Both the position numbers and the translations under genes were made by a program. DNA of 64,000 bases, from positions 1 through 64,000 of the forward strand of contig JAIOQZ010000035.1 of assembly GCA_021108395.1 (NCBI GenBank), written 5' to 3'. Source of the stretch: Candidatus Cloacimonadota bacterium (lineage in GTDB: Bacteria; Cloacimonadota; Cloacimonadia; Cloacimonadales; JAIOQZ01). Every line of letters starts with the position of its first letter. Positions within the stretch are counted from its first letter, which is position 1. The notes below the pieces were generated by a model. That model saw nothing but the letters and a program-made list of their open reading frames with translations. It ran no database searches and had not been told where the DNA came from. This document shows positions 1 to 64,000 of this stretch, in pieces.

Positions 1-773
1 TTGAGATTGCCGGGGATGCCCCCACCGGTGATGTGCGCCATCGCATGCAGGCGCACAGGTGTCGTCCATGATTTGAGAAGTGGATAGTATGACCGATGCA
101 CGGCCAGCAGCGCCTCGCCGATGGTCGCGCCCAGGTCGTCGATGTAAGTATCGACAGAAAGGCCTGCGTGGTCAAAAACGATGCGGCGCGCCAGGGTGTA
201 GCCGTTGGTGTGCAACCCTGTGGAAGGAAACCCAACCACGACGTCACCAGGCACGACAGTAGCGCCTGTGACCAGCCGCTCTTTCTCGCACACGCCCACG
301 ATGGTGCCCACGAGGTCGAAGTCGTCGGGGCGATATACATCGGGCATCTCGGCCATCTCGCCGCCAATGAGCGCCATGTCGTTCTGGCGGCAGGCAATCG
401 CCAGTCCCTCGATGATCTGATCGATCACGTCAGGGTCGAGGCGGCCAACGCCAATGTAATCGAGAAAGAAGAGCGGATGAGCGCCCTGAGCGAAGATGTC
501 GTTGACGCAGTGGTTCACCAGATCCTGGCCAACCGTATCGAAACGGCCGGCCATGCGGGCGACCAACAGCTTGGTACCAACGCCGTCGGCGCTGCTCACC
601 AGAACCGGTTCGCTCCAGCGTGAGGTGTCGAAGCGGAACAAACCGCCGAAGCTGCCGATGTCGGTCAGCACGTCCGGCGTAAAAGTGCTGCGCACCTTCG
701 CCTTAATCCGTTGCACAGCGTTTTCGCCGGCACGGATATCGACCCCGGAATCGGCATAGGTCATCTTGCTCAT
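1..773 (-). CDS. purM: Phosphoribosylformylglycinamidine cyclo-ligase (AIR synthetase), C-terminus cut by the window edge
   Basis: This enzyme closes the imidazole ring in purine synthesis, converting FGAM plus ATP to AIR in the cytoplasm. The reading frame begins MSKMTYADSGVDI and runs open to the left edge (257 codons seen, family about 340). Family blocks visible are DGVGTK, the segment around VNHCVNDIFAQGA (residues about 87-99), LIGGEMAEMP, and AHITGGGIPGNL at the truncated end. A good ribosome-binding site (AAGGAG) stands before the ATG at 773. It is separated by about 330 bases from the upstream PfkB gene and appears to have its own promoter (868-896) with dyad repeats around it, so it is probably transcribed independently. 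Confidence 0.95.
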   Translation of the reverse strand, partial: MSKMTYADSGVDIRAGENAVQRIKAKVRSTFTPDVLTDIGSFGGLFRFDTSRWSEPVLVSSADGVGTKLLVARMAGRFDTVGQDLVNHCVNDIFAQGAHPLFFLDYIGVGRLDPDVIDQIIEGLAIACRQNDMALIGGEMAEMPDVYRPDDFDLVGTIVGVCEKERLVTGATVVPGDVVVGFPSTGLHTNGYTLARRIVFDHAGLSVDTYIDDLGATIGEALLAVHRSYYPLLKSWTTPVRLHAMAHITGGGIPGNL

Positions 774-824
774 CGTCTGCTCCTTCTCACTTGTCTCAAC
801 TGCAACCCCTGGAAGATAGCTGCA

Positions 825-855
825 CACCCTGTGGGTTACTGTGCACCCTGTGGGT
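825..855. promoter_or_regulatory. Pair of direct repeats, each a small dyad, in the purM leader
   Basis: CACCCTGTGGGT occurs at 825-836 and again at 844-855, exactly 19 bases apart. Each copy contains the dyad ACCC-TGT-GGGT. A third core, CCCTGTGGG, lies at 940-948, on the far side of the predicted promoter. The placement, two sites just downstream of the expected transcription start and one upstream, suits binding sites for a regulator; the identity of any regulator is unknown. Confidence 0.35.
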
Positions 856-867
856 GTCCCCAAAGAT

Positions 868-896
868 AATGTAGCCATCCCGCAATTGCTTGGCAA
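868..896 (-). promoter_or_regulatory. Candidate sigma-70 promoter of purM
   Basis: Read on the minus strand there is TTGCCA (-35, 891-896), a 17-base spacer and TACATT (-10, 868-873). It points at purM, whose start codon lies about 95 bases downstream. Predicted by eye only. Confidence 0.45.
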
Positions 897-1038
897 GGAA
901 ATTGTTAACTTTTTGTAAGTTTTTTGTTATTTTCGTAACCCCTGTGGGCACATAGCAATAATATTATCAGGGCAATCCGCGATGAATACCGGCTATCGCC
1001 TTTGGCAGCAGGCGATTACAAACCTGCCCATTCTGCGT

Positions 1039-1055
1039 TGTACACCGAGTGTACA
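1039..1055. promoter_or_regulatory. Perfect 7+3+7 inverted repeat
   Basis: TGTACAC-CGA-GTGTACA is a perfect dyad in the gap between the PfkB-type kinase gene (ends 1104) and purM. No T-run follows it on either strand, so it does not look like an intrinsic terminator. An operator is possible, but nothing else supports that. Confidence 0.3.
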
Positions 1056-1103
1056 CTTCGCATTTCGTGGACGCTCACGCGGAGCAGTTGTCAACGAAGT
1101 GTG

Positions 1104-2015
1104 TCACAGACTCCCACTGTCGAGGCGAAGGATCGAGAGAAGCTCTGCATAGCGTGCGTCGATGGCCGTGCGATCCACTGTCGCCAGGCGGTCGAGGCTG
1201 AAGTTCTCGATGTTGAAGGACGCCATAACAGTGCCGTAGAGCATACCGCGGCGCAAGCCTGACGGACTCAGACCACCCGCCTCGGCGATGGCGCCCAGAC
1301 AGCCTCCGGCAAAGCTGTCCCCCGCGCCTGTGGGGTCAACGACCTTGCCAAGCGGGTAGGGCGGCGCAAAAAAGAGGAAGTCCGGGCCGACGGCCATAGC
1401 GCCATATTCGCCCTGCTTCACCACGATCCAGCGAGCGCCCATTTCACGGACGCGGGCAGCGGCGGCGAAGAGGTTGCGTTCACCGGTGAGCTGGCGCAGT
1501 TCATCCTCGTTGATAAACAGGATATGCACCTTGCGAATAACTTCGAGCAACTTTTCGCGGGCGCCGGAAATCCAGAAGTTCATCGTGTCCAGCGCGATTG
1601 TCTGAGCGCCGGTGGCCTGGCCGAGAACCCGCATCTGCAAGGATGGGTCGATGTTTCCCAGAAAGACGATGGGCACTTTGCGATAGCTGTCCGGCAGTTC
1701 CGGCTTGAAGCTGGCGAAAACGTTTAGCTGGGTGTCGAGCGTTTCGGCGACGTTGAGGTCGCTGTAGGCTCCCGTCCAGCGGAATGTGCGCCCGGGCACG
1801 CGTGCGAGGCCCTGGGCATCGATGCCGTGACTGGCCAGCAGGTCGAGATGCTGCTGGGGGAAATCCTCGCCCACAACGCCGACAATGCGAGTGCGGCAAA
1901 AGTTCTTCGCCGCCATCGAGGCGTACATGGCAGAGCCGCCGAGAGCTTCGTCAACCTCTCCAAACGGTGTTTTCACGCTGTCCAGCGCAACCGAGCCTAC
2001 AATGACCAGACTCAT
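1104..2015 (-). CDS. PfkB (ribokinase)-family sugar or nucleoside kinase
   Basis: A 303-residue cytoplasmic kinase of the PfkB/ribokinase family, which phosphorylates sugars or nucleosides with ATP. The substrate cannot be read from the sequence. Family marks are the glycine pair near the N-terminus (EALGGSAMYASMAA, about 23-36) that sits over the substrate, and the anion-hole/catalytic block DPTGAGDSFAGG (about 227-238), where Asp233 would be the base. The start at 2015 is chosen because AGGAGG lies just upstream and because it overlaps the stop codon of the small membrane protein gene (ATGA), implying translational coupling. It is the last gene of the operon that begins with glyS. Confidence 0.88.
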   Translation of the reverse strand: MSLVIVGSVALDSVKTPFGEVDEALGGSAMYASMAAKNFCRTRIVGVVGEDFPQQHLDLLASHGIDAQGLARVPGRTFRWTGAYSDLNVAETLDTQLNVFASFKPELPDSYRKVPIVFLGNIDPSLQMRVLGQATGAQTIALDTMNFWISGAREKLLEVIRKVHILFINEDELRQLTGERNLFAAAARVREMGARWIVVKQGEYGAMAVGPDFLFFAPPYPLGKVVDPTGAGDSFAGGCLGAIAEAGGLSPSGLRRGMLYGTVMASFNIENFSLDRLATVDRTAIDARYAELLSILRLDSGSL

Positions 2016-2212
2016 GGAGATACCTCCTGGGAATATTCGGCGGGGGTGTCTGCCGTGTCCTGCGCCGGCGCTGCCTGTGTGCCGAAATGACGCATGACAA
2101 TGATCACAATGGCCAGCAGCAGCAGATTGCGCAGCCACAGCGACCAGGATCGCAGGCGACCGCCTCGCTTATCCTCCAGCCGTCTTCTGGCTTCATCCCG
2201 CAAATGGCGCAT
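2012..2212 (-). CDS. Small single-pass membrane protein, unknown function
   Basis: A 66-residue protein beginning MRHLRDEARRRLEDK. A very basic N-terminal stretch precedes one hydrophobic segment (about residues 28-42, LWLRNLLLLAIVIIV), followed by a short polar tail rich in Ala, Asp and Thr. By the positive-inside rule the basic part should be cytoplasmic. The start lies 4 bases after the aminotransferase stop codon, and its stop overlaps the kinase ATG, so the gene is wedged tightly between two enzyme genes; that spacing is the main reason to believe it is real. I recognise no family. Confidence 0.6.
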   Translation of the reverse strand: MRHLRDEARRRLEDKRGGRLRSWSLWLRNLLLLAIVIIVMRHFGTQAAPAQDTADTPAEYSQEVSP

Positions 2213-2216
2213 AGGT

Positions 2217-3416
2217 TTACAGCAGGCTGTACAGCCCTTCTTCAAACCGCTTTAGACCCTCTTTAATCTGATCCATGCCGCTGGCGTATGAGAAACGCAC
2301 ATAGCGGTTCACGCCAAAGGCAAGGCCTGGCACGACAGCCACCCGGTAGTTCTCGATAAGATACTCGCACAGCTCGACCGAGTTGGTGATGCCACGGCGG
2401 TTGTTGAAGAGGTAGTAAGATATATTGGGCATGCAATAGAACGCGCCCTTGGGCAGGTAACTGCTCACATTCTTGATCTTGTTCAGTCGGTCGATGAGGT
2501 AGTTGCGGCGCTGCTCGAACTCCTGGCGCATCACCTCGATAGTGCCGTCGTCTTCGGTGAGAGCGGTGACAGCCGCTTTCTGGGCAATCGAATTCACACA
2601 GCTCGTGAGGTGGCCCTGGATGCGGCCTGCCCGCTGGATGATCTCGCGGGGACCGGCAGCGTAGCCAACACGCCAGCCGGTCATGGCATACGCCTTGCTC
2701 ACGCCGTTGATGACGATGCTGATGTCCTTCACCTCGGGTGAGATGGAGGCGATGGAAACATGCTCTTCGCCATCGTAGATCAGCTTTTCGTATATCTCGT
2801 CCGAGATGATAATGATGTCGTGCTCCAGACACACCTGGGCAATCGCCTCGAGCTCGGCGCGGGTATAGACAACGCCAGTCGGGTTGTTGGGCGAGTTGAG
2901 GATGAGTACTTTGGGTGTGCTGTTGGTGAGGATGGCTTCCTCGAGCTGCTCCGGCGTAATTTTGAAGCCTGTCTTGATCGAGGTGGGCAGCATGAGAGGA
3001 AGCGAGTCCACCAGCTCCACCTGCGAGATGTAGCTAACCCAGTAGGGCGTAGGGATCATCACCTGGTCACGCATGTCGCACACGGTCATCAGCATCTGCA
3101 TGATGGCGGTCTTGGCACCGGGACAGATGAGGATGTCATCCGGCGAATAGTCGAGGTCGTTATCGCGCTTCAGTTTGTCGGCAACGGCGCGACGTAGATC
3201 GGGGATGCCATTGGCGGCTGTGTAATGGGTGAAATTATCGTCAATGGCTTTCTTGCCTGCTTCCTTGATGTAGTCGGGCGTGTCGAAGTCGGGCTCGCCC
3301 ACGCCAAAGTTGACGACATCGAGCCCCTGCGCCTGTAGCGCTTTGGCTTTCTGCATTACGCTCAGTGTGGGCGACGGCTTGATGGCGCGCGCGCGGTTGG
3401 CTAACTTGATGGCCAT
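2217..3416 (-). CDS. Class I/II pyridoxal-phosphate aminotransferase (aspartate aminotransferase type)
   Basis: A 399-residue cytoplasmic transaminase, most like the Ib-subgroup aspartate aminotransferases that exchange amino groups between aspartate or related amino acids and 2-oxoglutarate. Visible are the N-terminal VVNFGVGEPDFDTP block, NSPNNPTG (about 174-181), Asp206 in SDEIYE, which contacts the PLP pyridine nitrogen, the Schiff-base lysine Lys241 in GVSKAYAMTGWRVGY, and the carboxylate-binding Arg in VRFSYA near the C-terminus. The precise substrate range (aspartate, prephenate, other) cannot be decided. It lies 37 bases after pta in the same direction. Confidence 0.92.
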   Translation of the reverse strand: MAIKLANRARAIKPSPTLSVMQKAKALQAQGLDVVNFGVGEPDFDTPDYIKEAGKKAIDDNFTHYTAANGIPDLRRAVADKLKRDNDLDYSPDDILICPGAKTAIMQMLMTVCDMRDQVMIPTPYWVSYISQVELVDSLPLMLPTSIKTGFKITPEQLEEAILTNSTPKVLILNSPNNPTGVVYTRAELEAIAQVCLEHDIIIISDEIYEKLIYDGEEHVSIASISPEVKDISIVINGVSKAYAMTGWRVGYAAGPREIIQRAGRIQGHLTSCVNSIAQKAAVTALTEDDGTIEVMRQEFEQRRNYLIDRLNKIKNVSSYLPKGAFYCMPNISYYLFNNRRGITNSVELCEYLIENYRVAVVPGLAFGVNRYVRFSYASGMDQIKEGLKRFEEGLYSLL

Positions 3417-3452
3417 AACAGCACCTCTTGTAGTTTGTTTTATTTTCTTTGG

Positions 3453-4448
3453 TCAACGTTGTGACATGAGTACAACGAGCACGGCGGTGTTGGCGATGTC
3501 CTCCACCGAGCACCCACGCGACAGATCGCACACCGGCGCGGCAAGGCCCTGAATGACCGGGCCAACGGCCTCGGCCCCGGCCAGGCGCTGCACCAGTTTA
3601 TAGCCTATATTACCCGACTGGAGGTCGGGAAAGATGAGAACGTTGGCCTTGCCGGCCACTGGGCTGTCGGGCGCTTTGCGCTCGCCAATGGATGGCACGA
3701 TGGCCGCGTCGGCTTGCAGTTCGCCATCGACGGCGAAGTCGATGCCACGCTCTTCGAGAATGGCCTTTGCCTGGCGAACTTTGTCCACCAGTTCGTGCTC
3801 GGAGCTGCCGCGAGTGGCAAAACTCAGCAGGGCCACGCGGGGTTCCTCTCCCAGCAGTTGGCGACATGTGAGAGCCGTGCTCTGGGCAATGTCGGCGAGC
3901 TGCTCGGCGGTGGGCACGGGCACCACTGCGCAGTCGGCGAACAAGAACACGCGGTCGTCGCCCTCTTCCGTATCAGGCACCACCATAATGAAGCTGGACG
4001 AGACGGTCTTTAGCCCCGGCGTAACGCCCACTATGTGCAGCGCTACGCGCAACACATCGGCGGTGGTGCTGGCGGCACCGGCCACCATGCCGCCCACGAT
4101 ACCGAAATGCACCAGGCTCACTCCAAAATACAGCGGACGCCGCACCAGCTCGGCGGCCTCATCGCGGCTCATGCCCTTGGCTTTGCGGCGCTCGAACAGA
4201 TAGTCGGCAAACTTCTCGATGTCGGGGTGACAGTCAGGCGCCCACACCTCGAAGCCCTCGGTGGTGATGTCATTGGCGGCGGCATCCTGCATCACGGTGA
4301 TGGGGTCTCCCACCAGGATAACCTTGCATGTGCCTTCATCCAGCAGAATGCGGGCTGCCGCAAGGGTGCGCACGTCCCAGGCTTCGGGCAGCACAACCGT
4401 ACCCTGAATCGCTTTGGCTTTTTCTTTCATGCTCGCAATGATATTCAT
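3453..4448 (-). CDS. pta: Phosphate acetyltransferase (phosphotransacetylase)
   Basis: A 331-residue short-form Pta, interconverting acetyl-CoA and acetyl phosphate. With acetate kinase, which is not in this window, it would make ATP by substrate-level phosphorylation. The family pattern is clear: FGVSLVHFGIVGGMVAGA followed by TADVLRAL-like sequence, TPGLKTVSSSFIM, the central ALLSFATRGSS block, and the C-terminal DGELQADAAIVP...NVLIFPDLQSGNIGYKLVQRLAGAEAVGPVIQG region. It starts 15 bases after the glyS stop codon. Phosphotransbutyrylase is the nearest alternative family but fits less well. Confidence 0.93.
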   Translation of the reverse strand: MNIIASMKEKAKAIQGTVVLPEAWDVRTLAAARILLDEGTCKVILVGDPITVMQDAAANDITTEGFEVWAPDCHPDIEKFADYLFERRKAKGMSRDEAAELVRRPLYFGVSLVHFGIVGGMVAGAASTTADVLRVALHIVGVTPGLKTVSSSFIMVVPDTEEGDDRVFLFADCAVVPVPTAEQLADIAQSTALTCRQLLGEEPRVALLSFATRGSSEHELVDKVRQAKAILEERGIDFAVDGELQADAAIVPSIGERKAPDSPVAGKANVLIFPDLQSGNIGYKLVQRLAGAEAVGPVIQGLAAPVCDLSRGCSVEDIANTAVLVVLMSQR

Positions 4449-4463
4449 GCTCTCTCCCAGATA

Positions 4464-6545
4464 TTATTCACCATCGACGACCAGTCGGGCGAGGTCGGCC
4501 ACGCGCAGAAAGAGGGCGCGGATGCGGCGTAGCAGACTATAGCGGTTGCGGCGTAGCGCCTCGTCCTCGCAGTTGACCAGCACGTCGTCGAAGAAGCGGT
4601 CAATTGTGGCGCGGAATCGGGTCAAGTCTTCGAGCACGGCGTCATAGTCATGCTTTTCGAGGTGGTCGTCGATGTCGCGCTCGAGGTCGGCGGCGCCTGC
4701 GAACAGCGCTCGCTCGGCCGGCTCGGCCAGCAGCGACTCGTCAACGGCGGTTTCGTCGGCGGACTCGGCGATGATGTTGCTCACACGCTTGAAGCCCAGC
4801 GCCAGGCCGATGAAATCCTCGCGACGGCGAAAGCTTTGTAGGGCGCGGGCGCGGCGCAGCAAGTCGGGGATGTCTGCCAGGTCGATGTGCATGACGCTGG
4901 CAATCACGTCGTAGTCGATGCCGTTTTCCTTCAGCAGCCACTCGATGCGCTGGATGAGGAAGTCGCGGACAAGGCTTCGGCTTTTGGCGGTGTCGTCCAG
5001 CTTGTCAGCCAATAACGTGAAGTCTTCTTCGACCAGCGCAAACAGGTCAAACGACAGCTCCAGCCGCGCAATGATGCGCAGGATGCCGTTGGCGGCGCGG
5101 CGCAGTGCAAAGGGGTCTTTCGAGCCGGTGGGAATCATCCCCGCGCCGAAGATGCCGCAGACTGTGTCGAGCTTGTCGGCAATGGCCACCAGCGCTCCGG
5201 GCAGTCCGGGGGCGTCGGCTTCGTCACCGTTCCAGTAGTGCTCGCTGATAGCGAGAGCCACAGGCGCTGGCTCGCCGCTGGCGCGGGCGTACATCTCGCC
5301 CATGTAGCCCTGTAATTTTGTAAATTCTTTCTCGCCTAACATGTGGGTGACGAGGTCTGCCTTGCAAAGATATGCGGCGCGCAGAGCATGGCCGCGGGTT
5401 TCGTCAGACAAATCGAGACTGGCGGCCAGCGAGCCGGTAAGCTTCTCTATGCGCTCGGTTTTAGCCAGCACACTGCCCAGCTTCGACTGAAAAGTCACCT
5501 CTGCCAGGCGGGGCACGAAGTCGACCAGCGGCTGCTTGCGGTCTTCGTCCCAGAAGAATTTGGCGTCGGCCAGGCGAGCGTGAACCACCTTCTCGTTGCC
5601 CTGGCGAATGATGTCACTGCAAGCGGGGTCGCCATTGCTGATGAAAGCGAAGTGGTGGGTGAGCGTACCGTCGCGGCGGACGGCGAAATATTTCTGGTGC
5701 TCCGACAGCGTGCTCACGATGACGCGGTCGGGCAGGTCGAGATATGCGGGGTCGAACGCGGCGGCCACGGCGGTGGGCCACTCGACCAGGTCGGTGACGG
5801 TGTCCAGCAGTCGCTCGTCTGGCTGCACACGCAGATCGCTATCGGAAAACAACTCGTCGAGCTGCGTGGCAATGCGGCGGCGGCGCTCGTCGCGGTCGGC
5901 CAGCGCTTTCGCCTCGCGCAATGCCTCGACGTAAGCGGACGGCGCGGCAATCTCTACCGGGTGGTCGAGCGACACCCAGCGGTTGCCCTGCGAGACGCGA
6001 GTGGCAGGCAGATCGGCGATGGTTGTTTCGAGCACGTCTGCGCCCCACAGCGCCACTATCCAGCGGATGGGGCGGGCGAAAAGCAGCTCGCGCCGGTTCC
6101 AGCGCATCGACTTGGGAAAGCTCATCGCGCCGATGACACCCGGCAGCCCTTCGCGCAGGATGTCGGGCGTAGCGCGGCCTGGCTTGTGCACTTTCACGGC
6201 AATGTATCGCCCTTTGGGGGTCTCTTTGATGAACACGTCGGCGGCGGTAGCGCCTGCGCCGCGCAAGAAGCCCTGGCCGGCCTTTGTCAGGTTGCCGGCG
6301 GCATCGTAGGCGATGTTGTGTGCCGGCCCCTGGCGCTGGATGGTCTGGTCGGCCTGACGCTCCTGTAAATCGCGAACGAGAATGGCGAAGCGGCGCGGAG
6401 TGGTGTATAGGGATATTTCGCCGTGTTCGAGGTGGTGGTCGCTGATGAGGTTGGTGACGTAGCTGTTCAGTTGCCTGGCGGCTCCGGCGATGTATCCGGC
6501 CGGAATTTCTTCGACCCCGATTTCAAGCAGCATATCACGAGCCAA
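4464..6545 (-). CDS. glyS: Glycine--tRNA ligase beta subunit
   Basis: A 693-residue beta subunit of the heterotetrameric (alpha2beta2) glycyl-tRNA synthetase, needed for tRNA binding and charging together with the alpha subunit. The N-terminus MLLEIGVEEIPAGYI and the blocks PKSMRWN, FARPIRWIVAL, VARLADAKFFWDEDRK-like sequence, ADLVTHMLGEKEFTKLQGYMG and DPFALRRAANGILRI are characteristic. The alpha subunit gene glyQ, often directly upstream, is not upstream here: the preceding 370 bases are non-coding and the next gene runs the other way. The predicted start MARD fits the family N-terminus. It appears to be the first gene of the five-gene minus-strand operon. Confidence 0.95.
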   Translation of the reverse strand: MARDMLLEIGVEEIPAGYIAGAARQLNSYVTNLISDHHLEHGEISLYTTPRRFAILVRDLQERQADQTIQRQGPAHNIAYDAAGNLTKAGQGFLRGAGATAADVFIKETPKGRYIAVKVHKPGRATPDILREGLPGVIGAMSFPKSMRWNRRELLFARPIRWIVALWGADVLETTIADLPATRVSQGNRWVSLDHPVEIAAPSAYVEALREAKALADRDERRRRIATQLDELFSDSDLRVQPDERLLDTVTDLVEWPTAVAAAFDPAYLDLPDRVIVSTLSEHQKYFAVRRDGTLTHHFAFISNGDPACSDIIRQGNEKVVHARLADAKFFWDEDRKQPLVDFVPRLAEVTFQSKLGSVLAKTERIEKLTGSLAASLDLSDETRGHALRAAYLCKADLVTHMLGEKEFTKLQGYMGEMYARASGEPAPVALAISEHYWNGDEADAPGLPGALVAIADKLDTVCGIFGAGMIPTGSKDPFALRRAANGILRIIARLELSFDLFALVEEDFTLLADKLDDTAKSRSLVRDFLIQRIEWLLKENGIDYDVIASVMHIDLADIPDLLRRARALQSFRRREDFIGLALGFKRVSNIIAESADETAVDESLLAEPAERALFAGAADLERDIDDHLEKHDYDAVLEDLTRFRATIDRFFDDVLVNCEDEALRRNRYSLLRRIRALFLRVADLARLVVDGE

Positions 6546-6914
6546 GAAAGAACCTCCCGTTCAGCTCGATTCTGTGTGCGACAACATGAAGCTCAGTAAA
6601 TAGTTGTCCACTGCTTTTTTCATTTGTTCTCCAGCAAACCGCTACATAAGAAGAAGGCCTCGTGGTGAATGCAGGTATCAAGAGGGATTCCATGCCGCTT
6701 TGCGAGGGCATCCCATATAATACACGTCAGACAGGTGGCAGGATTGCACAACGAGCATCAAAAGCAGTCCAACACAAAGCAACACAATACCACATCGGCA
6801 TCACATTTTATCATAGGATGATTCGCCGATAAATACACTAATTCATATGAATTATGTTTTATTGTTGACATTTTTTCATAGATATTACAGCTTCTCCCAG
6901 AGACAGGAGGAATT
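6546..6914. other. AT-rich divergent intergenic region with a perfect 16-bp palindrome
   Basis: No gene seen in about 370 bases between divergent glyS and the ATPase gene. The 3' half is visibly AT-rich compared with the rest of the window. TAATTCATATGAATTA at 6839-6854 is a perfect palindrome and a TTGACA hexamer follows at 6865-6870, though no convincing -10 box sits at the right distance. These probably belong to the control region of the ATPase gene. Confidence 0.4.
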
Positions 6915-8231
6915 GTGAAACGAGATATCTACAGAAATCTATTGCGCTGGAAGACCAATCCCAAGCGAAAACCATTGCTGCTGCAAGGAGCGCGTCAGGT
7001 TGGCAAGACATTTATCGTTAAGGCCTTCGGAGAAGCTGAATACAAGGACTGCATCTACTTGAATTTAGAACGGAACCCAGACTATGCGACCCTGTTCCAA
7101 CCCGACAAAAATCCTCGGCGCATTCTGGAAGATATAGGCTTGCTGCAAGGCCGGCCTGTGCAGCCGGAGACCACCCTTCTGTTTCTGGATGAAGTACAAA
7201 CCGTGCCCGAAGCCGTTACCAGTTTGAAATATTTCTACGAACAGACGCCTCAGTATCACATCATCGCCGCCGGCTCGCTGGTGGGCGTCAATATCGGGCT
7301 ACAGAGCAGTTTCCCCGTGGGCAAGCTGGATTTTCTGGCGCTTTACCCCATGACCTTCCTGGAATATCTTGCGGCAGCTGGAGAAGATCATGTGGTCAAC
7401 CATCTTCGCAGCAAAGAAAACATGGAACCACTGCCCGACGCGCTCCACAACAGCCTCCTTCGCCAACTCAAGTACTATCTGTATCTGGGGGGGATGCCCG
7501 AGGTTGTACAAACTTACTTCGACTTTCAAGATACAGGGCAAGCCAGGGATATTCAGGCCAATCTTCTCGAAGCCTATACCCACGATTTCTCTAAATACGC
7601 CACCTCCTCCCAGGCAGTCAGGACATCGGAAGTGTGGCGCTCCATCCCGGGACAATTGGCAAGAGAGAACAAGAAGTTCCAATACAGCAAAGCCCGCAAG
7701 GGTGGCCGTGCTACTGATTACGAACAGACAATCGAATGGCTGCGAAACGCCGGGCTGGCTCACGTCATCTACAATACTTCCACCCCAAAGTTACCGCTCG
7801 CCGGCTATGCCGACCGCAGCAAGTTCAAGCTCTATCTGTTGGACTGCGGTCTGTTGGGAGCCATGTTACAGCTATCTTTAACCCTAATCACCGATCCGGG
7901 CGAGTTGTTCGCTCGCTACAACGGCGCCTTCACCGAGAATTTCGTGGCCACCCAGCTCATGGCGCAGGGCATCCCCGAGCTTTATTACTGGACTTCCGGC
8001 AACACAGCCGAGATTGACTTCCTGTTAACGGTCACGGACAGCATTGTCCCTGTAGAGGTGAAAAGTGGTCTGGACAGAAGGAAAAAGAGCTTGCGGGTCT
8101 ATGTGGAGAAATACCAGCCCCGCTGGCATTGCAGGCTATCACCACGAAATTTTCATCGTGACGGAAATTTCGTGAATCTGCCGCTCTACGTCGCCGGTTT
8201 ACTGCCCGCCCTGCTTGCCAGGCAAGCCTGA
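6915..8231 (+). CDS. AAA_14 / DUF4143 family ATPase
   Basis: A 438-residue P-loop ATPase of the AAA_14-DUF4143 type. Walker A is GARQVGKT (about 25-32) and Walker B LLFLDEVQ (about 88-95). The DUF4143 portion covers the C-terminal half, with the typical end segment carrying a PD-(D/E)XK-like arrangement (AEIDFLL...VPVEVKSG, about 370-390). Members are common as solitary, patchily distributed genes; their cellular role is not established. The start is a GTG four bases after AGGAGG. It stands alone between a divergent and a convergent neighbour, and the region is more AT-rich than its surroundings, so lateral acquisition is plausible. Confidence 0.9.
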   Translation: MKRDIYRNLLRWKTNPKRKPLLLQGARQVGKTFIVKAFGEAEYKDCIYLNLERNPDYATLFQPDKNPRRILEDIGLLQGRPVQPETTLLFLDEVQTVPEAVTSLKYFYEQTPQYHIIAAGSLVGVNIGLQSSFPVGKLDFLALYPMTFLEYLAAAGEDHVVNHLRSKENMEPLPDALHNSLLRQLKYYLYLGGMPEVVQTYFDFQDTGQARDIQANLLEAYTHDFSKYATSSQAVRTSEVWRSIPGQLARENKKFQYSKARKGGRATDYEQTIEWLRNAGLAHVIYNTSTPKLPLAGYADRSKFKLYLLDCGLLGAMLQLSLTLITDPGELFARYNGAFTENFVATQLMAQGIPELYYWTSGNTAEIDFLLTVTDSIVPVEVKSGLDRRKKSLRVYVEKYQPRWHCRLSPRNFHRDGNFVNLPLYVAGLLPALLARQA

Positions 8232-8262
8232 GACCTCAAGATTCGCCGTCAACCCGAACGCG

Positions 8263-9213
8263 TTACCGTAGCGAGTAGCGAATAGAGAACTGGTGAACCA
8301 GTCCCAGGTCACCATAGGACGACGCGGCGTAGTCGATGACGTAGTTACGCCAGTGAACGCCAAAACCCATTGAAATACCGGCCAGGAAATCGGCGCCGCC
8401 ACCGGTGCGCCAATCGTTCGAGTCGGTGTTATAGCCGCCGCGCAGGTCAAGCAACTGGTGAATGCGATACTCGACGCCCAGCCGCCCGCTGAAGTCTGAA
8501 GCCATGGGCTTGTAGATGTCCAGATTGGCCAGCAGCTTTTCTGTGGGCTGATAGCTGAACCCCACCTCGACAAGCAGCGGCATACCCTCGTCATATTCGG
8601 CGTCGGAGAAATAGGAAAGCTGTGTGCCGAGGTTGCGCATGACCAGGCCCAGCTTGAGGTTCTCGTTGGTGGTCTGGTGAAGAATGCCCACATCCAGCAG
8701 CGCGGCGCTGGCCGAACTGCCGTCGATGCTCTCGCGGATGAACTTGGCGTTCAGGCCGAGGTTGATGACGTCGTTGAGCACAAAGGCGACGCTCAACCCG
8801 GCCTCGATGTTCGAGGCGGCGTAGGTGCCGTCCTCACCGGCATAGTTGCCGGCATCGTCCACGACTGTGCGGGTGATGTCGCCACGGGTGAGAAACTTGG
8901 TGAACACGGCTGTACGAAACCTGGGGTTGCGCGCCAGCAAAAACGAGAGCGAACCGCCCTGGAAGCCGTCGAAATAGTGCAGATAGCTGGTGGCCAGTTC
9001 GCTGCTCTGCGCCTCGACGAGCCCTGCGGGATTGAAGAACACGGCGTCGGCATCGTTGGACAGGCCGGTATAGGCGTTGCCCATGGCGGCCGCACGGGCC
9101 GAGTATGTCACTTTGAGAAAGTTGAAGCCGGTTGTTCCCGCATCGTCATGGATGGCGGCCAGCGGCATGACCAGCATGGCCAGCAACAGCGCCGCAATGA
9201 TTGTTCGCGTCAT
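8263..9213 (-). CDS. PorV/PorQ-family outer-membrane protein
   Basis: A 316-residue secreted beta-barrel protein with a signal peptide (MTRTIIAALLLAMLVMPLAA). The family signature follows it: a conserved segment (FLKVTYSARAAAMGNAYTGL) and then DADAVFFNPAGLV. The rest is a series of amphipathic strands ending in an aromatic C-terminal residue pattern (FSIRYSLR). In T9SS bacteria such proteins shuttle or anchor cargo at the outer membrane (PorV) or belong to a broader barrel family without proven function. ATG at 9213 is preferred over a GTG two codons upstream, because AGAGGTGA precedes it. It follows the PTS IIA-like gene by 2 bases, so the two are co-transcribed. Confidence 0.85.
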   Translation of the reverse strand: MTRTIIAALLLAMLVMPLAAIHDDAGTTGFNFLKVTYSARAAAMGNAYTGLSNDADAVFFNPAGLVEAQSSELATSYLHYFDGFQGGSLSFLLARNPRFRTAVFTKFLTRGDITRTVVDDAGNYAGEDGTYAASNIEAGLSVAFVLNDVINLGLNAKFIRESIDGSSASAALLDVGILHQTTNENLKLGLVMRNLGTQLSYFSDAEYDEGMPLLVEVGFSYQPTEKLLANLDIYKPMASDFSGRLGVEYRIHQLLDLRGGYNTDSNDWRTGGGADFLAGISMGFGVHWRNYVIDYAASSYGDLGLVHQFSIRYSLR

Positions 9214-9215
9214 AT

Positions 9216-9671
9216 TCACCTCTTGTCAGTTTCCATTCGTGTCAGAATGTCGAGCGTGGTATCGTCTGTTTCTGCCAGCAATAACGCTTTGCGGTTCTCT
9301 TCGTGACGACAGAATTCCGAGACCTGCTGCATGAACCGCATATATCTGTCGCCGGCATCATTGGGCACAGCCGCCAGAATGACGATGCGCACCGGCTTGC
9401 CGTCCAGCGATTGCCAGTCCAGCGGCTGCTCCAGCACACATACAGCAACGCAGAACCTCTGCGCTGCCGCGCTACGTGCGTGCGGCATCGCCACTCCCCG
9501 TCCAACGCCGGTGGGCATAATCCGTTCACGCGCCATCAGGTCTTGCAAGAAGGCGCGGCGGCTGTCGAGCGCCTTTTTCTCGTGCAACCAGCCGACCATG
9601 CGCTTCAGGCATTCGGCTTTATCGCCAAACAAAGGTATGCGACGTACAAGCCCCGGTTCAAACACACTCAT
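9216..9671 (-). CDS. PTS EIIA (fructose/nitrogen type) domain protein
   Basis: A stand-alone 151-152 residue PTS_EIIA_2 domain protein. The phosphorylatable histidine is His64 in GVGRGVAMPHAR; the rest matches the domain (CLKRMVGWL near the N-terminus, LQDLMARE, ...LDWQSLDGKPVRIVILAAVPN, HLRFM-like MRFMQQVSEFC). No EIIB, EIIC, HPr or EI gene is nearby, so a regulatory role like that of PtsN (EIIA-Ntr) is more likely than sugar transport. The start at 9671 (MSVFEPG) is chosen for domain fit and for GAGG upstream; a longer frame begins at 9713. Coupled to the PorV-like gene downstream. Confidence 0.82.
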   Translation of the reverse strand: MSVFEPGLVRRIPLFGDKAECLKRMVGWLHEKKALDSRRAFLQDLMARERIMPTGVGRGVAMPHARSAAAQRFCVAVCVLEQPLDWQSLDGKPVRIVILAAVPNDAGDRYMRFMQQVSEFCRHEENRKALLLAETDDTTLDILTRMETDKR

Positions 9672-9816
9672 GCCATTATCCTCTCTGGTGAACAATTCCG
9701 GCCCGGCGGGCAAGTTGGCAAGTTAATTTTCGAGAAATCGGCTTCCGGCAACTCCATGAAGCTTGACATCCGACCGCTCATCCGGCAACTTTTGGCAAAT
9801 CCCCTGTGGAGGTGCG

Positions 9817-10437
9817 ATGCGAATCCGCCTGTTGCTGCCCATTGTCTTTCTTGCCGCGTCTTTGTCCGCTCAATCTGCCAGACAACTGATTGCTCCCGCC
9901 GCCGAGCTGGCCGCGGGCCGCTTTGTCGGGCATCTGCCCACAGACGCGGTTGTGCGCCTCGATTCGCTTGGCGCCGGCGTCGATTTCGCCTGGCATTTGG
10001 GCGCCGCGTTCACCGCCGCAGGCATCCGTCTTTCCGACCAGGCGCAACTGGCTCGCAGCCACCAAGAACTGCTGCGCCTCCAGGACGACCCCGCCTTCGA
10101 GGGCGGGTCGCGGCCTGGCGGGTTCTCGGGGCCCACGCATCGCGTCTGGGGAGAGGTGGCGCTGCTTCGCCATCATCGCCTGGGCAAACCGCTGACCACG
10201 CTCAGCGTTCGGCTGGGACTGGAAGACATCGCCACCGGCGTTACGCTCAGTCGCTTCGACAGCGAGCAGACGCAGCGGCACAACCCGCCCGTGTGGACGC
10301 TGATCGCCCTGTTTGTTGCCTCGCTGCTGGCCGTGGGGCTGGTGAACGTTCTAAGTCATGGCTACAAGGGAACAGCGGCGCTCGCAGTCGCCCTGGGGCT
10401 CGACCTGGCATATCTCGCCTGGTATGTGTTTGCATAG
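9817..10437 (+). CDS. Envelope protein with signal peptide and two C-terminal membrane segments, unknown function
   Basis: A 206-residue protein starting MRIRLLLPIVFLAASLSAQS (signal peptide), behind a strong GGAGG site. The exported region (about 21-155) has a pattern (DSLGAGVDFAWHLGAAFTAAGIRLSDQAQL, then VWGEVALLRHH...LTTLSVRLGLEDIATGVTL) vaguely like the CsgG/LpoB-type fold, in which a variant Rossmann-like unit senses or assembles envelope structures. That resemblance is weak. Two hydrophobic helices (about 160-178 and 186-205) close the protein. The FHA gene follows after 120 bases that hold a separate promoter candidate. Confidence 0.7.
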   Translation: MRIRLLLPIVFLAASLSAQSARQLIAPAAELAAGRFVGHLPTDAVVRLDSLGAGVDFAWHLGAAFTAAGIRLSDQAQLARSHQELLRLQDDPAFEGGSRPGGFSGPTHRVWGEVALLRHHRLGKPLTTLSVRLGLEDIATGVTLSRFDSEQTQRHNPPVWTLIALFVASLLAVGLVNVLSHGYKGTAALAVALGLDLAYLAWYVFA

Positions 10438-10466
10438 TTCGGCTTATATCATATAGAAAGAAAGAC

Positions 10467-10494
10467 TTGCCACCAGAACGCCGGTATCTATACT
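10467..10494 (+). promoter_or_regulatory. Candidate sigma-70 promoter for the FHA operon
   Basis: TTGCCA at 10467-10472, a 16-base spacer and TATACT at 10489-10494. Transcription would start near 10501 and give a leader of about 60 bases before the ATG at 10561. Based on hexamer match only. Confidence 0.5.
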
Positions 10495-10560
10495 ATTGTT
10501 GCGAAGCTTGTTGAAGAACACAGTCAATCGCTCCGCGCATTTCACACATGAGGTTATGAC

Positions 10561-12621
10561 ATGATAAAACAGTTTATTCGGCTGTCGGCGTTGCGCAGGC
10601 AGGCGCAGAAGGATGTGGCCGAGCACGTTGCACGGTGGGACGACAAAAAGCGCGTGTTGCACGCCATTCTGGGAGGGGCGGCCACCAACCGCCAGTGGCT
10701 GGAGGAAGCGCAACACAAATACGCCCAGGCGCTCTCACGCAGCGGGTTTTCGCGGGCAGCTATGCTCACGGCGGCGCTACTGGACATCTACCGCTGCCAC
10801 TACCGCATGCAGCACAGCCGCTTCGAAGATGAGTCCGTGCACACGCTGCGCCAGAAATACGAGACCACCTATCTCAACGCCGCGCTCAACTTCATCGAAG
10901 ACCACATCCACGATGACGTTGCCGTGGGCAAACACTATGACCTGCTGAACCAGGCCATAGGGTTGCTGGCCGAAGAGAACTCCCGCCTGGCGCGAGCCTA
11001 TCAGGAGCGAATCCGTCAGCACCAGGCCGTTGGCGACACGCGACAACGATTGCAAACATTGCTGAAAACCCCGCCGGAGGCGGCGACAGCGGCGCTGTCA
11101 TTGCAAATACGCGCCCTGCTGCACGTTCACGAGGCCACGCTCAAGTCTGACCCGGCGACATGGGACAGCCTGATGGCGCACCTGCAAAGCTTCATCGAGC
11201 AGATTTATGCCCGGCAGCGCGAGCGGCTCGATACAGAGCAGGGCAAGCCCTCGCCGTCACTGCGCGTGATGGCCGGTATTCTCAACGACTTCGCCGCCCT
11301 GTACAAACCCCTGCGACAATACACCTACTCCCGCCGCTATCAGGCGTTCCTCGATGAGCGCGAACGCTGGGACGAGGCTCTCGCTTTTCTCGATAAGGAC
11401 TTCGCAGAGCTGAAGAAGATGTACGACTGGCTCTCGCTGCCCCGTGACAGGGTGGACGAACGCAAGATTATGGCTCTCTATGAGCGACTGGCCGGGTTCC
11501 GTCACCTTGCAGCCTCGCCCTGGAAGGAACTGAGCAGTCTCTCCCCGGACATCGAAACCATCGGCGCTCGCTTCGAGAAGGTGCTCGAAGACCGGCATCG
11601 CCGCGACTTCATCGACATAATGCGCCAATATAACGCGCTGCTGAACGCTCCCGACGGCCAGGCGCGACTGCGTGAACTGGGACGCTTTCACAGCTTTCTC
11701 GGTGCCCGCCTCGATGACAATCGCGGCGGCGCGTTCACTCGTGAGCAGCTCACGACGTTGCGCCAGGAGGTACTCCAGGAGATCGAGGCCGGCTGGCGCA
11801 AACTGCTCGAACAGAGGCTGGCAGACGCCGTGGACGAGCAAACCCTCATCGCCGCGTTCGACTGCGTCATCGAGCTTGCCCTCGAGCTTGAAAGCGTGGA
11901 ACGAGTCACCTCGCTGCAACGCCGCAAGCGCATATTGCTCGAACAGGTGCGAGCCGGTGAACCAGTGGAGCGGGCCGTGCGTTGCCAAATGGACGATGAG
12001 CCTTCGTCCCCCGAACCCGAAGGCGGCCACGAGCGCCTCGTTATCCTCGACAATTACAGCCTGCGCAACTACGTTCTCTTCACGGGGCCACGCATCACCC
12101 TGGGCCGCGACGATGACAACGACATCATCCTGCAAAGCAGCTTTGTGTCGGGCAAGCACGCCGCCATCGACTTCATCCGCAACCGCCTCACAGACCTCAA
12201 CACCACCAACGGCACCTTTGCCGACGACAAAACGCGCATCGAAGAACTGCCGCTGGGCGATGTCGCCTGGTTCGACCTCGCCGGCAGCATGGTGTTTTCT
12301 CTGCGTCATTTCGAGGGGGGCATCCACTTCGGGCTACAGAAGATTCTCGATCCCGAACTGCTCGACAACCCGGACAAACGCTCCTACAACCAGTCGCTGC
12401 TCAACACGGTGTTTATCTGGCTGACCGAGGGCGGACGCTGCCGAATTCACAAGGTATCTGGGCAGGTGAACGCCTCGGCAGGCAGCGACGGCGAGCAAAT
12501 TGTCATCACCAGGCGCGGCGACTACTTCCTGTTCACGGATGTCTCGCGCAATATGCACGAGCAGCCTCTTGACGAGGCGCAGGCCAACCTCTCCGACCGC
12601 TTCAGCTTCAATCTTCTATGA
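10561..12621 (+). CDS. Large FHA-domain protein
   Basis: A 686-residue cytoplasmic protein without a signal peptide. Residues 1-450 are almost entirely charged helix, with many heptad-like stretches (for example residues 15-110, 240-330 and 395-470). A forkhead-associated domain, which binds phosphothreonine peptides, occupies about 493-585; its conserved points are visible: GR in ITLGRDDDND, S and H in SFVSGKHAAI, and NG in TTNGTF. About 100 further residues follow. No kinase domain is present here or nearby, so the phosphorylated partner is unknown. It overlaps the next gene by ATGA. FHA proteins often sit in secretion or cell-envelope control modules, which fits its two exported neighbours. 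Confidence 0.85.
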   Translation: MIKQFIRLSALRRQAQKDVAEHVARWDDKKRVLHAILGGAATNRQWLEEAQHKYAQALSRSGFSRAAMLTAALLDIYRCHYRMQHSRFEDESVHTLRQKYETTYLNAALNFIEDHIHDDVAVGKHYDLLNQAIGLLAEENSRLARAYQERIRQHQAVGDTRQRLQTLLKTPPEAATAALSLQIRALLHVHEATLKSDPATWDSLMAHLQSFIEQIYARQRERLDTEQGKPSPSLRVMAGILNDFAALYKPLRQYTYSRRYQAFLDERERWDEALAFLDKDFAELKKMYDWLSLPRDRVDERKIMALYERLAGFRHLAASPWKELSSLSPDIETIGARFEKVLEDRHRRDFIDIMRQYNALLNAPDGQARLRELGRFHSFLGARLDDNRGGAFTREQLTTLRQEVLQEIEAGWRKLLEQRLADAVDEQTLIAAFDCVIELALELESVERVTSLQRRKRILLEQVRAGEPVERAVRCQMDDEPSSPEPEGGHERLVILDNYSLRNYVLFTGPRITLGRDDDNDIILQSSFVSGKHAAIDFIRNRLTDLNTTNGTFADDKTRIEELPLGDVAWFDLAGSMVFSLRHFEGGIHFGLQKILDPELLDNPDKRSYNQSLLNTVFIWLTEGGRCRIHKVSGQVNASAGSDGEQIVITRRGDYFLFTDVSRNMHEQPLDEAQANLSDRFSFNLL

Positions 12622-13802
12622 TCATTTGCCTGTTGCTGCTGCTGACCACCCTGAGCGCCGCCGACATTGTCGTCACCGCCGAGGCGGGCGGCCCCGAGCG
12701 CGCCACCGTGCAAGCCAGAGACATGCTGGCGCGCGAACTCGAGCAACGGCTCACTGGGCAACGGCAGGCGCTGTGGTTCTCCGCCCTGCCCTCTCTGCCC
12801 TGGGACGACACTGCCCCGCCTGCCGCACTGGGGCGCTCGCTGGCGGACGCCGCCGAAGTCACCGTTCTTCGCAAGGTCGAAGCCCGTCGCTTCATGGCCA
12901 GAGCGATTCTATCAGAAGCTGCCTGCGAGGCCGAGGTCGCGGCATGGTCGGCAAAGGCGGCTGCGCACTGTAGAAGGTTGCTGGCAGGCCACCACAGCCT
13001 GCTGGCCACCGATGCCACAGCCGCGCTACGCAGACTATCCGAGGCCATCAACGCGGCGCTGGGGGTCTTTGTGCTGCCGCCGGATGCAGCCGCTCTCCCC
13101 GACAGCCTGTCCCTCGCTGTGCAGCATGGGCCGGCTCGGCTCATTGTCGCCCAGCCCGGCGATGTCACCTTGCGCGAGGGCGAAAACCTGATTGTGAGCA
13201 TCCGGGTGTACATCGACGCCGACGAACCCCTACCGCTGGCCGGCATCCCTGTGCAACTGACAGGCGGCGGAAAGAACTATGACGCCAGCACCGACGCCAA
13301 AGGCTGGGCGCGATTCGAGATTCGGCAACCGGCGCAGGGTGACTGGGCCAGCCGCGTTTTCCTGCTCGACAGCCTCGTCCCCGGCGGACTGGAGCATCAC
13401 CGAGCGCTGCGCACCTTCGTTCTCAAGCTGGCCGCTGGCGAAACCGCCTCGTTTCGCGTGAGCGTGGCTGGTCGCCGACGTACATGGATGGAGAGCAACC
13501 TGGGCGACGTAGCCGCTGTGCAGGCAGTGTTCGAGAGGCGCGGGCATGTTTTCGTCAGCGACCCGCAGGCGGACTGGCGGCTGAACCTCACGGTGCACAC
13601 CGTCCATGAGGGCGTGCACTCATTGGGCGGCTATGTGTGTGTGCTCGAAGGGAGCTTGCTGCTGCAAGCGCCCGCCGGCGTAACCGCCGGCATGTGGCGC
13701 ACGGGACAGGTGGAGGCGTTTTCGTCGGTGTCTGTGGCCGACGCCCGCCGCCGCGCCGAAGCGGAGCTGTGCCAGCGCCTGCTGCGGGAGCTGAACAAAT
13801 AA
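12618..13802 (+). CDS. Exported protein with LPP20-like region and Ig-like domain, unknown function
   Basis: A 394-residue protein with a short signal peptide (MIICLLLLLTTLSAA). Residues about 20-130 are rich in Ala, Arg and Glu and resemble LPP20/FlgT-type envelope domains (AEAGGPERATVQARDMLARELEQRL). About 170-270 is an Ig-like beta-domain (REGENLIVSIRVYID...LAGIPVQLTGGG...TDAKGWARFEI). The C-terminal part (about 285-394) repeats a pattern of the first kind and ends with an Ala/Arg helix. These domain suggestions are by eye. Its start overlaps the FHA stop codon, so the pair is probably translated together. The repeat element that begins at 13803 touches its stop codon. Confidence 0.75.
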   Translation: MIICLLLLLTTLSAADIVVTAEAGGPERATVQARDMLARELEQRLTGQRQALWFSALPSLPWDDTAPPAALGRSLADAAEVTVLRKVEARRFMARAILSEAACEAEVAAWSAKAAAHCRRLLAGHHSLLATDATAALRRLSEAINAALGVFVLPPDAAALPDSLSLAVQHGPARLIVAQPGDVTLREGENLIVSIRVYIDADEPLPLAGIPVQLTGGGKNYDASTDAKGWARFEIRQPAQGDWASRVFLLDSLVPGGLEHHRALRTFVLKLAAGETASFRVSVAGRRRTWMESNLGDVAAVQAVFERRGHVFVSDPQADWRLNLTVHTVHEGVHSLGGYVCVLEGSLLLQAPAGVTAGMWRTGQVEAFSSVSVADARRRAEAELCQRLLRELNK

Positions 13803-13933
13803 GACAGGGGCGCCGCCCCTGAACCCCGCTCACCTTTTTGCAAAAAGGTGAGACCAAAAACTCTTGGCGGATGCTAATGCATCCTTGTGTTAGCAGAATA
13901 TGCTATCTGTACATATGGATACGCAGTATCCGC
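13803..13933. repeat. Interspersed inverted-repeat element, copy A (right arm truncated)
   Basis: The left arm starts directly after the TAA stop at 13800-13802 with CAGGGGC-GCC-GCCCCTG (7-bp perfect stem, 13805-13821). After AACCCCG comes the hairpin CTCACCTTTTTGCAAAAAGG-TGAG, then ACCAAAAACTCTTGGC and GGATGC-TAAT-GCATCC. The mirrored right arm is represented by GGATACGCAGTATCC followed by CGCAAAAAA, and stops where the ferredoxin terminator begins. The same modules occur in copies at 18858-19074, 21564-21702 and 58969-59190. Confidence 0.75.
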
Positions 13934-13963
13934 AAAAAAAAAAGACCTGCGTGAGCAGGTCTT
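13934..13963 (-). terminator. Intrinsic terminator of the ferredoxin gene
   Basis: On the minus strand AAGACCTGC-TCAC-GCAGGTCTT forms a 9-bp stem with a tetraloop, followed by a run of ten T. It lies 22 bases beyond the ferredoxin stop codon. Confidence 0.85.
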
Positions 13964-13985
13964 AAAAACAATTCTATCGCCGGTA

Positions 13986-14156
13986 TTACATCGAGAGGGC
14001 TTCGACGGGGCAGGAATCGACGCAGGCGCCGCAGTCAACGCAGGCGTCTTCGTCAACCTTGACTTTGTCGCCGTCCATTTCGAGTGCTTCGACGGGGCAG
14101 GTGTCCACGCAAGCGGCGCAACCGATGCATTTTTCTTTGTCGAGATTCACGGCCAT
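13986..14156 (-). CDS. 2[4Fe-4S] ferredoxin
   Basis: A 56-residue clostridial-type ferredoxin, a soluble low-potential electron carrier. Eight cysteines at positions 10, 13, 16, 20 and 39, 42, 45, 49 form two CxxCxxCxxxCP motifs with internal sequence symmetry, and the protein is strongly acidic. ATG at 14156 has AAGGAGG five bases upstream and gives the standard length; an extended frame from 14213 is unlikely. It is a single-gene unit: a terminator follows it, and a TTGACA box at 14208-14213 precedes it with only a weak -10. A ferredoxin of this type fits an anaerobic metabolism. Confidence 0.95.
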   Translation of the reverse strand: MAVNLDKEKCIGCAACVDTCPVEALEMDGDKVKVDEDACVDCGACVDSCPVEALSM

Positions 14157-14247
14157 GATGGCCTCCTTTGTGCAAAGTTGCGCCAATTGCGCAGTGGCAA
14201 GTTGCTCTGTCAAGGAAAAAGGACAGAGCCGCAGGCGTCATTTGCCC

Positions 14248-15927
14248 TTATTTCAGCAACAGCAGCTTCGTTGCGCTCACCCCGGCGGGTGTGGTCAACC
14301 GGGCGAGGTATACGCCGGATGCGAGGCCACAGGCCTCCCAGGTGACGGAGTGAGAACCGGCGGGGAAAGGTTCATCCAGCAGCGTGGCCACGCGCCTGCC
14401 ACGGACATTGAAGATATCCAGACGCGCCTGCCCCGGCTGGGTTAACGAAAACCGCAGCGTCGTCTCGGGGTTGAATGGGTTGGGCGAGGCGGACAACACA
14501 GGCAGCGGCGGCGGGTCGTCTGATACCGACTGCGTCGGGCCGAGAGTGCCGTCGGCGTTGAGGTTCTGGGCATAGATGTCGGCGTTGGCGTCGCCGTTGC
14601 GGTTGTCACCCCATGCGACAACCCATTGCTGGTTGTTGGTACCGCTCATGAATGCCAGATTTTTTACGCTGGCCGCCAGGCTGATGTCGCTTATCGGCGT
14701 GGGCCAGACAAAGTTGCCGGCGGCGTCAACACGCATCGCCTTGATGTGGTAGCTGGAGGTGTCATCGCGGAAAACCATCACTGCCTCTCCGTCAATAGTC
14801 TGCGCCCCGACGGGATAGACCTCCTGATCCCCGATGGGCAACAGCGCCACGCCAGTGTCGCTCCACTGCAGCGAGCCGTCATCCGCGACGAGCTGACCGG
14901 TGATTCCCGAGTTGATTTGATCGTAATCAGTCTCCATCCAGAAAGCGTAAACGCCATCTGGTGCGAGGGTTATCGAGGGCATATACAGTTGGTTGCCTGC
15001 GTTTGTGGACAGCAGGACACCTCCATCGGCAAAGCTGAGCGTTCCATCTGCCGCGAGGTGTTGCACAAACGCCTGTTCAATCATATTCGCGTCATGGTCG
15101 TCGTACCAGGCTGTCCACAAACCGTCCTGGCCGTCGTTTACCAGCGGTAGCCCCAGCGACCACCCGCTGATGCCACCCTGCGTCGTCAATGCAACCTCGC
15201 CTGTCCACACCGGCGCTACGTCGGTATCGTATTTCTGGGCGAAAAGAGTGAACTGAAGGAGCTCCTGCACACCGGTGTCCTTGAAATACTTGAGGATGAA
15301 AGTGTCACCTGCCGTGGCTATCACCTGCGGACGAGTGTGCATGTCGGAAGCGTCCCCGAGCGTCAGTGGCGTTGCGAGTTGCGGAATGCCGTCCGCCGAA
15401 ATTTTTTGTACTCGCACGACTGTTTCAGTCAGCCAGCAAACGATGACATTGTCGGCGTCGGTGACAGCCAGTTGCGCAACCGAGTTCGACTCGTCATCAT
15501 CAGTGAGCGCCACGCCATCGGCGCCCCAGAGGAAACTGCCGTCAGGGGCGATCTTATAAACGAACATGTCGGGATTGTCGTTCAAACGAATATCCTGAAA
15601 AGCGAGGATAGCGTTGCCTTGCGAGTCGGTGCGCATGTCCCAGTCGGTGAGCCATGACATCTGCGGATGGTCGCTTACGAGAATGCCGTTGTCGGCCCAC
15701 TGCGGGTTGCCCTGGTAATCGAGTAATTGCAGGCGCACGTTGAAATTGCCGGTTGAATGGTCGAACCAGGCGATGTAGTTGCTGCCGTCGGGGCAGGCAG
15801 CAACCTTGGGAATGGCCTGGTCACCGGTTAGTGTGCAGATGGCGTTGTTGACGAGAGGGTCATCACTCCACTGTGCGTGACAGAGCGTGGCGGTCAGAAG
15901 AACGGCAAGAACGAGGAGTTGCTTCAT
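14248..15927 (-). CDS. Secreted beta-propeller-like protein with T9SS C-terminal sorting domain
   Basis: A 559-residue protein with a signal peptide (MKQLLVLAVLLTATLCHAQ). Repeats of about 50-60 residues with motifs such as LLDYQGNPQWADNGILVSD, IAPDGSFLWGADGVAL and LVADDGSLQWSDTGVAL suggest a bladed propeller. The last 80 residues are a FlgD-Ig-like sorting domain: SASPNPFNPETTLRFSL, VRGRRVATLL, GSHSVTWEA, SGVYLARL and a terminal KLLLLK. Such domains direct export through the T9SS and are removed or anchored at the surface. A candidate promoter lies at 15975-16002. The biological target is unknown. Confidence 0.85.
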   Translation of the reverse strand: MKQLLVLAVLLTATLCHAQWSDDPLVNNAICTLTGDQAIPKVAACPDGSNYIAWFDHSTGNFNVRLQLLDYQGNPQWADNGILVSDHPQMSWLTDWDMRTDSQGNAILAFQDIRLNDNPDMFVYKIAPDGSFLWGADGVALTDDDESNSVAQLAVTDADNVIVCWLTETVVRVQKISADGIPQLATPLTLGDASDMHTRPQVIATAGDTFILKYFKDTGVQELLQFTLFAQKYDTDVAPVWTGEVALTTQGGISGWSLGLPLVNDGQDGLWTAWYDDHDANMIEQAFVQHLAADGTLSFADGGVLLSTNAGNQLYMPSITLAPDGVYAFWMETDYDQINSGITGQLVADDGSLQWSDTGVALLPIGDQEVYPVGAQTIDGEAVMVFRDDTSSYHIKAMRVDAAGNFVWPTPISDISLAASVKNLAFMSGTNNQQWVVAWGDNRNGDANADIYAQNLNADGTLGPTQSVSDDPPPLPVLSASPNPFNPETTLRFSLTQPGQARLDIFNVRGRRVATLLDEPFPAGSHSVTWEACGLASGVYLARLTTPAGVSATKLLLLK

Positions 15928-15974
15928 GGTAGCCCCTATGTGTGGTTAATTCGGTTAATACTTGATATTTAATA

Positions 15975-16002
15975 TGCATAATGGCAACGGCGGGTTTGTC
16001 AA
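15975..16002 (-). promoter_or_regulatory. Candidate promoter of the propeller-like T9SS cargo gene
   Basis: On the minus strand TTGACA (15997-16002), 16 bases, then TATGCA (15975-15980), about 48 bases before the ATG at 15927. Hexamer match by eye. Confidence 0.4.
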
Positions 16003-16013
16003 GATGTTTCGCT

Positions 16014-16817
16014 CTACAGATACCGCAGCATGTCCTTGCCCGTCACGCCGGCGTATAGCTCTATGTAGGGCTTCACGGGACTCGAGGCGATCTTGGGGTA
16101 CAGCACCTCCTCCACCTGGAAGAACCCGGCGCTCTCGGCCATCTCGACCTCGATGCGTATCGGCTTCTCCTCGCCCTTGATGATGCGCATCTTCTCGATG
16201 CTGCCGGCAGAGTAGCGGTGGATGTCGCCCACTCGTGGTTTCTTCATGAGGATGGACGGTATGCGCGCGCGGCCTTTTTCGATGTCGCAACCGTCACCGA
16301 TGAGCACCAGGCCCGCTTCGAGCGTGTGGATGCGCTGGGTGGCCATGTGGCCGATGATGCCCTCTATCACCAGCGAGCGCAGCACGATGTGCTTGATAAG
16401 ATCGTCGGGATAGAGCAGCTTGAGCAGTTCTTCGATGAAGGGCATGCCAAGCTGGACGCTCATGTGCTCGTGGTTTTCGCGGGCGACAGTCATGCCGATG
16501 TCGTGCAGCAGGCTGGCGGTGAGCACAGCGACAAGGCAGTCATCGCGCCTGGCCAGTCCCTCGCGTTCCAGGTTGAACTTGATGTTGGCGTCGGCCAGCA
16601 GGCCGAACATGATGAGCGCGTTCAGCATGGCCTTGCGCATGTGAACCGGCCCGTGGTCGTTGAATCCGAGCCGCTTGATGGAAACGATGTTGGCATATTC
16701 CTGTAAAACTTGCAGTTCGTCGTTGGCGAAAAGCCATTCTGTGGCCTGCTTCGCTTTGCCGTCGATCCGTTTCAGTATGGCGTTTTCGAGCATCATTTGC
16801 TTGGATGATCGGCGCAT
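16014..16817 (-). CDS. HD-domain metal-dependent phosphohydrolase
   Basis: A 267-residue cytoplasmic HD-superfamily protein. Metal ligands visible are a histidine pair in FNDHGPVHMRK (His55, His59), the HD doublet His105-Asp106 in SLLHDIGMT, and later HM...H and D residues (HMATQRIHTLEAGLVLIGDGCDIEKGR). The C-terminal part carries IRIEVEMAESAGFFQVEEVL, seen in archaeal and bacterial relatives of unknown substrate. The start has AAAGGAG upstream. It is transcribed away from the tRNA cluster, with no obvious functional neighbour. Confidence 0.8.
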   Translation of the reverse strand: MRRSSKQMMLENAILKRIDGKAKQATEWLFANDELQVLQEYANIVSIKRLGFNDHGPVHMRKAMLNALIMFGLLADANIKFNLEREGLARRDDCLVAVLTASLLHDIGMTVARENHEHMSVQLGMPFIEELLKLLYPDDLIKHIVLRSLVIEGIIGHMATQRIHTLEAGLVLIGDGCDIEKGRARIPSILMKKPRVGDIHRYSAGSIEKMRIIKGEEKPIRIEVEMAESAGFFQVEEVLYPKIASSPVKPYIELYAGVTGKDMLRYL

Positions 16818-16899
16818 AGTGTTTCTCCTTTCGTGTCATGCAACACGAAGCGCCGGTGACAGGCAACCCTTTTGTGTGCTCAACCCGCCAAAAAACAGA

Positions 16900-16928
16900 T
16901 TGACACCGTTTTGGCGCCTTCCTATTTT
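16900..16928 (+). promoter_or_regulatory. Candidate promoter of the tRNA cluster
   Basis: TTGACA at 16900-16905, a 17-base spacer and TATTTT at 16923-16928, about 85 bases upstream of the mature tRNA-Lys 5' end. It also lies just upstream of the divergent HD gene. Confidence 0.5.
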
Positions 16929-17014
16929 GACGCTCACATAGCGTGAAGTCCGCCATCCGGCACTGATCGAAAACTCTCGGTCATGATTGGTTATGGCGAC
17001 GGACATTTCCGGCG

Positions 17015-17089
17015 GGGCCTGTAACTCAGTGGTAGAGTATCTGCCTTTTAAGCAGAGAGCCGATGGTTCGAATCCATCCAGGCTCGCCA
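17015..17089 (+). tRNA. tRNA-Lys (anticodon TTT)
   Basis: The cloverleaf folds by eye. The acceptor GGGCCTG pairs with CAGGCTC (one G-U pair). The D-stem is ACTC/GAGT, the anticodon stem TCTGC/GCAGA with loop CTTTTAA, and the T-arm GATGG-TTCGAAT-CCATC. The discriminator is G and CCA is encoded. Length 75. Confidence 0.95.
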
Positions 17090-17163
17090 TTTTTATGGTG
17101 ACCTCTTGTAGGGGCTCGCCATTTCTCATGTGGTGTGCTTCATATATGGAAGCTCGCCATTTT
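17081..17163 (+). repeat. Tandem copies of the tRNA-Lys 3' end
   Basis: GGCTCGCCATTT, the last bases of tRNA-Lys plus three, occurs at 17081-17092 (within the gene) and again at 17113-17124; a third copy reading AGCTCGCCATTT lies at 17151-17162. The spacing is 32 and about 38 bases. The copies lack the rest of a tRNA. They may be remnants of duplications or of integration at the tRNA 3' end. Confidence 0.6.
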
Positions 17164-17214
17164 CGGGCTGAGTGTCAACATTTTGTTGACAGCTTTTCCC
17201 ACCCCGAAAATATG
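17159..17214. repeat. Nested palindrome between tRNA-Lys and tRNA-Glu
   Basis: The inner perfect dyad TGTCAACA-TTT-TGTTGACA (17173-17191) is enclosed by ATTTTCGGG (17159-17167) and CCCGAAAAT (17206-17214). The inner right arm contains TTGACA (17186-17191), which could also serve as a -35 box for tRNA-Glu. There is no T-run, so it is not a classical terminator. Confidence 0.5.
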
Positions 17215-17230
17215 TCGAACATACTAAGAC

Positions 17231-17306
17231 GACCCCTTCGTCTAGTGGACCAGGACTCCAGATTTTCATTCTGGCAACAGGGGTTCGATTCCCCTAGGGG
17301 TCGCCA
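17231..17306 (+). tRNA. tRNA-Glu (anticodon TTC)
   Basis: Acceptor GACCCCT pairs with AGGGGTC, the anticodon stem is CCAGA/TCTGG with loop TTTTCAT, and the T-arm is AGGGG-TTCGATT-CCCCT. G discriminator, encoded CCA, length 76. The start CCCTTCGTCTAG is typical of bacterial tRNA-Glu. Confidence 0.95.
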
Positions 17307-17343
17307 ATTTTGGCCGGCTGCAATGCAGCTTGTTTCGATTTCT

Positions 17344-17419
17344 GTCCCCTTCGTCTAGTGGCCTAGGACTCCGGATTCTCAGTCCGGCAACAGGGGTTCG
17401 ATTCCCCTAGGGGATACCA
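17344..17419 (+). tRNA. tRNA-Glu (anticodon CTC)
   Basis: Acceptor GTCCCCT pairs with AGGGGAT (one G-U pair), the anticodon stem is CCGGA/TCCGG with loop TTCTCAG, and the T-arm is identical to that of the neighbouring tRNA-Glu. Discriminator A, encoded CCA, length 76. It is probably a duplicate of the TTC gene with a changed anticodon arm and acceptor end. Confidence 0.93.
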
Positions 17420-17422
17420 CAT

Positions 17423-17450
17423 AAAGCCCTCCATATCGGAGGGCTTTTTT
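17423..17450 (+). terminator. Intrinsic terminator after the tRNA cluster
   Basis: AAAGCCCTCC-ATATC-GGAGGGCTTT forms a 10-bp stem followed by T residues. It lies between the last tRNA and the convergent alkaline phosphatase stop codon, and could serve both. Confidence 0.85.
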
Positions 17451-18839
17451 CTATTCGAAGCTGTCGGGATGTGGCGCAGCGCCGGGTTTGAGCTCGGGCT
17501 GGTTCCAGCCGCCCCATAGCTCGTGCAGAGTGCGCCCGATGGATGTGTTGTCGATGTACGGCCCATGCTCAGGGTCATTGCCAATGACATGCGCGCCAAA
17601 GCGTTCGCTGCCGGCTCCCCTTGCATAGAACGGTACCAGAAAGTTGGTGTGGTGGTCTGTCAGCCAGTCCATGCCCGGCATGTTGCCCGCGCCGCGGTTC
17701 TCGACCGGAAACAAACGCACGTCGTTGTCCTCACACACCGAACCAGGACCGACCAGTCCGCCGCATTCGTGGTCGGCGGTGACTATCACCAGCGTCTCGT
17801 TCCAGCCGCCGTGCGTCTCGACCCACTCCAATACCGCCTGCACTGCCTGGTGAAAGTCGCGTGTTTCCTCGATGGTGCGTCCCGCCCAGTTCTTATGAGA
17901 CGCCTTGTCAATCGCCCCGCCCTCGACCATCAGAAAGAAGCCGTCGGGGTCGTCGTCGAGGACATTGAGCGCGGCGTTTGTCATCTCGGCCAGTGAAGGC
18001 ACTCCTTGCGTGAACGGCACGGCAAAGGCGTCGGCCTCGGGGTCGCCTTCGCGCTGCTGTTGCGTGGTTTTGCCAGCCATTGGAACGCCAAGTACACGGA
18101 CGGGCGTGTCGCCGTCGGCGAGGGCGAGAAAAGCCTCGCGGCTGAAGACGACCTCCCAGGAATCGCCAATGCCGTCGTTGTCGCAGTCGGCCATGGGCGT
18201 ACTCGCCAGAACGGACTCCCAGGTCTCGCGTCCGCCGGCATAGCGGAAGTCACGGGGCTTGTAGTCTGTGCTGTCGGCGGCAAGGACGGCAGGATTGCCA
18301 CAGCCCATGAGCACGCGCACATTGGACTCGGTAAGCAATTGTCTGGCGATGCCGAGATAGTCCCTGCGGTTCGCGTTGTGAACGGCGAATGTCGCCGGCG
18401 TCGCATGGCCGAACACCATCGTGGTGACCAGCCCCACAGCCTTGCTCTGTTCATAGCCACGCTCGCTGAGGTGTTGCAACGGACGGCGCCAGGCATCCAG
18501 CCCGATGTAGTGGTTCCAGGTTTTCACGCCGGTAGAGAGCGTCGTGCCCGAGGCAGCGGAATCGGTGGGGTCATCCAGAACCGCGTCTGCTTCCCGCCTG
18601 ATGGCAACCGGATCGTAAGCGGCGGCGGTGTCCATCGAGTAGGTGCTCACAGCCAGTTGCACGGGGAACGACTGGAACACGAGCAAGCTGTCGCGGCCAA
18701 ATTCGTAATAGTTGAGTGCGCGGACATGCTCGAAGCCGCAACCGTCGGCAATCATCACAATGATATTGCGCGGTGTCTGCGCACAGAGCGCGGAAACGAC
18801 GAACATGGCTGTCAGCAGCCAGACAATTCGTGATTTCAT
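17451..18839 (-). CDS. Alkaline phosphatase, PhoA family, exported
   Basis: A 462-residue secreted phosphomonoesterase with a signal peptide (MKSRIVWLLTAMFVVSALCA). The metal site and nucleophile are clear: Asp32 in IVMIADGCG, Ser94 in DPTDSAASGTTLSTGVKTW, a VGLVTTMVFGHATPATFAVH block, EGGAIDKASH, TADHECGG and the late histidine in DHHTNFLVPFYARGAGSE. It would release phosphate from organic esters outside the cytoplasmic membrane. An acidic insertion near residues 215-230 (CDNDGIGDSWE) resembles a calcium-binding loop. No T9SS domain is present. Repeat copy B lies just upstream of the start. Confidence 0.92.
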   Translation of the reverse strand: MKSRIVWLLTAMFVVSALCAQTPRNIIVMIADGCGFEHVRALNYYEFGRDSLLVFQSFPVQLAVSTYSMDTAAAYDPVAIRREADAVLDDPTDSAASGTTLSTGVKTWNHYIGLDAWRRPLQHLSERGYEQSKAVGLVTTMVFGHATPATFAVHNANRRDYLGIARQLLTESNVRVLMGCGNPAVLAADSTDYKPRDFRYAGGRETWESVLASTPMADCDNDGIGDSWEVVFSREAFLALADGDTPVRVLGVPMAGKTTQQQREGDPEADAFAVPFTQGVPSLAEMTNAALNVLDDDPDGFFLMVEGGAIDKASHKNWAGRTIEETRDFHQAVQAVLEWVETHGGWNETLVIVTADHECGGLVGPGSVCEDNDVRLFPVENRGAGNMPGMDWLTDHHTNFLVPFYARGAGSERFGAHVIGNDPEHGPYIDNTSIGRTLHELWGGWNQPELKPGAAPHPDSFE

Positions 18840-18857
18840 TCATATCTCCCTAAGAGG

Positions 18858-19074
18858 CAGGGGCGTCGCCCTGAACCCCGCTCGCCTTTTGTAAAAGGCG
18901 AGACCGAAAACTTTTAACGGATACTACGTATCCTGTGTACAAAATTACAACTGAATATTTCTTTGTACATAGGAAACGAAGTTTCCGCAAGAGTTTTTGA
19001 TCAAACTTTTTGCAAAAAGTTTGTTTAGTCGTGTGCGAAGTGAGCTTTTCAAGGGTTCAGGAGCGGCGCCCCTG
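18858..19074. repeat. Interspersed inverted-repeat element, copy B (complete, 217 bp)
   Basis: Both ends are present and inverted: CAGGGGCGTCGCCCTGAACC on the left, and on the right (minus strand) CAGGGGCGCCGCTCCTGAAC, which starts directly after the TGA of the neighbouring gene. Inside are hairpins CGCCTTTTGTAAAAGGCG and, mirrored, AAACTTTTTGCAAAAAGTTT; then GGATACTACGTATCC on the left and GGAAACGAAGTTTCC on the right, around an AT-rich centre. The right arm carries an extra module (AAAGCTCACTTCGC then ACGACTAAAC) that is missing from the left arm. Confidence 0.8.
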
Positions 19075-21456
19075 TCACTCAGAAAACACCGCCGTGACTC
19101 GGTAATAGCACTTGTTTCCCGAAAGCGGCTCGCTCCAATAAACACGCCCGTCAACGGTGGGTAACGCCCCGGCAAAAACCTCGTTCCAGGGGCCTTGCGC
19201 GTCAGGAGCGGCAAAGACACGGAAATAGTCAACGCCATGCACGGCATCCCAGCTCAATTGCACATCCGGCATCATCACCTCGATGGCGATATTCTGGGGT
19301 CGAATGCCGCTGGTGGTAACGGTGAGCGTAACGGGCAACACCGACACTGGATTGACCGGGTCGTTGCTGGCAAAACGCAGTTCCGACTGATATACGCCGG
19401 GGTCGAGATCTTGCGCGTTGAATCGAAGCATGAGGTCATTGGGCGGCTGGTTCATGGGTACCGAGTCGGTGTAAGCGGTACCGTCGTTGATGGTTACCCA
19501 GTTGAGCGCCGGACTGCAATATCCCCAGAGCTTGACATTGTCAACGGCCCAATACCAGTCCCACTGCGCGTTATAATAATGAAAACGAAAGCGCAGCTCG
19601 CCATTGACGTGATCGAGTATGTTCAGCACCACATGCTGTGGATTATTCCAGGTACCTGCGCTGCCGTTGCTGCGATACACGTTCTGCCAGTACACCCCGT
19701 TCCAGACGTCCACATCGCCTGTCTCGTCGCCTCCCTGGTCATATTCGTAGAAGAAGTGGTCGAATTCGAGGTACAGTCCCTGCGCTGACGCCACATTGAA
19801 CATCGGCGAGATCATCATCTCATCGAGCAGGCTGTTGCCGGCTGCGTCACTGTTGACAAACGCGAAAGGCGTACCGTCGAGGTTCTGGCCATTGTAGTCT
19901 GCCACGCACTCCCATGTGTCTGCGGAGTTGCCACCGTCAACAATCGTCCAAGTATCTGGTATGCACTCATCGAAGTCCACTTCCATAAGCGTAACGCTGT
20001 CGCGTGATAGAGGATAGGATATAGTGAGCGAGTATTCGAGAGTGCCTGTGCCTGTGTTGCCCACCTGTAGCCAGATGAGCGAATCGGTGTTGGAAGCCAG
20101 TGAAAGCTCGATGGCAGCCGGCTGCAGGTCTATGCACGGCAGCCAGTAACCCTCGCCGACCAGAGGCACGTCATGTGATTCGCCGCCCTCGATTATCGCC
20201 ACCAGATTGCCGACGTAGGGGATGGCTTCCACCGAAGTGAAGCTCACCGGCGCAATCAGGGAGTCTCCGGCTGAAAGAGCGAATGAAAGACTGTCGCAGG
20301 GGCCGCTTTCGGTTTGCATCGCGAACGGCTCGGGGCAATACAGCATCCCCGTAAGAACTCCACCCCCGGTATTGTGCACGGAGAAATCGAGTGTCTGCTC
20401 GACATACACCGGAACCTGTCCGAAATCCAGCAGGTCGGGCACAGGGCCGAACACAGGCGTGGCAACATTGAGCACCACCGGCACTTCAATCAAAGAGTTG
20501 TTCGGGTCATCGCAAACGATGTTCACCTGGCGTGCATTCGGGCCGTCCGGCATGTCCGTCGCATCGATGTCGAGAACAAGCGCCACCGACTCGCCCGGCG
20601 CCACAACCGCTTCCTGGGGAGTAACGTCCAGCCAGTCTGGAAGCACCGGCACATACAGCCGGATTGCAAGGCCATTATGAAGATAGGTGTCGTTGAAAAC
20701 AACCTCGAGCCCCACTGAGCCATCGTTGTTTTCCAGCCCCACAGTACACTGGCTGGACAGCGACAGTGACTCGTACTGCATCACAATCTCGCCGTTCTGA
20801 TAAAGTATAATCTGAAAGGTTTCGGGGTTGACTGGAGTGTTCAGGTGGAAGTGCGAAACGTTTTCATACTGGATGATGAAGCGATCGTTGGCGGGGTCGG
20901 CCTGGTAATACACCGAGCCCCAGTCGTAGCCGTTGTCCCAGCCCAGCGGTTTTAAGTCGTCCCAAAAAGCGCAGATGAGGTAGTTGGGGAAACCTGCGCC
21001 AGGGATGGGAGCGTTATTCCACTCACTTCCAGACCAGCCGAACGACAGGTACCCATTGGAATTAATCCGAACCGTCTGCTTGAGTTCACCGTAAAACGGG
21101 AACTGGAATGGGAGCATAATCTGAATATCGTCGTCATCGTACAGGCTGAGTTGTGTTCCGGCGCCGCTGATGTCAAACCAGTCATACACGGGGCCGTCCG
21201 GGTCATCCGAGTCGCTCCAGATGTAGCCGAAAGCGTCTGGGCCGCCAGTGGCGCGGCTCTGTGGCAATACGTCCGTTACAACGGCGTGCAGCGTGTCAGT
21301 TCCCGTATTCGTCAGCCAGATTGTTTCGGTGACTATGGAGTCGGCAGGCAACTGGGCGTAAATGGAGTCCGGCGTAACGCCGGCTGCCGGAGTGCGCAAA
21401 GCGCAAAGCCCTCCGGCAAAAACTAAAAGCAGAGTAACAGCTAACCGAAAACGCAT
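19075..21456 (-). CDS. Large secreted beta-rich protein without a recognisable T9SS tail
   Basis: A 793-residue protein with a signal peptide (MRFRLAVTLLLVFAGGLCA). Residues about 45-290 contain a segment of nidogen/PKD-like lectin appearance (LPFQFPFYGELKQTVRINSNGYLSFGW...ICAFWDDLKP). About 290-460 is two Ig-like modules of the kind that limit or join surface proteins (DPNNSLIEVPVVLNVA, LDFGQVPV...LDFSVHNTGGGVL). About 510-660 looks like a choice-of-anchor/MAM-like jelly roll (PDTWTIVDGG...NSLLDEMMISPMFNV). An FN3-like end follows. It lacks the NPFNP sorting domain. ATG 21456 is chosen for the AAGGGG site and the signal peptide. Confidence 0.75.
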   Translation of the reverse strand: MRFRLAVTLLLVFAGGLCALRTPAAGVTPDSIYAQLPADSIVTETIWLTNTGTDTLHAVVTDVLPQSRATGGPDAFGYIWSDSDDPDGPVYDWFDISGAGTQLSLYDDDDIQIMLPFQFPFYGELKQTVRINSNGYLSFGWSGSEWNNAPIPGAGFPNYLICAFWDDLKPLGWDNGYDWGSVYYQADPANDRFIIQYENVSHFHLNTPVNPETFQIILYQNGEIVMQYESLSLSSQCTVGLENNDGSVGLEVVFNDTYLHNGLAIRLYVPVLPDWLDVTPQEAVVAPGESVALVLDIDATDMPDGPNARQVNIVCDDPNNSLIEVPVVLNVATPVFGPVPDLLDFGQVPVYVEQTLDFSVHNTGGGVLTGMLYCPEPFAMQTESGPCDSLSFALSAGDSLIAPVSFTSVEAIPYVGNLVAIIEGGESHDVPLVGEGYWLPCIDLQPAAIELSLASNTDSLIWLQVGNTGTGTLEYSLTISYPLSRDSVTLMEVDFDECIPDTWTIVDGGNSADTWECVADYNGQNLDGTPFAFVNSDAAGNSLLDEMMISPMFNVASAQGLYLEFDHFFYEYDQGGDETGDVDVWNGVYWQNVYRSNGSAGTWNNPQHVVLNILDHVNGELRFRFHYYNAQWDWYWAVDNVKLWGYCSPALNWVTINDGTAYTDSVPMNQPPNDLMLRFNAQDLDPGVYQSELRFASNDPVNPVSVLPVTLTVTTSGIRPQNIAIEVMMPDVQLSWDAVHGVDYFRVFAAPDAQGPWNEVFAGALPTVDGRVYWSEPLSGNKCYYRVTAVFSE

Positions 21457-21510
21457 GCCGACCCCTTCCATATTTGTACCAGAGCCAATGACTGACTCGA
21501 TAGTTACGAT

Positions 21511-21538
21511 AATATAGAAGGTGAATTGAACAAAACAA
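21511..21538 (-). promoter_or_regulatory. Candidate promoter of the large secreted protein gene
   Basis: Minus strand TTGTTT (21533-21538), 16 bases, TATATT (21511-21516), about 55 bases before the ATG at 21456. It lies between that gene and repeat copy C. Confidence 0.35.
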
Positions 21539-21563
21539 AATGAAAAGGTCGATTTTCGGAGAT

Positions 21564-21702
21564 GAGACTGAAAAGTTTTGCGGGCGCCAGCGCATCCTTG
21601 TGTTACAAGAATATCTTTTGTGCATAGGATACATAGTATCCATCAGAAGTTTTTGATCTCACTTTTTACAAAAAGTGGGTGGGGATGGGGGCGAAGCCCC
21701 TG
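21564..21702. repeat. Interspersed inverted-repeat element, copy C (left arm truncated)
   Basis: The right arm is complete on the minus strand: CAGGGGC-TTC-GCCCC, a CACTTTTTGTAAAAAGTG hairpin, GATCAAAAACTTCTGATG and GGATACTATGTATCC. The left arm begins only at GAGACTGAAAAGTTTTGCG and continues with a degenerate form of GGATGC...GCATCC (GGGCGCCAGCGCATCC). It lies about 25 bases beyond the endonuclease stop codon. Confidence 0.75.
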
Positions 21703-21727
21703 CCTTTCCTGAGCAGTGCCCCGGCTC

Positions 21728-23341
21728 TCAGCGTGGCACGGCTGTGAGGCGGATGTCGTCAATCTCCCAGGTCGTGGCCGACTGCGGGCCGGTGCAGCGA
21801 TAGCGAAACGCCACACGAATCTGCCTGCCTTCCCAGGCTTCGAGGTCGAGCCAGCCTGAGGCGACCCACTCATAGCGCCCCGGCGAGAGACGCGGTTGCA
21901 ATCGCTCCCAAACTGTCGTTGCCGGATTGCCGCTGTAATCGGTGCACACCATCGCCTCGAGGCCTTCGATATCATCGCTGTGGTTCTTTGCCGTCTCAAA
22001 GCGCAGGGCGGCGGCGCGATAACCGCTCAGATCAATCTGCGGGGAGACGAGCCAGTCGTCGCTGGCCTCGTCACCGCGGTAGCCACTGATCTTGGCGAAC
22101 CGGCGGCTGTCATAGCTCGATAGCCGCCAGTCGCGGTCACTGGCCAGGCTGTGGACTGTCCAGCCCTCCCAGCCATCATCAAACGTGGATGCCAGCAAGG
22201 TGCGCGTACCCGCCTCCACGCCGCGGCCATACAGCGCGACACGGCAGGAGCTGCCGCCGGCGCCACGCAGACTCAGCTCACCACCTACCTCGCCGATTCC
22301 CACCGGCTGAAACCGCAACGCCAGCGGTTGGTTGAAAGCTCCTTCCGCTGGTGCAATCGTCACACTGGCAAGCCAGTCGTCAGGCTCTGAGGTTTGCGCA
22401 AAGAAGCCTTCTGGCGAGAAATCGGCTGTGCAAGCCCCCCACTGATTGCGCCCCGTCAACCATATCTCGACCGGCTCAGAGGCCTCCCCGGCGACAACGT
22501 CGCCAAAATCGATCCAGGGCAGGGCGGCGCTGAGACGTGGCGTTGTGTCTGGCTCGCCCCAGATGCGCACCGCGTATTCGGGGTGGTCGATGAACGGGTT
22601 GCGGTTGTGCTGATAGCGGGTGTAGATGCGTTCGTTGCGGGCGCGCTCACGGTCATCGGGCGGATCGGCGGCATGCCATTCGAGTAAAGTGGAGAGCCGT
22701 CCCAGCCTGGGGCCGCCGGTGCCAGTGGATTCAACCAGCTCGAGGTCGTATGGCGTGTCGGTGCCCTCGTAGCGCACTGCCATGTAGAAAAGGCTGCGTG
22801 CCAGGTCGCCCTTGACTTCGTCGCGTGGCTCCCACGAGTCGAAATCGGTGAAGCTGCCCACGGCCTCGGCATCCGGCGCACCACCCCAGTCAAAGTCTTT
22901 GGCGCCCTTGCTGCCGTTGACCGAGCGATCCGCCGGACGCAGGTGGTGAATATCTGTGTAGGCAAGCATCTCCATATCTGGAAAGCCGTGCGACTTCGCC
23001 CACAGGTGTTCGCGGTTCCAGGTATCGCCGTGCCCCACGCCATAGGCGGCATAGTCGAAGTCGTCGCCGTGGTCGGCCCAGGCGATGGGCTGGCTGCGGC
23101 CTGTGTAGAACAAGATCATCCGCGTCGGGTCTGCCGGGTCGGCGTCGATGTCCATCATCATCTCGCCCACGCCCGTGCTGTCAGAGAAGTAGGGGTAGGC
23201 CGTGTGACCCTTTATCCGCTCGTGCAGAGCGGCTTTCAGTTCGTCGCCCTCGAGGGTATCCAGTCCGGCGTAGTAAGCATCATCGTCGGCGTAGACGGTG
23301 CAAACCAGCAGGCAGGCAAGCAGACAGAGCAGCGCTTTCAT
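21728..23341 (-). CDS. Secreted endonuclease I family nuclease with C-terminal jelly-roll domain
   Basis: A 537-residue protein with a signal peptide (MKALLCLLACLLVCTVYA). The nuclease domain (about 20-270) has the His-Me finger motifs of the EndA/endonuclease I family: TWNREHLWAKSHG (about 107-119), TDIHHLRPADRSVN and NRNPFIDHPEY. It should cleave extracellular DNA or RNA with a divalent metal. After an Ig-like linker, about 385-537 forms a choice-of-anchor-type jelly roll (STFDDGWEGWTVHS...DWLVSPQIDLSGY...WEIDDIRLTAVPR). No sorting domain is present. The start has AGGAGG, and it overlaps the stop codon of the dehydrogenase gene by ATGA. Confidence 0.9.
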   Translation of the reverse strand: MKALLCLLACLLVCTVYADDDAYYAGLDTLEGDELKAALHERIKGHTAYPYFSDSTGVGEMMMDIDADPADPTRMILFYTGRSQPIAWADHGDDFDYAAYGVGHGDTWNREHLWAKSHGFPDMEMLAYTDIHHLRPADRSVNGSKGAKDFDWGGAPDAEAVGSFTDFDSWEPRDEVKGDLARSLFYMAVRYEGTDTPYDLELVESTGTGGPRLGRLSTLLEWHAADPPDDRERARNERIYTRYQHNRNPFIDHPEYAVRIWGEPDTTPRLSAALPWIDFGDVVAGEASEPVEIWLTGRNQWGACTADFSPEGFFAQTSEPDDWLASVTIAPAEGAFNQPLALRFQPVGIGEVGGELSLRGAGGSSCRVALYGRGVEAGTRTLLASTFDDGWEGWTVHSLASDRDWRLSSYDSRRFAKISGYRGDEASDDWLVSPQIDLSGYRAAALRFETAKNHSDDIEGLEAMVCTDYSGNPATTVWERLQPRLSPGRYEWVASGWLDLEAWEGRQIRVAFRYRCTGPQSATTWEIDDIRLTAVPR

Positions 23342-24315
23342 CTTTCCTCCTGCCACACCTGAGGGTTAATTAACTGTGGCGGTCGTTCGCCCTGGGCGAT
23401 GGCTATGGCGTTGTCGGCGGCCATGATGCCCATGCGGGTGCGAGTGGCTTCGGAAGCGCTGGCGATGTGTGGCGCCAGCACAACGTTGTCAAGCTGGGCA
23501 AGGCCGTGAGCAAGAGCAGGTTCGTCTTCGTAAACATCCAGGGCGGCGGCGCGAATGACACCGCTTTGCAGCGCGGCAACCAGCGCTGCTTCGTCAACGA
23601 CCGGCCCGCGTGATGTGTTGATGAGCACAGCGTCTGGCTTCATCATCTCAAGTTCACTGGCGCCGATGAGATACCTGGTCGCTGACGACATCGGCACATG
23701 CAGGCTGACGAAATCGCTCTGTTTCAGCAAGTGGTCGAGAGGAACATGCCGGGCGTCAATATCTCGTTCGAGGGCGGGGTTGGATTTATGGTCGCTGTAG
23801 AGCACACGCATACCAAAGCCGACGCTACGCCGCGCCACGGCCTCGCCAATGCGTCCCGCACCCACGATGCCGAGCGTGGCGCCGTGAACATCTACGCCGA
23901 GAAGGAGCAGCGGCCCCCAGCCCTCGAAGTGGTTCGCGCGCGTGAAGCGGTCGCCTTCGATCACGCGCCTGGCGGCGGCGAACATCAATGCCCAGGCCAT
24001 GTCGGCGGTGGTGTCGGTGAGCACGCCGGGAGTGTTGGTGACGGGCAGCCCCTTGCTCGTGGCGTAGTCAACATCGATGTTGTTGTAGCCCACGGCGTAG
24101 TTGACGATACCGCGCAGGTTCGCTCCGGCGTCTATGATGGCTCGGTCGATGGTGTCGGTGAGCAGACACAGCAGGATGTCGGCGTCGCGCACCCCCTCGA
24201 TGATTTCCTCACTGGCCAGCACCCTGTCATCGGGGTTGACACGAAGATGAAAATTTGTCTCCAGTCGTTGCATGGCCTTTGCGGGTAACTTGCGGGTTAA
24301 AAACAGGTCGAGCAT
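23338..24315 (-). CDS. D-isomer-specific 2-hydroxyacid dehydrogenase (glyoxylate/hydroxypyruvate reductase-like)
   Basis: A 325-residue NAD(P)-dependent cytoplasmic dehydrogenase. The Rossmann motif is GIVGAGRIGEAVARRSVGFGM (about 147-167). Catalytic positions visible are the arginine in NTSRGPVVDE, the glutamate in YEDEPAL and the histidine in LAPHIASAS. Family members reduce glyoxylate, hydroxypyruvate or other 2-oxoacids; the substrate is not decided here. It is followed directly, with a 4-base overlap, by a secreted nuclease gene, an odd partner for a metabolic enzyme. Confidence 0.9.
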   Translation of the reverse strand: MLDLFLTRKLPAKAMQRLETNFHLRVNPDDRVLASEEIIEGVRDADILLCLLTDTIDRAIIDAGANLRGIVNYAVGYNNIDVDYATSKGLPVTNTPGVLTDTTADMAWALMFAAARRVIEGDRFTRANHFEGWGPLLLLGVDVHGATLGIVGAGRIGEAVARRSVGFGMRVLYSDHKSNPALERDIDARHVPLDHLLKQSDFVSLHVPMSSATRYLIGASELEMMKPDAVLINTSRGPVVDEAALVAALQSGVIRAAALDVYEDEPALAHGLAQLDNVVLAPHIASASEATRTRMGIMAADNAIAIAQGERPPQLINPQVWQEER

Positions 24316-24764
24316 GAAGCCTCCATCTGTGTAGTTGCCTTACAGTAGAATATTGATGATGCGACCGAGTCTTGTCAAACCAATTCAACCGCTTTGCAAT
24401 GCAAATCGTTCACAGCGCCATCTGAACAGAGCGTCAGGCTGTTTGCCAACACCTATCAAATGGGCAGAGCGCCTCGTTCTGGATAAGCCTACAGGAGTTC
24501 TCGCGTCAAGCCGTTGAGCCTGGCAGATGAATTGCCATTCAATTTGGATGTGCCTGCTGATCTTCTCGCGCAAACGCTTTGGAATGCTATGTGCATGCAG
24601 TCTTACAGGCTTTCAGAAGCGTGACGCACAATGTAAACAAAAATGATTGATTATGGTTTTTTTGGAAAAATCATTGACAATTTACCCTGTGTTGCGTTTA
24701 TATCGTGGTTGTAGTAATTTGTATGAAACAGACTTGAATCGAAAAGGAAAATAGGAGGACTTCA
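24316..24764. other. Divergent intergenic region of about 450 bases
   Basis: No convincing gene between the dehydrogenase and the first cargo gene. A promoter for the plus-strand gene lies at 24674-24703. A TTGACA box on the minus strand near 24371-24376 may belong to the dehydrogenase promoter. The remainder holds nothing I can identify. Confidence 0.5.
24674..24703 (+). promoter_or_regulatory. Promoter of the 670-residue T9SS cargo gene
   Basis: TTGACA at 24674-24679, an 18-base spacer and TTATAT at 24698-24703, about 60 bases before the start codon, in an AT-rich stretch. An AGGAGG site stands before the ATG. Confidence 0.55.
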
Positions 24765-26777
24765 ATGACCCGCAAGATGCTACTGATTTTGAGCGTTGCA
24801 ACGCTTCTTGGTTTTGCCACCAGCGCCTTCGCTCAGTTCGCCCCACCCACAGACCTTACCGCCGAGCTTCAAAACGACATCAACGTCTATCTCGAATGGC
24901 AAGAGCCAGCCGGCGCATCCAACACCCTTCGCTGGGACTCCGGCGAAAACACCGGCAACGCCATTGGCTTGAACGGCAACGGTGGTGTCTTCATCGTCGC
25001 AGCCCGTTTCAGCCCCACCGAGCTCGCTCCGTTTGACGGCATGGCCCTCTCGCAAGTCGAGATCTATGCCAACGACGAAGCGCCCCTCGTGCTCAAGGTT
25101 TACACCGGCGGCAGTTGGAATGGCGCCACCGGCGACAGCGGAACCGAGGTTCTGAGCCAGCCGCTCACCGACCTCACCTGGGAATCGTTCAACCTGATCG
25201 ATCTCGACACCCCCGTCACCATCGACGCCACCGAAGAACTGTGGTTCGGCTACGAAGTTGACGATCCGGGCGACGGCGTGTACCCCGCCGGTTGCGACCC
25301 AGGTCCCTGCACCAACTACTGGGGCAACCTGATCCTGAACGCAGGCTCATGGGCCAGTCTCGTTGACCTCGCTGCCACACTCGACTTCAACTGGAACCTC
25401 GGTGGATTCGTCACCAACACTCGCGGCCAGACCTTCCCGCTCACTCATTCGTTCGAGCAGGCCCAGGCCCCGACGCACACCAGCGCCTTTGAAGCATGTG
25501 GCCCCAGCGGCGACGTGCAGGTCTCGACCCTTCGCAACCGCGCGGTCACCAGCTACAAAATCTACCGTGACGACGTTGAGATTGCCGAGAACGCCGACCC
25601 AGGCGTGCAGAACTATCTCGACGAAGGCCTCGACCCGGCCACATACGAATACCATGTGACCGCCATCTGGGAAGACGTTAACGAGTCCGATCCCTCGAAC
25701 ATCGTCGAGATCGAAGTTCTGCCCATTGTGTACAATCCGCCCCAGAACCTCACCGCGCAGGTCAACGGCTCCAACGTCGTTCTGCAGTGGGAAGAGCCGG
25801 GCACCGGCGGCGGCGGCGAAGAAGAACTCATCTACGACAATGATGTAAGCACCGGAGCATACAGCTACAGCGGCTACACCATGGCCTCCCAGATGAGCCC
25901 CGCAGGCCCCTGCCAGGTACTCACTCTCAAGTTCCACACCACCATCCAGGCTGGTGACAACACCTTCAACGCCGAGATGTATAACTGGGAAGCAGGCGCC
26001 CCCGGCACCACTCTGCTTCACACCGAAGCCGTAACGGCTCTCGATGAAGTCTGGGTCGAAGTTGACGTAACTGGCGCCAACCTCACCGTCGATGGCGACT
26101 TCATGGTCGGCTTCGGCTCCATCAACGCCAGCACCTTCCTCAGCTACGACGGCGCACTTGACAACGGCCGCAGCTGGGACTTTGACGGTGCCGCATGGGT
26201 GTCATGGAATCAGGCCTACCTCATCCGCGCCATCGTGGCCTATCCCACCGGCGTCATTGCCGAGCTCGAGCCCGAAGTTAACCGCGACCGCCCCGAAGTG
26301 GAGACCTACAACGTCTATCGCGACGACGGCGCCGGCTTCAACTACATCGGCTCGCAGACCAACCTGTTCTACAGCGACATCGGCGTCGCCGGCGGCAGCC
26401 ACGATTATTACGTGACCGCAGTGTATGTTGGCGGCACGGAATCCGGCGCCTCGAACACCGTCAATATCCTCGACGTGAACGACAACACGGTTCCCGGCTT
26501 CACCAACAGCCTCGCAGGCAACGTGCCCAATCCCTTCAACCCGACCACCAGCATCGCCTACTCGGTACAGCAGGCCGGCCCGGTTGTCATTGAAGTGTAT
26601 AACGTTCGCGGCCAGCTTGTGAAGACCCTGGTCAACGAAACAGTCGAAGCCGGTCAGCACGAAGTCGTGTGGAACGGCGACGACAACAACAGCCAGAATG
26701 TGGCCAGCGGCATGTACTTCTACAAGATGAAGACCGGCCGTTACACCGCAACCAAGAAAATGATCCTGCTGAAGTAA
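24765..26777 (+). CDS. Secreted FN3-containing protein with T9SS C-terminal sorting domain
   Basis: A 670-residue secreted protein with a signal peptide (MTRKMLLILSVATLLGFATSAFA). Repeating units follow: an FN3-like start (PPTDLTAELQNDINVYLEW), a jelly-roll-like module (VFIVAARFSPTEL...LWFGYEVDDPGDG, about 60-215), an FN3 unit (ITSYKIYRD type, about 255-325), a second jelly-roll-like module (EELIYDNDVSTG...DGDFMVGFGS, about 350-460), another FN3 unit, and the sorting domain NVPNPFNPTTSIAYSV...KMILLK (about 590-670). No catalytic domain is visible; an adhesin or matrix protein is plausible. The next gene is a close paralogue fused to a peptidase. A strong terminator follows. Confidence 0.88.
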   Translation: MTRKMLLILSVATLLGFATSAFAQFAPPTDLTAELQNDINVYLEWQEPAGASNTLRWDSGENTGNAIGLNGNGGVFIVAARFSPTELAPFDGMALSQVEIYANDEAPLVLKVYTGGSWNGATGDSGTEVLSQPLTDLTWESFNLIDLDTPVTIDATEELWFGYEVDDPGDGVYPAGCDPGPCTNYWGNLILNAGSWASLVDLAATLDFNWNLGGFVTNTRGQTFPLTHSFEQAQAPTHTSAFEACGPSGDVQVSTLRNRAVTSYKIYRDDVEIAENADPGVQNYLDEGLDPATYEYHVTAIWEDVNESDPSNIVEIEVLPIVYNPPQNLTAQVNGSNVVLQWEEPGTGGGGEEELIYDNDVSTGAYSYSGYTMASQMSPAGPCQVLTLKFHTTIQAGDNTFNAEMYNWEAGAPGTTLLHTEAVTALDEVWVEVDVTGANLTVDGDFMVGFGSINASTFLSYDGALDNGRSWDFDGAAWVSWNQAYLIRAIVAYPTGVIAELEPEVNRDRPEVETYNVYRDDGAGFNYIGSQTNLFYSDIGVAGGSHDYYVTAVYVGGTESGASNTVNILDVNDNTVPGFTNSLAGNVPNPFNPTTSIAYSVQQAGPVVIEVYNVRGQLVKTLVNETVEAGQHEVVWNGDDNNSQNVASGMYFYKMKTGRYTATKKMILLK

Positions 26778-26794
26778 GCAGAACACTTACATAG

Positions 26795-26827
26795 AGAGAC
26801 CCGCTGCATAGCGGGTCTCTTTTTTTG
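26795..26827 (+). terminator. Intrinsic terminator after the 670-residue cargo gene
   Basis: AGAGACCCGC-TGCATA-GCGGGTCTCT forms a 10-bp stem followed by seven T, 17 bases beyond the stop codon. Confidence 0.9.
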
Positions 26828-26855
26828 CGCTTCTATCGAATCGCGCTTTTTTTTG

Positions 26856-26884
26856 TTGACGTTTGTCTGCCATAATTCTATACT
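26856..26884 (+). promoter_or_regulatory. Promoter of the C10 peptidase gene
   Basis: TTGACG at 26856-26861, exactly 17 bases, then TATACT at 26879-26884. Transcription would start near 26891, just before the ribosome-binding site GGAGAGG. Confidence 0.65.
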
Positions 26885-26912
26885 TTACAAACTATGAATC
26901 GAGGAGAGGATT

Positions 26913-29900
26913 ATGAAGAGGATATGCGCGCTCGTCTTTCTATTCGCCCTCACCGGACTGCTGTTCGCAGAGCCGGTAACTTCCGTTCAGGCCATGGGCA
27001 CAGCCATCGACTGGTTTACCCATGCGTCGGGTCAAATATCGAGTGAGGCAACTGTCAACGCCTGGCCCGGCAACACCGGGTCTCACCTGTGGCTCGTGTC
27101 ATTCGACGGAGGCGGGTTCGTTATCCTGCCGTCCGATGACGCCGCCTGGCCCATCCTGGCATGGGACGCTCAGGCAGCAGCCCCGGCCACCATCGACCAC
27201 CCCGGCCTGTTGAGTATGCTGAGAGGCTACACCCGCCAGCTCGAGTCCATCGCAGAGGCCGGACTGGGCAACGAGCAGACACGTCCTGCGTGGGACGCCA
27301 TCCAGCGTCACGATTTCTCGGCCTGGCCCCTCACCCGCGATGTCGCCCCCTTGCTCAGCACCACCTGGAACCAGGACTGGCCATACAACGCCGACTGTCC
27401 CGCCGACAATCAAGGTCCCGGTGGCCATGCCTACGCCGGCTGCGGCGCCACCACTATGGCTCAGATTATGAAGTTCTGGGCGCATCCCGAGACCGGCACC
27501 GGCCAGCACAGCTACAACCATCCCGACTATGGCGCCATCTCTGCCGACTTCGCCGCCGCGACCTACAACTGGAGCTTGATGCCCAACAACGTCACCGCCT
27601 ACAACGCCGAAGTGGCGGAAATCCTCTTCCACACTGGCGTAAGCATGGACATGGACTATGGCCCCGACGGCTCCGGCGCATATTCCTCGGATGTGGTTTT
27701 CGCCCTCCCGACCTACTTCAGTTACCAGAACTCCGTGCAACTCGTAGAGAAGGACAACTACACCACCACCATCTGGAATCAGATGATGCGCGGTGAACTC
27801 GACAACGGACGCCCCATCTTTTACGCAGGCTATGGCGACTATGGCCACGCCTTTGTGATGGACGGCTATCAGGGTACTGACCACTTCCACTTCAACTTTG
27901 GCTGGAGCGGCTCATATAACGGCTACTACTACCTCACCAACATCAATCCGTCCAACTATCAGTTCAATGACGATCAGGAAGCTATCATCGGCATCCAACC
28001 GGCTACGGGCGGCAATGACGGCGATCCCCCCTACAACCTTACCGCCCAGGTGCAGAATGAAGAAGACGTGCATCTGCATTGGTCAATGCCTACCGGCGGC
28101 GGCGACGTACTGCGCTGGGACAGCGGCGAGAACGGCAGCGCCGTTGGCTTGGGCGGTACCGGTGGCGTATTCATCGTCGCGGCTCGGTTCACCGCAGCCG
28201 AGCTAACCCCGTTTGACGGCATGAGCCTCTCGCAGATCGAGATATACGCCAACGACGAAGCGCCTCTCGTGCTCAAGGTTTACACTGGCGGCAGCTGGAC
28301 AGGCGCCGCCGGAGACAGTGGCGCTGAAGTACTGAGCCAGCCGCTCACCGGCCTCACCTGGGAAGCGTTCAACACCATCGATCTCGATACGCCCATCACC
28401 ATCGACGCCAGCCAGGAACTATGGTTCGGCTATGAGGTTGACGACCCGGGCGATGGCGTGTTCCCCGCCGGTTGCGACGGTGGTCCCTCAATCAACTACT
28501 TCGGCAATCTCATCTATAACGCGGGTGCCTGGGCCAGCCTGTATGATCTGGCGTCAACGCTCAACTATAACTGGAACCTGGGCGGCTTCGTCAGCGACGA
28601 CCGTGGCCGGCTCATTCCTCTCACCCACACGCCGGAACCCCTGCCAGTGTGCTGGAACAGCGACTTTGCCGCGACCAGCCCCGGCAATGACACCCAGCCA
28701 AACGCCCAGCGTCTCACCCGCGACCTCACCGGCTTCCGAATCTATCGCGATGGCGTCTTGATCGACATATTGAACACACCCGGCGCCCGCGACTACGACG
28801 ACGAAGGCCTCGACCCGGGCGTGTACGAGTATTATGTCACCGCGATGTACAATGACACTCAGGAGTCGGTGCCATCGAACATAGCCGAGGCAATCATCAT
28901 CTCTGACAACTACCCGCCACCAGAGAACCTGCAATACAGTCTCACCGACGACGACGTCATCCTGGACTGGGATGAACCCGGCGGCGGGGGCGGCACTACC
29001 GAAGAACTCATTTACGATAATGACACCGTGACTGGCGGTTACAGCTATGTGGGCTACTCGATGGGCACTCAGATGAGCCCGCAGGGGCCATGCCAGGTGA
29101 TAACTCTCAAGTACTACACCACCTTCCAGGGCGGAGGCAACACCTTCAACGCCGAGGTGTTCAACTGGCAGGGCGCTGCACCCGGCGCCACGCTGCTCCA
29201 CACCGAGACAGCCACCGCAGCCGATGACGACTGGATGGAAATCGATGTGAGCGCCGCCAATATCCAGGTCGATGGCGATTTCATGGTCGCCTTCGGCTCC
29301 GTCATCCAGACAGTTTATCTCGGCTACGACGCCAACCTCAACAACGGACGCAGTTGGGATTACGACCCAGGCGGCCCAAGTTGGGTACCCTGGAACCAGG
29401 CTTACCATATCCGTGCAGTTGTGCAGTATCCCGATGGCGCTGTGCGCGAGCTTCGCCCCGTCGTCCCCAGCGAGGCTCACCCCGGCATATCGAGCCAGTC
29501 TTGTGTCTCGAAGCATGGCTATGAGCGCCGCCGCTTCATCGACGCGGCGGCCAATCGCGTTCCACCACGCAACCGCCCGGCCATCGATCACTACAACATC
29601 TACCAGGACGGCGCTCTCATCGGCGCTACGCCGCCCACCACCACCTTCTACATTACGCCGTTGCCCATGCAAAACACGGAATTTTACGTCACCGCATACT
29701 ACGATGACGGCGGCGAGTCTGTCCCCTCGAACAGCGTCAACATCCTCGATGTGGACAACAATACAGTTCCCGGCTATGCCACTGGGCTTACGGGCAACTT
29801 CCCCAACCCCTTCAACCCGAGCACGACGGTGCAGTTCAGCCTGTCCAGCCCTGGCCTGGTGGAGCTGACGATATTCAACACCCGCGGCCAGCTTGTGTGC

Positions 29901-30053
29901 ACCTTGCTGCGCCAGAACATGTCCGCCGGCGAACATGAAGCTGTGTGGGACGGCGACGACGACGCAGGAGCGCCCGTGGCCAGCGGTATCTACTTCTGCC
30001 GCATGACAAGCGCGGACTACGCCTCCACCCGTAAGATGATCCTGCTGAAATAG
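26913..30053 (+). CDS. Secreted C10 (streptopain-like) cysteine peptidase with FN3 modules and T9SS sorting domain
   Basis: A 1046-residue protein. A signal peptide (about 1-20) precedes a Spi-type propeptide (about 22-110) that would keep the enzyme inactive. The C10 peptidase core (about 140-360) has Cys177 in YAGCGATTMAQIM and His312 in GDYGHAFVMDGYQ, then FNFGWSG. From about 375 to the end it matches the preceding 670-residue protein module for module: FN3, jelly-roll-like, FN3, second jelly-roll-like (EELIYDNDTVTG), FN3, sorting domain NFPNPFNPSTTVQFSL...KMILLK. A basic stretch near residues 860-890 is an insertion relative to the paralogue. It should be exported through the T9SS and degrade proteins outside the cell. 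Confidence 0.92.
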   Translation: MKRICALVFLFALTGLLFAEPVTSVQAMGTAIDWFTHASGQISSEATVNAWPGNTGSHLWLVSFDGGGFVILPSDDAAWPILAWDAQAAAPATIDHPGLLSMLRGYTRQLESIAEAGLGNEQTRPAWDAIQRHDFSAWPLTRDVAPLLSTTWNQDWPYNADCPADNQGPGGHAYAGCGATTMAQIMKFWAHPETGTGQHSYNHPDYGAISADFAAATYNWSLMPNNVTAYNAEVAEILFHTGVSMDMDYGPDGSGAYSSDVVFALPTYFSYQNSVQLVEKDNYTTTIWNQMMRGELDNGRPIFYAGYGDYGHAFVMDGYQGTDHFHFNFGWSGSYNGYYYLTNINPSNYQFNDDQEAIIGIQPATGGNDGDPPYNLTAQVQNEEDVHLHWSMPTGGGDVLRWDSGENGSAVGLGGTGGVFIVAARFTAAELTPFDGMSLSQIEIYANDEAPLVLKVYTGGSWTGAAGDSGAEVLSQPLTGLTWEAFNTIDLDTPITIDASQELWFGYEVDDPGDGVFPAGCDGGPSINYFGNLIYNAGAWASLYDLASTLNYNWNLGGFVSDDRGRLIPLTHTPEPLPVCWNSDFAATSPGNDTQPNAQRLTRDLTGFRIYRDGVLIDILNTPGARDYDDEGLDPGVYEYYVTAMYNDTQESVPSNIAEAIIISDNYPPPENLQYSLTDDDVILDWDEPGGGGGTTEELIYDNDTVTGGYSYVGYSMGTQMSPQGPCQVITLKYYTTFQGGGNTFNAEVFNWQGAAPGATLLHTETATAADDDWMEIDVSAANIQVDGDFMVAFGSVIQTVYLGYDANLNNGRSWDYDPGGPSWVPWNQAYHIRAVVQYPDGAVRELRPVVPSEAHPGISSQSCVSKHGYERRRFIDAAANRVPPRNRPAIDHYNIYQDGALIGATPPTTTFYITPLPMQNTEFYVTAYYDDGGESVPSNSVNILDVDNNTVPGYATGLTGNFPNPFNPSTTVQFSLSSPGLVELTIFNTRGQLVCTLLRQNMSAGEHEAVWDGDDDAGAPVASGIYFCRMTSADYASTRKMILLK

Positions 30054-30070
30054 GGTTACCACAGATTGAC

Positions 30071-30102
30071 AGACCGGCGACCTTCGGGTTGCCGGTCTTT
30101 TT
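30071..30102 (+). terminator. Intrinsic terminator after the C10 peptidase gene
   Basis: GACCGGCGACC-TTCG-GGTTGCCGGTC forms an 11-bp stem (one G-T pair) with a TTCG tetraloop and five T, close after the stop codon. Confidence 0.9.
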
Positions 30103-30151
30103 CGTGCATGGCTATCGACACCTTGTCGTTTGCTCTTCTACATGGTTTTCA

Positions 30152-30180
30152 TTGACAAACCGGCACATTGCTGATGTTTT
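30152..30180 (+). promoter_or_regulatory. Candidate promoter of the tyrS operon
   Basis: TTGACA at 30152-30157, 17 bases, TGTTTT at 30175-30180. The -10 is weak, but the position fits a short leader to the tyrS ATG at 30209, which is preceded by GAGGGT. Confidence 0.35.
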
Positions 30181-30208
30181 GTAATAATCTGATTTTTGAG
30201 GGTATAAC

Positions 30209-31411
30209 ATGACTTTTGAAGAGAAGCTGAAACTGCTTGAAAGCGGCGTCGAGGAGATCATCCCCCGCGCCGACCTCGTCGCCAAGCTCAAGAGCGCCGA
30301 CAAAACCGGCAAGCCGTTGCGGGTGAAGTATGGCATCGACCCCACAGGCCACGAGGTGCACATCGGCCACCTGGTGCCCATCCGCAAGATGCGCCAGTTT
30401 CAGGATATGGGGCACACCGGCGTCATCATCATCGGCGACTTCACCGCCCAGATTGGCGACCCCACAGGCCGCGACGAATCCCGCCCACCGCTCACCGCCG
30501 AGTTGGTGAAGCAGAACGCCGCCAACTATATGGAGCAGCTCTACCGTGTGCTCGATCCTGAGCGTACCGAAGTGCACTGGCAGATCGAGTGGTTCGGCGG
30601 CATGACCATGAGCGACGTGCTCAAGCTGCTGGGCAAGTTCACCCTGGCGCAGTTTCTGGCTCACGACACCTTCCGTAAACGCTACGAGAACGGCCTGCCG
30701 CTGGGCATGCACGAGCTGATGTACCCGATACTGATGGCCTACGACTCGGTTGCCGTCGAGGCCGACATCGAGCTGGGGGCGACAGAGCAGAAGTTCAACA
30801 TCCTCTGCGGCCGCGATATGCAGCGCTACTTCGATATGCCGGAGCAGGTCGCCATTCTTTCGCCCATCCTCATCGGCACCGACGGCAAGCAGAAGATGAG
30901 CAAGAGCCTGAACAACTATATCGCCGTGCTCGACACGCCCGCCGACAAATACGGCAAAGCGATGTCGATTCCCGATGCCAGCATTGTCAACTTCTTCCAG
31001 TACGCCACCACGTTGCCGCCAAGTGAAATCGACATGGTGAAGCGCGAGTTGAAAGGCGGCGAGGTGAACCCCAAGCACATCAAGATGCGCCTGGCCCGCG
31101 AGATTGTAGCCCTGTACGACGGCGCCGAGGCCGCGAAAGAGGCGGAGGCCGCTTTCGAGAAAGTGTTCGCCCGCGGCGACGTGCCCGACGACATGCCGGT
31201 GCTCGAAGTCGAGGGCCCGGTGTGGGTGGTCAAAGCCCTCACCGAGGGCGGACTGTGCAAGAGCAACGGTGAAGCGCGCCGGATGATGAAGCAGGACGCG
31301 GTGAAGCTGGACGACGTGAAGCTCACTGACGCCGACGCCGAGCTCGACATCACCGGCGAAGCTGTGCTCAAAGTGGGTAAGCGACGCTTCCTGCGTTTGG
31401 TAAGGAAATAA
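30209..31411 (+). CDS. tyrS: Tyrosine--tRNA ligase
   Basis: A 400-residue class I aminoacyl-tRNA synthetase of the TyrRS group with KMSKS rather than KFGKT, the TyrZ-like subgroup. HIGH is at 51-54 and KMSKS at 229-233. The tyrosine pocket segments (KYGIDPTG, IGDFTAQIGDPTGR, YPILMAYDSVAVEADIELGATEQKFNILCGRD) are clear, and an S4 RNA-binding domain closes the protein (about 335-400). It heads a plus-strand operon in which most genes touch or overlap. Confidence 0.95.
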   Translation: MTFEEKLKLLESGVEEIIPRADLVAKLKSADKTGKPLRVKYGIDPTGHEVHIGHLVPIRKMRQFQDMGHTGVIIIGDFTAQIGDPTGRDESRPPLTAELVKQNAANYMEQLYRVLDPERTEVHWQIEWFGGMTMSDVLKLLGKFTLAQFLAHDTFRKRYENGLPLGMHELMYPILMAYDSVAVEADIELGATEQKFNILCGRDMQRYFDMPEQVAILSPILIGTDGKQKMSKSLNNYIAVLDTPADKYGKAMSIPDASIVNFFQYATTLPPSEIDMVKRELKGGEVNPKHIKMRLAREIVALYDGAEAAKEAEAAFEKVFARGDVPDDMPVLEVEGPVWVVKALTEGGLCKSNGEARRMMKQDAVKLDDVKLTDADAELDITGEAVLKVGKRRFLRLVRK

Positions 31412-31412
31412 G

Positions 31413-32045
31413 ATGCCTAACATTCCGCAACTGCTCATCCTCGCGCCCATCCTGCTCATGAGCCTGACGGTGCACGAGCTGAGCCACGGCCTGGCGGCCT
31501 ACTGGCTGGGCGACGACACAGCCAGGCGCGCCGGACGGCTAACGCTCAACCCCCTGCGTCACCTCGACATCATGGGTCTGCTGGCGTTCATTATCTTCAA
31601 GTTCGGCTGGGCCAAGCCCGTGCCGGTGAACCCTTACAACTTCAAGAACTTCAAGCGCGACATGGCCATCACAGCCGCGGCGGGGCCGCTGTCGAACTTT
31701 CTGCTGGCAACGCTCGCTTCGCTGGTAGGGCGCGCATTCGGCGTTACCTACATGAACCTGGCGATGGGCAATACAAGCCTCTTCGGCGTTATCATCTATC
31801 TCGTCGTTCTCTACAACCTGGCGCTGGGCATCTTCAACCTCATCCCCATCCCGCCGCTGGACGGCTCGAAAATCTTAGGCGCGTTCCTGCCCGATGCCGA
31901 ATACTTCCGCTTCATGAGATGGCAGCGGCACGGGATGTTCATCCTGATTGGCATCCTGTTACTGGGAAGGCTGTTCAACATGCCCATCATCGCGGCCATC
32001 ATCATGCCTCCGCTCAACTTCATGCTGCGACTGCTGCTGGCATAG
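31413..32045 (+). CDS. Site-2 protease family (M50) membrane metalloprotease
   Basis: A 210-residue polytopic membrane protein. The zinc motif HELSH is at 21-25 inside the first transmembrane helix, and the third ligand lies in NLIPIPPLDGSK (about 140-151). Four to five hydrophobic segments are visible, and no PDZ domain, so it belongs to the short M50B type rather than RseP. The natural substrate is unknown. It begins two bases after the tyrS stop codon. Confidence 0.9.
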   Translation: MPNIPQLLILAPILLMSLTVHELSHGLAAYWLGDDTARRAGRLTLNPLRHLDIMGLLAFIIFKFGWAKPVPVNPYNFKNFKRDMAITAAAGPLSNFLLATLASLVGRAFGVTYMNLAMGNTSLFGVIIYLVVLYNLALGIFNLIPIPPLDGSKILGAFLPDAEYFRFMRWQRHGMFILIGILLLGRLFNMPIIAAIIMPPLNFMLRLLLA

Positions 32046-32056
32046 GACACACACGA

Positions 32057-33166
32057 ATGGACCCCACCGTTCTGATGCTCTATGATAATGTGATGGTGCT
32101 GTCGCTCGCCTTCTTCTTCGTGCTGGCGCTCACTCCATTCATCATCAAGCTGGCGTGCGTCATCAACTTTGTCGATAACCCCGAAGCTCGCAAGGTGCAC
32201 AAAACAGCAACCCCGCTCATGGGCGGGTTGGCAGTGTTTCTCGGCTTTTTGCTGTTTTCGCTCTATGGCGTGTGGGTCACGGCTGTGCGCCCCATCGACC
32301 TCGCTCTGCTGGGCTATCTGGCCGGAGCGGCTGTGGTGGTGGCGGTAGGCCTGATAGACGACCGCTTTGGCATGAAGCCGCTGCCCAAGCTTCTGGGACA
32401 GCTAACGGCCTGCGCCCTGTTTCTCGGCTCGCACTGGCTTCACTACCCCGACTTCCTCGAACTGTTCGGTCCCGTGTGGCTAAGCCTTCCCGTCATTGCC
32501 CTGTGGATGATTGGTTTGATGAACGCGCTCAACTTTCTGGACAACATGGACGGCATCATCTCCGGCATGGCCGGCATCCTGGCGCTGGGGTTCTACGCAG
32601 TCAGCTTCATGTCGAAAACACCGGCGCTGGCATCGCAGAGCAACTTCATCAGCCTGCTGTCGCTCACTTTCGCTGGAGCCATCTTTGGCTTCCTGCCGCA
32701 CAATTTCCGTCCCGCCAAGATATTCCTGGGTGACGCAGGCAGCATGTTCGTGGGCTATTTCCTCTCGACTATGGGCATCCTGCTGGGACGACTGGCAGTG
32801 ACAAGCCGCGCCAGCAAGGCCTACTTCCTTCTGCCGGTGCTGCTGCTCAGTTTCGCCATCTTCGACATCTCGCTGGTGAGCTACACCCGCAGGCGCGATG
32901 GCCGCCGTGTCTCACAGGGAGGCAAAGACCACTCGACCCACCGCATCGGCACGGCCATGCAGTCGGTTACAATCACAGCCCTGCTGGTCTATCTCATTAA
33001 CGCGGTCATCGTCATCACAACGATACTCGTTTTTCGTACGCACTCGCAACCGTTGCTCATCATGCTCACTGTCATTTTCGCCGTGCTATTCCTGTTGTTC
33101 GCCCGCAAGCTCGACCAGATTCCCATAGTCGTGCCCCAAAACCAACTGAAGGAACCCAAGGCATGA
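32057..33166 (+). CDS. MraY/WecA-family undecaprenyl-phosphate sugar-1-phosphate transferase
   Basis: A 369-residue membrane protein with about ten hydrophobic helices. It transfers a sugar-1-phosphate, probably GlcNAc-1-P, from UDP-sugar to undecaprenyl phosphate, the first step of a cell-surface polysaccharide. Family motifs are TPLMGGLAVFLG, VGLIDDRFGMKPLPKL, NALNFLDNMDGIISG, KIFLGDAGSMFVG and the late histidine motif GGKDHSTHRIG. WecA-like rather than MraY is favoured because the context is not a murein cluster. ATG 32057 (MDPTVLML) is the only sensible start, although its ribosome-binding site (AGGACA) is weak. Confidence 0.88.
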   Translation: MDPTVLMLYDNVMVLSLAFFFVLALTPFIIKLACVINFVDNPEARKVHKTATPLMGGLAVFLGFLLFSLYGVWVTAVRPIDLALLGYLAGAAVVVAVGLIDDRFGMKPLPKLLGQLTACALFLGSHWLHYPDFLELFGPVWLSLPVIALWMIGLMNALNFLDNMDGIISGMAGILALGFYAVSFMSKTPALASQSNFISLLSLTFAGAIFGFLPHNFRPAKIFLGDAGSMFVGYFLSTMGILLGRLAVTSRASKAYFLLPVLLLSFAIFDISLVSYTRRRDGRRVSQGGKDHSTHRIGTAMQSVTITALLVYLINAVIVITTILVFRTHSQPLLIMLTVIFAVLFLLFARKLDQIPIVVPQNQLKEPKA

Positions 33167-33897
33167 ACATTCACATTCTCGGCGCCGCCACCGGCATGCC
33201 CACGCTGGGCCTGCATCACGCGGCCGTGGCCGTGTATGCCGCCGACCGCACATTTCTGCTGGATGTCGGCGAGGGCGTGAGCAAACAGCTCATGCGCACC
33301 GGCCTCGACGGCGAAGCGCTCGACTTCGTGGCCGTGAGCCATTACCATCCCGACCACCTCAGCGGGTTGTTCATGCTGCTGCAAATGCTCAAGCTGCAAC
33401 GCCGCCGCAAGCCACTGGACGTCTATCTGCCAGAGCGCGAGGATGACATGGCGGCCATTTTGCGCATGTTCTATACATTCCCGGAAACAATGGGCTTCGA
33501 GTTGCGCTTGCTGCCAATGGAAACACTGCACGATAACGAGCCGTTTCTCACCCCGCTGCCCTCCGACCATCTGCACTGCTTCTATGACGCCTACGTCGAG
33601 AAGCAGGGGCTGTCCAATCCCTGTCTGTCATGGTCGTTCATGGTCGAGAAAGACGGGCGCCGCGCCATCTACACCGCCGATGTCCAGAAAATCGAGGCGC
33701 TCGAGCCATATCTCGACGGCTCCGACATGCTCATCATCGACGCTCTGCATCCGTCCGCAGACGTCATCATGGCGCTGGCCGAACGAAAAATCGCAAGAAT
33801 TGTTTTGACACACGGGCTTTCCAGCGCCATAAAACCTTTAATGAATAATAACCCAGCATTCGAGATCGCCAATGAATCTACGGACTACACTGTTTAA
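33163..33897 (+). CDS. Metallo-beta-lactamase-fold hydrolase
   Basis: A 244-residue MBL-fold protein related to RNase Z and similar phosphodiesterases. The metal site HxHxDH is SHYHPDH (His60, His62, Asp64, His65). Later ligands are likely in FLTPLPSDHLHC, IYTADVQ and LTHGLSS. The short length and absence of the RNase Z exosite make true tRNase Z uncertain. The start overlaps the preceding stop codon (ATGA); its last 26 bases overlap the next gene. Confidence 0.85.
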   Translation: MNIHILGAATGMPTLGLHHAAVAVYAADRTFLLDVGEGVSKQLMRTGLDGEALDFVAVSHYHPDHLSGLFMLLQMLKLQRRRKPLDVYLPEREDDMAAILRMFYTFPETMGFELRLLPMETLHDNEPFLTPLPSDHLHCFYDAYVEKQGLSNPCLSWSFMVEKDGRRAIYTADVQKIEALEPYLDGSDMLIIDALHPSADVIMALAERKIARIVLTHGLSSAIKPLMNNNPAFEIANESTDYTV

Positions 33898-35290
33898 GCT
33901 GCTGTTGCCGGGGCTGGCGGGCCTTCTCGTCGCTTCCTGCATGAGCCAGGGCTATTCAACGGCCCACAGCCTCTTTGTGCGGGGACGTTATGCCGCCGCC
34001 ATCGAGCGCTTCGACCACTTCATCGCCACCACCGAAAACGGGGCAAAAGCGACTCAGGCGCAGCTCGAACGCAGCGAAGCCTACTACCACCTCGGGCTTC
34101 GCGCCAACGAGCGTGAACGCTGGAAGCTGGCCGTGAGGTTCTTCTACCTTTCAAATCTGCCCAAGGCCGATGCCGAGCTTGATGACTGCTACTTCACTCT
34201 GGCTCAGATTGCCCTCGAAGAAACAGATTACGAGCAGGCGTTTTATTATTTCAGGCTTGTAACCGACAATCTGCCCGAATCCGAACTGGTGCCTCGCATC
34301 CTGTTCGAACGCATCCGCCTTCATATGGACGAGTTCAACAACGACGCCATGGCCTGGGGCGACTATGTGGAGCTGTATGACAATCATCCAGACAGCCCTT
34401 ACATGCTACAGGCTCAACCATATGCCGACCGCTTTCTCACCGACTTCATCGACCAGGTGGTCAACATGCAGTATGCTGTGGGATACATGGCCGTTATCGA
34501 GCAGCTTAAGCTCCTGGCCGAGTACCCGTCCTCCTACCGCGGTGACATCTTTGTCCACATCGGCGACCTCTACCTGAAACTGGCCGAGCAGCAGGTTACG
34601 AGAGAGGAATACATCGAGGCGGAGCGCAGTTTTCGTGCGGCGGAGAGCTACGACCCCACCCGCGCCGAGCATGTAAGCCTTCGCCTGAACGAGATTGTAT
34701 CGCTGTTCATCGATCGAGGCGATGTCTTGCTGGCCGAGCGTGACATCGACAGCGCCATCGAGCTGTACGAGGAAACGTTCGACATCATCCCCGGCTACGA
34801 ACCGGCCATTTCGGCCATTGTGCAGGCCAGGCTCATGCGTGAAAATATCAACAAGGCAGACAGTCTGTTCCAGCTCGCAGATCGCGCCGTCGAGAACAAA
34901 GAATTTGAGGACGCCCTGCGGCTGTATCGGCAGGCCAACGTATATGATCAGCTCCCCCGTTACCGCGACAAGATATTCCTGGTAACCAACCTCATCAACA
35001 TCGAGCAGGACCCTGTCGGTTTTGCCAAGTCTGTTGTCAGCCAGTATCGCAACGGGCGCATCATTCAGCGCATCAACGCCCTCGAGAACCGCCTCGTGGC
35101 CGAGTATGGCCGCGAGAACATCATCTCCTCGCCCGAGCTGCAGTTCATGCTGTCCGTTGGCGAGGCCAAGTACGAGGTTCGCTACGACATCAGCACCCCC
35201 GACGAGAGCTATTACCTTACATGGCTGGTAAACCTGCGCGACCGATCAATCACGCCACTCAATATAAAAAGCGAAGAGTTGATTCAATGA
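33872..35290 (+). CDS. TPR-like lipoprotein, unknown function
   Basis: A 472-residue lipoprotein with lipobox LVASC (Cys23). The mature part is helical with tetratricopeptide-like pairs, such as AHSLFVRGRYAAAIERFDHFI, YFTLAQIALEETDYEQAFYYFRLV, FVHIGDLYLKLAEQ, AIELYEETFDIIPGYEPA and EFEDALRLYRQA. A beta-rich tail of about 70 residues ends it. The protein probably works as a scaffold on the periplasmic face of the outer membrane. It is the first of three consecutive envelope proteins (33872-36280) wedged between an MBL hydrolase and a helicase. Residues do not identify a known assembly factor. Confidence 0.8.
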   Translation: MNLRTTLFKLLLPGLAGLLVASCMSQGYSTAHSLFVRGRYAAAIERFDHFIATTENGAKATQAQLERSEAYYHLGLRANERERWKLAVRFFYLSNLPKADAELDDCYFTLAQIALEETDYEQAFYYFRLVTDNLPESELVPRILFERIRLHMDEFNNDAMAWGDYVELYDNHPDSPYMLQAQPYADRFLTDFIDQVVNMQYAVGYMAVIEQLKLLAEYPSSYRGDIFVHIGDLYLKLAEQQVTREEYIEAERSFRAAESYDPTRAEHVSLRLNEIVSLFIDRGDVLLAERDIDSAIELYEETFDIIPGYEPAISAIVQARLMRENINKADSLFQLADRAVENKEFEDALRLYRQANVYDQLPRYRDKIFLVTNLINIEQDPVGFAKSVVSQYRNGRIIQRINALENRLVAEYGRENIISSPELQFMLSVGEAKYEVRYDISTPDESYYLTWLVNLRDRSITPLNIKSEELIQ

Positions 35291-35874
35291 GATACACAAC
35301 CTGCATAATACTATTGTCCCTGGCTGCGCTGATGCCATCTCTGGCGGCGCAGACTTTTGACATCGAGGTTTTCAGCGATCCTCAGAAGTATGGCTGGAAC
35401 ACCTTCGAGCAGCGAAGCGAAGCCCAGGCCAGGCTGCTCGAGCGACAGCAACTGTTGCAGGTGTTCCGCATGCAGCGTCTGGATGCCGCCACCAACGTCG
35501 CCAAGAGCGCCATTGCGCCCGGCTGGGGGCATTTTTCCGCCCAGAGCTACACCAAGGGCCAGGTTCTGCTCGGTATCCAGGTAATTCTGCTGGGCAGCAG
35601 CTTCTACTTCTACGACCAGGCAATGGAGAACTACAACCGCTACAAGCAGGCCTCCCAGATCGATCAGATGAACCAGGCCTATAACGATGCTCTCGAACCA
35701 TATCGATTTGCCCAGGCGTTCTTTGGCCTGTTCGCCATTGTCTGGGGCTACACCCTTTTCGACACCTACATGGTCACCGAAGAATATAACGCGGGGCTGT
35801 GGAACGTCATCGTCGAGGAATACAACCGCGGTACGGTGCAATTGACGCCGACCGGCATCTCTGTGAGGTTCTGA
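35287..35874 (+). CDS. Exported DUF5683-like membrane protein
   Basis: A 195-residue protein with an N-terminal signal (MRYTTCIILLSLAALMPSLAAQ). The region about 75-175 has the pattern of DUF5683-type proteins: AIAPGWGHFSAQSYTKGQVLLGIQVILLGSSFYFY, then a polar helix and a second hydrophobic segment (FAQAFFGLFAIVWGYTLFDTY). The C-terminus (VQLTPTGISVRF) ends like an outer-membrane strand. Function unknown. ATG 35287 overlaps the TPR lipoprotein stop codon (ATGA). Confidence 0.75.
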   Translation: MRYTTCIILLSLAALMPSLAAQTFDIEVFSDPQKYGWNTFEQRSEAQARLLERQQLLQVFRMQRLDAATNVAKSAIAPGWGHFSAQSYTKGQVLLGIQVILLGSSFYFYDQAMENYNRYKQASQIDQMNQAYNDALEPYRFAQAFFGLFAIVWGYTLFDTYMVTEEYNAGLWNVIVEEYNRGTVQLTPTGISVRF

Positions 35875-35875
35875 T

Positions 35876-36280
35876 ATGCCGCGCAAACTGTCTCTTCTTC
35901 TGCTGGCGCTAACGCTGCTGGCCGCCTGCACCCTCGAACGCAACAACCCGCTCGATCCCAGGAACAACAGCGAAATCGAGGTTCCCCAGATCGTCACCGG
36001 CATCGAGTTGAAATCTTCGGGCGTCGGCTCGGCTTCCAAATGGGTCGATGTAGTCTGGGACGTCAATGCGAACGCCGAGGGCTACTATCTCTATCGCGCC
36101 CTCAGCTATAACGGCAGCTACCAAAACATCGCCCCCGCCGGTATCCCCAACGCCGAGGCGCCCCTCTATCACGACGTCGATGTTTACAGCGACCACTTTT
36201 ATTACTACAAGTTATCGGCATACAACGAGTTCGGCCTCGAAGGGCCAATCTCGTCACCGGTGGGCATCCGCGTCCCATGA
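35876..36280 (+). CDS. Small lipoprotein with FN3-like fold
   Basis: A 134-residue lipoprotein. The lipobox is LLAAC with Cys18, followed by ERNNPLDPRN, a sequence common just after the lipid anchor in FCB-group lipoproteins. The rest reads as one fibronectin-III-like beta-sandwich (SKWVDVVWDVNANAEGYYLYRAL...FYYYKLSAYNEFGLEGP). It starts 1 base after the DUF5683-like gene and overlaps the helicase ATG. Confidence 0.8.
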   Translation: MPRKLSLLLLALTLLAACTLERNNPLDPRNNSEIEVPQIVTGIELKSSGVGSASKWVDVVWDVNANAEGYYLYRALSYNGSYQNIAPAGIPNAEAPLYHDVDVYSDHFYYYKLSAYNEFGLEGPISSPVGIRVP

Positions 36281-38490
36281 TTCGCTGGGAGGAGCTCAAT
36301 CCCCAGCAGCGTGAGGTCGTGCGGCACACCGAGGGCCCCGTGCTGGCGCTGGCCGGCGCCGGCAGCGGCAAAACCCGCTCGATTATCTATCGCGCCGCCT
36401 ACCTGTTGAACGAAAAGCGGGTCGAGCCGCAGCGCCTGCTCATCGTCACCTTCACCAACAAAGCCGCCCGCGAACTGCGTTCGCGCCTGCGACATAGCTT
36501 CGGGCTGGATACTCACAGCATGTGGGTGGGCACCTTTCACGGCGTCTGTAGCCGCATCCTGCGTGCGGAGTCCCGTCATACCGGCTTCGAGAGCAACTTT
36601 GTCATCTATGACCAAGACGACCAGCGCGCCCTGCTGAAGAAAGTGTTCAAAGAGCTGGATATAGACACGGAACGCTTCCAGTTGGGGGCGGCGCACCAGA
36701 TTATCAGCCAGCAGAAGAGCACGCTCATCCGCCCCGCAGACTTTTTCGAGTTCCAGAAGCACACCGCCGCCACCGATACAATGGCGCAGGTATATGATCT
36801 GTACCAGAAGAAGCTGCGCCAGAACAACGCGATGGATTTTGACGACCTGCTGATGCACACCGCCTTTCTGCTGCACGACAACGAAGACGTACGCCAGTGG
36901 TATGCCGGGCAGTTCCGCTATGTGATGATCGACGAGTATCAGGACACCAACTACGCGCAGTTCAAGATAGTGCACCTGCTGGCCGCCGAACATCGGAACC
37001 TCTGCGTTGTGGGCGACGACGACCAGGCCATCTACAGTTGGCGCGGCGCGACCATAAAGAATATCCTCAACTTTCACAAGGACTACAAGGGCGTCGCCGT
37101 TTACCGGCTCGAGGAAAACTACCGCTCGACCGGGCATATTCTCAATCTGGCGCACAGCCTCATCACCCACAACAGTGGCCGCCACGACAAGAAGCTGTGG
37201 ACCAACCTCGGCGATGGCGAAATGCCTCGGCTCGATGTATTCGAGCGTGAGCGCGACGAAGCGCGGGCCGTGGCCGACGCCATTGGCGAACTACAGTTCA
37301 CCGCCAGCCTCGACGAGATCGTGGTGCTCTATCGCACCAACGCGCAGTCACGCACGCTGGAAGCCGAGATGGTGAAGCGCGGGGTTCCCTATGCAGTTGT
37401 GGGTGGCGTCAACTTCTTCCGTCGGCGTGAGGTGAAGGACGCCATCGCCTACCTGCGAGTGCTGGTGAACCCTGACGACAGCGAGAGCCTGCTGCGCATC
37501 ATCAACGTGCCCAGCCGCAAGATTGGCGCCACAACCATAGGCCGCCTGCTCGACTTCGCGCTACGGCAGAGCGTGAACCTTTACCGCGCCGTCATGCGCA
37601 GCGAGGAGAACGAGGCGCTGGGCAAGGCCGCCGCCAAGTCGGTGGGCGCCTTTGCCGACGACATGAACCGCTGGAACGATATGGCGGCCAACACGCCCGT
37701 GCCGCAGCTTCTGATGACACTGCTGGACGAGAGCGGCCTGCTGGGACGTTTTGAAAAGTCTGTTGACCCGCAGGACGAAGCCCGCGCCGAGAACCTGCGC
37801 GAACTCATCAACGCCGCCGCCGAGTTCGACGAGCAGCATCACGAATCCACCGGCAACCACGCCCTGGTGCGCGACTGGCTGCAAGACATCGCCCTGCTCA
37901 CCGACCTCGACACGGTTGACGAAAACAAACCCACCGTCAAGCTGATGACGATGCACAACGCCAAGGGCCTCGAGTTCGACCATGTGTTCGTTGTCGGCCT
38001 CAGCGACGGCCTGGTGCCTCACCGGCTCAACAGCGAGGAAACGGACAAGCTGGAAGAGGAACGCCGCCTGCTCTATGTGGCCATGACACGAGCATGTCGC
38101 CAACTGCGCCTGAGCTACAGCCACTGGCGACGGGACCGAGACACCATCGTTCACACCGACCCCAGCCGCTTCATCGCCGAGTTCGATTCGCGCTACATCG
38201 AGATGGACCAAGCTGCACGCTACACGGCGGGCGAAGTCGGGCGCGGCGCTTCCGGCGCTTTTGCCGCAGGCTACAGGAAGCATAGAGGGCGCAAGCAGGC
38301 GCTGCGCGGGGATGTGACGCTCGAATCGCATAAGCGCTGGCGCATCGGGGCGAGGGTGCGGCACAAGTCCTTTGGCGAGGGCGTGGTCTTGAATGTGGAC
38401 GGCGACGGCCTCGATGCCAGGCTCACTGTTTCTTTCAGCGGCGGGCAGATGAAACGCATTGTCGGGTCGTTCGTTAAACTTGTGACTTGA
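36277..38490 (+). CDS. UvrD/PcrA-type superfamily 1 DNA helicase
   Basis: A 737-residue 3'-5' helicase used in repair and replication restart. The motif series is complete: Q-motif LNPQQREVV, Walker A GAGSGKT (27-33), TFTNKAARELRSR, DEYQDTN (about 218-224), VGDDDQAIYSWRGA, LEENYRS, VVLYRTNAQSR, TMHNAKGLEFDHVFVVG and VAMTRACRQLRLSY. The C-terminal 60 residues (RWRIGARVRHKSFGEGVVLNVDGDG...) form the Tudor-like tail seen in PcrA and UvrD, which binds RNA polymerase in relatives. Distinguishing pcrA from uvrD is not possible here. Confidence 0.94.
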   Translation: MIRWEELNPQQREVVRHTEGPVLALAGAGSGKTRSIIYRAAYLLNEKRVEPQRLLIVTFTNKAARELRSRLRHSFGLDTHSMWVGTFHGVCSRILRAESRHTGFESNFVIYDQDDQRALLKKVFKELDIDTERFQLGAAHQIISQQKSTLIRPADFFEFQKHTAATDTMAQVYDLYQKKLRQNNAMDFDDLLMHTAFLLHDNEDVRQWYAGQFRYVMIDEYQDTNYAQFKIVHLLAAEHRNLCVVGDDDQAIYSWRGATIKNILNFHKDYKGVAVYRLEENYRSTGHILNLAHSLITHNSGRHDKKLWTNLGDGEMPRLDVFERERDEARAVADAIGELQFTASLDEIVVLYRTNAQSRTLEAEMVKRGVPYAVVGGVNFFRRREVKDAIAYLRVLVNPDDSESLLRIINVPSRKIGATTIGRLLDFALRQSVNLYRAVMRSEENEALGKAAAKSVGAFADDMNRWNDMAANTPVPQLLMTLLDESGLLGRFEKSVDPQDEARAENLRELINAAAEFDEQHHESTGNHALVRDWLQDIALLTDLDTVDENKPTVKLMTMHNAKGLEFDHVFVVGLSDGLVPHRLNSEETDKLEEERRLLYVAMTRACRQLRLSYSHWRRDRDTIVHTDPSRFIAEFDSRYIEMDQAARYTAGEVGRGASGAFAAGYRKHRGRKQALRGDVTLESHKRWRIGARVRHKSFGEGVVLNVDGDGLDARLTVSFSGGQMKRIVGSFVKLVT

Positions 38491-38513
38491 CAGCCAGATA
38501 CCGGAGAGTGACC

Positions 38514-39473
38514 ATGAACAACATGAAACTGACCATACTATGCACGCTGATGCTACTGCTTGCGCTTACGCCCCTGACGGCAACCAAATACGCCGGTGAG
38601 ATTTTCCGCATGGGCGCCGGCGTGCGCAACTATGCCCTGGGCGGCTGCGGCGTCGCCGACGCTCAAACCGTCGCCCCGGCATACTGGAACCCGGCGTTGC
38701 TGCTGCACAATCCTACTATGCGCTTCGAGCTGATGCACGCCGAGGAATACGCCGGCGAGCTTGCCTATGACGTGGCCGCGGCCACCTTTGGCGAGGCATA
38801 CCCTATGAGCGTGGCGCTGGCGCGCATCGGTATGGAAGATAATCCGCTGACGCAGGTTGCAGACCCAAGCCTGCCATCGTCAAACGAAAACCGTCCCTAC
38901 GCCTACAAATGGGTAACCAACGCCGACTATGTGCTGTGGCTCGGTTTTGCCCGACAACTCGGTGGCTGGACGCTGGGCGTAAGCCCCAAGCTCGCCTGGC
39001 GCAAGCTGGCCGAGGAAACCGCCTTCGGGTTCGGCGCCGACATCGGGGCGCTGTTCGAGCCAAAGCCGGACTGGTTGGTTGGCCTTCGCGTGCGTGATGT
39101 CTTCACCACGCAAATCTTCTGGAGCGGCGACGGCAGCCGCGAATCAGTTAACCCCGGTCTCGACATCGAGTCGAACCTGCCATTTACGGTTCCGCTGCTG
39201 AAGCGTCCGGCGCGGCTGTTCACAGCCATCGAGACCTACAGCGAAGGCCGCGAGGAAGCGGCAACCAACCACCTCGGGCCAATTAGCTTCGACTATCACG
39301 TCGGACTGGCTGTCGAGGCGCATCGAAATGTGGACGTGCTGGCCGGCTGGGATGTGAACCACCCCACCGCAGGCCTCAGCCTTAAAATTGACGGCTGGCG
39401 ATTGCACTACGCCTTCGAGCATCATGCCGCGCTCGACAACTCCCACCGGATCGCAGCCGGATACACCTTCTGA
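38514..39473 (+). CDS. Second PorV/PorQ-like outer-membrane protein
   Basis: A 319-residue exported barrel protein with signal peptide MNNMKLTILCTLMLLLALTPLTA. The signature FRMGAGVRNYALGGCGVADA...PAYWNPALLL is that of the PorV/PorQ superfamily, followed by alternating strands and a terminal aromatic strand (HRIAAGYTF). ATG 38514 is chosen because GGAGAGTG precedes it and the signal peptide fits. It shares little obvious sequence beyond the signature with the copy at 8263-9213. The last base of its stop codon is the first base of dxr. Confidence 0.8.
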   Translation: MNNMKLTILCTLMLLLALTPLTATKYAGEIFRMGAGVRNYALGGCGVADAQTVAPAYWNPALLLHNPTMRFELMHAEEYAGELAYDVAAATFGEAYPMSVALARIGMEDNPLTQVADPSLPSSNENRPYAYKWVTNADYVLWLGFARQLGGWTLGVSPKLAWRKLAEETAFGFGADIGALFEPKPDWLVGLRVRDVFTTQIFWSGDGSRESVNPGLDIESNLPFTVPLLKRPARLFTAIETYSEGREEAATNHLGPISFDYHVGLAVEAHRNVDVLAGWDVNHPTAGLSLKIDGWRLHYAFEHHAALDNSHRIAAGYTF

Positions 39474-40591
39474 TGGTCGCCCCCAGGCGCATCGCCATTC
39501 TCGGCGTCACCGGCAGCATCGGCCAGTCAGCCATCGAGGTCATGCGGGCGCACCCAGACCGCTTTCAGGTCGTGCTGGCCTCCGCCCACACCGGCAGCGA
39601 CGCCCTCGAAGCGCTTCGTAGCGAGATGCACATCCCACACACCGTCATCACCTCCGCCGACGACGGCAAAAAACGCCTGCTGGGCCTGGTGCGCTCGCTC
39701 GACTACGACATTCTGCTGAACGCTGTGGCCGGTTCCGCCGGCCTCGAATACACCTTCGCCGCTATCGAATGCGGCCGTGACGTTGCCCTGGCCAACAAGG
39801 AATCGCTGGTGCTGGCGGGTCATCTCGTCGCCCCGCTGCAACGGCAGACAGGCGCCAGCCTGCTGCCGGTTGACAGCGAACACAGCGCCATAATGCAGGC
39901 GCTGGGCAACACCCCCGCTGACCAGGTGCGCAGGCTCATTCTCACCGCCTCTGGCGGCCCGTTCCGTGAATTGCCGTTCAATGACTTTGAGGGTATAACC
40001 GTGGCGCAGACATTGGCTCACCCCACCTGGGACATGGGCGCGAAAATCACGGTTGACTCGGCCACGATGATGAACAAAGCACTCGAGGTAATCGAGGCGC
40101 ACTGGCTGTTCGGCGTGGGGTTTGACCGCATCGACGCGGTGATTCATCCGCAGTCGGTGGTGCATTCGGTGGTGGAAACGGTCGATGGCTCGATGCTGGC
40201 GCAGATGGGCGTTCCTTCGATGCGGCTCCCCATTCTCTATGCGCTGGGCTGGCCGCACAGAGTGCCCTCGACGGCGGTGCAGACCTCGCTGCTCGACCTC
40301 CCCCCGCTCACCTTCGCCCCGCTCGAACGTGACCGCTATCCGCTCTTCTTCACCGCCATCGAGGCCGGACGCCAGGGCGGGCTGCTGCCCACAGTGGCCA
40401 ATGCCGCCAACGAAGCGGCCATCCGCCTCTTCCTCGACGGACGCATCCGCTTCATCGACATCGCCCGCCTGGTGGAAGTGGTCTTGCGCCGCAGCGACAA
40501 CGAGCCGCAGCCTTCGCTCGAAATGATTGTGGATACGAATAAGGAAGTGTTTGCGCGGGTGATGGCCGACTACGCGCTATTGCTCGCTTAA
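39473..40591 (+). CDS. dxr: 1-deoxy-D-xylulose-5-phosphate reductoisomerase
   Basis: A 372-residue enzyme of the non-mevalonate isoprenoid pathway, turning DXP into MEP with NADPH and a divalent metal. Seen are the NADPH loop GVTGSIGQSA (11-20), the ANKESLVLAG block, the metal and substrate residues in PVDSEHSAIMQAL, the flexible loop LTASGGPFRE, HPTWDMGAKITVDSATMMNKALEVIEAHWLF, and IHPQSVVHSVVE. It ends the plus-strand operon, convergent with sprA; the 34 bases between the two stop codons hold no clear terminator. Isoprenoid supply would support the undecaprenyl-linked transferase in the same operon. Confidence 0.96.
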   Translation: MVAPRRIAILGVTGSIGQSAIEVMRAHPDRFQVVLASAHTGSDALEALRSEMHIPHTVITSADDGKKRLLGLVRSLDYDILLNAVAGSAGLEYTFAAIECGRDVALANKESLVLAGHLVAPLQRQTGASLLPVDSEHSAIMQALGNTPADQVRRLILTASGGPFRELPFNDFEGITVAQTLAHPTWDMGAKITVDSATMMNKALEVIEAHWLFGVGFDRIDAVIHPQSVVHSVVETVDGSMLAQMGVPSMRLPILYALGWPHRVPSTAVQTSLLDLPPLTFAPLERDRYPLFFTAIEAGRQGGLLPTVANAANEAAIRLFLDGRIRFIDIARLVEVVLRRSDNEPQPSLEMIVDTNKEVFARVMADYALLLA

Positions 40592-40625
40592 AGATACAAC
40601 TGCCTCTCGCCTTCACCACCCCCGC

Positions 40626-43600
40626 TTAGAACAGAATCTGCACCCACACGCTGAGGCCGAACGTCTTGATCTTCATGTCCCTCTTCAGGTCGTGCGTCCA
40701 GTCGTAGGTGACGGTTGAGCCACCCTCGATATTGCGATGGAAGTTGTAGGCCCCGCCCAGCCGGAACTTGTAGGACTTGTTGTTGAGATCGGTCTGTTGA
40801 GTAGCGCCGGTGTCGCTGGTGGTTTGTTTTCGTTCGTAGGTAACGTCGAACGTGGTGGTGAATTCGTTCTTGAATATCCACCGCTTGAAGAACGGCAGCT
40901 TGATGCCCTGGGCCGCGCTGAGCCGGTGCACCAGGTGAACGTTGATTCGCTGTTCATTGGAGACACGGATGCGGTCGGTTTCGAGGTGTGTGATATTGCG
41001 GGTAGTGTTCAAGCTGTATGAAGCGCTCGTGACGAGGTCGATTACCCAATTGCCCGTCCAGCTCAAGAGAGGGTTGAACGCGTTGGTGATGTTCGTTGTC
41101 TGCGGTTTATCCCAATTCATCACACCCGATTCCTTGCGCGTGAGCACATAGGCGCTGGAAAACGAAGAATTGGAAAGATAGTCGCTCAACCCTATCATGT
41201 TCTCGAATTGCCCCAGAGTGGCCGTTACGTTGGGAAACACCTGCGTGATTTCCTGCTTTGTCGAGTTGGAGTAATGCCGTGTGATGGTGTATGAATAATT
41301 CCAGCGGGTGGACAAATTGTCGAATATCGGCAAGCTGGTGGAAGCGGAAAAGGTGTCGTCGTTATTCTTCTGAACGATGTCTTCACCATCCAGCACATGT
41401 GGAATGCTGATCTGGTAGAGAAGCTCCGGTGAATCCTCGCGCTCGTCAAAGTTTGTGCCATATGTGTTCGTCCATGAGAACTGGATGTTGTCGAGCCGCG
41501 CAACGTATTGCAGCATCTTCACCAGCGGGTTGAAGCCGCTCTCTTCGGCAACCTCCGGTTCCTGTTCGCCTTCGCCATCCACCGGCTTCTCATCGCCTTC
41601 TTCAAGAGGCTTCGGCTTCTCCTGAGGGTCTCGCTCATCGCCGATGTTCTCGTCCTCGGGCAGCGCCGGCAAGAATGGCGGTGGCTGTTCGTCTCCTGGA
41701 AGCGGTTCGTCCGGGGAGTCTTCCGGTGGCTCGCCACGCCCGCCCTTCATCCCATCATCAACAGGATCAAACGGGTGGTCGTCGCCTTCTTCTATCCCTC
41801 TTTCCGGGGGGATGTATCGAGATGGAGACTCTGTACTGCGCATGTTGACGGCCTCGCCCCCGAAAAGAGCGATCAGGCTGTTGAGCATGTCGCGGTTCTT
41901 CAGGGTGATGTCAACGTCGAACATGCGGGAAACATCGCCGGTGTATTTGAATTCCGATTCCTTCAGGCCGGTATCGGGATTGTTCAACACCGTTTCCGTC
42001 TGCCTTTCGTTATACTTCACGTTCAGGGCGACACCCCAGGCGAGCACGGATTCGAAATGAGCGGGGTCGTAGCGAATATCGAAGTCCTGTCGCCGGTTCT
42101 TTTCGCGTCCGATATTCACGTTCTTCCAATAGTTTTTCCACAGCAGGTTGCGGTTTGTGGTCAGGGTGAATGTCGAGCGCAGGTCGCTGAGCATATCGAA
42201 AGTGATTGTGTTGGAGGTGTCGAGAGTGCGCGTGTTGACGGTTTGGCTCACCGGCACCCATTCATATTCACCGGAGGTCTGTTTCTCCGTGCGCCATCGC
42301 CGGGGAAAGCTGGCTTTGAAGGTGTAGGAATTGCGGAAAGATTGTGGTATGAAATATATCTTATAGTCGCCCCACAGGCTCAGGCCAACCTTCTCTCTGG
42401 GAATATCGAGGTTGTAGGTGAATTTCTCGGTGTATGCCAGTGTTGTGTCACGCTGGGTGGGACCTGTGGTATAAGTCTGGGAGATGTCGCCGTTGAGCGT
42501 GGTGTTCTTCACTGTGTAGGCCAGCAGCCAGTTTGACGGCATACGGTTCTGGCTGATGCCGATGGAAGCGGAGCGACGCTCTGTACGGGCTGTCTGTTCT
42601 TCCTGCTCTTCCGGGCTGAGATCGGCGACCAGCATGTCCGAGCTGGCTTTGTATCTCGGTTTCCTCTCGACCTGCGAATAGGTCAGCGACAGCGGGATAC
42701 TCAGTCCCCATTCGGCGGGGAAGAATTTGTGCATGCTGTAGCGGTTGCTCATCGACAGATCGATCTTCTCTTCCTGGGATGTATTGGTGTTTCCACGCCC
42801 TCGACTGGTGATAGTGTAGAAGTTGGGTGTCTGCCAGGAGAGGGTGGCGGTGAATGAGATGAAATCGGCAAAATTGGCGGTGAACGATGTGCGCGCCGCA
42901 TAACCGAGGTCATCGAACGGCTCGGCCACACGAATATCGTTGAAGTAGATACGGCCGGAAAACGGCTCGCTTTCATCTGGAATTCGCACACCCAGCGACA
43001 TCTCGCGGATGTTCGAGAGAGTGGGATTGCGAACGCGGCGATAGGTGATGTTATCAACAGTGTCGGCAACGACTGCGTACACGTCGTCGTTGATAACCTT
43101 GAGCCGTGTCAGCTCGGTGAAGTCTATCTCGAAGTCGTACCACAGACTGCGGGGCATCTTGCTGCTGCCAGGGCTGGCGTTCATGTCGTATGAATATGGC
43201 TCGAGTTTGATGCTAACCTCATAGAAGTTCAGCGAGTCGGCGCCCAGGCGCAGCAGCAGCTCCAGCGAGTCTGGGTAGATTACGTCCTGTAGCAGTTCGG
43301 GATATACGAAAAACCGCACCTTGCCGTAGGTCAACAGATTATATGAATCCCGGAACTTCTGGCGCACCATGCCGTAGTGGCCCGGATACAGGTTGGTGTA
43401 ATCGACCACGAGCGACTGCTCCAACGTCTCGATGCCCTCTTCCTTGTCGGTCGTTTCCGGCGGCGCGGTGTAGTGGGGATTTTCGATGTTGTCGGTAATC
43501 CCCTCCTGAATGCTCTCGTTGTTCGAGTCCAGCACAATCTCGGACACATCGAGGTCAGTGATAAAATCGCCCACTTCGCGGATCGGCTGGCTTTCCCATT

Positions 43601-46600
43601 TATTGCCCACTACATCCACATTCACAATATCGATGTAGGTGGTGTCGCTCACCTCGAACCAGAAACGCACATAGCTGATTTCGTCGTGCGAAGGAACAGC
43701 GTTGCTGCTGGATATTTTGCGATAGGCGTCGTTGTCGAGCAGCGGTATGCGGAATATTCGGAATCCCTTGCTGTTGGCGCTTTCCAGATAGTCAGCGCCA
43801 GACAGATCGAACGAGTACTCGAAGTAGCGGTTGGCCAGGTCGAGCGAGCCGTTGGCGTCCAGGTCTTCCGTGTCGAGCTGTTTGTTGCCCTCGGTACCGT
43901 TGATGTGAGGGAACTCACCGCCAACCTTGTCGTTGTCGAAGTCATCTTCGGGGTCATCGCCAGGCTGGCCGTTGCGGATGCCGTCAAGGCCGACATCTTC
44001 GACATAGTCGTAGATGCCGTCGCCGTCACCGCCGTTCTTGCCGTCCTCGATGTTGAGAACGCCCAGTCCACCGAACTCGACGTAGAAATCCTCGCTGATG
44101 TCGCCCATATCGATGTGCATTATCACGGGGTTTTGCGACTGTGTGGCGTCAACACGCACCATCACCTCGATGTACTTTTTCTCACTGAAGTCGAGGCGGT
44201 TGCCCACATATTTCATCAGTCCGCCCCAATAGCGCAACTGGGAGCCGGGCATCTGTAACCCCGATGGAATAACCTTGCATCGAAGCAGTGACACCCGTTC
44301 GTCCTGCTCATTTTCTGTGAGCAAGCTGTCTTCGTACACCTCACGGGCATATACGTCAGGCGGATTCCACCATTTGGTTTCGGCTCGCGGCAGGCTTGTA
44401 TCGTGCGGGGCGGAGCCAAGCACCCAACCGGAGCGGGAAGAACCAAACGGAAAAACCGAGAGGATGGACTCCATGTCTTCGAGATAAGCCTCCGGGTCGT
44501 CTTTCTTGTCGGGATCGCCGTAAATTGTCGGCAGATTGAGAGCCACCTCGCCCGACAGGCTCACCTCCGATTCCTCGTCGGTTCGTATCAGAGGAATGAG
44601 GTCAACCAGGCGAGTCATGAATGGCGGGTTGAAGCTGATCTCGCCATCCAGGTCGGCTAATATCTGCGTACGGTTCTCGTTGCCGATTCTGGGACGCTTG
44701 TCCTCGACTCTTTCCGAGTGATAGATAAATGTAGTGCCCAGACGGGCGTTCTCGTTGAACTTCAACTCGGCGCGAAATCCGGCCATTGTCTTCGATTCGA
44801 CAGCGAACATCGGTTTGTATTCGAAGTCGATGACGATGTCGGCGTCGGGGTCTTTGCCCTCTGGAGTGAGAAAGGTGATGTTGCCGAAGTCATAATCGAC
44901 GATATAATCGACGTTCTCCTTGAGCGTACGGCCGTTCACGGTCACCTTGACGCTGCCCTTGAGCACGTTCATCTGGTTGAGCGAAATCTGATCGCGGCCG
45001 ATGTCGCCGGTGGCGTACATATAGATGTCGAATTCGTCGTAACTAACGTATTCACGTTCTTCGAGATAGATTATCTCATCACCGAGCGAGTAGAACGGCT
45101 CGATAAAGGGGTAGATGACGTACCCGCCGGTGAGGCTAATTGTGTCGTCATCGCCGTTGATGAGAGTGTCGCCGTTCGAGTCGAGCCGCAGATAGTCGAT
45201 ATAACGGTCGCCAACCGTGCCCGTGATCACAGCGCTGGGCACGTTGAAGTTGAATGTGTTGTCTTCATTGACGGTGTAAACGTTGAAGCTGAACCCGTCG
45301 TTCTTCACGTTCTGCATGGGCAGCTTGTAGATGTTGCGCATCTGCAGGTTCCAGGTCGAGTCGCCGACTTCCTGATTGCCCACCCTCAACATGCGCACGG
45401 TCAGGTCGCTCTCGCTCGGATTGCCAATCTGCTGCCCACCCACTGTGGTGAACACAGCGCCGATCGAGTAGTTGTCGTTGATCTGCCGATTCAGCGCCAC
45501 ATAGCCCACGTCGTAGTTCACGACGTAGTCGGTACCTTCGATAAGCTCCTCGAAATTGTAAACGTTGGGATCGTCGGGATCGAGGCTGTGACCCGTGATG
45601 GTGATGATCTCGTCGTTGTCATAGATGTAGTCGTCGAGGTATAGGCGAACACTGCCGTTGGCGGGAAGCAGGTCGCCCCCCATGATAACCCAGTCGCCAC
45701 CTACGGTCTGGATGGCGTTGCCGCTCCAGGTGGGCGGCGCTCCCTGTTCGCTTCCATCGTGAATCGAGTACAGCAGATATGGATCGTCGAGGTAGTAGTG
45801 AGTGCGGAGAACGAAGTCAACCGAGCCGATGGTGATCGAGTCGGCTTCGCTCGAACCGGTGAGGCGTTTGCTGGTTTTCTCGCCCTCTTCCTTGCCCACG
45901 ATGGTTATCAGCTCGAGATAGCCGATCTTGAGGCGGCTTTTCACTCCGAACAGGCTTTCGGAGGAAGCCGAGTAGCCTATGTAGGTGGTCGAAGGCAGGG
46001 ACAGCGAGATGTTGCCCGCCTCGATTTCCTGAAAGATTTCGTCCTCGGTGCCAACGTATTTTATCTCTATCTCGTTGGGATTGGAGAGCGTCTCCTCGCT
46101 GATCGAGGTGTGGTTCACATTGACGTGTATCTTGTCGCCGATGGTGCCGCGCAAACGCAGCCGCAGTTCCTGCTTCATCTCGAGGTCGAAATCCTGCCGC
46201 TGATCGGCTTCGTCGAGCCCGGCGTTTTCGTGTACGGTGCTGCTGCCGGCGAAGGTGAGCTTCTGGCTGCCGTCGATGGAGAGACGCGCCGTGGTGCCCA
46301 GCACACGACGGAACGGCTTTGGAATAGCCTGGCGCGGCAGCTCGATCTCTATCTCGCTGAAGATACCCGTGCCAGAATCGCGATCCTCGTCCTGTAGCAC
46401 CTCATAGACGTTCTTGCGCAGCAGTTGGTGAAACCGCGCCCGCGTACTCGATTGAAGGTAGCTGTCGAAGCTCATGCTGCGCGGCCTGGCCAATTGCCTG
46501 CCGGCAAGCGTTGGCGCCAGCAATATGCGGCTGAACCGACGTTGCGGAATCACAGCCGTTTCCACCACGAATTTATCGGCAAAGTAGCTGCGCAGCGAGG

Positions 46601-46775
46601 TGAATCGCAGGCCGCGGTGATATTTATACACGTCAACCTCGTTCTCCACAATCGGCTGATAACCTTCGAGATAGAACTTTGGAAGGAACACCTCGGCGGA
46701 AAGCCCCGCAGCCAAAGTCAGGCAACAAAGCAACAGCAAAAGACGCGAGCGCGAAAGGTGAGGTTTGATAATCAT
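40626..46775 (-). CDS. sprA: SprA/Sov-type T9SS outer-membrane translocon
   Basis: A 2049-residue protein (family about 2000-2500). It has a signal peptide (MIIKPHLSRSRLLLLLCCLTLAAGLSA) and SprA N-terminal modules with LSIDGSQKLTFAGSS and DLEMKQELRLRLRGTIGDKIHVNVNH (about 160-220). A long array of strand-rich segments is interrupted by an acidic Pro/Glu/Asp-rich stretch near residues 1660-1760, and the C-terminus is a barrel strand ending LSVWVQILF. In Bacteroidota SprA forms the giant 36-strand pore through which sorting-domain proteins leave. ATG 46775 overlaps the coaX stop codon (ATGA) and is preferred to a TTG at 46796. No gldK/L/M/N, porT or porU homologue is in the window. Confidence 0.92.
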   Translation of the reverse strand: MIIKPHLSRSRLLLLLCCLTLAAGLSAEVFLPKFYLEGYQPIVENEVDVYKYHRGLRFTSLRSYFADKFVVETAVIPQRRFSRILLAPTLAGRQLARPRSMSFDSYLQSSTRARFHQLLRKNVYEVLQDEDRDSGTGIFSEIEIELPRQAIPKPFRRVLGTTARLSIDGSQKLTFAGSSTVHENAGLDEADQRQDFDLEMKQELRLRLRGTIGDKIHVNVNHTSISEETLSNPNEIEIKYVGTEDEIFQEIEAGNISLSLPSTTYIGYSASSESLFGVKSRLKIGYLELITIVGKEEGEKTSKRLTGSSEADSITIGSVDFVLRTHYYLDDPYLLYSIHDGSEQGAPPTWSGNAIQTVGGDWVIMGGDLLPANGSVRLYLDDYIYDNDEIITITGHSLDPDDPNVYNFEELIEGTDYVVNYDVGYVALNRQINDNYSIGAVFTTVGGQQIGNPSESDLTVRMLRVGNQEVGDSTWNLQMRNIYKLPMQNVKNDGFSFNVYTVNEDNTFNFNVPSAVITGTVGDRYIDYLRLDSNGDTLINGDDDTISLTGGYVIYPFIEPFYSLGDEIIYLEEREYVSYDEFDIYMYATGDIGRDQISLNQMNVLKGSVKVTVNGRTLKENVDYIVDYDFGNITFLTPEGKDPDADIVIDFEYKPMFAVESKTMAGFRAELKFNENARLGTTFIYHSERVEDKRPRIGNENRTQILADLDGEISFNPPFMTRLVDLIPLIRTDEESEVSLSGEVALNLPTIYGDPDKKDDPEAYLEDMESILSVFPFGSSRSGWVLGSAPHDTSLPRAETKWWNPPDVYAREVYEDSLLTENEQDERVSLLRCKVIPSGLQMPGSQLRYWGGLMKYVGNRLDFSEKKYIEVMVRVDATQSQNPVIMHIDMGDISEDFYVEFGGLGVLNIEDGKNGGDGDGIYDYVEDVGLDGIRNGQPGDDPEDDFDNDKVGGEFPHINGTEGNKQLDTEDLDANGSLDLANRYFEYSFDLSGADYLESANSKGFRIFRIPLLDNDAYRKISSSNAVPSHDEISYVRFWFEVSDTTYIDIVNVDVVGNKWESQPIREVGDFITDLDVSEIVLDSNNESIQEGITDNIENPHYTAPPETTDKEEGIETLEQSLVVDYTNLYPGHYGMVRQKFRDSYNLLTYGKVRFFVYPELLQDVIYPDSLELLLRLGADSLNFYEVSIKLEPYSYDMNASPGSSKMPRSLWYDFEIDFTELTRLKVINDDVYAVVADTVDNITYRRVRNPTLSNIREMSLGVRIPDESEPFSGRIYFNDIRVAEPFDDLGYAARTSFTANFADFISFTATLSWQTPNFYTITSRGRGNTNTSQEEKIDLSMSNRYSMHKFFPAEWGLSIPLSLTYSQVERKPRYKASSDMLVADLSPEEQEEQTARTERRSASIGISQNRMPSNWLLAYTVKNTTLNGDISQTYTTGPTQRDTTLAYTEKFTYNLDIPREKVGLSLWGDYKIYFIPQSFRNSYTFKASFPRRWRTEKQTSGEYEWVPVSQTVNTRTLDTSNTITFDMLSDLRSTFTLTTNRNLLWKNYWKNVNIGREKNRRQDFDIRYDPAHFESVLAWGVALNVKYNERQTETVLNNPDTGLKESEFKYTGDVSRMFDVDITLKNRDMLNSLIALFGGEAVNMRSTESPSRYIPPERGIEEGDDHPFDPVDDGMKGGRGEPPEDSPDEPLPGDEQPPPFLPALPEDENIGDERDPQEKPKPLEEGDEKPVDGEGEQEPEVAEESGFNPLVKMLQYVARLDNIQFSWTNTYGTNFDEREDSPELLYQISIPHVLDGEDIVQKNNDDTFSASTSLPIFDNLSTRWNYSYTITRHYSNSTKQEITQVFPNVTATLGQFENMIGLSDYLSNSSFSSAYVLTRKESGVMNWDKPQTTNITNAFNPLLSWTGNWVIDLVTSASYSLNTTRNITHLETDRIRVSNEQRINVHLVHRLSAAQGIKLPFFKRWIFKNEFTTTFDVTYERKQTTSDTGATQQTDLNNKSYKFRLGGAYNFHRNIEGGSTVTYDWTHDLKRDMKIKTFGLSVWVQILF

Positions 46776-47557
46776 GCAGTGGAGGAGTGGTTGCAAATCA
46801 GGTGCAGTCCGTCAAGGGTGAGTGTCTTGTCCACACGGTCGATGGTGCGGCTGAGATCGCACACGACCGAGGCGATACCGCCGGTGCCGATGGCGTATAT
46901 CTCGCCGAGATGGGCATATTCCTGCCGGATGCGGTCGATGAATCCATCAATCATGAAAGCGCTGCCGGAGAGAATGCCGGAAAGCAGCGCGTCGCGTGTG
47001 GTGGTGCCCAGCAATTGCCGAGGTGGTTCGAGCTCGACGTGAGCCAGCAGGGCTGCTTTCTCGAACAGGTGCCCCGATGCAGTAAGAACGCCGGGCGCGA
47101 TTATCACTCCGTGAAAATACCCGTCGGCGCCGACTAACTGTATGGTCGTGGCGGTACCAAAGTCGCAGACTGCACAAGGACGCTGATATTTCCTCCAGGC
47201 GGCGTATGCGTTGACAATGAGATCTGCCCCGATGCAGCCGGGATCTGTGATTGGAAAGCTCAGGCCAAGCTCTGAGTGGCCACTCACCACCACCAGCCTG
47301 CAACCGAAATATTTATTGATCATTTGGGAAAATGCGCGGGTAATGTCGGGCACAACCGAGGCCAGGGCGCAGATGTCGAAATCACGCGGGTTGATGGCGG
47401 CGGTGTGCAGCAGATCGCTCATCAGGCAATAGTGTTCATCCCCGGTGCGGCGCTTGTCGGTGGCCAGTCGCCATTGATGTGCGAGTGAGCCACCTGTATA
47501 AACGCCGACAACGGTGTGCGTGTTGCCGACATCAAAGACGAGACTGCGTTGATTCAT
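46772..47557 (-). CDS. coaX: Type III pantothenate kinase
   Basis: A 261-residue CoaX-type kinase, phosphorylating pantothenate in the first step of coenzyme A synthesis. Visible are the ASKHA phosphate-binding start MNQRSLVFDVGNTHTVVGVY, VVPDITRAFSQM, the conserved PGCIGADLIVNAYAAW with the catalytic Asp, VCDFGTATTIQLVGADGYFHGVIIAPGVLTASGHLFEKAALLAHVEL and the IGTGGIASVV loop near the end. ATG 47557 fits the family; a TTG 18 bases upstream is less likely. It overlaps sprA. Confidence 0.94.
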   Translation of the reverse strand: MNQRSLVFDVGNTHTVVGVYTGGSLAHQWRLATDKRRTGDEHYCLMSDLLHTAAINPRDFDICALASVVPDITRAFSQMINKYFGCRLVVVSGHSELGLSFPITDPGCIGADLIVNAYAAWRKYQRPCAVCDFGTATTIQLVGADGYFHGVIIAPGVLTASGHLFEKAALLAHVELEPPRQLLGTTTRDALLSGILSGSAFMIDGFIDRIRQEYAHLGEIYAIGTGGIASVVCDLSRTIDRVDKTLTLDGLHLICNHSSTA

Positions 47558-47618
47558 AGATTGCAGAGTTGGCAACGACGCACTTTACGTCAAGAAAAGA
47601 TTGGGCCTTTTCGCATGA

Positions 47619-48716
47619 CTATTGCACGTAAACGTCACCGTATCCCCAGAATTGGATATCGGGTTGCGAGTCGCCGCCTGCAAAATAGTATAGAACCCGC
47701 AGCAATTGGTGGGTGTAGGCGCTGCTGTTCCACAGCAGTGAATGCCGGCCATAAGTCAGTGGCTCCCCCAGCAGCAGCACATCGAGGATGTCGCCCTGCT
47801 GGTTCACCGTCATCACGGTTACATCGAGGTCGGAGGTTGTCAGTTCAAAACCGAGATGAACGAGGTCAACCGCCGGGTTAGGCCACGCCGGAAACAGTTG
47901 ATCTTCGAGATCTTCGCTCCAGGGCGACACGCTGTGCTCGACAGGGCCGAACATCTCGCCGGCACCCTCGTTGTCGATAGCCTCGACCCAGTAGAAGTAG
48001 GTGCAGTATTCCACGCGGAAGTCGTCGAACCAGGTGTAGTTCTGCTGTTCCTGGCTGTCGCCGGCGCCGGGAATGATGTGGTTGGCGGTAAGGCGGATGG
48101 CCTGGCCGGTATCTATGGCGTCCACCGATTCCCCCCGCCAGACATGAAACCCCTGGTTATCGGCCTCGTACATAGTACTCCAGTGTACTGTCACTTCGCG
48201 ATCGTAGCTGCTTACCCAAAGATTGAATACCCAGGCGTCCCGTTCTCCAGGCGCATCGAAGCTGTGTAACAGCCAGTCACGCGGGTCAACTTCTCCTGTC
48301 AGGTTGCCATTTTCGTCCCTGGCGGTGATGCCATCCCAATTTTGCAGGTAGAAATCGAAAAAAGGCACCGGCGTGTGTTTCGGCAACCATGTATCGGCGT
48401 TGACGACACTGCCCTCTTCGGTATAGATGTGGGCGTCGATGGCGTGCTGCCCCAGTTCGCATTCCTGCACCTGCCACATCCACTCGAACGGCGCTTCCCA
48501 GTCTGTGGCGACGAGAGCTTCGTCGAGGTAAAAGGTAGCGTGAGTGGCGTTCAAATCGGCGCCAACGCCAAGCTGCACCAGCAGCGAGTCATCGTAGATG
48601 TACTGCGTATCTTCGAGCAGGAAGCGAACAGCCTCGTCCTTTGACTCGGTGGCAGACCTACAGCCGGTCGTCAGCAGCAGCGCCACGACAATTACGCATA
48701 GCCACGCCAGGCGCAT
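47619..48716 (-). CDS. Putative lipoprotein with beta-rich body and degenerate sorting-like tail
   Basis: A 365-residue exported protein. The N-terminus MRLAWLCVIVVALLLTTGCRS ends in a lipobox-like LTTGC (Cys19), slightly off consensus. Residues about 140-265 include an FN3-like unit that in T9SS proteins precedes the tail (VTVHWSTMYEADNQGFHVWRGE...YTWFDDFRVEYCTYFYWVEAID). The last 90 residues resemble the sorting domain but start PAWPNPAVDLVHLGFEL instead of NPFNP and lack the basic end, so cleavage and export through the T9SS are doubtful. It sits between ruvB and coaX in one operon. Confidence 0.75.
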   Translation of the reverse strand: MRLAWLCVIVVALLLTTGCRSATESKDEAVRFLLEDTQYIYDDSLLVQLGVGADLNATHATFYLDEALVATDWEAPFEWMWQVQECELGQHAIDAHIYTEEGSVVNADTWLPKHTPVPFFDFYLQNWDGITARDENGNLTGEVDPRDWLLHSFDAPGERDAWVFNLWVSSYDREVTVHWSTMYEADNQGFHVWRGESVDAIDTGQAIRLTANHIIPGAGDSQEQQNYTWFDDFRVEYCTYFYWVEAIDNEGAGEMFGPVEHSVSPWSEDLEDQLFPAWPNPAVDLVHLGFELTTSDLDVTVMTVNQQGDILDVLLLGEPLTYGRHSLLWNSSAYTHQLLRVLYYFAGGDSQPDIQFWGYGDVYVQ

Positions 48717-48717
48717 A

Positions 48718-49746
48718 TTAATCCTCGTTCTCGAAGAGTGAGGGTTGTTCGCTGTGCGGTTGCAATCCGAAATGCCGGTATGCTTTGGCTGTCACCTTGC
48801 GGCCGGAGGTGGTGCGCATGAGAAACCCCTGCTGCACAAGATATGGCTCATAGATTTCTTCGACTGTCCCCGCATCTTCGCCAATCGCCACCGCCAGGGT
48901 CTTCAGCCCCACCGGCCCGCCGCTGTAGTTCTCGATGATTGTGTGCAGCAGGCGTTTGTCCATATCGTCCAGCCCGACGTGGTCAACATTGAGCATGGCC
49001 AGCGCCTTGCGGGCAATGTCGCCGTTGACGTCGCCATCGGCGCGAATCTGGGCGTAGTCGCGTACACGGCGAAGCAGGCGATTGGCCACTCGTGGGGTGC
49101 CCCGCGAGCGGCGGGCGATCTCGCAAATGCCGTCTTCGTCGATGGGCACGTTCATCAGCCCGGCAGAGCGCTCGACGATGTGGCGGATGCTGGCTTCGTC
49201 ATAGTAGTCGAGCCGCAATACAATGCCAAACCTCGCCCGCATGGGAGCGGTGAGCAGCCCGGCGCGAGTGGTGGCGCCCACCAACGTGAATGGTTCGAGG
49301 TCGATGTTCAGCGCTCTGGCGCTGGGACCGGAATCGATGACGATTTCCATGCGAAAATCCTCAATGGCCGGATACATGTATTCTTCGATGACGTGATTGA
49401 GCCGATGTATCTCGTCGATAAAGAGAACGTCGCTGCGCTGAAGGTTGGTGAGAATGCCGGCGAGATCGGAAGGCTTTTCGAGCACAGGCCCCGAGGTGAG
49501 GCGCATCTCCGAGCCAAGCTCACGGGCAATGATGTGCGCCAGGGTGGTTTTGCCCAGCCCGGGCGGGCCATAAAAAAGAACGTGGTCAAGTGGTTCGCCG
49601 CGCAACTTGGCAGCCTGCACCGAGATGTGCAGAATTTCCTTCAGTTTGTCTTGGCCAACAAACTCGTCGAGCGAGCGTGGCCGCAGAGTTCGATCGAAAT
49701 CCCTTTCGCCGTGCAGAGGTTCGGGGGCGCTGATGCGTTCGAGCAT
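48718..49746 (-). CDS. ruvB: Holliday junction branch migration ATPase RuvB
   Basis: A 342-residue AAA+ motor that drives branch migration with RuvA. Motifs seen are [18 protein letters not shown], Walker [12 protein letters not shown], Walker [10 protein letters not shown], the RuvB hairpin region [14 protein letters not shown]-like ([39 protein letters not shown]), and the winged-helix end with [15 protein letters not shown] and [19 protein letters not shown]. ruvA and ruvC are not nearby. First gene of the ruvB - lipoprotein - coaX - sprA operon. Confidence 0.97.
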
Positions 49747-49839
49747 GAAATCCTCAATATGTCATTTTGAAAAATAGTGTGCAGCTGCCTGTTGGCGTCA
49801 AGCAATTTCGGGTGTTCAATCGGAAATATGGCATATTAC

Positions 49840-49867
49840 TTGACAATGGTGCGCTCATCTGTAATGT
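49840..49867 (+). promoter_or_regulatory. Candidate promoter for the cheR operon
   Basis: TTGACA at 49840-49845, 16 bases, TAATGT at 49862-49867. It points toward the small reading frame at 49920 and cheR, and lies in the divergent gap with ruvB. Confidence 0.5.
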
Positions 49868-49919
49868 ATAGGTTCAATAGTTTACCGACAGGCGATACGA
49901 GAAACGAGATGGAGGAAAC

Positions 49920-50057
49920 TTGGCCCAAAGCCTTATGCAGCAAGCCATCGGCGACAATGCCGAAGTTATAAATGACAGCTTTCGCCTTGACATTCTGACC
50001 CAGTGTGCAACATTGTTTTCACGGCATGGCGTAAAACGCCATCGTCACCAGAAGTAA
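49920..50057 (+). CDS. Possible 45-residue leader protein upstream of cheR
   Basis: A TTG codon four bases after GGAGG opens a 45-codon frame (beginning MAQSLMQQAIGDNAEVIN, ending in His/Arg/Lys) that stops 12 bases before the cheR ATG. The ribosome-binding site is better than that of cheR itself, which suggests real translation and possible coupling. No family is recognised, there is no signal peptide, and a non-ATG start makes it uncertain. Confidence 0.4.
   Translation: MAQSLMQQAIGDNAEVINDSFRLDILTQCATLFSRHGVKRHRHQK
50026..50042. promoter_or_regulatory. Hairpin just upstream of the cheR ribosome-binding site
   Basis: ATGGCGT-AAA-ACGCCAT is a perfect 7-bp stem at the end of the small leader frame, 18 bases before the cheR GGGA site. 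It could influence cheR translation depending on ribosome passage; no T-run follows. Confidence 0.4.
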
Positions 50058-50069
50058 AACGGGAATATT

Positions 50070-50942
50070 ATGCATTCTTCCAAGATTGTGTTGAACCATG
50101 ACGAGTTCGTTTGTTTACGAGAGTATATTCATAAGGAATGCGGCATTCCAATCGGGGATGACAGCGCCAGCCTTATCGAGAGTCGGCTTGCGCGGTTGGT
50201 CATGGAAACCGATTGTGCAGACTTCCGCGAGTTCTACAAGAAAGCGAAGCATGACGAGTCGAAAAAGCTTCGCAACAAAATAATCGATGCGATGACCACC
50301 CATGAAACCTTGTGGTTCCGCGACTCAAAACCCTGGGACATCATCCGCGACGTCATTATTCCCCAATTCATCGCCGACCTTAAATCGGGGCGCAAGCAGC
50401 GCATCCATGTGTGGTCGGCGGCGGCCAGCACCGGCCAGGAGCCATATTCATTCGCCATGCTGCTACATGAAGCGCTGCAAAAAGACCTGAACGCCTCCGC
50501 CTCCCAGTTTCACATCCTGGGTACGGACATCTCTCCCAGCGCGCTGTATATGGCCTACTCGGGGCGCTACAACAACACCGATATGCTGCAAGGCATGAAG
50601 CCAGGCTACAAAGAACGCTGTTTTGAGCAAAGCGGCCAAGTGTATCAGCTCATCGACACTATTCGCCAAATGGTCGAATTCAAGAAGTTCGACCTCATGC
50701 GCGACTTCGCACCCATCAACACCTGCGATCTCATTTTCTGCCGCAACGTCTCAATGTATTTCTCGTCGAAGCACAAAAGCAAGCTCTATCGCAAACTCTA
50801 CGAAAAACTCGGCAAGGACGGCTACCTGATCATCGGTTCATCCGAAAGCTTGATGGGTTATTCCGAAGATTTCGAGCAACTGAGCTACAAACAAACCCCG
50901 TATTTCAGGCCCAAAAAAATTGAGCGTCAGCATGAAAATTAA
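50070..50942 (+). CDS. cheR: Chemotaxis protein methyltransferase CheR
   Basis: A 290-residue SAM-dependent enzyme that methylates glutamates of chemoreceptors for adaptation. It has the helical N-terminal domain (about 1-75) with a conserved LIESRLARLV segment, the catalytic motif TTHETLWFRD (family TTNETxFFR), the SAM loop VWSAAASTGQEPYSFAML, ILGTDISPSAL, and the end block DLIFCRNVSMYFSSKHKSKLYRKLYEKLGKDGYLIIGSSESL. Other che genes are not in the window. With a flagellar cluster 2 kb away, motility control is the natural role. Confidence 0.95.
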   Translation: MHSSKIVLNHDEFVCLREYIHKECGIPIGDDSASLIESRLARLVMETDCADFREFYKKAKHDESKKLRNKIIDAMTTHETLWFRDSKPWDIIRDVIIPQFIADLKSGRKQRIHVWSAAASTGQEPYSFAMLLHEALQKDLNASASQFHILGTDISPSALYMAYSGRYNNTDMLQGMKPGYKERCFEQSGQVYQLIDTIRQMVEFKKFDLMRDFAPINTCDLIFCRNVSMYFSSKHKSKLYRKLYEKLGKDGYLIIGSSESLMGYSEDFEQLSYKQTPYFRPKKIERQHEN

Positions 50943-50984
50943 CCTGCGGACTACCGCTAACTATAACAAACATAGGAATTGACT

Positions 50985-51839
50985 ATGTATCGAAACTCGA
51001 TCCTGCAACGCCTGAACAAGGTGGGCGAAGCGCCCACTATGCTGACGATCTCGCTCGAGATTGACCGCCTTATCCGAGACCCGAACACCTCCGCCGCGCA
51101 GATTGGCCGCGTCATCCGCCTCGATCCGGCGCTCACGGGTAAGGTTCTCAAGATCGCCAACTCCGCCATTTACGCTACGCGCCACCGCATCGTGAGCCTG
51201 CAACAGGCCATCGCTCGTCTCGGCTTCTCCGAGATTCGGCGCATCACGATGTCCATCGCGGTCATAAACAGCTTCAAGAGCTACTTCGTTGACTACGAGA
51301 AGTTCTGGCTGCACTCGATCACCTGTGCCTATCTATGCACGGCGCTCAACAAGCAAACCAACCGCAAGGCCAACGACGACGAGCTCTACATCAACGGCCT
51401 GCTGCACGACATCGGCGTTCTCGTTCTCGACCAGTACTTCACCACCATCTACAAAAAGGTGTTCGAGATCGCGGTGAAGCGCCGTTTCGATCTGCCACTG
51501 GTGGAGAACAAAATCCTGGGCATCAATCATGCCGAGGTTGGCGCCTTCCTGCTCAATCGCTGGAAGCTGCCCGACCGCGTGGTGAACGTTGTGATGAACC
51601 ACCATCAGCCCCAGAAGCTCGACCCCGAGCACGAAACCCTGGGCAAGATGGTTTATCTGGCCAACTTCATCTGCAACAACCGCGGAATCGACAATGGCTC
51701 GGGTTTCTTCCCCGAGGGCTTCTACGACGACATCTGGGACGAGCTTGGCCTCAGCGTCGAGGATGTGCCGCAGCTCATCGATTCGGTGTTGCTCGAGACC
51801 GAAAAGGCCAAAGAAATCCTCCGTCTGGGCGGCCTTTGA
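50985..51839 (+). CDS. HDOD-domain signalling protein
   Basis: A 284-residue HDOD-domain protein, a catalytically inactive relative of HD phosphohydrolases. The domain (about 10-210) shows TMLTISLEIDRLIRDPNTSAAQIGRVIRLDPALTGKVLKIANSAIYA, IVSLQQAIARLGF and LHDIG-like NGLLHDIGVLVLDQYF. The HD pair is still present (His-Asp in LLHDIG), so activity cannot be ruled out. Such proteins often accompany chemotaxis and flagellar control genes. ATG 50985 has AGGAATT upstream; the TTG six bases earlier is unlikely. It follows cheR by about 40 bases. Confidence 0.88.
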   Translation: MYRNSILQRLNKVGEAPTMLTISLEIDRLIRDPNTSAAQIGRVIRLDPALTGKVLKIANSAIYATRHRIVSLQQAIARLGFSEIRRITMSIAVINSFKSYFVDYEKFWLHSITCAYLCTALNKQTNRKANDDELYINGLLHDIGVLVLDQYFTTIYKKVFEIAVKRRFDLPLVENKILGINHAEVGAFLLNRWKLPDRVVNVVMNHHQPQKLDPEHETLGKMVYLANFICNNRGIDNGSGFFPEGFYDDIWDELGLSVEDVPQLIDSVLLETEKAKEILRLGGL

Positions 51840-51918
51840 TGCCGAAAGCTGGTTTCATTTGCCTGGCAAACCAGCATACTTCGCACACCTTGCAAGAATT
51901 TCTCAGGAGCGCCTGCAC

Positions 51919-52740
51919 ATGCGTTGCATCGCCATTTTTGCGCTGTTATCTGTCTGCATCTCCGTGAATGCCCTACAGGAGAGCTTCGCTGAAGCGCTGA
52001 ACGACCTTCGCGGCGAACTCGCGGCCAATAACGTCCCCGCCGAGTGGTTCGACATGACGGTGCACGATGATCGTTTTCTGCTTCATGCCACGATCGAGGA
52101 TCGGTTCTCCACCGCGGCGGAGCATAAGGTCGATCGCACCGAAGAGAAGTCGCTCGACTGGTATTTCGAGGTGTTTGGCGTGAAGACGAAGGTGAAACTG
52201 GGGCGGGCGTTCATGCAAGACAACATGCCGCTGCTCGACCAGATCGAGACCGACTATGGCATCCACCCAGAGATGGTTTGCGCTGTGCTGGGAATGGAAA
52301 CAAACTTCGCCCAGGAACGCTTCAAGGGCAACTACTATGTATTCAACTCACTTGTCTCGCAATATCTGTTCATGGAACGGCGGCGGCGCTTCGCCCTGCG
52401 CGAACTGACCGCATTCTATCAGTTCTGCGATAAAACAGGGCACGAGCCATATCACTTCGTCGGCTCGTTTGCGGGAGCGAGCGGTTGGGGACAGTTTATC
52501 CCATCCTCGCTGCTCAGTTTCTTCGTGGATGCCTCCGGCAACGATCACGACATCGACATCTATTCGCTCGAAGACAACGTGCACAGCATCGCCAACTACC
52601 TGTCGGGGCACGGACTGAACGCTCAGACTATGGGCAGCCCCGACAAGCGCTATCAAGCCGTGTACGCCTATAATCACAGCGATGCCTATGTGCAGGCGGT
52701 GCTCCATATTTATCAGGCTCTGCGCGCAGAAAAAGAATAG
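51919..52740 (+). CDS. Lytic murein transglycosylase, MltB (GH103) type
   Basis: A 273-residue exported enzyme with signal peptide MRCIAIFALLSVCISVNA. It would cleave peptidoglycan strands, leaving 1,6-anhydromuramic ends. The catalytic glutamate is Glu127 in VCAVLGMETNFAQ; other family blocks are RRFALRELTAFYQFC, FVGSFAGASGWGQFIPSSLLSFFVDASGN, NVHSIANYLSGHGL and AVYAYNHSDAYVQAV. The last fits the GH103 C-terminus. It is read with cheR and the HDOD gene but after a gap of 80 bases with its own AGGAG site. Confidence 0.9.
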   Translation: MRCIAIFALLSVCISVNALQESFAEALNDLRGELAANNVPAEWFDMTVHDDRFLLHATIEDRFSTAAEHKVDRTEEKSLDWYFEVFGVKTKVKLGRAFMQDNMPLLDQIETDYGIHPEMVCAVLGMETNFAQERFKGNYYVFNSLVSQYLFMERRRRFALRELTAFYQFCDKTGHEPYHFVGSFAGASGWGQFIPSSLLSFFVDASGNDHDIDIYSLEDNVHSIANYLSGHGLNAQTMGSPDKRYQAVYAYNHSDAYVQAVLHIYQALRAEKE

Positions 52741-52919
52741 TTAGATTGAGTCGGGATGTTCTCGCATGTGGGGAGGGGCGTCTGCACGAGAAGTACAGAC
52801 GCCTGAAAATGAGACGCACCTCGACATGGCACAGCCAATGGCGCCGGCTTCACTCACACCCGATTATTGGCGTGGCGCTACAGTGCCCACAGGCTTCAGC
52901 ACAGCGGTTCTGGACAGTT

Positions 52920-53366
52920 TCAGACAGCCTTGGCTGAGGCTGCGTCGCTTAACAGGCGGTGCTTTATCTCGTAGTCTGGATTGTCGAGAACGAGCTGACG
53001 CGCTATGTTGTTGGCGGTGTTGATGAGCAGCGGGCCTTTGAGGTTCGCTGTCATCCTGGCCGGGTCGCGTGGGACTGTCACGATGACGAGCTGCACCACA
53101 GTGGACGGGTCTTCGACCTTCAGTTCGAGCAGATCGCTCTCGAAGACGCGGATTTCGTAGTCAGGCTTGAAGATAAGCGGATCGGTGACCACAAAGGCAA
53201 GTTCCGGTTCATCCACGCTCTGTAGCCATTTGAGCGGCGACTTCTTGCTCGGATCGAGCAGCACGAAGTCCTTGCTTTTGGCAAAGCCAAGCAGGCCACT
53301 TGGAAAGTGAATGGTCGATTTCGGATCGATGTCAATCTCTCCAAAACGTTTTGTCTTGATGTTCAT
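52920..53366 (-). CDS. fliW: Flagellar assembly factor FliW
   Basis: A 148-residue cytoplasmic protein. In bacteria studied it binds flagellin and, when free, sequesters CsrA, linking flagellin output to translation control. Motifs match the family: MNIKTKRFGEIDID, IHFPSGLLGFAKSKDFVLLD, FKWLQSVD-like LKWLQSVDEPELAFVVTDP, LVIVTVPRDPARMTANLKGPLLINTANNIARQLVL. It is the last gene of the flagellar operon, after flgL. Its partner csrA is in the same operon, on the other side of flgL. Confidence 0.95.
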   Translation of the reverse strand: MNIKTKRFGEIDIDPKSTIHFPSGLLGFAKSKDFVLLDPSKKSPLKWLQSVDEPELAFVVTDPLIFKPDYEIRVFESDLLELKVEDPSTVVQLVIVTVPRDPARMTANLKGPLLINTANNIARQLVLDNPDYEIKHRLLSDAASAKAV

Positions 53367-53381
53367 TGTTCTCCCCTTCGA

Positions 53382-54554
53382 TCAGATGTAGTTTAACAGT
53401 GATTGCATGAAAATCTTGCTGAGGGCGGAAGTTGATGACTGCAACGCCGCCTCCTGCGCGGCCAGCGCGGTGATTGTTTCAATCAGATCGGGCTTCTCGA
53501 TGCCCTGAATGCTGGCCAGAAGGTTCTCGTTCATTGTCACGAGGCTGTTTTTGGCAACCTCGACCTTGTTCAGGCGAATACCCGCTTTCACGGTGCCCAC
53601 CTGCATGTCGTTCTGTAGCTGCTTCAGTTCCTCGAGCGCCTCCGAAATCTCGAAGGTGTTGCTGTCCTCGAGTCCCAGACGCAGCTTTTGCAGTTTTGCA
53701 AAGAAACCGGTGTCGTCCAACACTTCCTGTCCTGTGACGTTGGTGGCCAGGCGCGAGCTGCGCATGGCGTTGAACTCGATAACCCCGTTGTCGCCGTTGT
53801 AACGGCCTTCGACCACATCGATGCGGAATTGATCGCCCTCGGCGAACGTGCCGTCGGTGAGTCCCAGCCGCACCCCCAGGTCCTGTCCGTTGACATCGTC
53901 GAAGACATCGATATTGCCGGTAAGTGTGTGTGTATTGCCCCAGGTTTCGCCGCCATCCTCCGATACCTGATACTGAGCAACCCCCAAATCGCCGGCGGAA
54001 ACCACGCGAACCAGGTAGCTCATTTTCTCGTCGCCGGTGAAGTCGCCGGACGAGGTGGCGTCGCCGTCGTAGGTGTTCAGGATTTGGTTGTAGGCCGGCA
54101 TAATCAAGCCGACGTCGCCAAAGGCCTGTGTCGAGGTTCTGTGCCCGGAGAAGATATAGCGGTCTCTCACCTGGGTGTTGGCCACTTCCAGCGCCTGGTC
54201 GATAAGCTCCTGCACCTGTTGCGCCGCGATTGCGCGGGCGGTTTCGTCCGAGGTCTCGGTGGCGCCCATCTCTGCAATCTCGCGTGCCCTGGCCAGGATG
54301 TCGTTGAAGTCCTGCATGGCGGCGTCTGTCGCGTTCAGGAACTCCTCGGCCTCGGTGAGGTTGGCCAGATACTGCATGTTTGCAGCGAGCGTCTGCTTGA
54401 GCGAGGTGGAAGTGGCGATGCCACTCGGGTCGTCCGAAGGGCGCAGCAGCTTCTGCTCGTTAGAAAGCTCTTCCTGTATTCGACGATACCTCTCCAGGTT
54501 GGTCGTCACATTTCTCAACAGCGTGCGATACGCTGCCTGGGTCGTCACTCTCAC
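53382..54554 (-). CDS. flgL: Flagellar hook-filament junction protein FlgL
   Basis: A 390-residue flagellin-like protein joining hook and filament. The N-terminal helices (TQAAYRTLLRNVTTNLERYRRIQEELSNEQKLLRPSDDPSGIATSTSLK) and the C-terminal helices (QEAALQSSTSALSKIFMQSLLNYI) are typical, with a variable beta-region between (about 140-290). The start is a GTG six bases after GGGAGG, within the last codons of csrA; the two genes are separated by a single base. Its ribosome-binding site contains GGA motifs that CsrA could bind, which is only a suggestion. Confidence 0.94.
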   Translation of the reverse strand: MRVTTQAAYRTLLRNVTTNLERYRRIQEELSNEQKLLRPSDDPSGIATSTSLKQTLAANMQYLANLTEAEEFLNATDAAMQDFNDILARAREIAEMGATETSDETARAIAAQQVQELIDQALEVANTQVRDRYIFSGHRTSTQAFGDVGLIMPAYNQILNTYDGDATSSGDFTGDEKMSYLVRVVSAGDLGVAQYQVSEDGGETWGNTHTLTGNIDVFDDVNGQDLGVRLGLTDGTFAEGDQFRIDVVEGRYNGDNGVIEFNAMRSSRLATNVTGQEVLDDTGFFAKLQKLRLGLEDSNTFEISEALEELKQLQNDMQVGTVKAGIRLNKVEVAKNSLVTMNENLLASIQGIEKPDLIETITALAAQEAALQSSTSALSKIFMQSLLNYI

Positions 54555-54555
54555 G

Positions 54556-54801
54556 TCAACCTCCCAGTTTGATGGAAAGCATCTCGTTCAACTGGTCGAG
54601 CGACTGGCTGTCGTCGGCCTTGCGCACAGCTTTCCGGTTCTCCCGCAAGATCTTTTCGTAGATCTCCTTGCGGTAAATGGGCATCTGTCTTGGGGCGTTG
54701 ATGCCAATCCGCGCCGAGTTCTTGTTTATCTCGGCCACTACGATCTCGATGTCGTCGCCGATGATGATCGACTCGCCCACTTTTCTTGTCAGAATAAGCA
54801 T
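54556..54801 (-). CDS. csrA: Carbon storage regulator CsrA
   Basis: An 81-residue RNA-binding protein that represses or stabilises mRNAs at GGA motifs. The sequence MLILTRKVGESIIIGDDIEIVV and IGINAPRQMPIYRKEIYEKI matches the family. Arg44 near the C-terminal helix is the usual RNA contact region (PIYRKEIYE). A 20-residue acidic/Ser tail extends beyond the standard 61 residues, as in flagellar-locus CsrA of several lineages. It is placed between flgK and flgL, not beside fliW. Confidence 0.96.
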   Translation of the reverse strand: MLILTRKVGESIIIGDDIEIVVAEINKNSARIGINAPRQMPIYRKEIYEKILRENRKAVRKADDSQSLDQLNEMLSIKLGG

Positions 54802-54868
54802 GGAGTTACCTTCCTTGGTTGCTTATTTCATACCTTCCCTGGTTAAATTCTTGCGACATGAAACCCCA

Positions 54869-56239
54869 TTAGACGAGGCTGATAACGATACTCAGCGCTT
54901 TGTCGGCCGACGAGATAATCTTGGCGGCGGCGGCAAAGGACTGTTGAAACTGGATAAGCTTGGCGGCTTCCTCGTCCAGGGAGACACCTTTGACGCTTTC
55001 CCGGAAATTATCGATCTGAAAAGCGGTGGATTCGTGCAGGGTGGCCTTGTTCAGAGCGTTGCCGCTGTCGCGGCCAATGTTGCCAACCCAGGCGCCATAA
55101 TAGTCGCCAAAACTGTGCCCGTTTTCCATGGTTGCGGCTTTGCGCAAATCGGCGATGGACAACGCGATACGGTTGTCGCCCTCCTCGCCTTCCAGCGATG
55201 CGGCGATGCGAGATGGCTGATCGAGAATATCGGCGCTGACGCGAAAATCGGAAGCGCCGGTGATGTCGTCGGCAAAGAAGTTGCGTCCATCGCTTGGCGG
55301 ATCGCCCAGGTCGTAGCCCTGTCGATGTATCGCGTTGAGCGAAGCCGCGATTTGCACGGCCAGAGCGTCCAGGTCGGCGCGGTAGCCGTCGATCATGTCG
55401 TCGCGCAGGCGGGTGAGGCCGACGATCTTGCCCTGATGCAGGCCGCCGATGTCGTCGCGGGTGTCTTTCCACACCAGGCGCGAAGTGGCGTCACCGTCTT
55501 CTGCCTCACGGACGACGCGCAGGTTGCGGCACCAGTCGTTTTTCACCAGCTCGTCGGAGCCGAAATAGACGACGCGGGTACCGTCGGCGCGAACAGCGAG
55601 CCTGACGTTTCCATACTCGCTCAAATCGTCGAGCAGCAGGTCAAATTGATCTTCGAGGTCGTTGACCGGCTTGCCTACGGAATTCTGGATGCGCTGATTG
55701 AGCATGGCCAGGTCGGAGGCGATGCTGTTCACGCTGCCGGCGATTTGTTCAATCTCGTCGTTCACTTCCTTGCGCTTTTGCACCAAGCTGGCGTTGATGT
55801 CGTGAAAAGCCTCGCTGAGATTGTCGGCAGCGCCCAGCACATCCAGGCGATAGACGTTGTCGGCGGGGTTGTCGGCCAGGCTTTCCCATGCGTCCCAGAA
55901 CTTGTTGAGGGTGGTGGAAAGGCCGAATTCGGAAGGTTCGTTCAGCTCGACTTCGAGCTCGGCGAGTTTCTGGCTCATGCGGCTCCAGGAACCAAGCTGA
56001 GAGTTTTCATCGCGATAATTGATGTCGAGCTGCAGGTCGCGCATGCGTTCGATGCGAACCATTTCCACGCCCCCGCCAAACGAGCCGAAGCTGTCGCTAA
56101 TCGGATCGGCGTTGGTTTGCACCACACGCTGCCGACTGTAGCCGAGCGTGTTGACGTTGGCGATGTTCTGGCCGACTGTCTGTAGTTGGCGCTCGTTTGC
56201 GTGCAACGCGCTTTTGCCGATGTACAGTAGCTCAAACAT
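54869..56239 (-). CDS. flgK: Flagellar hook-associated protein FlgK
   Basis: A 456-residue hook-filament junction protein, first after the hook cap. The N-terminus carries LYIGKSALHANERQLQTVGQNIANVNTLGYSRQRVVQTN, the rod/hook family signature, and the C-terminus FRESVKGVSLDEEAAKLIQFQQSFAAAAKIISSADKALSIVISLV mirrors it. The central part is predominantly helix and strand (about 90-410). The domain order matches a short FlgK. It precedes csrA by 67 bases. Confidence 0.95.
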   Translation of the reverse strand: MFELLYIGKSALHANERQLQTVGQNIANVNTLGYSRQRVVQTNADPISDSFGSFGGGVEMVRIERMRDLQLDINYRDENSQLGSWSRMSQKLAELEVELNEPSEFGLSTTLNKFWDAWESLADNPADNVYRLDVLGAADNLSEAFHDINASLVQKRKEVNDEIEQIAGSVNSIASDLAMLNQRIQNSVGKPVNDLEDQFDLLLDDLSEYGNVRLAVRADGTRVVYFGSDELVKNDWCRNLRVVREAEDGDATSRLVWKDTRDDIGGLHQGKIVGLTRLRDDMIDGYRADLDALAVQIAASLNAIHRQGYDLGDPPSDGRNFFADDITGASDFRVSADILDQPSRIAASLEGEEGDNRIALSIADLRKAATMENGHSFGDYYGAWVGNIGRDSGNALNKATLHESTAFQIDNFRESVKGVSLDEEAAKLIQFQQSFAAAAKIISSADKALSIVISLV

Positions 56240-56257
56240 AATGTCTTCCCGTAGCGC

Positions 56258-56758
56258 TCAGATCCGCTTATTGAGCAGAATCGAGCTGCGTTTCTGGTGA
56301 ATCATCCCGACGCGGCTGTAAACCCGGTCGTGGTCGATGATGTCGGCGATCATTTCGAGATTGTCGCCCACAAGTTCGAGCCCGGTACGGATGAGTTCTT
56401 TGTTCTCCGACGACAGTTTGTCGATGGTTTTGAGCGTGTTGGCGAACACCTTGAAGAACACCTGCGCCCGTTCCTGTTCCTCTTCTTCCTCGAACAGCTC
56501 GCTGATGTTTTTCAGCGAGTGGGACTGTGTTGTGGCGTCGCACATCACCAACAACGTCTCCATAAGGTCGTTGCGGGTGTTGGTGGCCTTGTGTGCCTGG
56601 CTGATAAGAATCACCGCCTGCTGGCTTGTCTCCTGGAAATAGGTGATGTCCCATTTCATCAGCGCATGCTTTTGTTGGGAGAGAACGAGCGACACTTCCT
56701 GATAGGCCGCTATCTCCTCTTCCCAGGCATCGAAGAAATCTTTTCTGAGCGCATCCAT
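56258..56758 (-). CDS. flgN: FlgN-like flagellar export chaperone
   Basis: A 166-residue all-helical protein with a charged, Glu-rich body (FEEEEEQERAQVFFKV) and a C-terminal segment (RVYSRVGMIHQKRSSILLNKRI) like FlgN. FlgN keeps FlgK and FlgL soluble and guides them to the export gate. Sequence conservation in this family is low, so the call depends on size, helix pattern and position directly upstream of flgK. Confidence 0.7.
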   Translation of the reverse strand: MDALRKDFFDAWEEEIAAYQEVSLVLSQQKHALMKWDITYFQETSQQAVILISQAHKATNTRNDLMETLLVMCDATTQSHSLKNISELFEEEEEQERAQVFFKVFANTLKTIDKLSSENKELIRTGLELVGDNLEMIADIIDHDRVYSRVGMIHQKRSSILLNKRI

Positions 56759-56775
56759 GCTTGGTCTCCTGCTGT

Positions 56776-57618
56776 TTATTGAAAGCCTTCGTAATAATCT
56801 TGTACTCGCCGCACATAGTGCTGCGTTTCCTCGAACGGCGGTATGCCGCCATAGCGGTCAACGTTGCCGGGGCCGGCGTTATAGGCGGCCAGGGCAAGCT
56901 CGATGTCGCCGTCATAGCGATCGAGCATCAGTCGCAGGTAGCGGGCGCCACCCTGAATGTTCTGGCGCGGGTCAAAGCTGTCCGTCACGCCCAGTCCTGC
57001 GGCTGTGCCGTCCATGAGCTGCATCAGCCCTTTGGCTCCGGCGTGAGATTCCACCTGCGGATTGCCATAGCTCTCCTGGGCAATAACCGCCTTGATGAGC
57101 CGTGGGTCGAGGCCATGCTGATGGGCGGCTTCGAGAATGAGCGGCTCAAACTGCTGCAACCGAGCGGCAAGCGTTTTGCCCACAGGCTGCGGCTCGCTGG
57201 GTGCAGGCACAGGCCGTCTCACGACCTGGATAATCTGCGAAATGTCTGCACGGCTGAGGCCGCGCACAGGTAATTCATCGTTGTCTTCGGTATGCTGCTC
57301 GAGTTGTTCCATTATCTGCTTGGAAAGCCCCAGGTCGCCGCGACGAGCCATCGTCATCGAAATCTCGCCGAGAAACATCTCGTTATAGAAGTCGCCGCCG
57401 GGCATATCGCCCAGAAATCCGTCGCCTTCCAGAGTGTCGGTCATGGCGCTCAACATCTGCCGTATGAGCATAGCCTCGAACTGATGGCTCACATCCTGGG
57501 CACGCTCGGCGTCGTATGCCCTGGACTGGTCGAGCCCGCGCACCTGGTCGGTCAGCTTGCGCATCTCGTCCTGGCGGCGTTCGAGCGCGATGTCACCTGT
57601 TGTCGGCAGTTGAATCAT
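56776..57618 (-). CDS. flgJ: FlgJ-type rod-binding protein fused to a lytic transglycosylase
   Basis: A 280-residue two-domain protein. The FlgJ N-terminal rod-binding domain covers about 40-108 (SHQFEAMLIRQMLSAMTDT...FLGEISMTMARRGDLGLSKQIMEQL). After a Pro-rich linker, residues about 155-275 form a GH23/SLT lytic transglycosylase, with Glu182 in IKAVIAQESYGNPQ, GAKGLMQLMDGTA and LALAAYNAGPGNVDRYGGIPPF. Enterobacterial FlgJ carries a glucosaminidase domain instead. The enzyme would open peptidoglycan for the growing rod. Overlap with neighbours is small: it begins 10 bases after the flgI stop codon. Confidence 0.92.
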   Translation of the reverse strand: MIQLPTTGDIALERRQDEMRKLTDQVRGLDQSRAYDAERAQDVSHQFEAMLIRQMLSAMTDTLEGDGFLGDMPGGDFYNEMFLGEISMTMARRGDLGLSKQIMEQLEQHTEDNDELPVRGLSRADISQIIQVVRRPVPAPSEPQPVGKTLAARLQQFEPLILEAAHQHGLDPRLIKAVIAQESYGNPQVESHAGAKGLMQLMDGTAAGLGVTDSFDPRQNIQGGARYLRLMLDRYDGDIELALAAYNAGPGNVDRYGGIPPFEETQHYVRRVQDYYEGFQ

Positions 57619-57628
57619 GGCTTATCCC

Positions 57629-58732
57629 CTACAGAATGACCAGCTCGGCCTGCAATGCACCGGCGGCCTTGAGCGACTGAAAAATGGCTATGAGGTCTCG
57701 CGGGGTGGTCTCGATGCGGTTGAGCGCACGAGCCAAATCCTGCACGGTGGCGGTTTCAATTACAGATACGCGGGCATCCTCGGGAATGACTTCGATGGAG
57801 GAGCCGGTCGTGGTTTGCACGATGCCGGCTGCGCCACCTGCGCCAACGACCCCCACGCCTGTGGTCTGTGTTTCCTGCGCCACTTTGATGGTGAGGTTGC
57901 CGTGCGCCACGGCCACCTGCGTAATTCTTACGTCGCCGCCGGCCACGATGGTGCCGGTACGCTCGTTGATAACCACTCGTGCCGCTTGCTCCGGCATCAC
58001 CTGTAGGTTCTCGATTTGAGAGATGAAACCGATGAGGTTGCGATTGTTCAGCACCGAGTCGGGCACCACCACCTGCACCGACATACCGTCTTCAGGGGCG
58101 GCGAGGCGCAAGTCGAAATACTCGTTGATGGCTGTGGCCACCCGCTGGACAGTGGTGAAATCGGGATTGCGCAGGTTCAGCATCAGCTCGCCGTTAAACA
58201 GCAACTGGCTGTACACCTCTTCGTGCACGGTTGCGCCGCCGGGAACACGCCCCACGAGGGCGTAATTGCGTCGTACACGGCTGCCACCGCTTTCGGTGTT
58301 GAACCCGCCGATCGAGACGGCGCCCTGCGCCATCGCCAGCAGGTTCTGCTCGACGTCCATCAGGGGCGACAGCAGCAACATGCCGCCTTCGAGGCTCTTG
58401 GCGTCGCCCAGCGAACTGACGGTTACATCGAACTGGCCGCCCACCTTGGCGAACGGCGGCAGTGTCGCGGTAATCATGACAGCCGCCACGTTGTTGGGGC
58501 GTATTTTGTTCATGGGCACCATGATGCCAAAGCGCTCCATCATGTTCTTGATCGACTGCACAGTCATCTGGGAAGACGAGCCGTCGCCCGTTCCATCCAA
58601 ACCGACCACGAGTCCATAACCGATGAGCGGACGCGCCTCGAGTCCGCTGAAGGTGGCAATGTCCTTCAAACGTACTTGCGCGTGCAGTCCGCAAAAAGCG
58701 ACCAACAGTAACAGCAAAACCAGTCTCTTCAT
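57629..58732 (-). CDS. flgI: Flagellar P-ring protein FlgI
   Basis: A 367-residue periplasmic protein with signal peptide MKRLVLLLLLVAFCGLHA. It forms the ring around the rod in the peptidoglycan layer of two-membrane bacteria. Family blocks are RLKDIATFSG...IGYGLVVGLDGTGDG, FGIMVPMNKIRPNNVAAVMITATLPPFAKVGGQFDVTVSSLGDAKSLEGGMLLLSPL, and the end MRVIETATVQDLARALN-like VSVIETATVQDLARALNRIETTPRDLIAIFQSLKAAGAL. ATG 58732 gives the proper signal peptide. First gene of the operon. Confidence 0.96.
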   Translation of the reverse strand: MKRLVLLLLLVAFCGLHAQVRLKDIATFSGLEARPLIGYGLVVGLDGTGDGSSSQMTVQSIKNMMERFGIMVPMNKIRPNNVAAVMITATLPPFAKVGGQFDVTVSSLGDAKSLEGGMLLLSPLMDVEQNLLAMAQGAVSIGGFNTESGGSRVRRNYALVGRVPGGATVHEEVYSQLLFNGELMLNLRNPDFTTVQRVATAINEYFDLRLAAPEDGMSVQVVVPDSVLNNRNLIGFISQIENLQVMPEQAARVVINERTGTIVAGGDVRITQVAVAHGNLTIKVAQETQTTGVGVVGAGGAAGIVQTTTGSSIEVIPEDARVSVIETATVQDLARALNRIETTPRDLIAIFQSLKAAGALQAELVIL

Positions 58733-58837
58733 CTCTTGCCTCTCTTGCCCGAACCAGATGGGCGATATGAGTCTCTCGCAAAGAACAGCGTGGCGCATAG
58801 CCAAAGCGGGCATACGCCGCCGCAGATGAAGTGAAAC

Positions 58838-58852
58838 GCAATGGGTGTGCCA
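58838..58852 (-). promoter_or_regulatory. Sigma-54 (-24/-12) promoter of the flagellar operon
   Basis: On the minus strand TGGCACA-CCCA-TTGC matches the sigma-54 consensus TGGCACG-N4-TTGC at every position except the seventh, with the exact spacing between the GG and GC doublets. Transcription would start near 58826, about 95 bases before flgI. The match predicts that a bacterial enhancer-binding protein and RpoN act here; neither gene is in the window. Confidence 0.65.
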
Positions 58853-58968
58853 GTCGCGCCTTTTGGATTATCTCGCTGCAATACTGCCAGTTACGTTATC
58901 CCAACGAAACAGGTTCTTGCTGAAATACCGGCCCAGATAACTCACCCGCAGGAAATATTTTCCGCAAA

Positions 58969-59190
58969 GATGGGGCGCTGCCCCCTTTGAAGGCTCACTT
59001 CGCTTCGCTACGCGACTAACCCCGCTCACTTTTTGTAAAAAGTGAGATCAAAAACTTTTGCGGAAACTTCGTTTCCTATGTACAGTAGTGAATTCTGTGA
59101 CACAAGGATGCGCTGGCATCCGCCAGAAGTTTGGCTTGTCGCGTAGCAAAGCGGAGTGAGCCTTTTATGGGGTAGGGGCGGATCCCCATC
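58969..59190. repeat. Interspersed inverted-repeat element, copy D (complete, about 222 bp)
   Basis: The ends are inverted: GATGGGGCGCTGCCCC on the left, and GATGGGGATCCGCCCC on the right when read on the minus strand. Both arms carry the extra module AAGGCTCACTTCGCTTCGCTAC on the left and AAGGCTCACTCCGCTTTGCTAC on the right, then CTCACTTTTTGTAAAAAGTGAG (left), GATCAAAAACTTTTGC, and GGAAACTTCGTTTCC (left) versus GGATGCCAGCGCATCC (right). Lies between divergent flgI and the glycosyltransferase gene, between their two promoters. Confidence 0.8.
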
Positions 59191-59207
59191 TCAAAAAAGG
59201 TTTAACG

Positions 59208-59236
59208 TTGACACCAATTCTGCCGACTGGTATTAG
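59208..59236 (+). promoter_or_regulatory. Sigma-70-like promoter for the glycosyltransferase operon
   Basis: TTGACA at 59208-59213, exactly 17 bases, TATTAG at 59231-59236, with start expected near 59243, just outside repeat copy D. The gene's GGGAGG site follows. Confidence 0.6.
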
Positions 59237-59265
59237 AGATGCAGTCCAGCGAACAGGGAGGTTCC

Positions 59266-60966
59266 ATGCATCGGTTGCGAATCGAGACCGCCAGGGATGG
59301 CTCGCCGGTTCCCATCATAGACGATACCAGCATCCACAGTTCCTATCATCCACGCGATGAGGGCGAGAAGCTGGCTCGTCGTTTTCTCGCCGAGCACACC
59401 GGCTGCGGGCATGTCGTCGTGTTCGGGCTGGCTTTTGGCTATCATGTGTTGCCGTTGCTCGACCAGGTCGAGCACGTCACGGTGTATGAGCCTCTTCCGC
59501 AGATGATCGAGGCCGCCCGCGCCCAATCTCACCTCACTCCCGTGTTCGAGCGCACCACCGTCACTGGCGAGCTGGAAGCGCTACCCGCCGGCGAAGAACA
59601 CGCCGTGCTGGCGCTACCCAGCTACCGCCGCCTGCTTCCGCAGGAATGGTCGGCCTTTCAACAGGCGCTCTCCGCGAGGGCGACCACCCCCGACATCGAT
59701 CTGAGCGGCCTGCGCGTGTTGATAGACTATCCCATCTACGGCGGCTCGCACACAACGGCGCGCTATGCACAGAACGCTCTGCGTCGGCTGGGCTGCCAAG
59801 TGCGCGGACTGGACAACGCCTACGCCGATGGCATGCTGCAACGCATCCTCGCCGTACCCGACGGGGAGCGCTCTTCGCAAATGTCGGGGCAGCTCACCGC
59901 GCTGCTTTCGCAGTTGCTGTGGGAGGAGTGCGTCTCCTTCCGTCCTCACCTCATCCTGTTTTTGGCGCAGGCGCCCGTTTCGCCCGAATTGCTAAAGACA
60001 CTGCGCGAGAAAACCGATGCGCTCACGGCGTTCTGGTTCGTCGAGGACTACCGCCGCTTCGCCTATTGGCGCAGCTACGCCGGGCTGTTCGACGGATTCT
60101 TCAGCATCCAGACAGGGGTCTTCGAGCGCGAACTGCTGACGCATGGCGAGAAGCATTACGCATATCTGCCAATGGCCGCCGATGAATCGGTGATGCGTCG
60201 GCTCGATCTCACCTCCGCCGATTCCACGCGCTTCGGCGCCGACATCGCTTTCATGGGAGCGGGATACCCCAACCGCCGCGCCCTCTTTGCTCGACTGGCA
60301 AGCTATGACCTGAAACTCTGGGGCACTGGCTGGGAAGGCGAGCCTGCCCTGACGCCGCTGGTGCAGAATGGCGGCGCTCGCGTCTCCCCCGAGGACACGG
60401 CGAAAATCTATAACGCCACCAAGATCAACATCAATCTGCACTCGAGCATGAACGCCGAGTTGTTCGAGCCGGACGGCGACTTCATCAACCCGCGCACCTT
60501 CGAGATAATGGCCTGCGGCGGGTTCCAGCTCGTTGACCGACGCCACTTGTTCGAGGGGGTGTTTGTCGAGGGCGAGGACTTCGTCTGCTTCGACTCGCTG
60601 CCCGACCTGCGCGACAAGATAGACTACTATCTCGCCCACCCCGAAGAACGCGAGCGCATCGCCCGCAACGGCCAGCGCAAGGCGCTCAACCACCACACCT
60701 ACACCCATCGGATGCAGTCCATGCTACAGCAGATGTTGCGCTGGCATCCCGACTGGGCGCACCGGCTGGGCGACGACGCCCGCAGGCGAGAGGCAGCCCT
60801 CGACGAGATTGGCGACCCAGACCTGTGCCGGTTCATAATGAGCAGGCCTGCCGCCGAGCGTGACGACATCGAGGCGCTGTCTGCCGCCGTGCGCGAACGA
60901 CAGGGTTCGCTGAAGAACTTCGAGGCCACGCTCATGGCGCTCGAAACCTTTTACCGGAACGAGTGA
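59266..60966 (+). CDS. CgeB/DUF3880-type glycosyltransferase
   Basis: A 566-residue cytoplasmic protein. Residues about 40-140 have a Rossmann-like start (CGHVVVFGLAFGYHVLPLLDQVEHVTVYEP) of the kind found in flagellin-glycosylation accessory proteins. The rest is a GT-B-like glycosyltransferase of the CgeB/Glyco_trans_1_2 type, with DFIAFMGAGYPNRRALFARL-like ADIAFMGAGYPNRR, KIYNATKININLHSSM, NPRTFEIMACGGFQLVDRR and EREQIARNGQRKAL-like HPEERERIARNGQRKAL. ATG 59266 is chosen for GGGAGG. Donor and acceptor sugars are unknown. Confidence 0.82.
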   Translation: MHRLRIETARDGSPVPIIDDTSIHSSYHPRDEGEKLARRFLAEHTGCGHVVVFGLAFGYHVLPLLDQVEHVTVYEPLPQMIEAARAQSHLTPVFERTTVTGELEALPAGEEHAVLALPSYRRLLPQEWSAFQQALSARATTPDIDLSGLRVLIDYPIYGGSHTTARYAQNALRRLGCQVRGLDNAYADGMLQRILAVPDGERSSQMSGQLTALLSQLLWEECVSFRPHLILFLAQAPVSPELLKTLREKTDALTAFWFVEDYRRFAYWRSYAGLFDGFFSIQTGVFERELLTHGEKHYAYLPMAADESVMRRLDLTSADSTRFGADIAFMGAGYPNRRALFARLASYDLKLWGTGWEGEPALTPLVQNGGARVSPEDTAKIYNATKININLHSSMNAELFEPDGDFINPRTFEIMACGGFQLVDRRHLFEGVFVEGEDFVCFDSLPDLRDKIDYYLAHPEERERIARNGQRKALNHHTYTHRMQSMLQQMLRWHPDWAHRLGDDARRREAALDEIGDPDLCRFIMSRPAAERDDIEALSAAVRERQGSLKNFEATLMALETFYRNE

Positions 60967-60977
60967 GCGGAGACCAC

Positions 60978-62615
60978 ATGGAACGCATTCTCATTCTCAA
61001 TCTTACCCGCATGGGCGACCTGGTGCAGATGCTGGGTCTGGTGGGCGGCCTGCGTCGCCGCTGGCCACAGGCTCGCATCGACGTTCTGGCCATGAAAGCC
61101 TTTGCCGGCATACTCGAGCGCTTCCCGCACATCGACAACGTGCTCACCCTCGACGACACCCGCCTTGTGGGAACGCTGGGCGAGGATATGTGGTCGGGCT
61201 ACCGCGAACTGAAGCAGTCGGTGGACGCCCTGAACGCCACGGACTACGACTATGTTGTCAGCCCCGTCGTCTCGATACAGGCGGCCTGGATTGGATTCAT
61301 GCTGGACGTTAAACGCCGTAGCGGCATGTTCTTCAACGCCGACCGCCAACAGACAATCACCTCCGAGTGGACAGCCTTTCACCTCGCCAACGAGCATCAC
61401 CTCGGCGACCGCACCTTCAACCTCGTCGATATTTTCGCTCGTGTGGGCGGTGTCGGGGCAAAGCCCGAGGACTTCCGGCTCGAACCAGGCGAAGAAGCCG
61501 AAGCGAAAGCGGCGGAGACCTGGCGTGAACACGGTCTCGACGGTCGCCAGGTAGTGGGAGTGCACTGCGGCGCCAGCCAGTCAAACAAGGCTTGGGAGCC
61601 GGAGCGGTTTCGCGCTGTCATCGAAAAGCTGCTGCTGCATCCACAGCGCAGCGTGGTGTTGTTTGGCGGCTACAACGAGCTTGCCCTGACGCCGTACTTC
61701 GAAAGCCTGCGTCACCCGAATTTTGTGAATCTCATCGGCAGGAGCGGCCTGGCCGACCTGGTGGCAATGCTGGCTCGGCTCGACCTGCTCATCGCCAACG
61801 ATACCGGCCCCATGCACCTCGCCGCCTCGATGGACACGCCCATTCTCAACATCTCGCTGGGGCCTGTGAGCATGTGGGAGACTGGGCCATACCTCCCTGG
61901 CGCGGTTGTCATTCAGGCCGACATCCCCTGCCACCCCTGCGCCTTTGACCGTGTTTGCAGTCACCTGGACTGCCATAAGCTCATCACGGTCGAGGCAGTG
62001 AGCGCCACAGCCGAGTCGATGCTGGCCGGCCACACACCGGAGGCGGCCCCCGGCGCCCTCACCTGGCGCGCTCGCATAGATCCGTTCGGCCTGCTGCACT
62101 GCGTACCTGTTCGCAAACGTCCCATCGAAGCGCGCGACCTGTTCTTTGAGTGTAAACGCGCCGTCTGGGCAATGACGCTGCTGCCCGGCCTCGACGAAAA
62201 AATCGACTGGGTGAAGGTGTTCACCGAGGACCTGGCGCAGCATTATGACACCGGCGGACTGGATATGAGCGCCTGGCTGAGTATGCTGGCGCGGCTCGAA
62301 GAAAGCGCCGGCGCGCTGACCGGGGCATTGCAAGACCTGGCACGGCAACGTCCCGGCGCAAAGAAATCGATTGACAGAATCCACGATAAATGGTCTCGCA
62401 TTAAGCAGATGAAAGAAGAGCTGTTCGCACTGGGGCGCGACACGAACGACTGCTACGATTTATTTTTGTACGCACGGTTCCGCGAGAGCAGTCTCGAAAG
62501 CGACGACTTTACCCGCCTCACGCGTGACACAATAGAAATCTACGCGGGGCTATGTCTGCAACTGCAAGCGCTGGCCCGTCTGACAAGGAGCTACAATGCA
62601 AGTGAAACTGAATGA
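60978..62615 (+). CDS. Glycosyltransferase family 9 (heptosyltransferase-like) with long C-terminal extension
   Basis: A 545-residue protein. The first 350 residues form a GT9 enzyme: NLTRMGDLVQMLGLVGGLRRRWP near the N-terminus, VGVHCGASQSNKAWEPERFRAVI, and IANDTGPMHLAASMDTPILNISLGP. These are the donor-binding blocks of ADP-heptose transferases and related enzymes. The C-terminal 190 residues are helical (SWLSMLARLEESAGALTGAL...) and not part of the usual enzyme, which is about 350 long. Start ATG 60978 is preceded by GGAGACC and lies 11 bases after the previous stop codon. The next gene overlaps it by 20 bases. Confidence 0.85.
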   Translation: MERILILNLTRMGDLVQMLGLVGGLRRRWPQARIDVLAMKAFAGILERFPHIDNVLTLDDTRLVGTLGEDMWSGYRELKQSVDALNATDYDYVVSPVVSIQAAWIGFMLDVKRRSGMFFNADRQQTITSEWTAFHLANEHHLGDRTFNLVDIFARVGGVGAKPEDFRLEPGEEAEAKAAETWREHGLDGRQVVGVHCGASQSNKAWEPERFRAVIEKLLLHPQRSVVLFGGYNELALTPYFESLRHPNFVNLIGRSGLADLVAMLARLDLLIANDTGPMHLAASMDTPILNISLGPVSMWETGPYLPGAVVIQADIPCHPCAFDRVCSHLDCHKLITVEAVSATAESMLAGHTPEAAPGALTWRARIDPFGLLHCVPVRKRPIEARDLFFECKRAVWAMTLLPGLDEKIDWVKVFTEDLAQHYDTGGLDMSAWLSMLARLEESAGALTGALQDLARQRPGAKKSIDRIHDKWSRIKQMKEELFALGRDTNDCYDLFLYARFRESSLESDDFTRLTRDTIEIYAGLCLQLQALARLTRSYNASETE

Positions 62616-63189
62616 CAAGACACTGGATATCAAGGCCTCGTCCGTCACCTCTCTCAAGCAGATACTCGATGAAATCGAGCGTCACGTGCCCGACAGCGCC
62701 ATCATCACAGAAGTGACGCTCAACGGAAAGCAGCTTGAAGACAACTGGATGCAGAAAATGGACGGCATCTATGTGATGGAAGATGACTCGCTCGAATTGA
62801 AGACACGCTCCGCCATCGAGCTGGGCAGGGAAGCCTTTTTGCGTTCACAGGAGCAATTCCGCGCCATCCGCGAAGACTTCGAGAAGATCGCCGAAATGTT
62901 CCGCCTCGATGATGAGGTCAAGGCCAACTCGTATCTCGCCCAGGCAGTGGATAACCTCCAGGCATATTTCCGCATCATCCAGGAGTCGCTTATCCTCATG
63001 AACCGCTCTTTCGCCGACTTCACAATCGACGGCAACACAGCGCCGCAGTTCATGGACAGCTTCAGCGACAAGCTCAGCGAACTCATCGACATCCAGAAGA
63101 ACAAGGACTGGGTGTTGCTGGCCGATATGATCGAATATGAGCTGCTGCCCCTGCTCCAGAAGGTTGATTCGATCTATCCGCAAAGCTAA
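62596..63189 (+). CDS. Unrecognised protein with a beta-rich start and helical body, coupled to the glycosyltransferases
   Basis: A 197-residue cytoplasmic protein. Residues 1-75 look like a small mixed alpha/beta, perhaps beta-grasp-like, domain (MQVKLNDKTLDIKASSVTS...ITEVTLNGKQLED). Residues 80-197 are nearly all helix with regular hydrophobic spacing (FEKIAEMFRLDDEVKANSYLAQAVDNLQAYFRIIQ...LSELIDIQKNKDWVLLADMIEYELLPLL). The gene overlaps the GT9 gene and has AAGGAG upstream. I do not recognise the family. Its position suggests a helper of the two transferases, for instance a substrate-protein chaperone or adaptor; that is a guess. Confidence 0.7.
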   Translation: MQVKLNDKTLDIKASSVTSLKQILDEIERHVPDSAIITEVTLNGKQLEDNWMQKMDGIYVMEDDSLELKTRSAIELGREAFLRSQEQFRAIREDFEKIAEMFRLDDEVKANSYLAQAVDNLQAYFRIIQESLILMNRSFADFTIDGNTAPQFMDSFSDKLSELIDIQKNKDWVLLADMIEYELLPLLQKVDSIYPQS

Positions 63190-63208
63190 GACAGGGGCGC
63201 TGCCCCTG
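63190..63208. repeat. Solitary terminal hairpin of the interspersed repeat family (copy E)
   Basis: GA-CAGGGGC-GCT-GCCCCTG starts directly after the TAA stop codon at 63187-63189, exactly as copy A does after its TAA. No further modules of the element follow. Confidence 0.55.
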
Positions 63209-63217
63209 CTCTTACAG

Positions 63218-63245
63218 AAAGAGGCGCCCCTGCGGACGCCTCTTT
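63218..63245 (+). terminator. Intrinsic terminator between convergent genes
   Basis: AAAGAGGCG-(10 bases)-CGCCTCTTT is a 9-bp stem ending in T residues, placed between the 197-residue protein gene and the convergent T9SS cargo gene; the A-run on the other side lets it work in both directions. Confidence 0.6.
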
Positions 63246-63264
63246 GTCATCTCACGATTATCGC

Positions 63265-64000
63265 CTATTTCATCAGAATAGCTTTGCGCACCTCGGTGTG
63301 GTCGCCGGCCTGCATGCGGATGAAGTAGATGCCCGAGCCGACGGCGCGGCCGTTGTCATCTGTGCCGTGCCAGGTAATAGAGTGATTGCCTGGCTCGATT
63401 AGCCCGCTGTGCAGTGTATGCACGCGCCGGCCACGGATGTTGTAAACGGCCAGTTCAGCGTTCACCGGCATGCCCTCTGTGCCGCGGAGACTGAAGTCGA
63501 TGGTAGTATCAGGGTTGAACGGGTTGGGATAGTTGGCGTTCAACCGGCTCACCTCGAAAAAGTCGGGCGCGTCTTCCGGGAGAATGGTAGCGCTCACCGG
63601 ACCAAACAGGTCGGTGGTGCCGTCGCTGTCAATGCCTTCGAGCCAATAGTAGTATGTGTGCTCAACCTCCACTTCGCTATCCTCGAAGTTATAGCTGGTT
63701 TCCTCGGCGCTGTTGGTGGCGGGAATCACGCCGGTGGTGACGTAGCAGGCGAGGAGGGTGCTGTCACTGTCACCGCGAAGCACATGATAGCCGATCATGT
63801 TGCACTCGGTCTGGGTGACCCACTCGAGCATGACGGTCTGGCCGGCGGTGACCAGCGCCGAGAAGCTGGAAAGCTCGACGGGGAGGGTGATATCGTCTCC
63901 ATTCTGCCAAGCGAGGAATGGGTAACCATTATTGATAATATTTGAATTATCCATATCCCAATGATTGTCATTAGCATTATCATCGTAAGGGTTAGTTTCA
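63265..64000 (-). CDS. T9SS cargo protein, C-terminal part (5' end beyond the window)
   Basis: The frame stays open to the right edge; 245 codons are seen. Upstream residues NPYDDNANDNHWDMDN and NNGYPFLAWQ are typical just before the tail in FCB secreted proteins. PVELSSFSALVTAGQTVMLEWVTQTE begins an FN3-like unit, and the last 85 residues are a sorting domain (NANYPNPFNPDTTIDFSLRG, IRGRRVHTL, GNHSITWHGTDDNGR, SGIYFIRM, end in AILMK). What the missing N-terminal part does cannot be told. Confidence 0.88.
   Translation of the reverse strand, partial: ETNPYDDNANDNHWDMDNSNIINNGYPFLAWQNGDDITLPVELSSFSALVTAGQTVMLEWVTQTECNMIGYHVLRGDSDSTLLACYVTTGVIPATNSAEETSYNFEDSEVEVEHTYYYWLEGIDSDGTTDLFGPVSATILPEDAPDFFEVSRLNANYPNPFNPDTTIDFSLRGTEGMPVNAELAVYNIRGRRVHTLHSGLIEPGNHSITWHGTDDNGRAVGSGIYFIRMQAGDHTEVRKAILMK

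Follow-up and report, generated by a model that had tools for sequence, protein, structure and literature searches.

A three-gene FHA locus and a separately encoded kinase as a candidate phosphothreonine pathway in the envelope of Cloacimonadota

What joins a large FHA protein to the two exported proteins encoded next to it, and could a kinase be part of the same pathway? This question is raised by three genes in a 64,000-nucleotide stretch of a Candidatus Cloacimonadota genome (contig JAIOQZ010000035.1, positions 1 to 64,000; hereafter the window). An earlier note on this DNA had delimited three same-strand open reading frames, whose ends we recovered (Table 1), and had suggested a phospho-controlled envelope system. 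Judged from sequence, the three genes and a kinase gene of the same genome (G000) form a four-gene set in some lineages of Cloacimonadota. Whether this set is a trans-envelope Ser/Thr-phosphorylation pathway of the receptor-kinase/FHA type we regard as evenly balanced; it is the explanation that we prefer.

Table 1. Positions of the three genes, their domains and the kinase gene (window positions unless a contig is named).
Feature	Position	Strand	Basis
Gene 1, 206-aa exported protein	9817..10437	+	ORF and start site, hydropathy, family leave-one-out
Gene 2, 686-aa cytoplasmic FHA protein	10561..12621	+	ORF; hydropathy
Gene 2 helical array, residues 8-477, 23 helices	10582..11991	+	Structure model
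Gene 2 FHA domain, residues 512-562	12094..12246	+	Pfam PF00498
Gene 2 C-terminal alpha/beta domain, residues 587-685	12319..12615	+	Structure model
Gene 3, 394-aa exported protein	12618..13802	+	ORF; N-terminal hydrophobic segment 1-19
Gene 3 Ig-like domain, about residues 172-285	13131..13472	+	Fold comparison
Gene 3 LptE-like last domain, residues 286-394	13473..13799	+	Fold comparison
Kinase gene of the window's genome (G000)	Contig C1, 111383-114439		Sequence match

The gene 2 product combines an FHA domain (E 1.1e-10; 42.2 bits, above the cut-off of 20.7) with a long helical extension, as had been noticed earlier. The stretch of about 470 residues preceding the FHA domain was modelled as 23 helices (mean pLDDT 84.7, pTM 0.42), and a fold search with this array returned generic helical matches only, with Z up to 8.0, i.e., at the chance level for helical models. 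The C-terminal domain could be aligned in seven of nine family rows, the remaining two being cut off. Searches of solved structures by sequence found FHA domains and, elsewhere in the protein, weak matches with E 0.08 or worse. The FhaB model matched under its cut-off (E 4.8e-9). The residues that we take to contact phosphothreonine (GR, SxxH and NG) were kept in all seven rows that cover the domain, again with two of nine rows cut off. The FHA domain of gene 2 hence keeps the residues used for phosphothreonine reading, and binding is predicted.

An FHA fold may also serve as a building block. The FHA-fold domain of YscD is thought to be a phospho-independent structural part, and gene 2 matched Yop-YscD_cpl weakly (E 1.2e-4, under the cut-off). 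The FHA protein might accordingly be a phospho-independent component of a secretion or envelope machine, to which genes 1 and 3 contribute periplasmic subunits, and the kinase would do a separate job. That both partners are exported would fit, as would the pairing of the FHA gene with gene 3 where the kinase gene lies apart (see below). However, the plain FHA family scored far better than the YscD model, the contact residues are conserved throughout, hydropathy found no membrane segment in gene 2, and kinase, gene 1 and FHA genes form one string in two relatives. We consider this structural role unlikely.

Gene 1 can start at an ATG at 9817, with GGAGG upstream. Its two C-terminal hydrophobic segments, seen before, were located by hydropathy at residues 161-179 and 187-205. 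The N-terminal signal of the window protein fell below the hydropathy threshold and that of all six relatives tested lay above it; the predicted layout is a single periplasmic domain followed by two C-terminal membrane helices. Homology of the family was upheld by leave-one-out in all seven members (E 1e-18 for the window protein). Searching solved structures by sequence with gene 1 gave nothing credible. LpoB (PF13036) matched three of the seven members weakly (best E 0.0023; 18.3 bits, below the cut-off of 22.3), the window protein giving no PF13036 match. A profile of the phylum's LptE gave gene 1 a weak match (34% probability, P 4e-4), the signal peptide lying within one of the local alignments. 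Pfam matches in one member each to TadB_TadC_N (E 7e-4) and 7TMR-DISM (E 0.0055) were read as chance.

Gene 3 overlaps gene 2 by the ATGA at 12618-12621, which is consistent with the translational coupling proposed before. The earlier note had described its product as having LPP20-like and Ig-like regions. Comparing folds confirmed the Ig-like region (best Z 10.6, rmsd 2.7, 96 residues aligned), but LPP20 found no support, matching none of seven family members at E<=1, with the N-terminal region barely covered in the fold search. Instead, the last domain most resembled LptE by fold (six entries, Z 8.1-8.7, rmsd 3.5-3.8, 103-106 residues aligned), with Z little above that of unrelated models; the model has pLDDT of at least 84 in a block from residue 291. 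At the sequence level, none of the seven members matched LptE (PF04390) at E<=1, comparison of the last domain with the phylum LptE profile gave nothing (0.5%), and a search of solved structures found nothing credible. Comparing the profiles of gene 1 and of gene 3's C-terminal domain gave a negative result, so that a shared origin was rejected, and Vps54_N (E 0.001) in one member was read as a chance Pfam match. Searched alone, gene 3 of the window found no homologue. Leave-one-out upheld the family in six of seven members, for the window's own protein weakly (E 2.2e-4, rank 1 of 563); the G007 protein failed (rank 16).

The LptE-like fold of gene 3 and the weak LpoB matches of gene 1 could point to an operon for outer-membrane or wall assembly that merely happens to hold an FHA protein, with no signalling pathway. 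Yet a separate PF04390 protein is encoded elsewhere in 17 of the 18 genomes searched, G000 included, and gene 3 was therefore rejected as this genome's LptE. Moreover, most of the order lacks the set, which is therefore not a core assembly function, and the kinase would be left unexplained. We rate such an operon as improbable.

The trans-envelope pathway that we favour calls for a kinase. The earlier note had seen none adjacent, which is correct around the three genes of the window, whereas relatives do have an adjacent one; the search for a co-occurring Ser/Thr kinase that it had proposed located one elsewhere in the genome. This protein of about 1,020 residues consists of a kinase domain, a membrane helix, an LRR region, a second membrane helix and an FGE-like domain. 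In all six kinases tested, two hydrophobic segments bracket the region of about 300 residues with LRRs, which suggests that both ends are cytoplasmic and the LRR region is periplasmic. The kinase lysine, HxDxKPxN and DF are kept in all eight kinases, two of which (G009, G020) have DFS instead of DFG. In NCBIfam, the kinase domain best matched a PASTA-kinase model, below the cut-off (E 5.7e-59) and in the kinase part only; PASTA repeats gave no match at E<=0.01, and LRR matches appeared instead. The FGE-sulfatase domain matched above its cut-off (E 1.3e-54), and this part also matched GldK (E 2.2e-31, under the cut-off) and solved FGEs. Relative to Streptomyces FGE, the second catalytic cysteine is absent in all eight proteins, and a cysteine near the first is present in seven. 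The FGE-like domain is thus without the catalytic cysteine pair and may be non-catalytic.

Such a kinase might also belong to an anti-phage defence system, since it matched the PD-T4-6, mad6 and PglW models. However, among the best 25 of 35 matches only the kinase domain was covered (at most residues 26-329 of 1,018), genes 1-3 matched no PADLOC model at E<=0.01, and two of the proteins are exported. We rejected the defence reading, which we hold to be very improbable.

Alternatively, the FHA protein could read a different kinase, the linkage to the FGE-type kinase being secondary. Exactly two kinases exceed the Pfam cut-off in each of G000, G001, G007, G009, G011 and G020, the set's kinase always among them. 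The second one of G000 lies in a 1871-aa frame, and this second kinase is present in carriers. It has counterparts widely in the order, and many genomes without the FHA family contain frames of about 1,820-1,860 aa that match in the kinase region. Its distribution does not track the FHA family, and it lies outside the gene strings read. A different kinase as the writer therefore seems to us a poor prospect.

Gene order in relatives ties the four genes together. In G007 a single contig carries kinase, gene 1, FHA and exported protein genes in this order; in G003 one contig ends within or after the string kinase-gene 1-FHA, and another opens with FHA-gene 3. Kinase and FHA genes lie apart in the other carriers read: G009, G016 and G020 have kinase-gene 1 at one site and FHA-gene 3 at another, and G000 and G001 have gene 1-FHA, the kinase gene being unlinked to this pair. 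Gene 1 homologues hence adjoin either the FHA gene or the kinase gene, and an exported protein of the gene 3 type directly follows the FHA gene in seven genomes. Neither of the outcomes named beforehand as refuting, i.e., homologues never found together or exported proteins matching a known unrelated system, was seen. Gene 1 was not found in G004 and gene 3 not in G001; in G011, where neither gene 1 nor gene 3 was found, the kinase is present and the FHA gene is disrupted by a change of frame.

Nine of the 124 Cloacimonadota genomes examined have the FHA family. The kinase middle region was strong in ten, i.e., all nine FHA carriers and G023, a 64% complete genome in which FHA and gene 3 were not found. 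Fisher tests of co-occurrence gave p 1.3e-9 (56 genomes) and 0.0022 (11 families), values that ignore descent and are too optimistic. A single carrier clade was not rejected (p-AU 0.22), and kinase and FHA agree in one of only two well-supported independent contrasts. Descent alone could account for this distribution, and gene order is the better evidence. As far as the sequences go, FHA-family genes repeatedly occur with these neighbours in several families of the order, more than by chance, with limited homology for gene 3. No phosphatase was recognised by eye in the gene strings; PF13672 gave no match in G000, G001, G009 and G011, and matches in other carriers were unlinked to the strings. 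Scans that reach close relatives only found no match in plasmids or viral contigs, no relative of the window protein in named genomes and, for two f9 proteins, only their own two records there.

In the receptor-kinase/FHA pathway, the membrane-spanning kinase probably reports the state of the envelope to an intracellular FHA scaffold. The kinase would sense this state with the help of gene 1, whose product would anchor a periplasmic domain to the inner membrane, and perhaps of the exported gene 3 protein with its Ig and LptE-like domains. Once active, it would phosphorylate a threonine of its own or of a partner protein, where the FHA domain of gene 2 would dock, and the helical array might then recruit or restrain an envelope-assembly machine. 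We infer phospho-control from the conserved contact residues and kinase motifs. More tentatively, the four proteins may be an envelope-spanning phosphothreonine circuit that works without a T6SS in an uncultured lineage with two membranes. Its parts would be a receptor kinase that combines LRRs with a non-catalytic FGE-like domain, the FHA protein as a helical scaffold, and two exported proteins as sensors or effectors, which would jointly control outer-membrane or wall assembly. The set names concrete partners, so that kinase marking and reading by the FHA scaffold are open to purified-protein testing. In the open-access literature searched, no Ser/Thr-kinase pathway has been described in Cloacimonadota, and a dedicated set would extend kinase-FHA envelope control to a new phylum.

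How does the set compare with known systems? Its possible likeness to LptE lies in the fold of the last gene 3 domain, and that to LpoB in some gene 1 relatives, weakly. By sequence, however, genes 1 and 3 were not recognised as members of either family; the gene 1 product has two membrane helices at its C-terminus, and gene 3 has two further regions. With proteins of the FGE-like/C-type-lectin fold (FGE, GldK/PorK, treponemal variable protein) the kinase shares the FGE-sulfatase match, but unlike FGE its domain lacks the second catalytic cysteine and is fused to a kinase. TagR is an FGE-like periplasmic protein, whereas the set's domain is presumably cytoplasmic. Kinase-FHA control of the envelope has been described in mycobacteria, where PknB, a receptor-type Ser/Thr kinase, and FhaA/FhaB, in which a non-FHA region at the N-terminus is joined to an FHA domain, act on cell-envelope synthesis (PMC11898655). 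The set has the same two elements; in contrast to PknB, its kinase has an LRR region, not PASTA, and an extra FGE-like domain, and gene 2 differs from FhaA/FhaB by its helical array and by an additional domain that follows FHA at the C-terminus, with two exported partners added. The threonine phosphorylation pathway of the H1 type VI secretion system (T6SS; PpkA, PppA, Fha1, TagQRST) has a kinase in the membrane, an FHA protein in the cytoplasm and kinase-tuning envelope proteins, and controls T6SS firing (PMC12133291). Kinase, FHA protein and envelope proteins recur in our set, but its gene strings are without a PppA-type PP2C phosphatase and nothing marks its exported partners as Tag proteins. 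The set would thus work like the T6SS pathway or PknB-FhaA by analogy, as a likeness only.

The three genes that the earlier note had described as a set are present on one strand of the window, which belongs to a 2.89-Mb draft genome (G000), placed in Candidatus Cloacimonadota through its kinship with two FHA-carrying genomes of the same order. The FHA gene and gene 3 overlap by a common ATGA, in agreement with the coupling proposed there, and a gap of 123 bases separates gene 1 from the FHA gene. The set is flanked by genes of the opposite strand: upstream, one for PTS EIIA and one whose product has no Pfam match, and downstream, one whose product ends in a Por-secretion tail scoring below threshold.

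Positions of the three genes, the kinase gene and two further window features
Feature	Location	Strand	Remark
Gene 1	window 9817-10437	+	ORF; ATG at 9817 possible start, GGAGG ahead
Gene 2 (FHA)	window 10561-12621	+	ORF
Gene 3	window 12618-13802	+	ORF
Kinase	G000 contig C1 111383-114439		
Alkaline phosphatase gene	window 17451-18839	-	PF00245, E 1.4e-51
Open frame	window 40626-46796	-	2,056 aa

The FHA domain of gene 2 was detected at E 1.1e-10, and its GR, SxxH and NG motifs are kept in all seven alignment rows spanning the domain. The long helical extension noted earlier is borne out by the structure model (mean pLDDT 84.7, pTM 0.42), in which 23 helices precede the FHA domain and another domain follows it. 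The gene 3 model was poorer (mean pLDDT 69.6, pTM 0.34) and good from about residue 291 onward. Fold comparison backed the suggested Ig-like region (Z 10.6) and gave the last domain Z 8.1-8.7, slightly higher than unrelated models attain, against 8h1r, 8h1s, 7rxu, 3bf2, 5iva and 5tse. Three of these six bear the title LptDE; the remaining three are LptE relatives. Foldseek alone ranked Ig-like chains at the top and found four of the six LptE-type entries at E 1.2e-4 to 5.3e-4.

Searching 58 genomes with gene 2 gave matches in 12, nine over the helical part and three (G031, G036, G042) in the FHA region only. A helical-part profile run on 124 genomes of the phylum likewise gave 12 matches; nine were strong (E 5.7e-77 or better), whereas the other three, with E 3.1e-5 to 0.009, were weak and covered no more than 77 of 461 positions. 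The nine FHA carriers fall into six of the 11 families of the 58-genome set (f1, f3, f4, f7, f9 and f11). The sole other FHA match in G000 is a cyclic-nucleotide-binding and FHA protein (contig C33, L067:6347-7147). G031 (family f8) encodes at L033:563-5000 a 645-aa FHA-domain protein, what may be a lipoprotein, and an FHA protein of 314 aa with a zinc ribbon, the last ~190 residues of which align with the FHA and C-terminal domains of gene 2 (26% identity, E 7e-17); these genes are perhaps a sister system.

In G007 and G003 the gene ahead of gene 1 encodes a kinase of 1,016 aa and at least 1,043 aa, respectively, with a kinase domain (E 5.9e-52 and 8.1e-43), an FGE-sulfatase domain (E 2.1e-46 and 1.2e-52) and two hydrophobic segments; the G003 protein also shows weak LRR matches. 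All of 56 genomes searched with the kinase matched through the kinase or FGE domain, ten at E 2.8e-84 or better, and the best match beyond these was at 8.2e-42. With a profile of the middle region, 29 matches were found in 124 genomes. The same ten were strong, at E 1.9e-47 or better; the other 19 were weak, none better than E 3.5e-17, and the stretches listed for them fall largely on LRR positions. Besides all nine FHA carriers, the ten genomes include G023, which is 64% complete. A co-occurring Ser/Thr kinase, as the earlier note had suggested looking for, is found in every carrier including G000. Two Pkinase matches exceed the cut-off in G000, the kinase itself and one in an 1871-aa frame, and two more lie below it; five other carriers (G001, G007, G009, G011, G020) have two matches apiece above the cut-off. 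Counterparts of the 1871-aa frame (~1,820-1,860 aa) occur in many non-carriers. In G000 the next gene after the kinase encodes an M23 peptidase (contig C1, L059:10600-11886), which was seen at this place in none of the other loci read. ExbB/ExbD-like gene pairs were noted by eye in G011 (contig C53, L060:1824-3613), a few genes ahead of the kinase, and in G031 several kinase-domain matches cluster on one contig (contigs C118, C87, C108).

Homologues of the set do occur together, one of the two points on which the earlier note had let its proposal depend: the exported protein adjoins the FHA gene in seven genomes, gene 1 adjoins the FHA gene in four and the kinase adjoins gene 1 in five. G007 has kinase, gene 1, FHA gene and exported protein on one contig. 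In G003 the same order runs into the FHA gene at a contig end, and the remaining FHA part and gene 3 open another contig; we infer that the two pieces belong together. Gene 1, FHA gene and gene 3 stand in series in G000, with the kinase on C1. The kinase is also on a different contig in G001, where gene 1 and the FHA gene reach a contig end and gene 3 was not found, and in G004, where the FHA gene and gene 3 start a contig and gene 1 was not found. G009, G016 and G020 have kinase and gene 1 at one site and FHA gene and gene 3 at another; G023 has kinase and gene 1 on separate contigs. G011 has the kinase and an FHA gene in two frames (contig C2, L028:9080-11127), which is therefore interrupted or misassembled; genes 1 and 3 were not found in this genome, and its FHA gene is not followed by a gene 3. 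Flanking genes appeared by eye unlike between the families read, and kinase surroundings looked similar in the two f1 genomes. The best evidence that the set is a unit is that it splits at different joints amid otherwise unlike surroundings.

Gene 3 of the window had no match besides itself in 58 genomes, and the exported proteins encoded next after the FHA gene in other genomes align with it at 13-19% identity. A seven-member profile retrieved from 56 genomes its own members and, weakly, five further sequences (E 5.1e-4 to 0.007). Because the seven were the profile's own members, each was sought among 563 sequences with a profile built from the other six. Five ranked first at E 2.5e-11 or better; the window's gene 3 also ranked first, at a much weaker E of 2.2e-4, and the G007 protein, 16th with E 2.9, was not set apart from the rest. 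These results weaken the membership of gene 3 in the set. All seven gene 1 members passed the same test (E 1e-18 or better), and a four-member gene 1 profile independently recovered four more (G009, G016, G020, G023; E 6.4e-16 or better), three of them directly behind the kinase, giving eight of 56 genomes in total.

Shared descent was weighed on an rpoB tree of 25 of 26 genomes searched, G001 having no rpoB match. The carrier label requires three changes on it, compared with a shuffled mean of 7.6, and one carrier clade was not rejected (p-AU 0.22). Only two independent contrasts were well supported, and the kinase follows the FHA gene in one of them. Distribution by itself is no proof of function.

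The kinase lysine, HxDxKPxN and DF are kept in eight of eight sequences, with DFS replacing DFG in G009 and G020. Compared with the Streptomyces FGE, the FGE-like domain lacks the second catalytic cysteine in all eight and has a cysteine near the first in seven; its role is more probably in binding than in catalysis. The two membrane helices would place both kinase ends in the cytoplasm and the LRR region in the periplasm, with gene 1 in the inner membrane and gene 3 exported. The kinase might sense a state of the envelope and phosphorylate a threonine, its own or a partner's, and gene 2 would bind this mark, carrying its helical array to a target.

In the open-access literature we found no paper joining threonine kinase, FGE/sulfatase-modifying factor and FHA, none on an FHA domain in Cloacimonetes, and nothing for most term combinations of FHA domain with LptE; two papers name Cloacimonadota and protein kinase, each term once. 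This is weak evidence of novelty. We conclude that the set consists of real, lineage-restricted genes with a testable kinase-FHA logic. It may work similarly to the T6SS threonine phosphorylation pathway (PMC12133291) and to PknB-FhaA (PMC11898655), membership being claimed in neither. It differs from the former in having no recognised phosphatase in its gene strings, PF13672 giving no match in G000, and from the latter in a kinase without PASTA match.

Follow-up and report, generated by a model that had tools for sequence, protein, structure and literature searches.

The flgI operon and a predicted sigma-54 promoter

In the window, by which we mean the whole 64-kb stretch of DNA that was analyzed, the genes flgI-flgJ-flgN-flgK-csrA-flgL-fliW follow one another on the minus strand with intergenic gaps of 1-67 bp. 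Pfam confirmed all seven identities, which had been proposed in a first-pass annotation of this DNA. Upstream of flgI lie a predicted promoter, its predicted start, and a putative box for an enhancer-binding protein (EBP):

52920-53366, minus strand: fliW, CsrA antagonist (PF02623)
53382-54554, minus strand: flgL, hook-associated protein 3 (PF00669 and position after csrA)
54556-54801, minus strand: csrA (PF02599)
54869-56239, minus strand: flgK, hook-associated protein 1 (PF22638, PF00460, PF06429)
56258-56758, minus strand: flgN chaperone (PF05130)
56776-57618, minus strand: flgJ, rod-binding and SLT transglycosylase domains (PF10135, PF01464)
57629-58732, minus strand: flgI, P-ring protein, first gene of the operon (PF02119, 392 bits)
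58826, minus strand: predicted transcription start, 12 nt downstream of the -12 C (from sigma-54 promoter geometry)
58838-58852, minus strand: predicted sigma-54 -24/-12 promoter, TGGCACACCCATTGC (from the sequence; kept before flgI in 8/8 flagellate relatives)
58951-58963, read on the minus strand: putative enhancer (EBP box), palindrome GGAAAATATTTCC, the sole match to GGAAAN3TTTCC with at most one mismatch in the window

The gene order was identical in every readable relative, two csrA exceptions aside: csrA was not seen in the flgI operon of G023, nor in the second system of G016. The stretch that separates flgI from the divergent glycosyltransferase gene also contains two inverted copies of an interspersed, REP/MITE-like repeat of the GTAGCGAAGCGGAGTGAGCC..GGGGCAGCGCCCC type (58990-59011, minus strand; 59143-59164, plus strand), with more copies in other stretches of the same genome. 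This repeat was rejected as the source of the box at flgI, since the box is absent from its other copies.

The promoter letters, TGGCACACCCATTGC, are a direct reading of the minus strand from 58852 to 58838, in a context that reads ...gcgcgacTGGCACACCCATTGCgtttcac.... The sequence departs from the consensus TGGCACGN4TTGC only at position 7, where A replaces G, and the coordinates and the match to 10 of the 11 consensus positions given in the first-pass annotation proved exact. The perfect -24/-12 spacing claimed there was likewise borne out: GG and GC are separated by 10 bases (GG-N10-GC, within TGGCAC..TTGC), a spacing that is obligatory in sigma-54 promoters. The base after TTGC, usually A or T, is a G here, which puts the flgI site among the weaker sigma-54 sites. 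From the predicted start at ~58826 to the flgI ATG at 58732, the leader would span ~94 nt, in agreement with the distance of about 95 bases noted before.

Although 58838-58852 is the sole match to TGGCACGN4TTGC with at most one mismatch in the window, matches with at most two mismatches numbered 30, against 30.8 expected by chance, and genome-wide we counted 66 matches with at most one mismatch versus 55 for a reversed-pattern control. Because these counts are near chance or control, the motif is weak by its letters alone, a point that the first-pass annotation leaves out. The tighter pattern TGGCAYN5TTGC was enriched in the own genome (26 versus 9; binomial p = 0.006), and 17 of the 26 matches were intergenic and within ~220 nt of a gene start. 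Five stood directly before flagellar genes, namely, flgI, flgF, flgB, fliJ, and fliD (the last identified as FliD by Pfam), and a search for the same motif before other flagellar operons, as the first-pass annotation had advised, was thereby successful at four further places. Elsewhere in the genome, a sigma-54 site, TGGCACAGGGGTTGCA, is located at L065:11603-11618 (G000:C1:275602), ahead of tandem 130-aa genes with a hydrophobic N-terminus and with an EBP and a kinase nearby; as a guess, this site could serve pilin-like control.

Conservation of the site in flagellate relatives

A search for FlgI across 59 genomes of the order returned the own genome and eight others. We scored the stretches around flgI, flgF/flgG, and flgB from these flagellate relatives with a sigma-54 matrix that was built from general knowledge, with no database source; each of the eight proved to have a sigma-54 site ahead of flgI. 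Every copy of flgI, flgF, and flgB with its upstream DNA covered carried a GG-N10-GC site, a count that includes flgF of G009 and G020 and flgB of G023, where the starts were called too far upstream, and the second flgI of G016, with its site 287 nt upstream. The sites of G011 were the weakest among the relatives. In most fragments, the top-scoring sigma-54 site of the whole stretch was the one before flgI, flgF, or flgB, and a score of 15 was reached by only 1.4% of 490 background genes. The 30 collected sites yielded the consensus TGGCACA-N4-TTGC-W (W = A/T). In G016 (L082, L083), two flgI operons are present, with a separate sigma-54 site for each.

These data bear on the possibility that the TGGCAC..TTGC match arose by chance and that the operon is under another sigma factor (sigma-70 or sigma-28/FliA). 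The near-control number of motifs with at most one mismatch would fit such a scenario, as would the presence of FliA, which is encoded in the own genome. However, the site is kept at orthologous places in the eight relatives despite diverged flanks, and no sigma-70-like promoter was found within 58700-59300. Given this position and conservation, a chance origin of the site is untenable, and control by another sigma factor strikes us as exceedingly improbable. Because the site is conserved before the same genes in relatives, we regard the sigma-54 reading as settled: On sequence evidence, 58838-58852 is almost certainly the sigma-54 (RpoN) -24/-12 promoter of the flgI-flgJ-flgN-flgK-csrA-flgL-fliW operon, and the interpretation offered in the first-pass annotation is supported. 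With the site before the same genes in every flagellate relative checked, the regulation would therefore be of a known kind.

A palindromic box upstream of the promoters

When short palindromes were counted without bias across the 30 promoters of the order, a single outlier emerged: GGAAA-N3-TTTCC, which occurred in 13 of the 30, whereas the commonest palindrome in ten shuffled promoter sets reached 2-4. For the pattern GGAAAnnnTTTCC, exact copies in 13/30 promoters compared with 0.01 in shuffles, and copies with at most one mismatch in 17/30 compared with 0.3. The box centre lies 68-117 bases upstream of TGGC in nearly all cases; at flgI, the box is 98 bp upstream of the -24 element, with its centre at about -131 from the predicted start; the first-pass annotation had passed over it. 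The own genome has exact boxes at flgF and fliD and two near-copies, 19 bp apart, at flgB, and the commonest spacing of a second box overall is 18-23 bp from the first. Several promoters lack a clear palindrome (G000 fliJ, G009 flgF, G011 flgB). The strongest helical phasing of the boxes was at a period near 11.5-12 bp (p ~0.02, uncorrected for the several periods tried), and we make no claim of it.

Genome-wide counts of GGAAAN3TTTCC did not separate flagellates from non-flagellates. Because these counts are uninformative, the enhancer claim draws solely on position. The upstream activator site of the sigma-54 promoter would be the predicted box at 58951-58963, which is conserved in position. 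In a separate test on 20 promoters of other phyla, mostly of flgF and with sigma-54-like sites, the box was present in 6/20 when up to one mismatch was allowed (shuffles 0.04) and in 13/20 when up to two were allowed (shuffles 0.65). The ftr enhancer of FlbD, GGCA-N5-TGCC, has no copy near flgI, where the box is of the GGAAAN3TTTCC kind. A gene for a 145-aa protein with no Pfam match (L260:9219-9234; G000:C35:23219) combines a strong sigma-54 site with a perfect GGAAAN3TTTCC at -80, and is possibly an extra member of the flagellar regulon.

RpoN and a candidate flagellar activator

The first-pass annotation had suggested looking in the genome for rpoN and for a flagellar EBP, and rpoN and a candidate EBP were both found. 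A single rpoN is located at C8:17672, and its product contains all three sigma-54 domains, i.e., activator-interacting (AID), core-binding (CBD), and DNA-binding (DBD), along with an RpoN-box-like stretch, SRRVIAKYRR. RpoN was present in 57 of the 59 genomes of the order; since it is nearly universal and flagella are not so widespread, its presence alone says little.

Nine EBPs are encoded in the own genome. The candidate flagellar one (L061:5274-6668, G000:C26; hereafter C26 EBP) combines a receiver (PF00072), a Sigma54_activat domain (PF00158), and a Fis-type HTH (PF02954), and its gene is directly preceded by that of a soluble PAS histidine kinase. Upstream of the pair lie an HDOD gene, cheY, a weak CheZ match, and two response regulators, and the kinase-EBP-cheY neighborhood is conserved in relatives. 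The cluster as a whole (L061:148-5299, G000:C26) reads HDOD-cheY-CheZ-like-response regulators-small protein-kinase-EBP and is conserved, its small protein measuring 85-100 aa with no Pfam match.

Strong orthologues of the C26 kinase (at least 348 bits, with all remaining matches at most 149 bits; 53-62% identity) occurred in 7 of 8 flgI-positive relatives versus 1 of 50 flgI-negative ones (Fisher p = 2e-7), and the EBP and its adjacent kinase are thus flagellum-associated. The one flgI-positive relative that lacks the kinase has an assembly that is 64% complete, and the one flgI-negative relative that has it, G003, is an incomplete assembly in which FliA is also present.

Orthologues of the C26 EBP are 60-65% identical and retain the receiver aspartate and lysine (an intact phospho-site), the GAFTGA loop, and an invariant recognition helix, RTLRNKL. 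Against the FlbD model, the C26 EBP scored 370 bits, the best of the seven EBPs scanned (others at most 302), with a cut-off of 750 bits, and against the FlgR model it scored 301 bits, also with a cut-off of 750; FlrC and FleR models were not among the families listed for this comparison. Because no EBP model reached its NCBIfam cut-off, we do not formally assign the names FlrC or FlbD. Its relatives of solved structure are NtrC-type EBPs, ZraR, LuxO, and FlrC. We consider it probable, judging from sequence and co-occurrence, that the C26 EBP is the activator of the flgI-operon promoter, and, with slightly less assurance, likely that the palindrome GGAAAnnnTTTCC is its binding site.

Alternatively, the sigma-54 promoter may be real but a different regulator may bind the palindrome, or one or more others of the nine EBPs may do the activating. 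The sheer number of EBPs leaves room for this, palindrome copies are found also in genomes without flagella, and an exact palindrome stands at -80 from a sigma-54 site with no evident flagellar gene (G000:C35, L211/L260). Yet the C26 kinase/EBP pair tracks flagella (the one pair for which co-occurrence was examined), 11 of 12 other sigma-54-like intergenic sites of the own genome have no palindrome, and the palindrome shares the half-site geometry of the FlbD and DVU1063 boxes (PMC3333781), and of the EBPs scanned the C26 EBP scores best to FlbD. We therefore judge another regulator or EBP to be unlikely and favor the C26 EBP as the protein that would bind the box.

Comparison with known systems

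The box TTGCA-N3-TGCAA of LuxO is bound by an NtrC-type EBP. The box described here resembles it as a 5-3-5 palindrome with a candidate EBP of the NtrC type, whereas letters and targets differ. In the FlrB-FlrC and FleS-FleR systems of Vibrio and Pseudomonas, as here, a soluble PAS kinase stands beside an NtrC-type EBP, basal-body and hook genes are under sigma-54 control, and FliA is also present; the FlrC structure 4qhs is among the closest solved EBPs to the C26 EBP. In contrast to these systems, the kinase and EBP here lie in a chemotaxis-like neighborhood (cheY, weak CheZ match). The FlgS-FlgR system of Campylobacter and Helicobacter is similar in that one two-component pair drives sigma-54 flagellar genes, as is predicted here, but the FlgR model scores below FlbD, and the EBP here keeps a conserved HTH and a likewise conserved upstream box.

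Also close are FlbD of Caulobacter crescentus (ftr) and DVU1063 of Desulfovibrio vulgaris, with the enhancer GGCA-N5-TGCC and reportedly atypical receivers (PMC3333781). Sigma-54 flagellar promoters, a palindromic box with GGxA-N5-TxCC half-sites, and an EBP of the receiver-AAA+-Fis-HTH type are common to those systems and to the one described here. The box differs by an A for C (GGAA-N5-TTCC here), the phosphorylation site of the EBP is intact here and a kinase is encoded next to it, where FlbD and DVU1063 reportedly have atypical receivers, and the phylum is another.

Evolution and novelty

An FlgI-alignment search provided 80 named loci, all outside this order. Among 71 outgroup loci, 59 had flgI immediately after flgH, and only 8 of 71 had a sigma-54 site before flgI, while strong sigma-54 sites occurred at 16 of 36 outgroup flgF promoters versus 1.3% of background genes. 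Within this order, flgI is the leading gene of a separate operon and has a sigma-54 site to itself. Most simply, an ancestral sigma-54 flgF-flgG-flgA-flgH-flgI operon would have been divided in this lineage, with a copy of the promoter gained by its second half. A wider reading, to which we give a little less than even credence, is that GGAAAnnnTTTCC serves as enhancer in an ancient flagellar two-component regulon common to several phyla (this order, Ignavibacteria, Calditrichota, KSB1, and Thermodesulfobacteriales) and is a sister of the FlbD box; sigma-54 control of rod, ring, and hook with one conserved cis-code would then predate the split of FCB from its neighbors, flgI having left flgFGAH with its own promoter copy. 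Its occurrence in several phyla is relevant to the question of an ancestral sigma-54 flagellar hierarchy versus repeated acquisition.

Sigma-54 control of flagellar genes has long been known and was surveyed across phyla (PMC3162934, PMC12316311), and a 2026 paper that reports flagellar genes to be enriched in digester Cloacimonadota is silent on their regulation (PMC13082233). In the library searched, we found no work that deals with sigma-54 and flagella in Cloacimonadota, and among the matches listed for GGAAA/TTTCC with sigma-54 and flagella, none indicated such a box in its title or abstract, a description elsewhere being possible. What appears new is a sigma-54 flagellar promoter in a lineage for which we found no description, together with the letters of the enhancer and its reach across phyla; a mode of control well described in Proteobacteria and Campylobacterota is thus extended to a little-studied order, probably of Cloacimonadota.

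Proposed mechanism

The predicted parts list is complete, running from promoter and enhancer through activator and kinase to the target operons. At any sigma-54 promoter, opening requires that an AAA+ enhancer-binding protein first remodel the polymerase. Here, the PAS-histidine kinase encoded just before the EBP would phosphorylate the C26 EBP on a signal; the C26 EBP would bind GGAAAnnnTTTCC as dimers, ~100 bp upstream of the promoter and ~130 from the start, and may then loop to the closed sigma-54 complex and open the promoter. The same pair would presumably also activate flgFGAH, flgB..fliF..fliI, and fliD-fliS-flgM, a target class of rod, P/L-ring, hook-junction, and cap genes that we infer to be expressed mid-to-late. 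In the own genome, FlgM stays below the Pfam cut-off; its gene lies downstream of fliD, after a FliS-like gene. The genes flhB-flhA-flhF-flhG-fliA have a weak sigma-54 site at most and no box, and would therefore fit an earlier class, before the EBP step.

A further alternative is that the promoter is active but secondary, with the operon controlled mainly after transcription via CsrA/FliW. That csrA and fliW sit inside the operon speaks for it, as do CAAGGA-type motifs in flagellin leaders; against it, a CsrA-type site in the flgI leader is not demonstrated, and promoter and putative enhancer are conserved in all relatives. We hold such a secondary role to be very unlikely.

Four flagellin genes lie in tandem at L052:3827-8186 (G000:C21), with no sigma-28 consensus before them by a strict pattern. 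Near the start codon, their leaders contain the CAAGGA-type motifs, and these would be consistent with CsrA control via csrA and fliW of the flgI operon.
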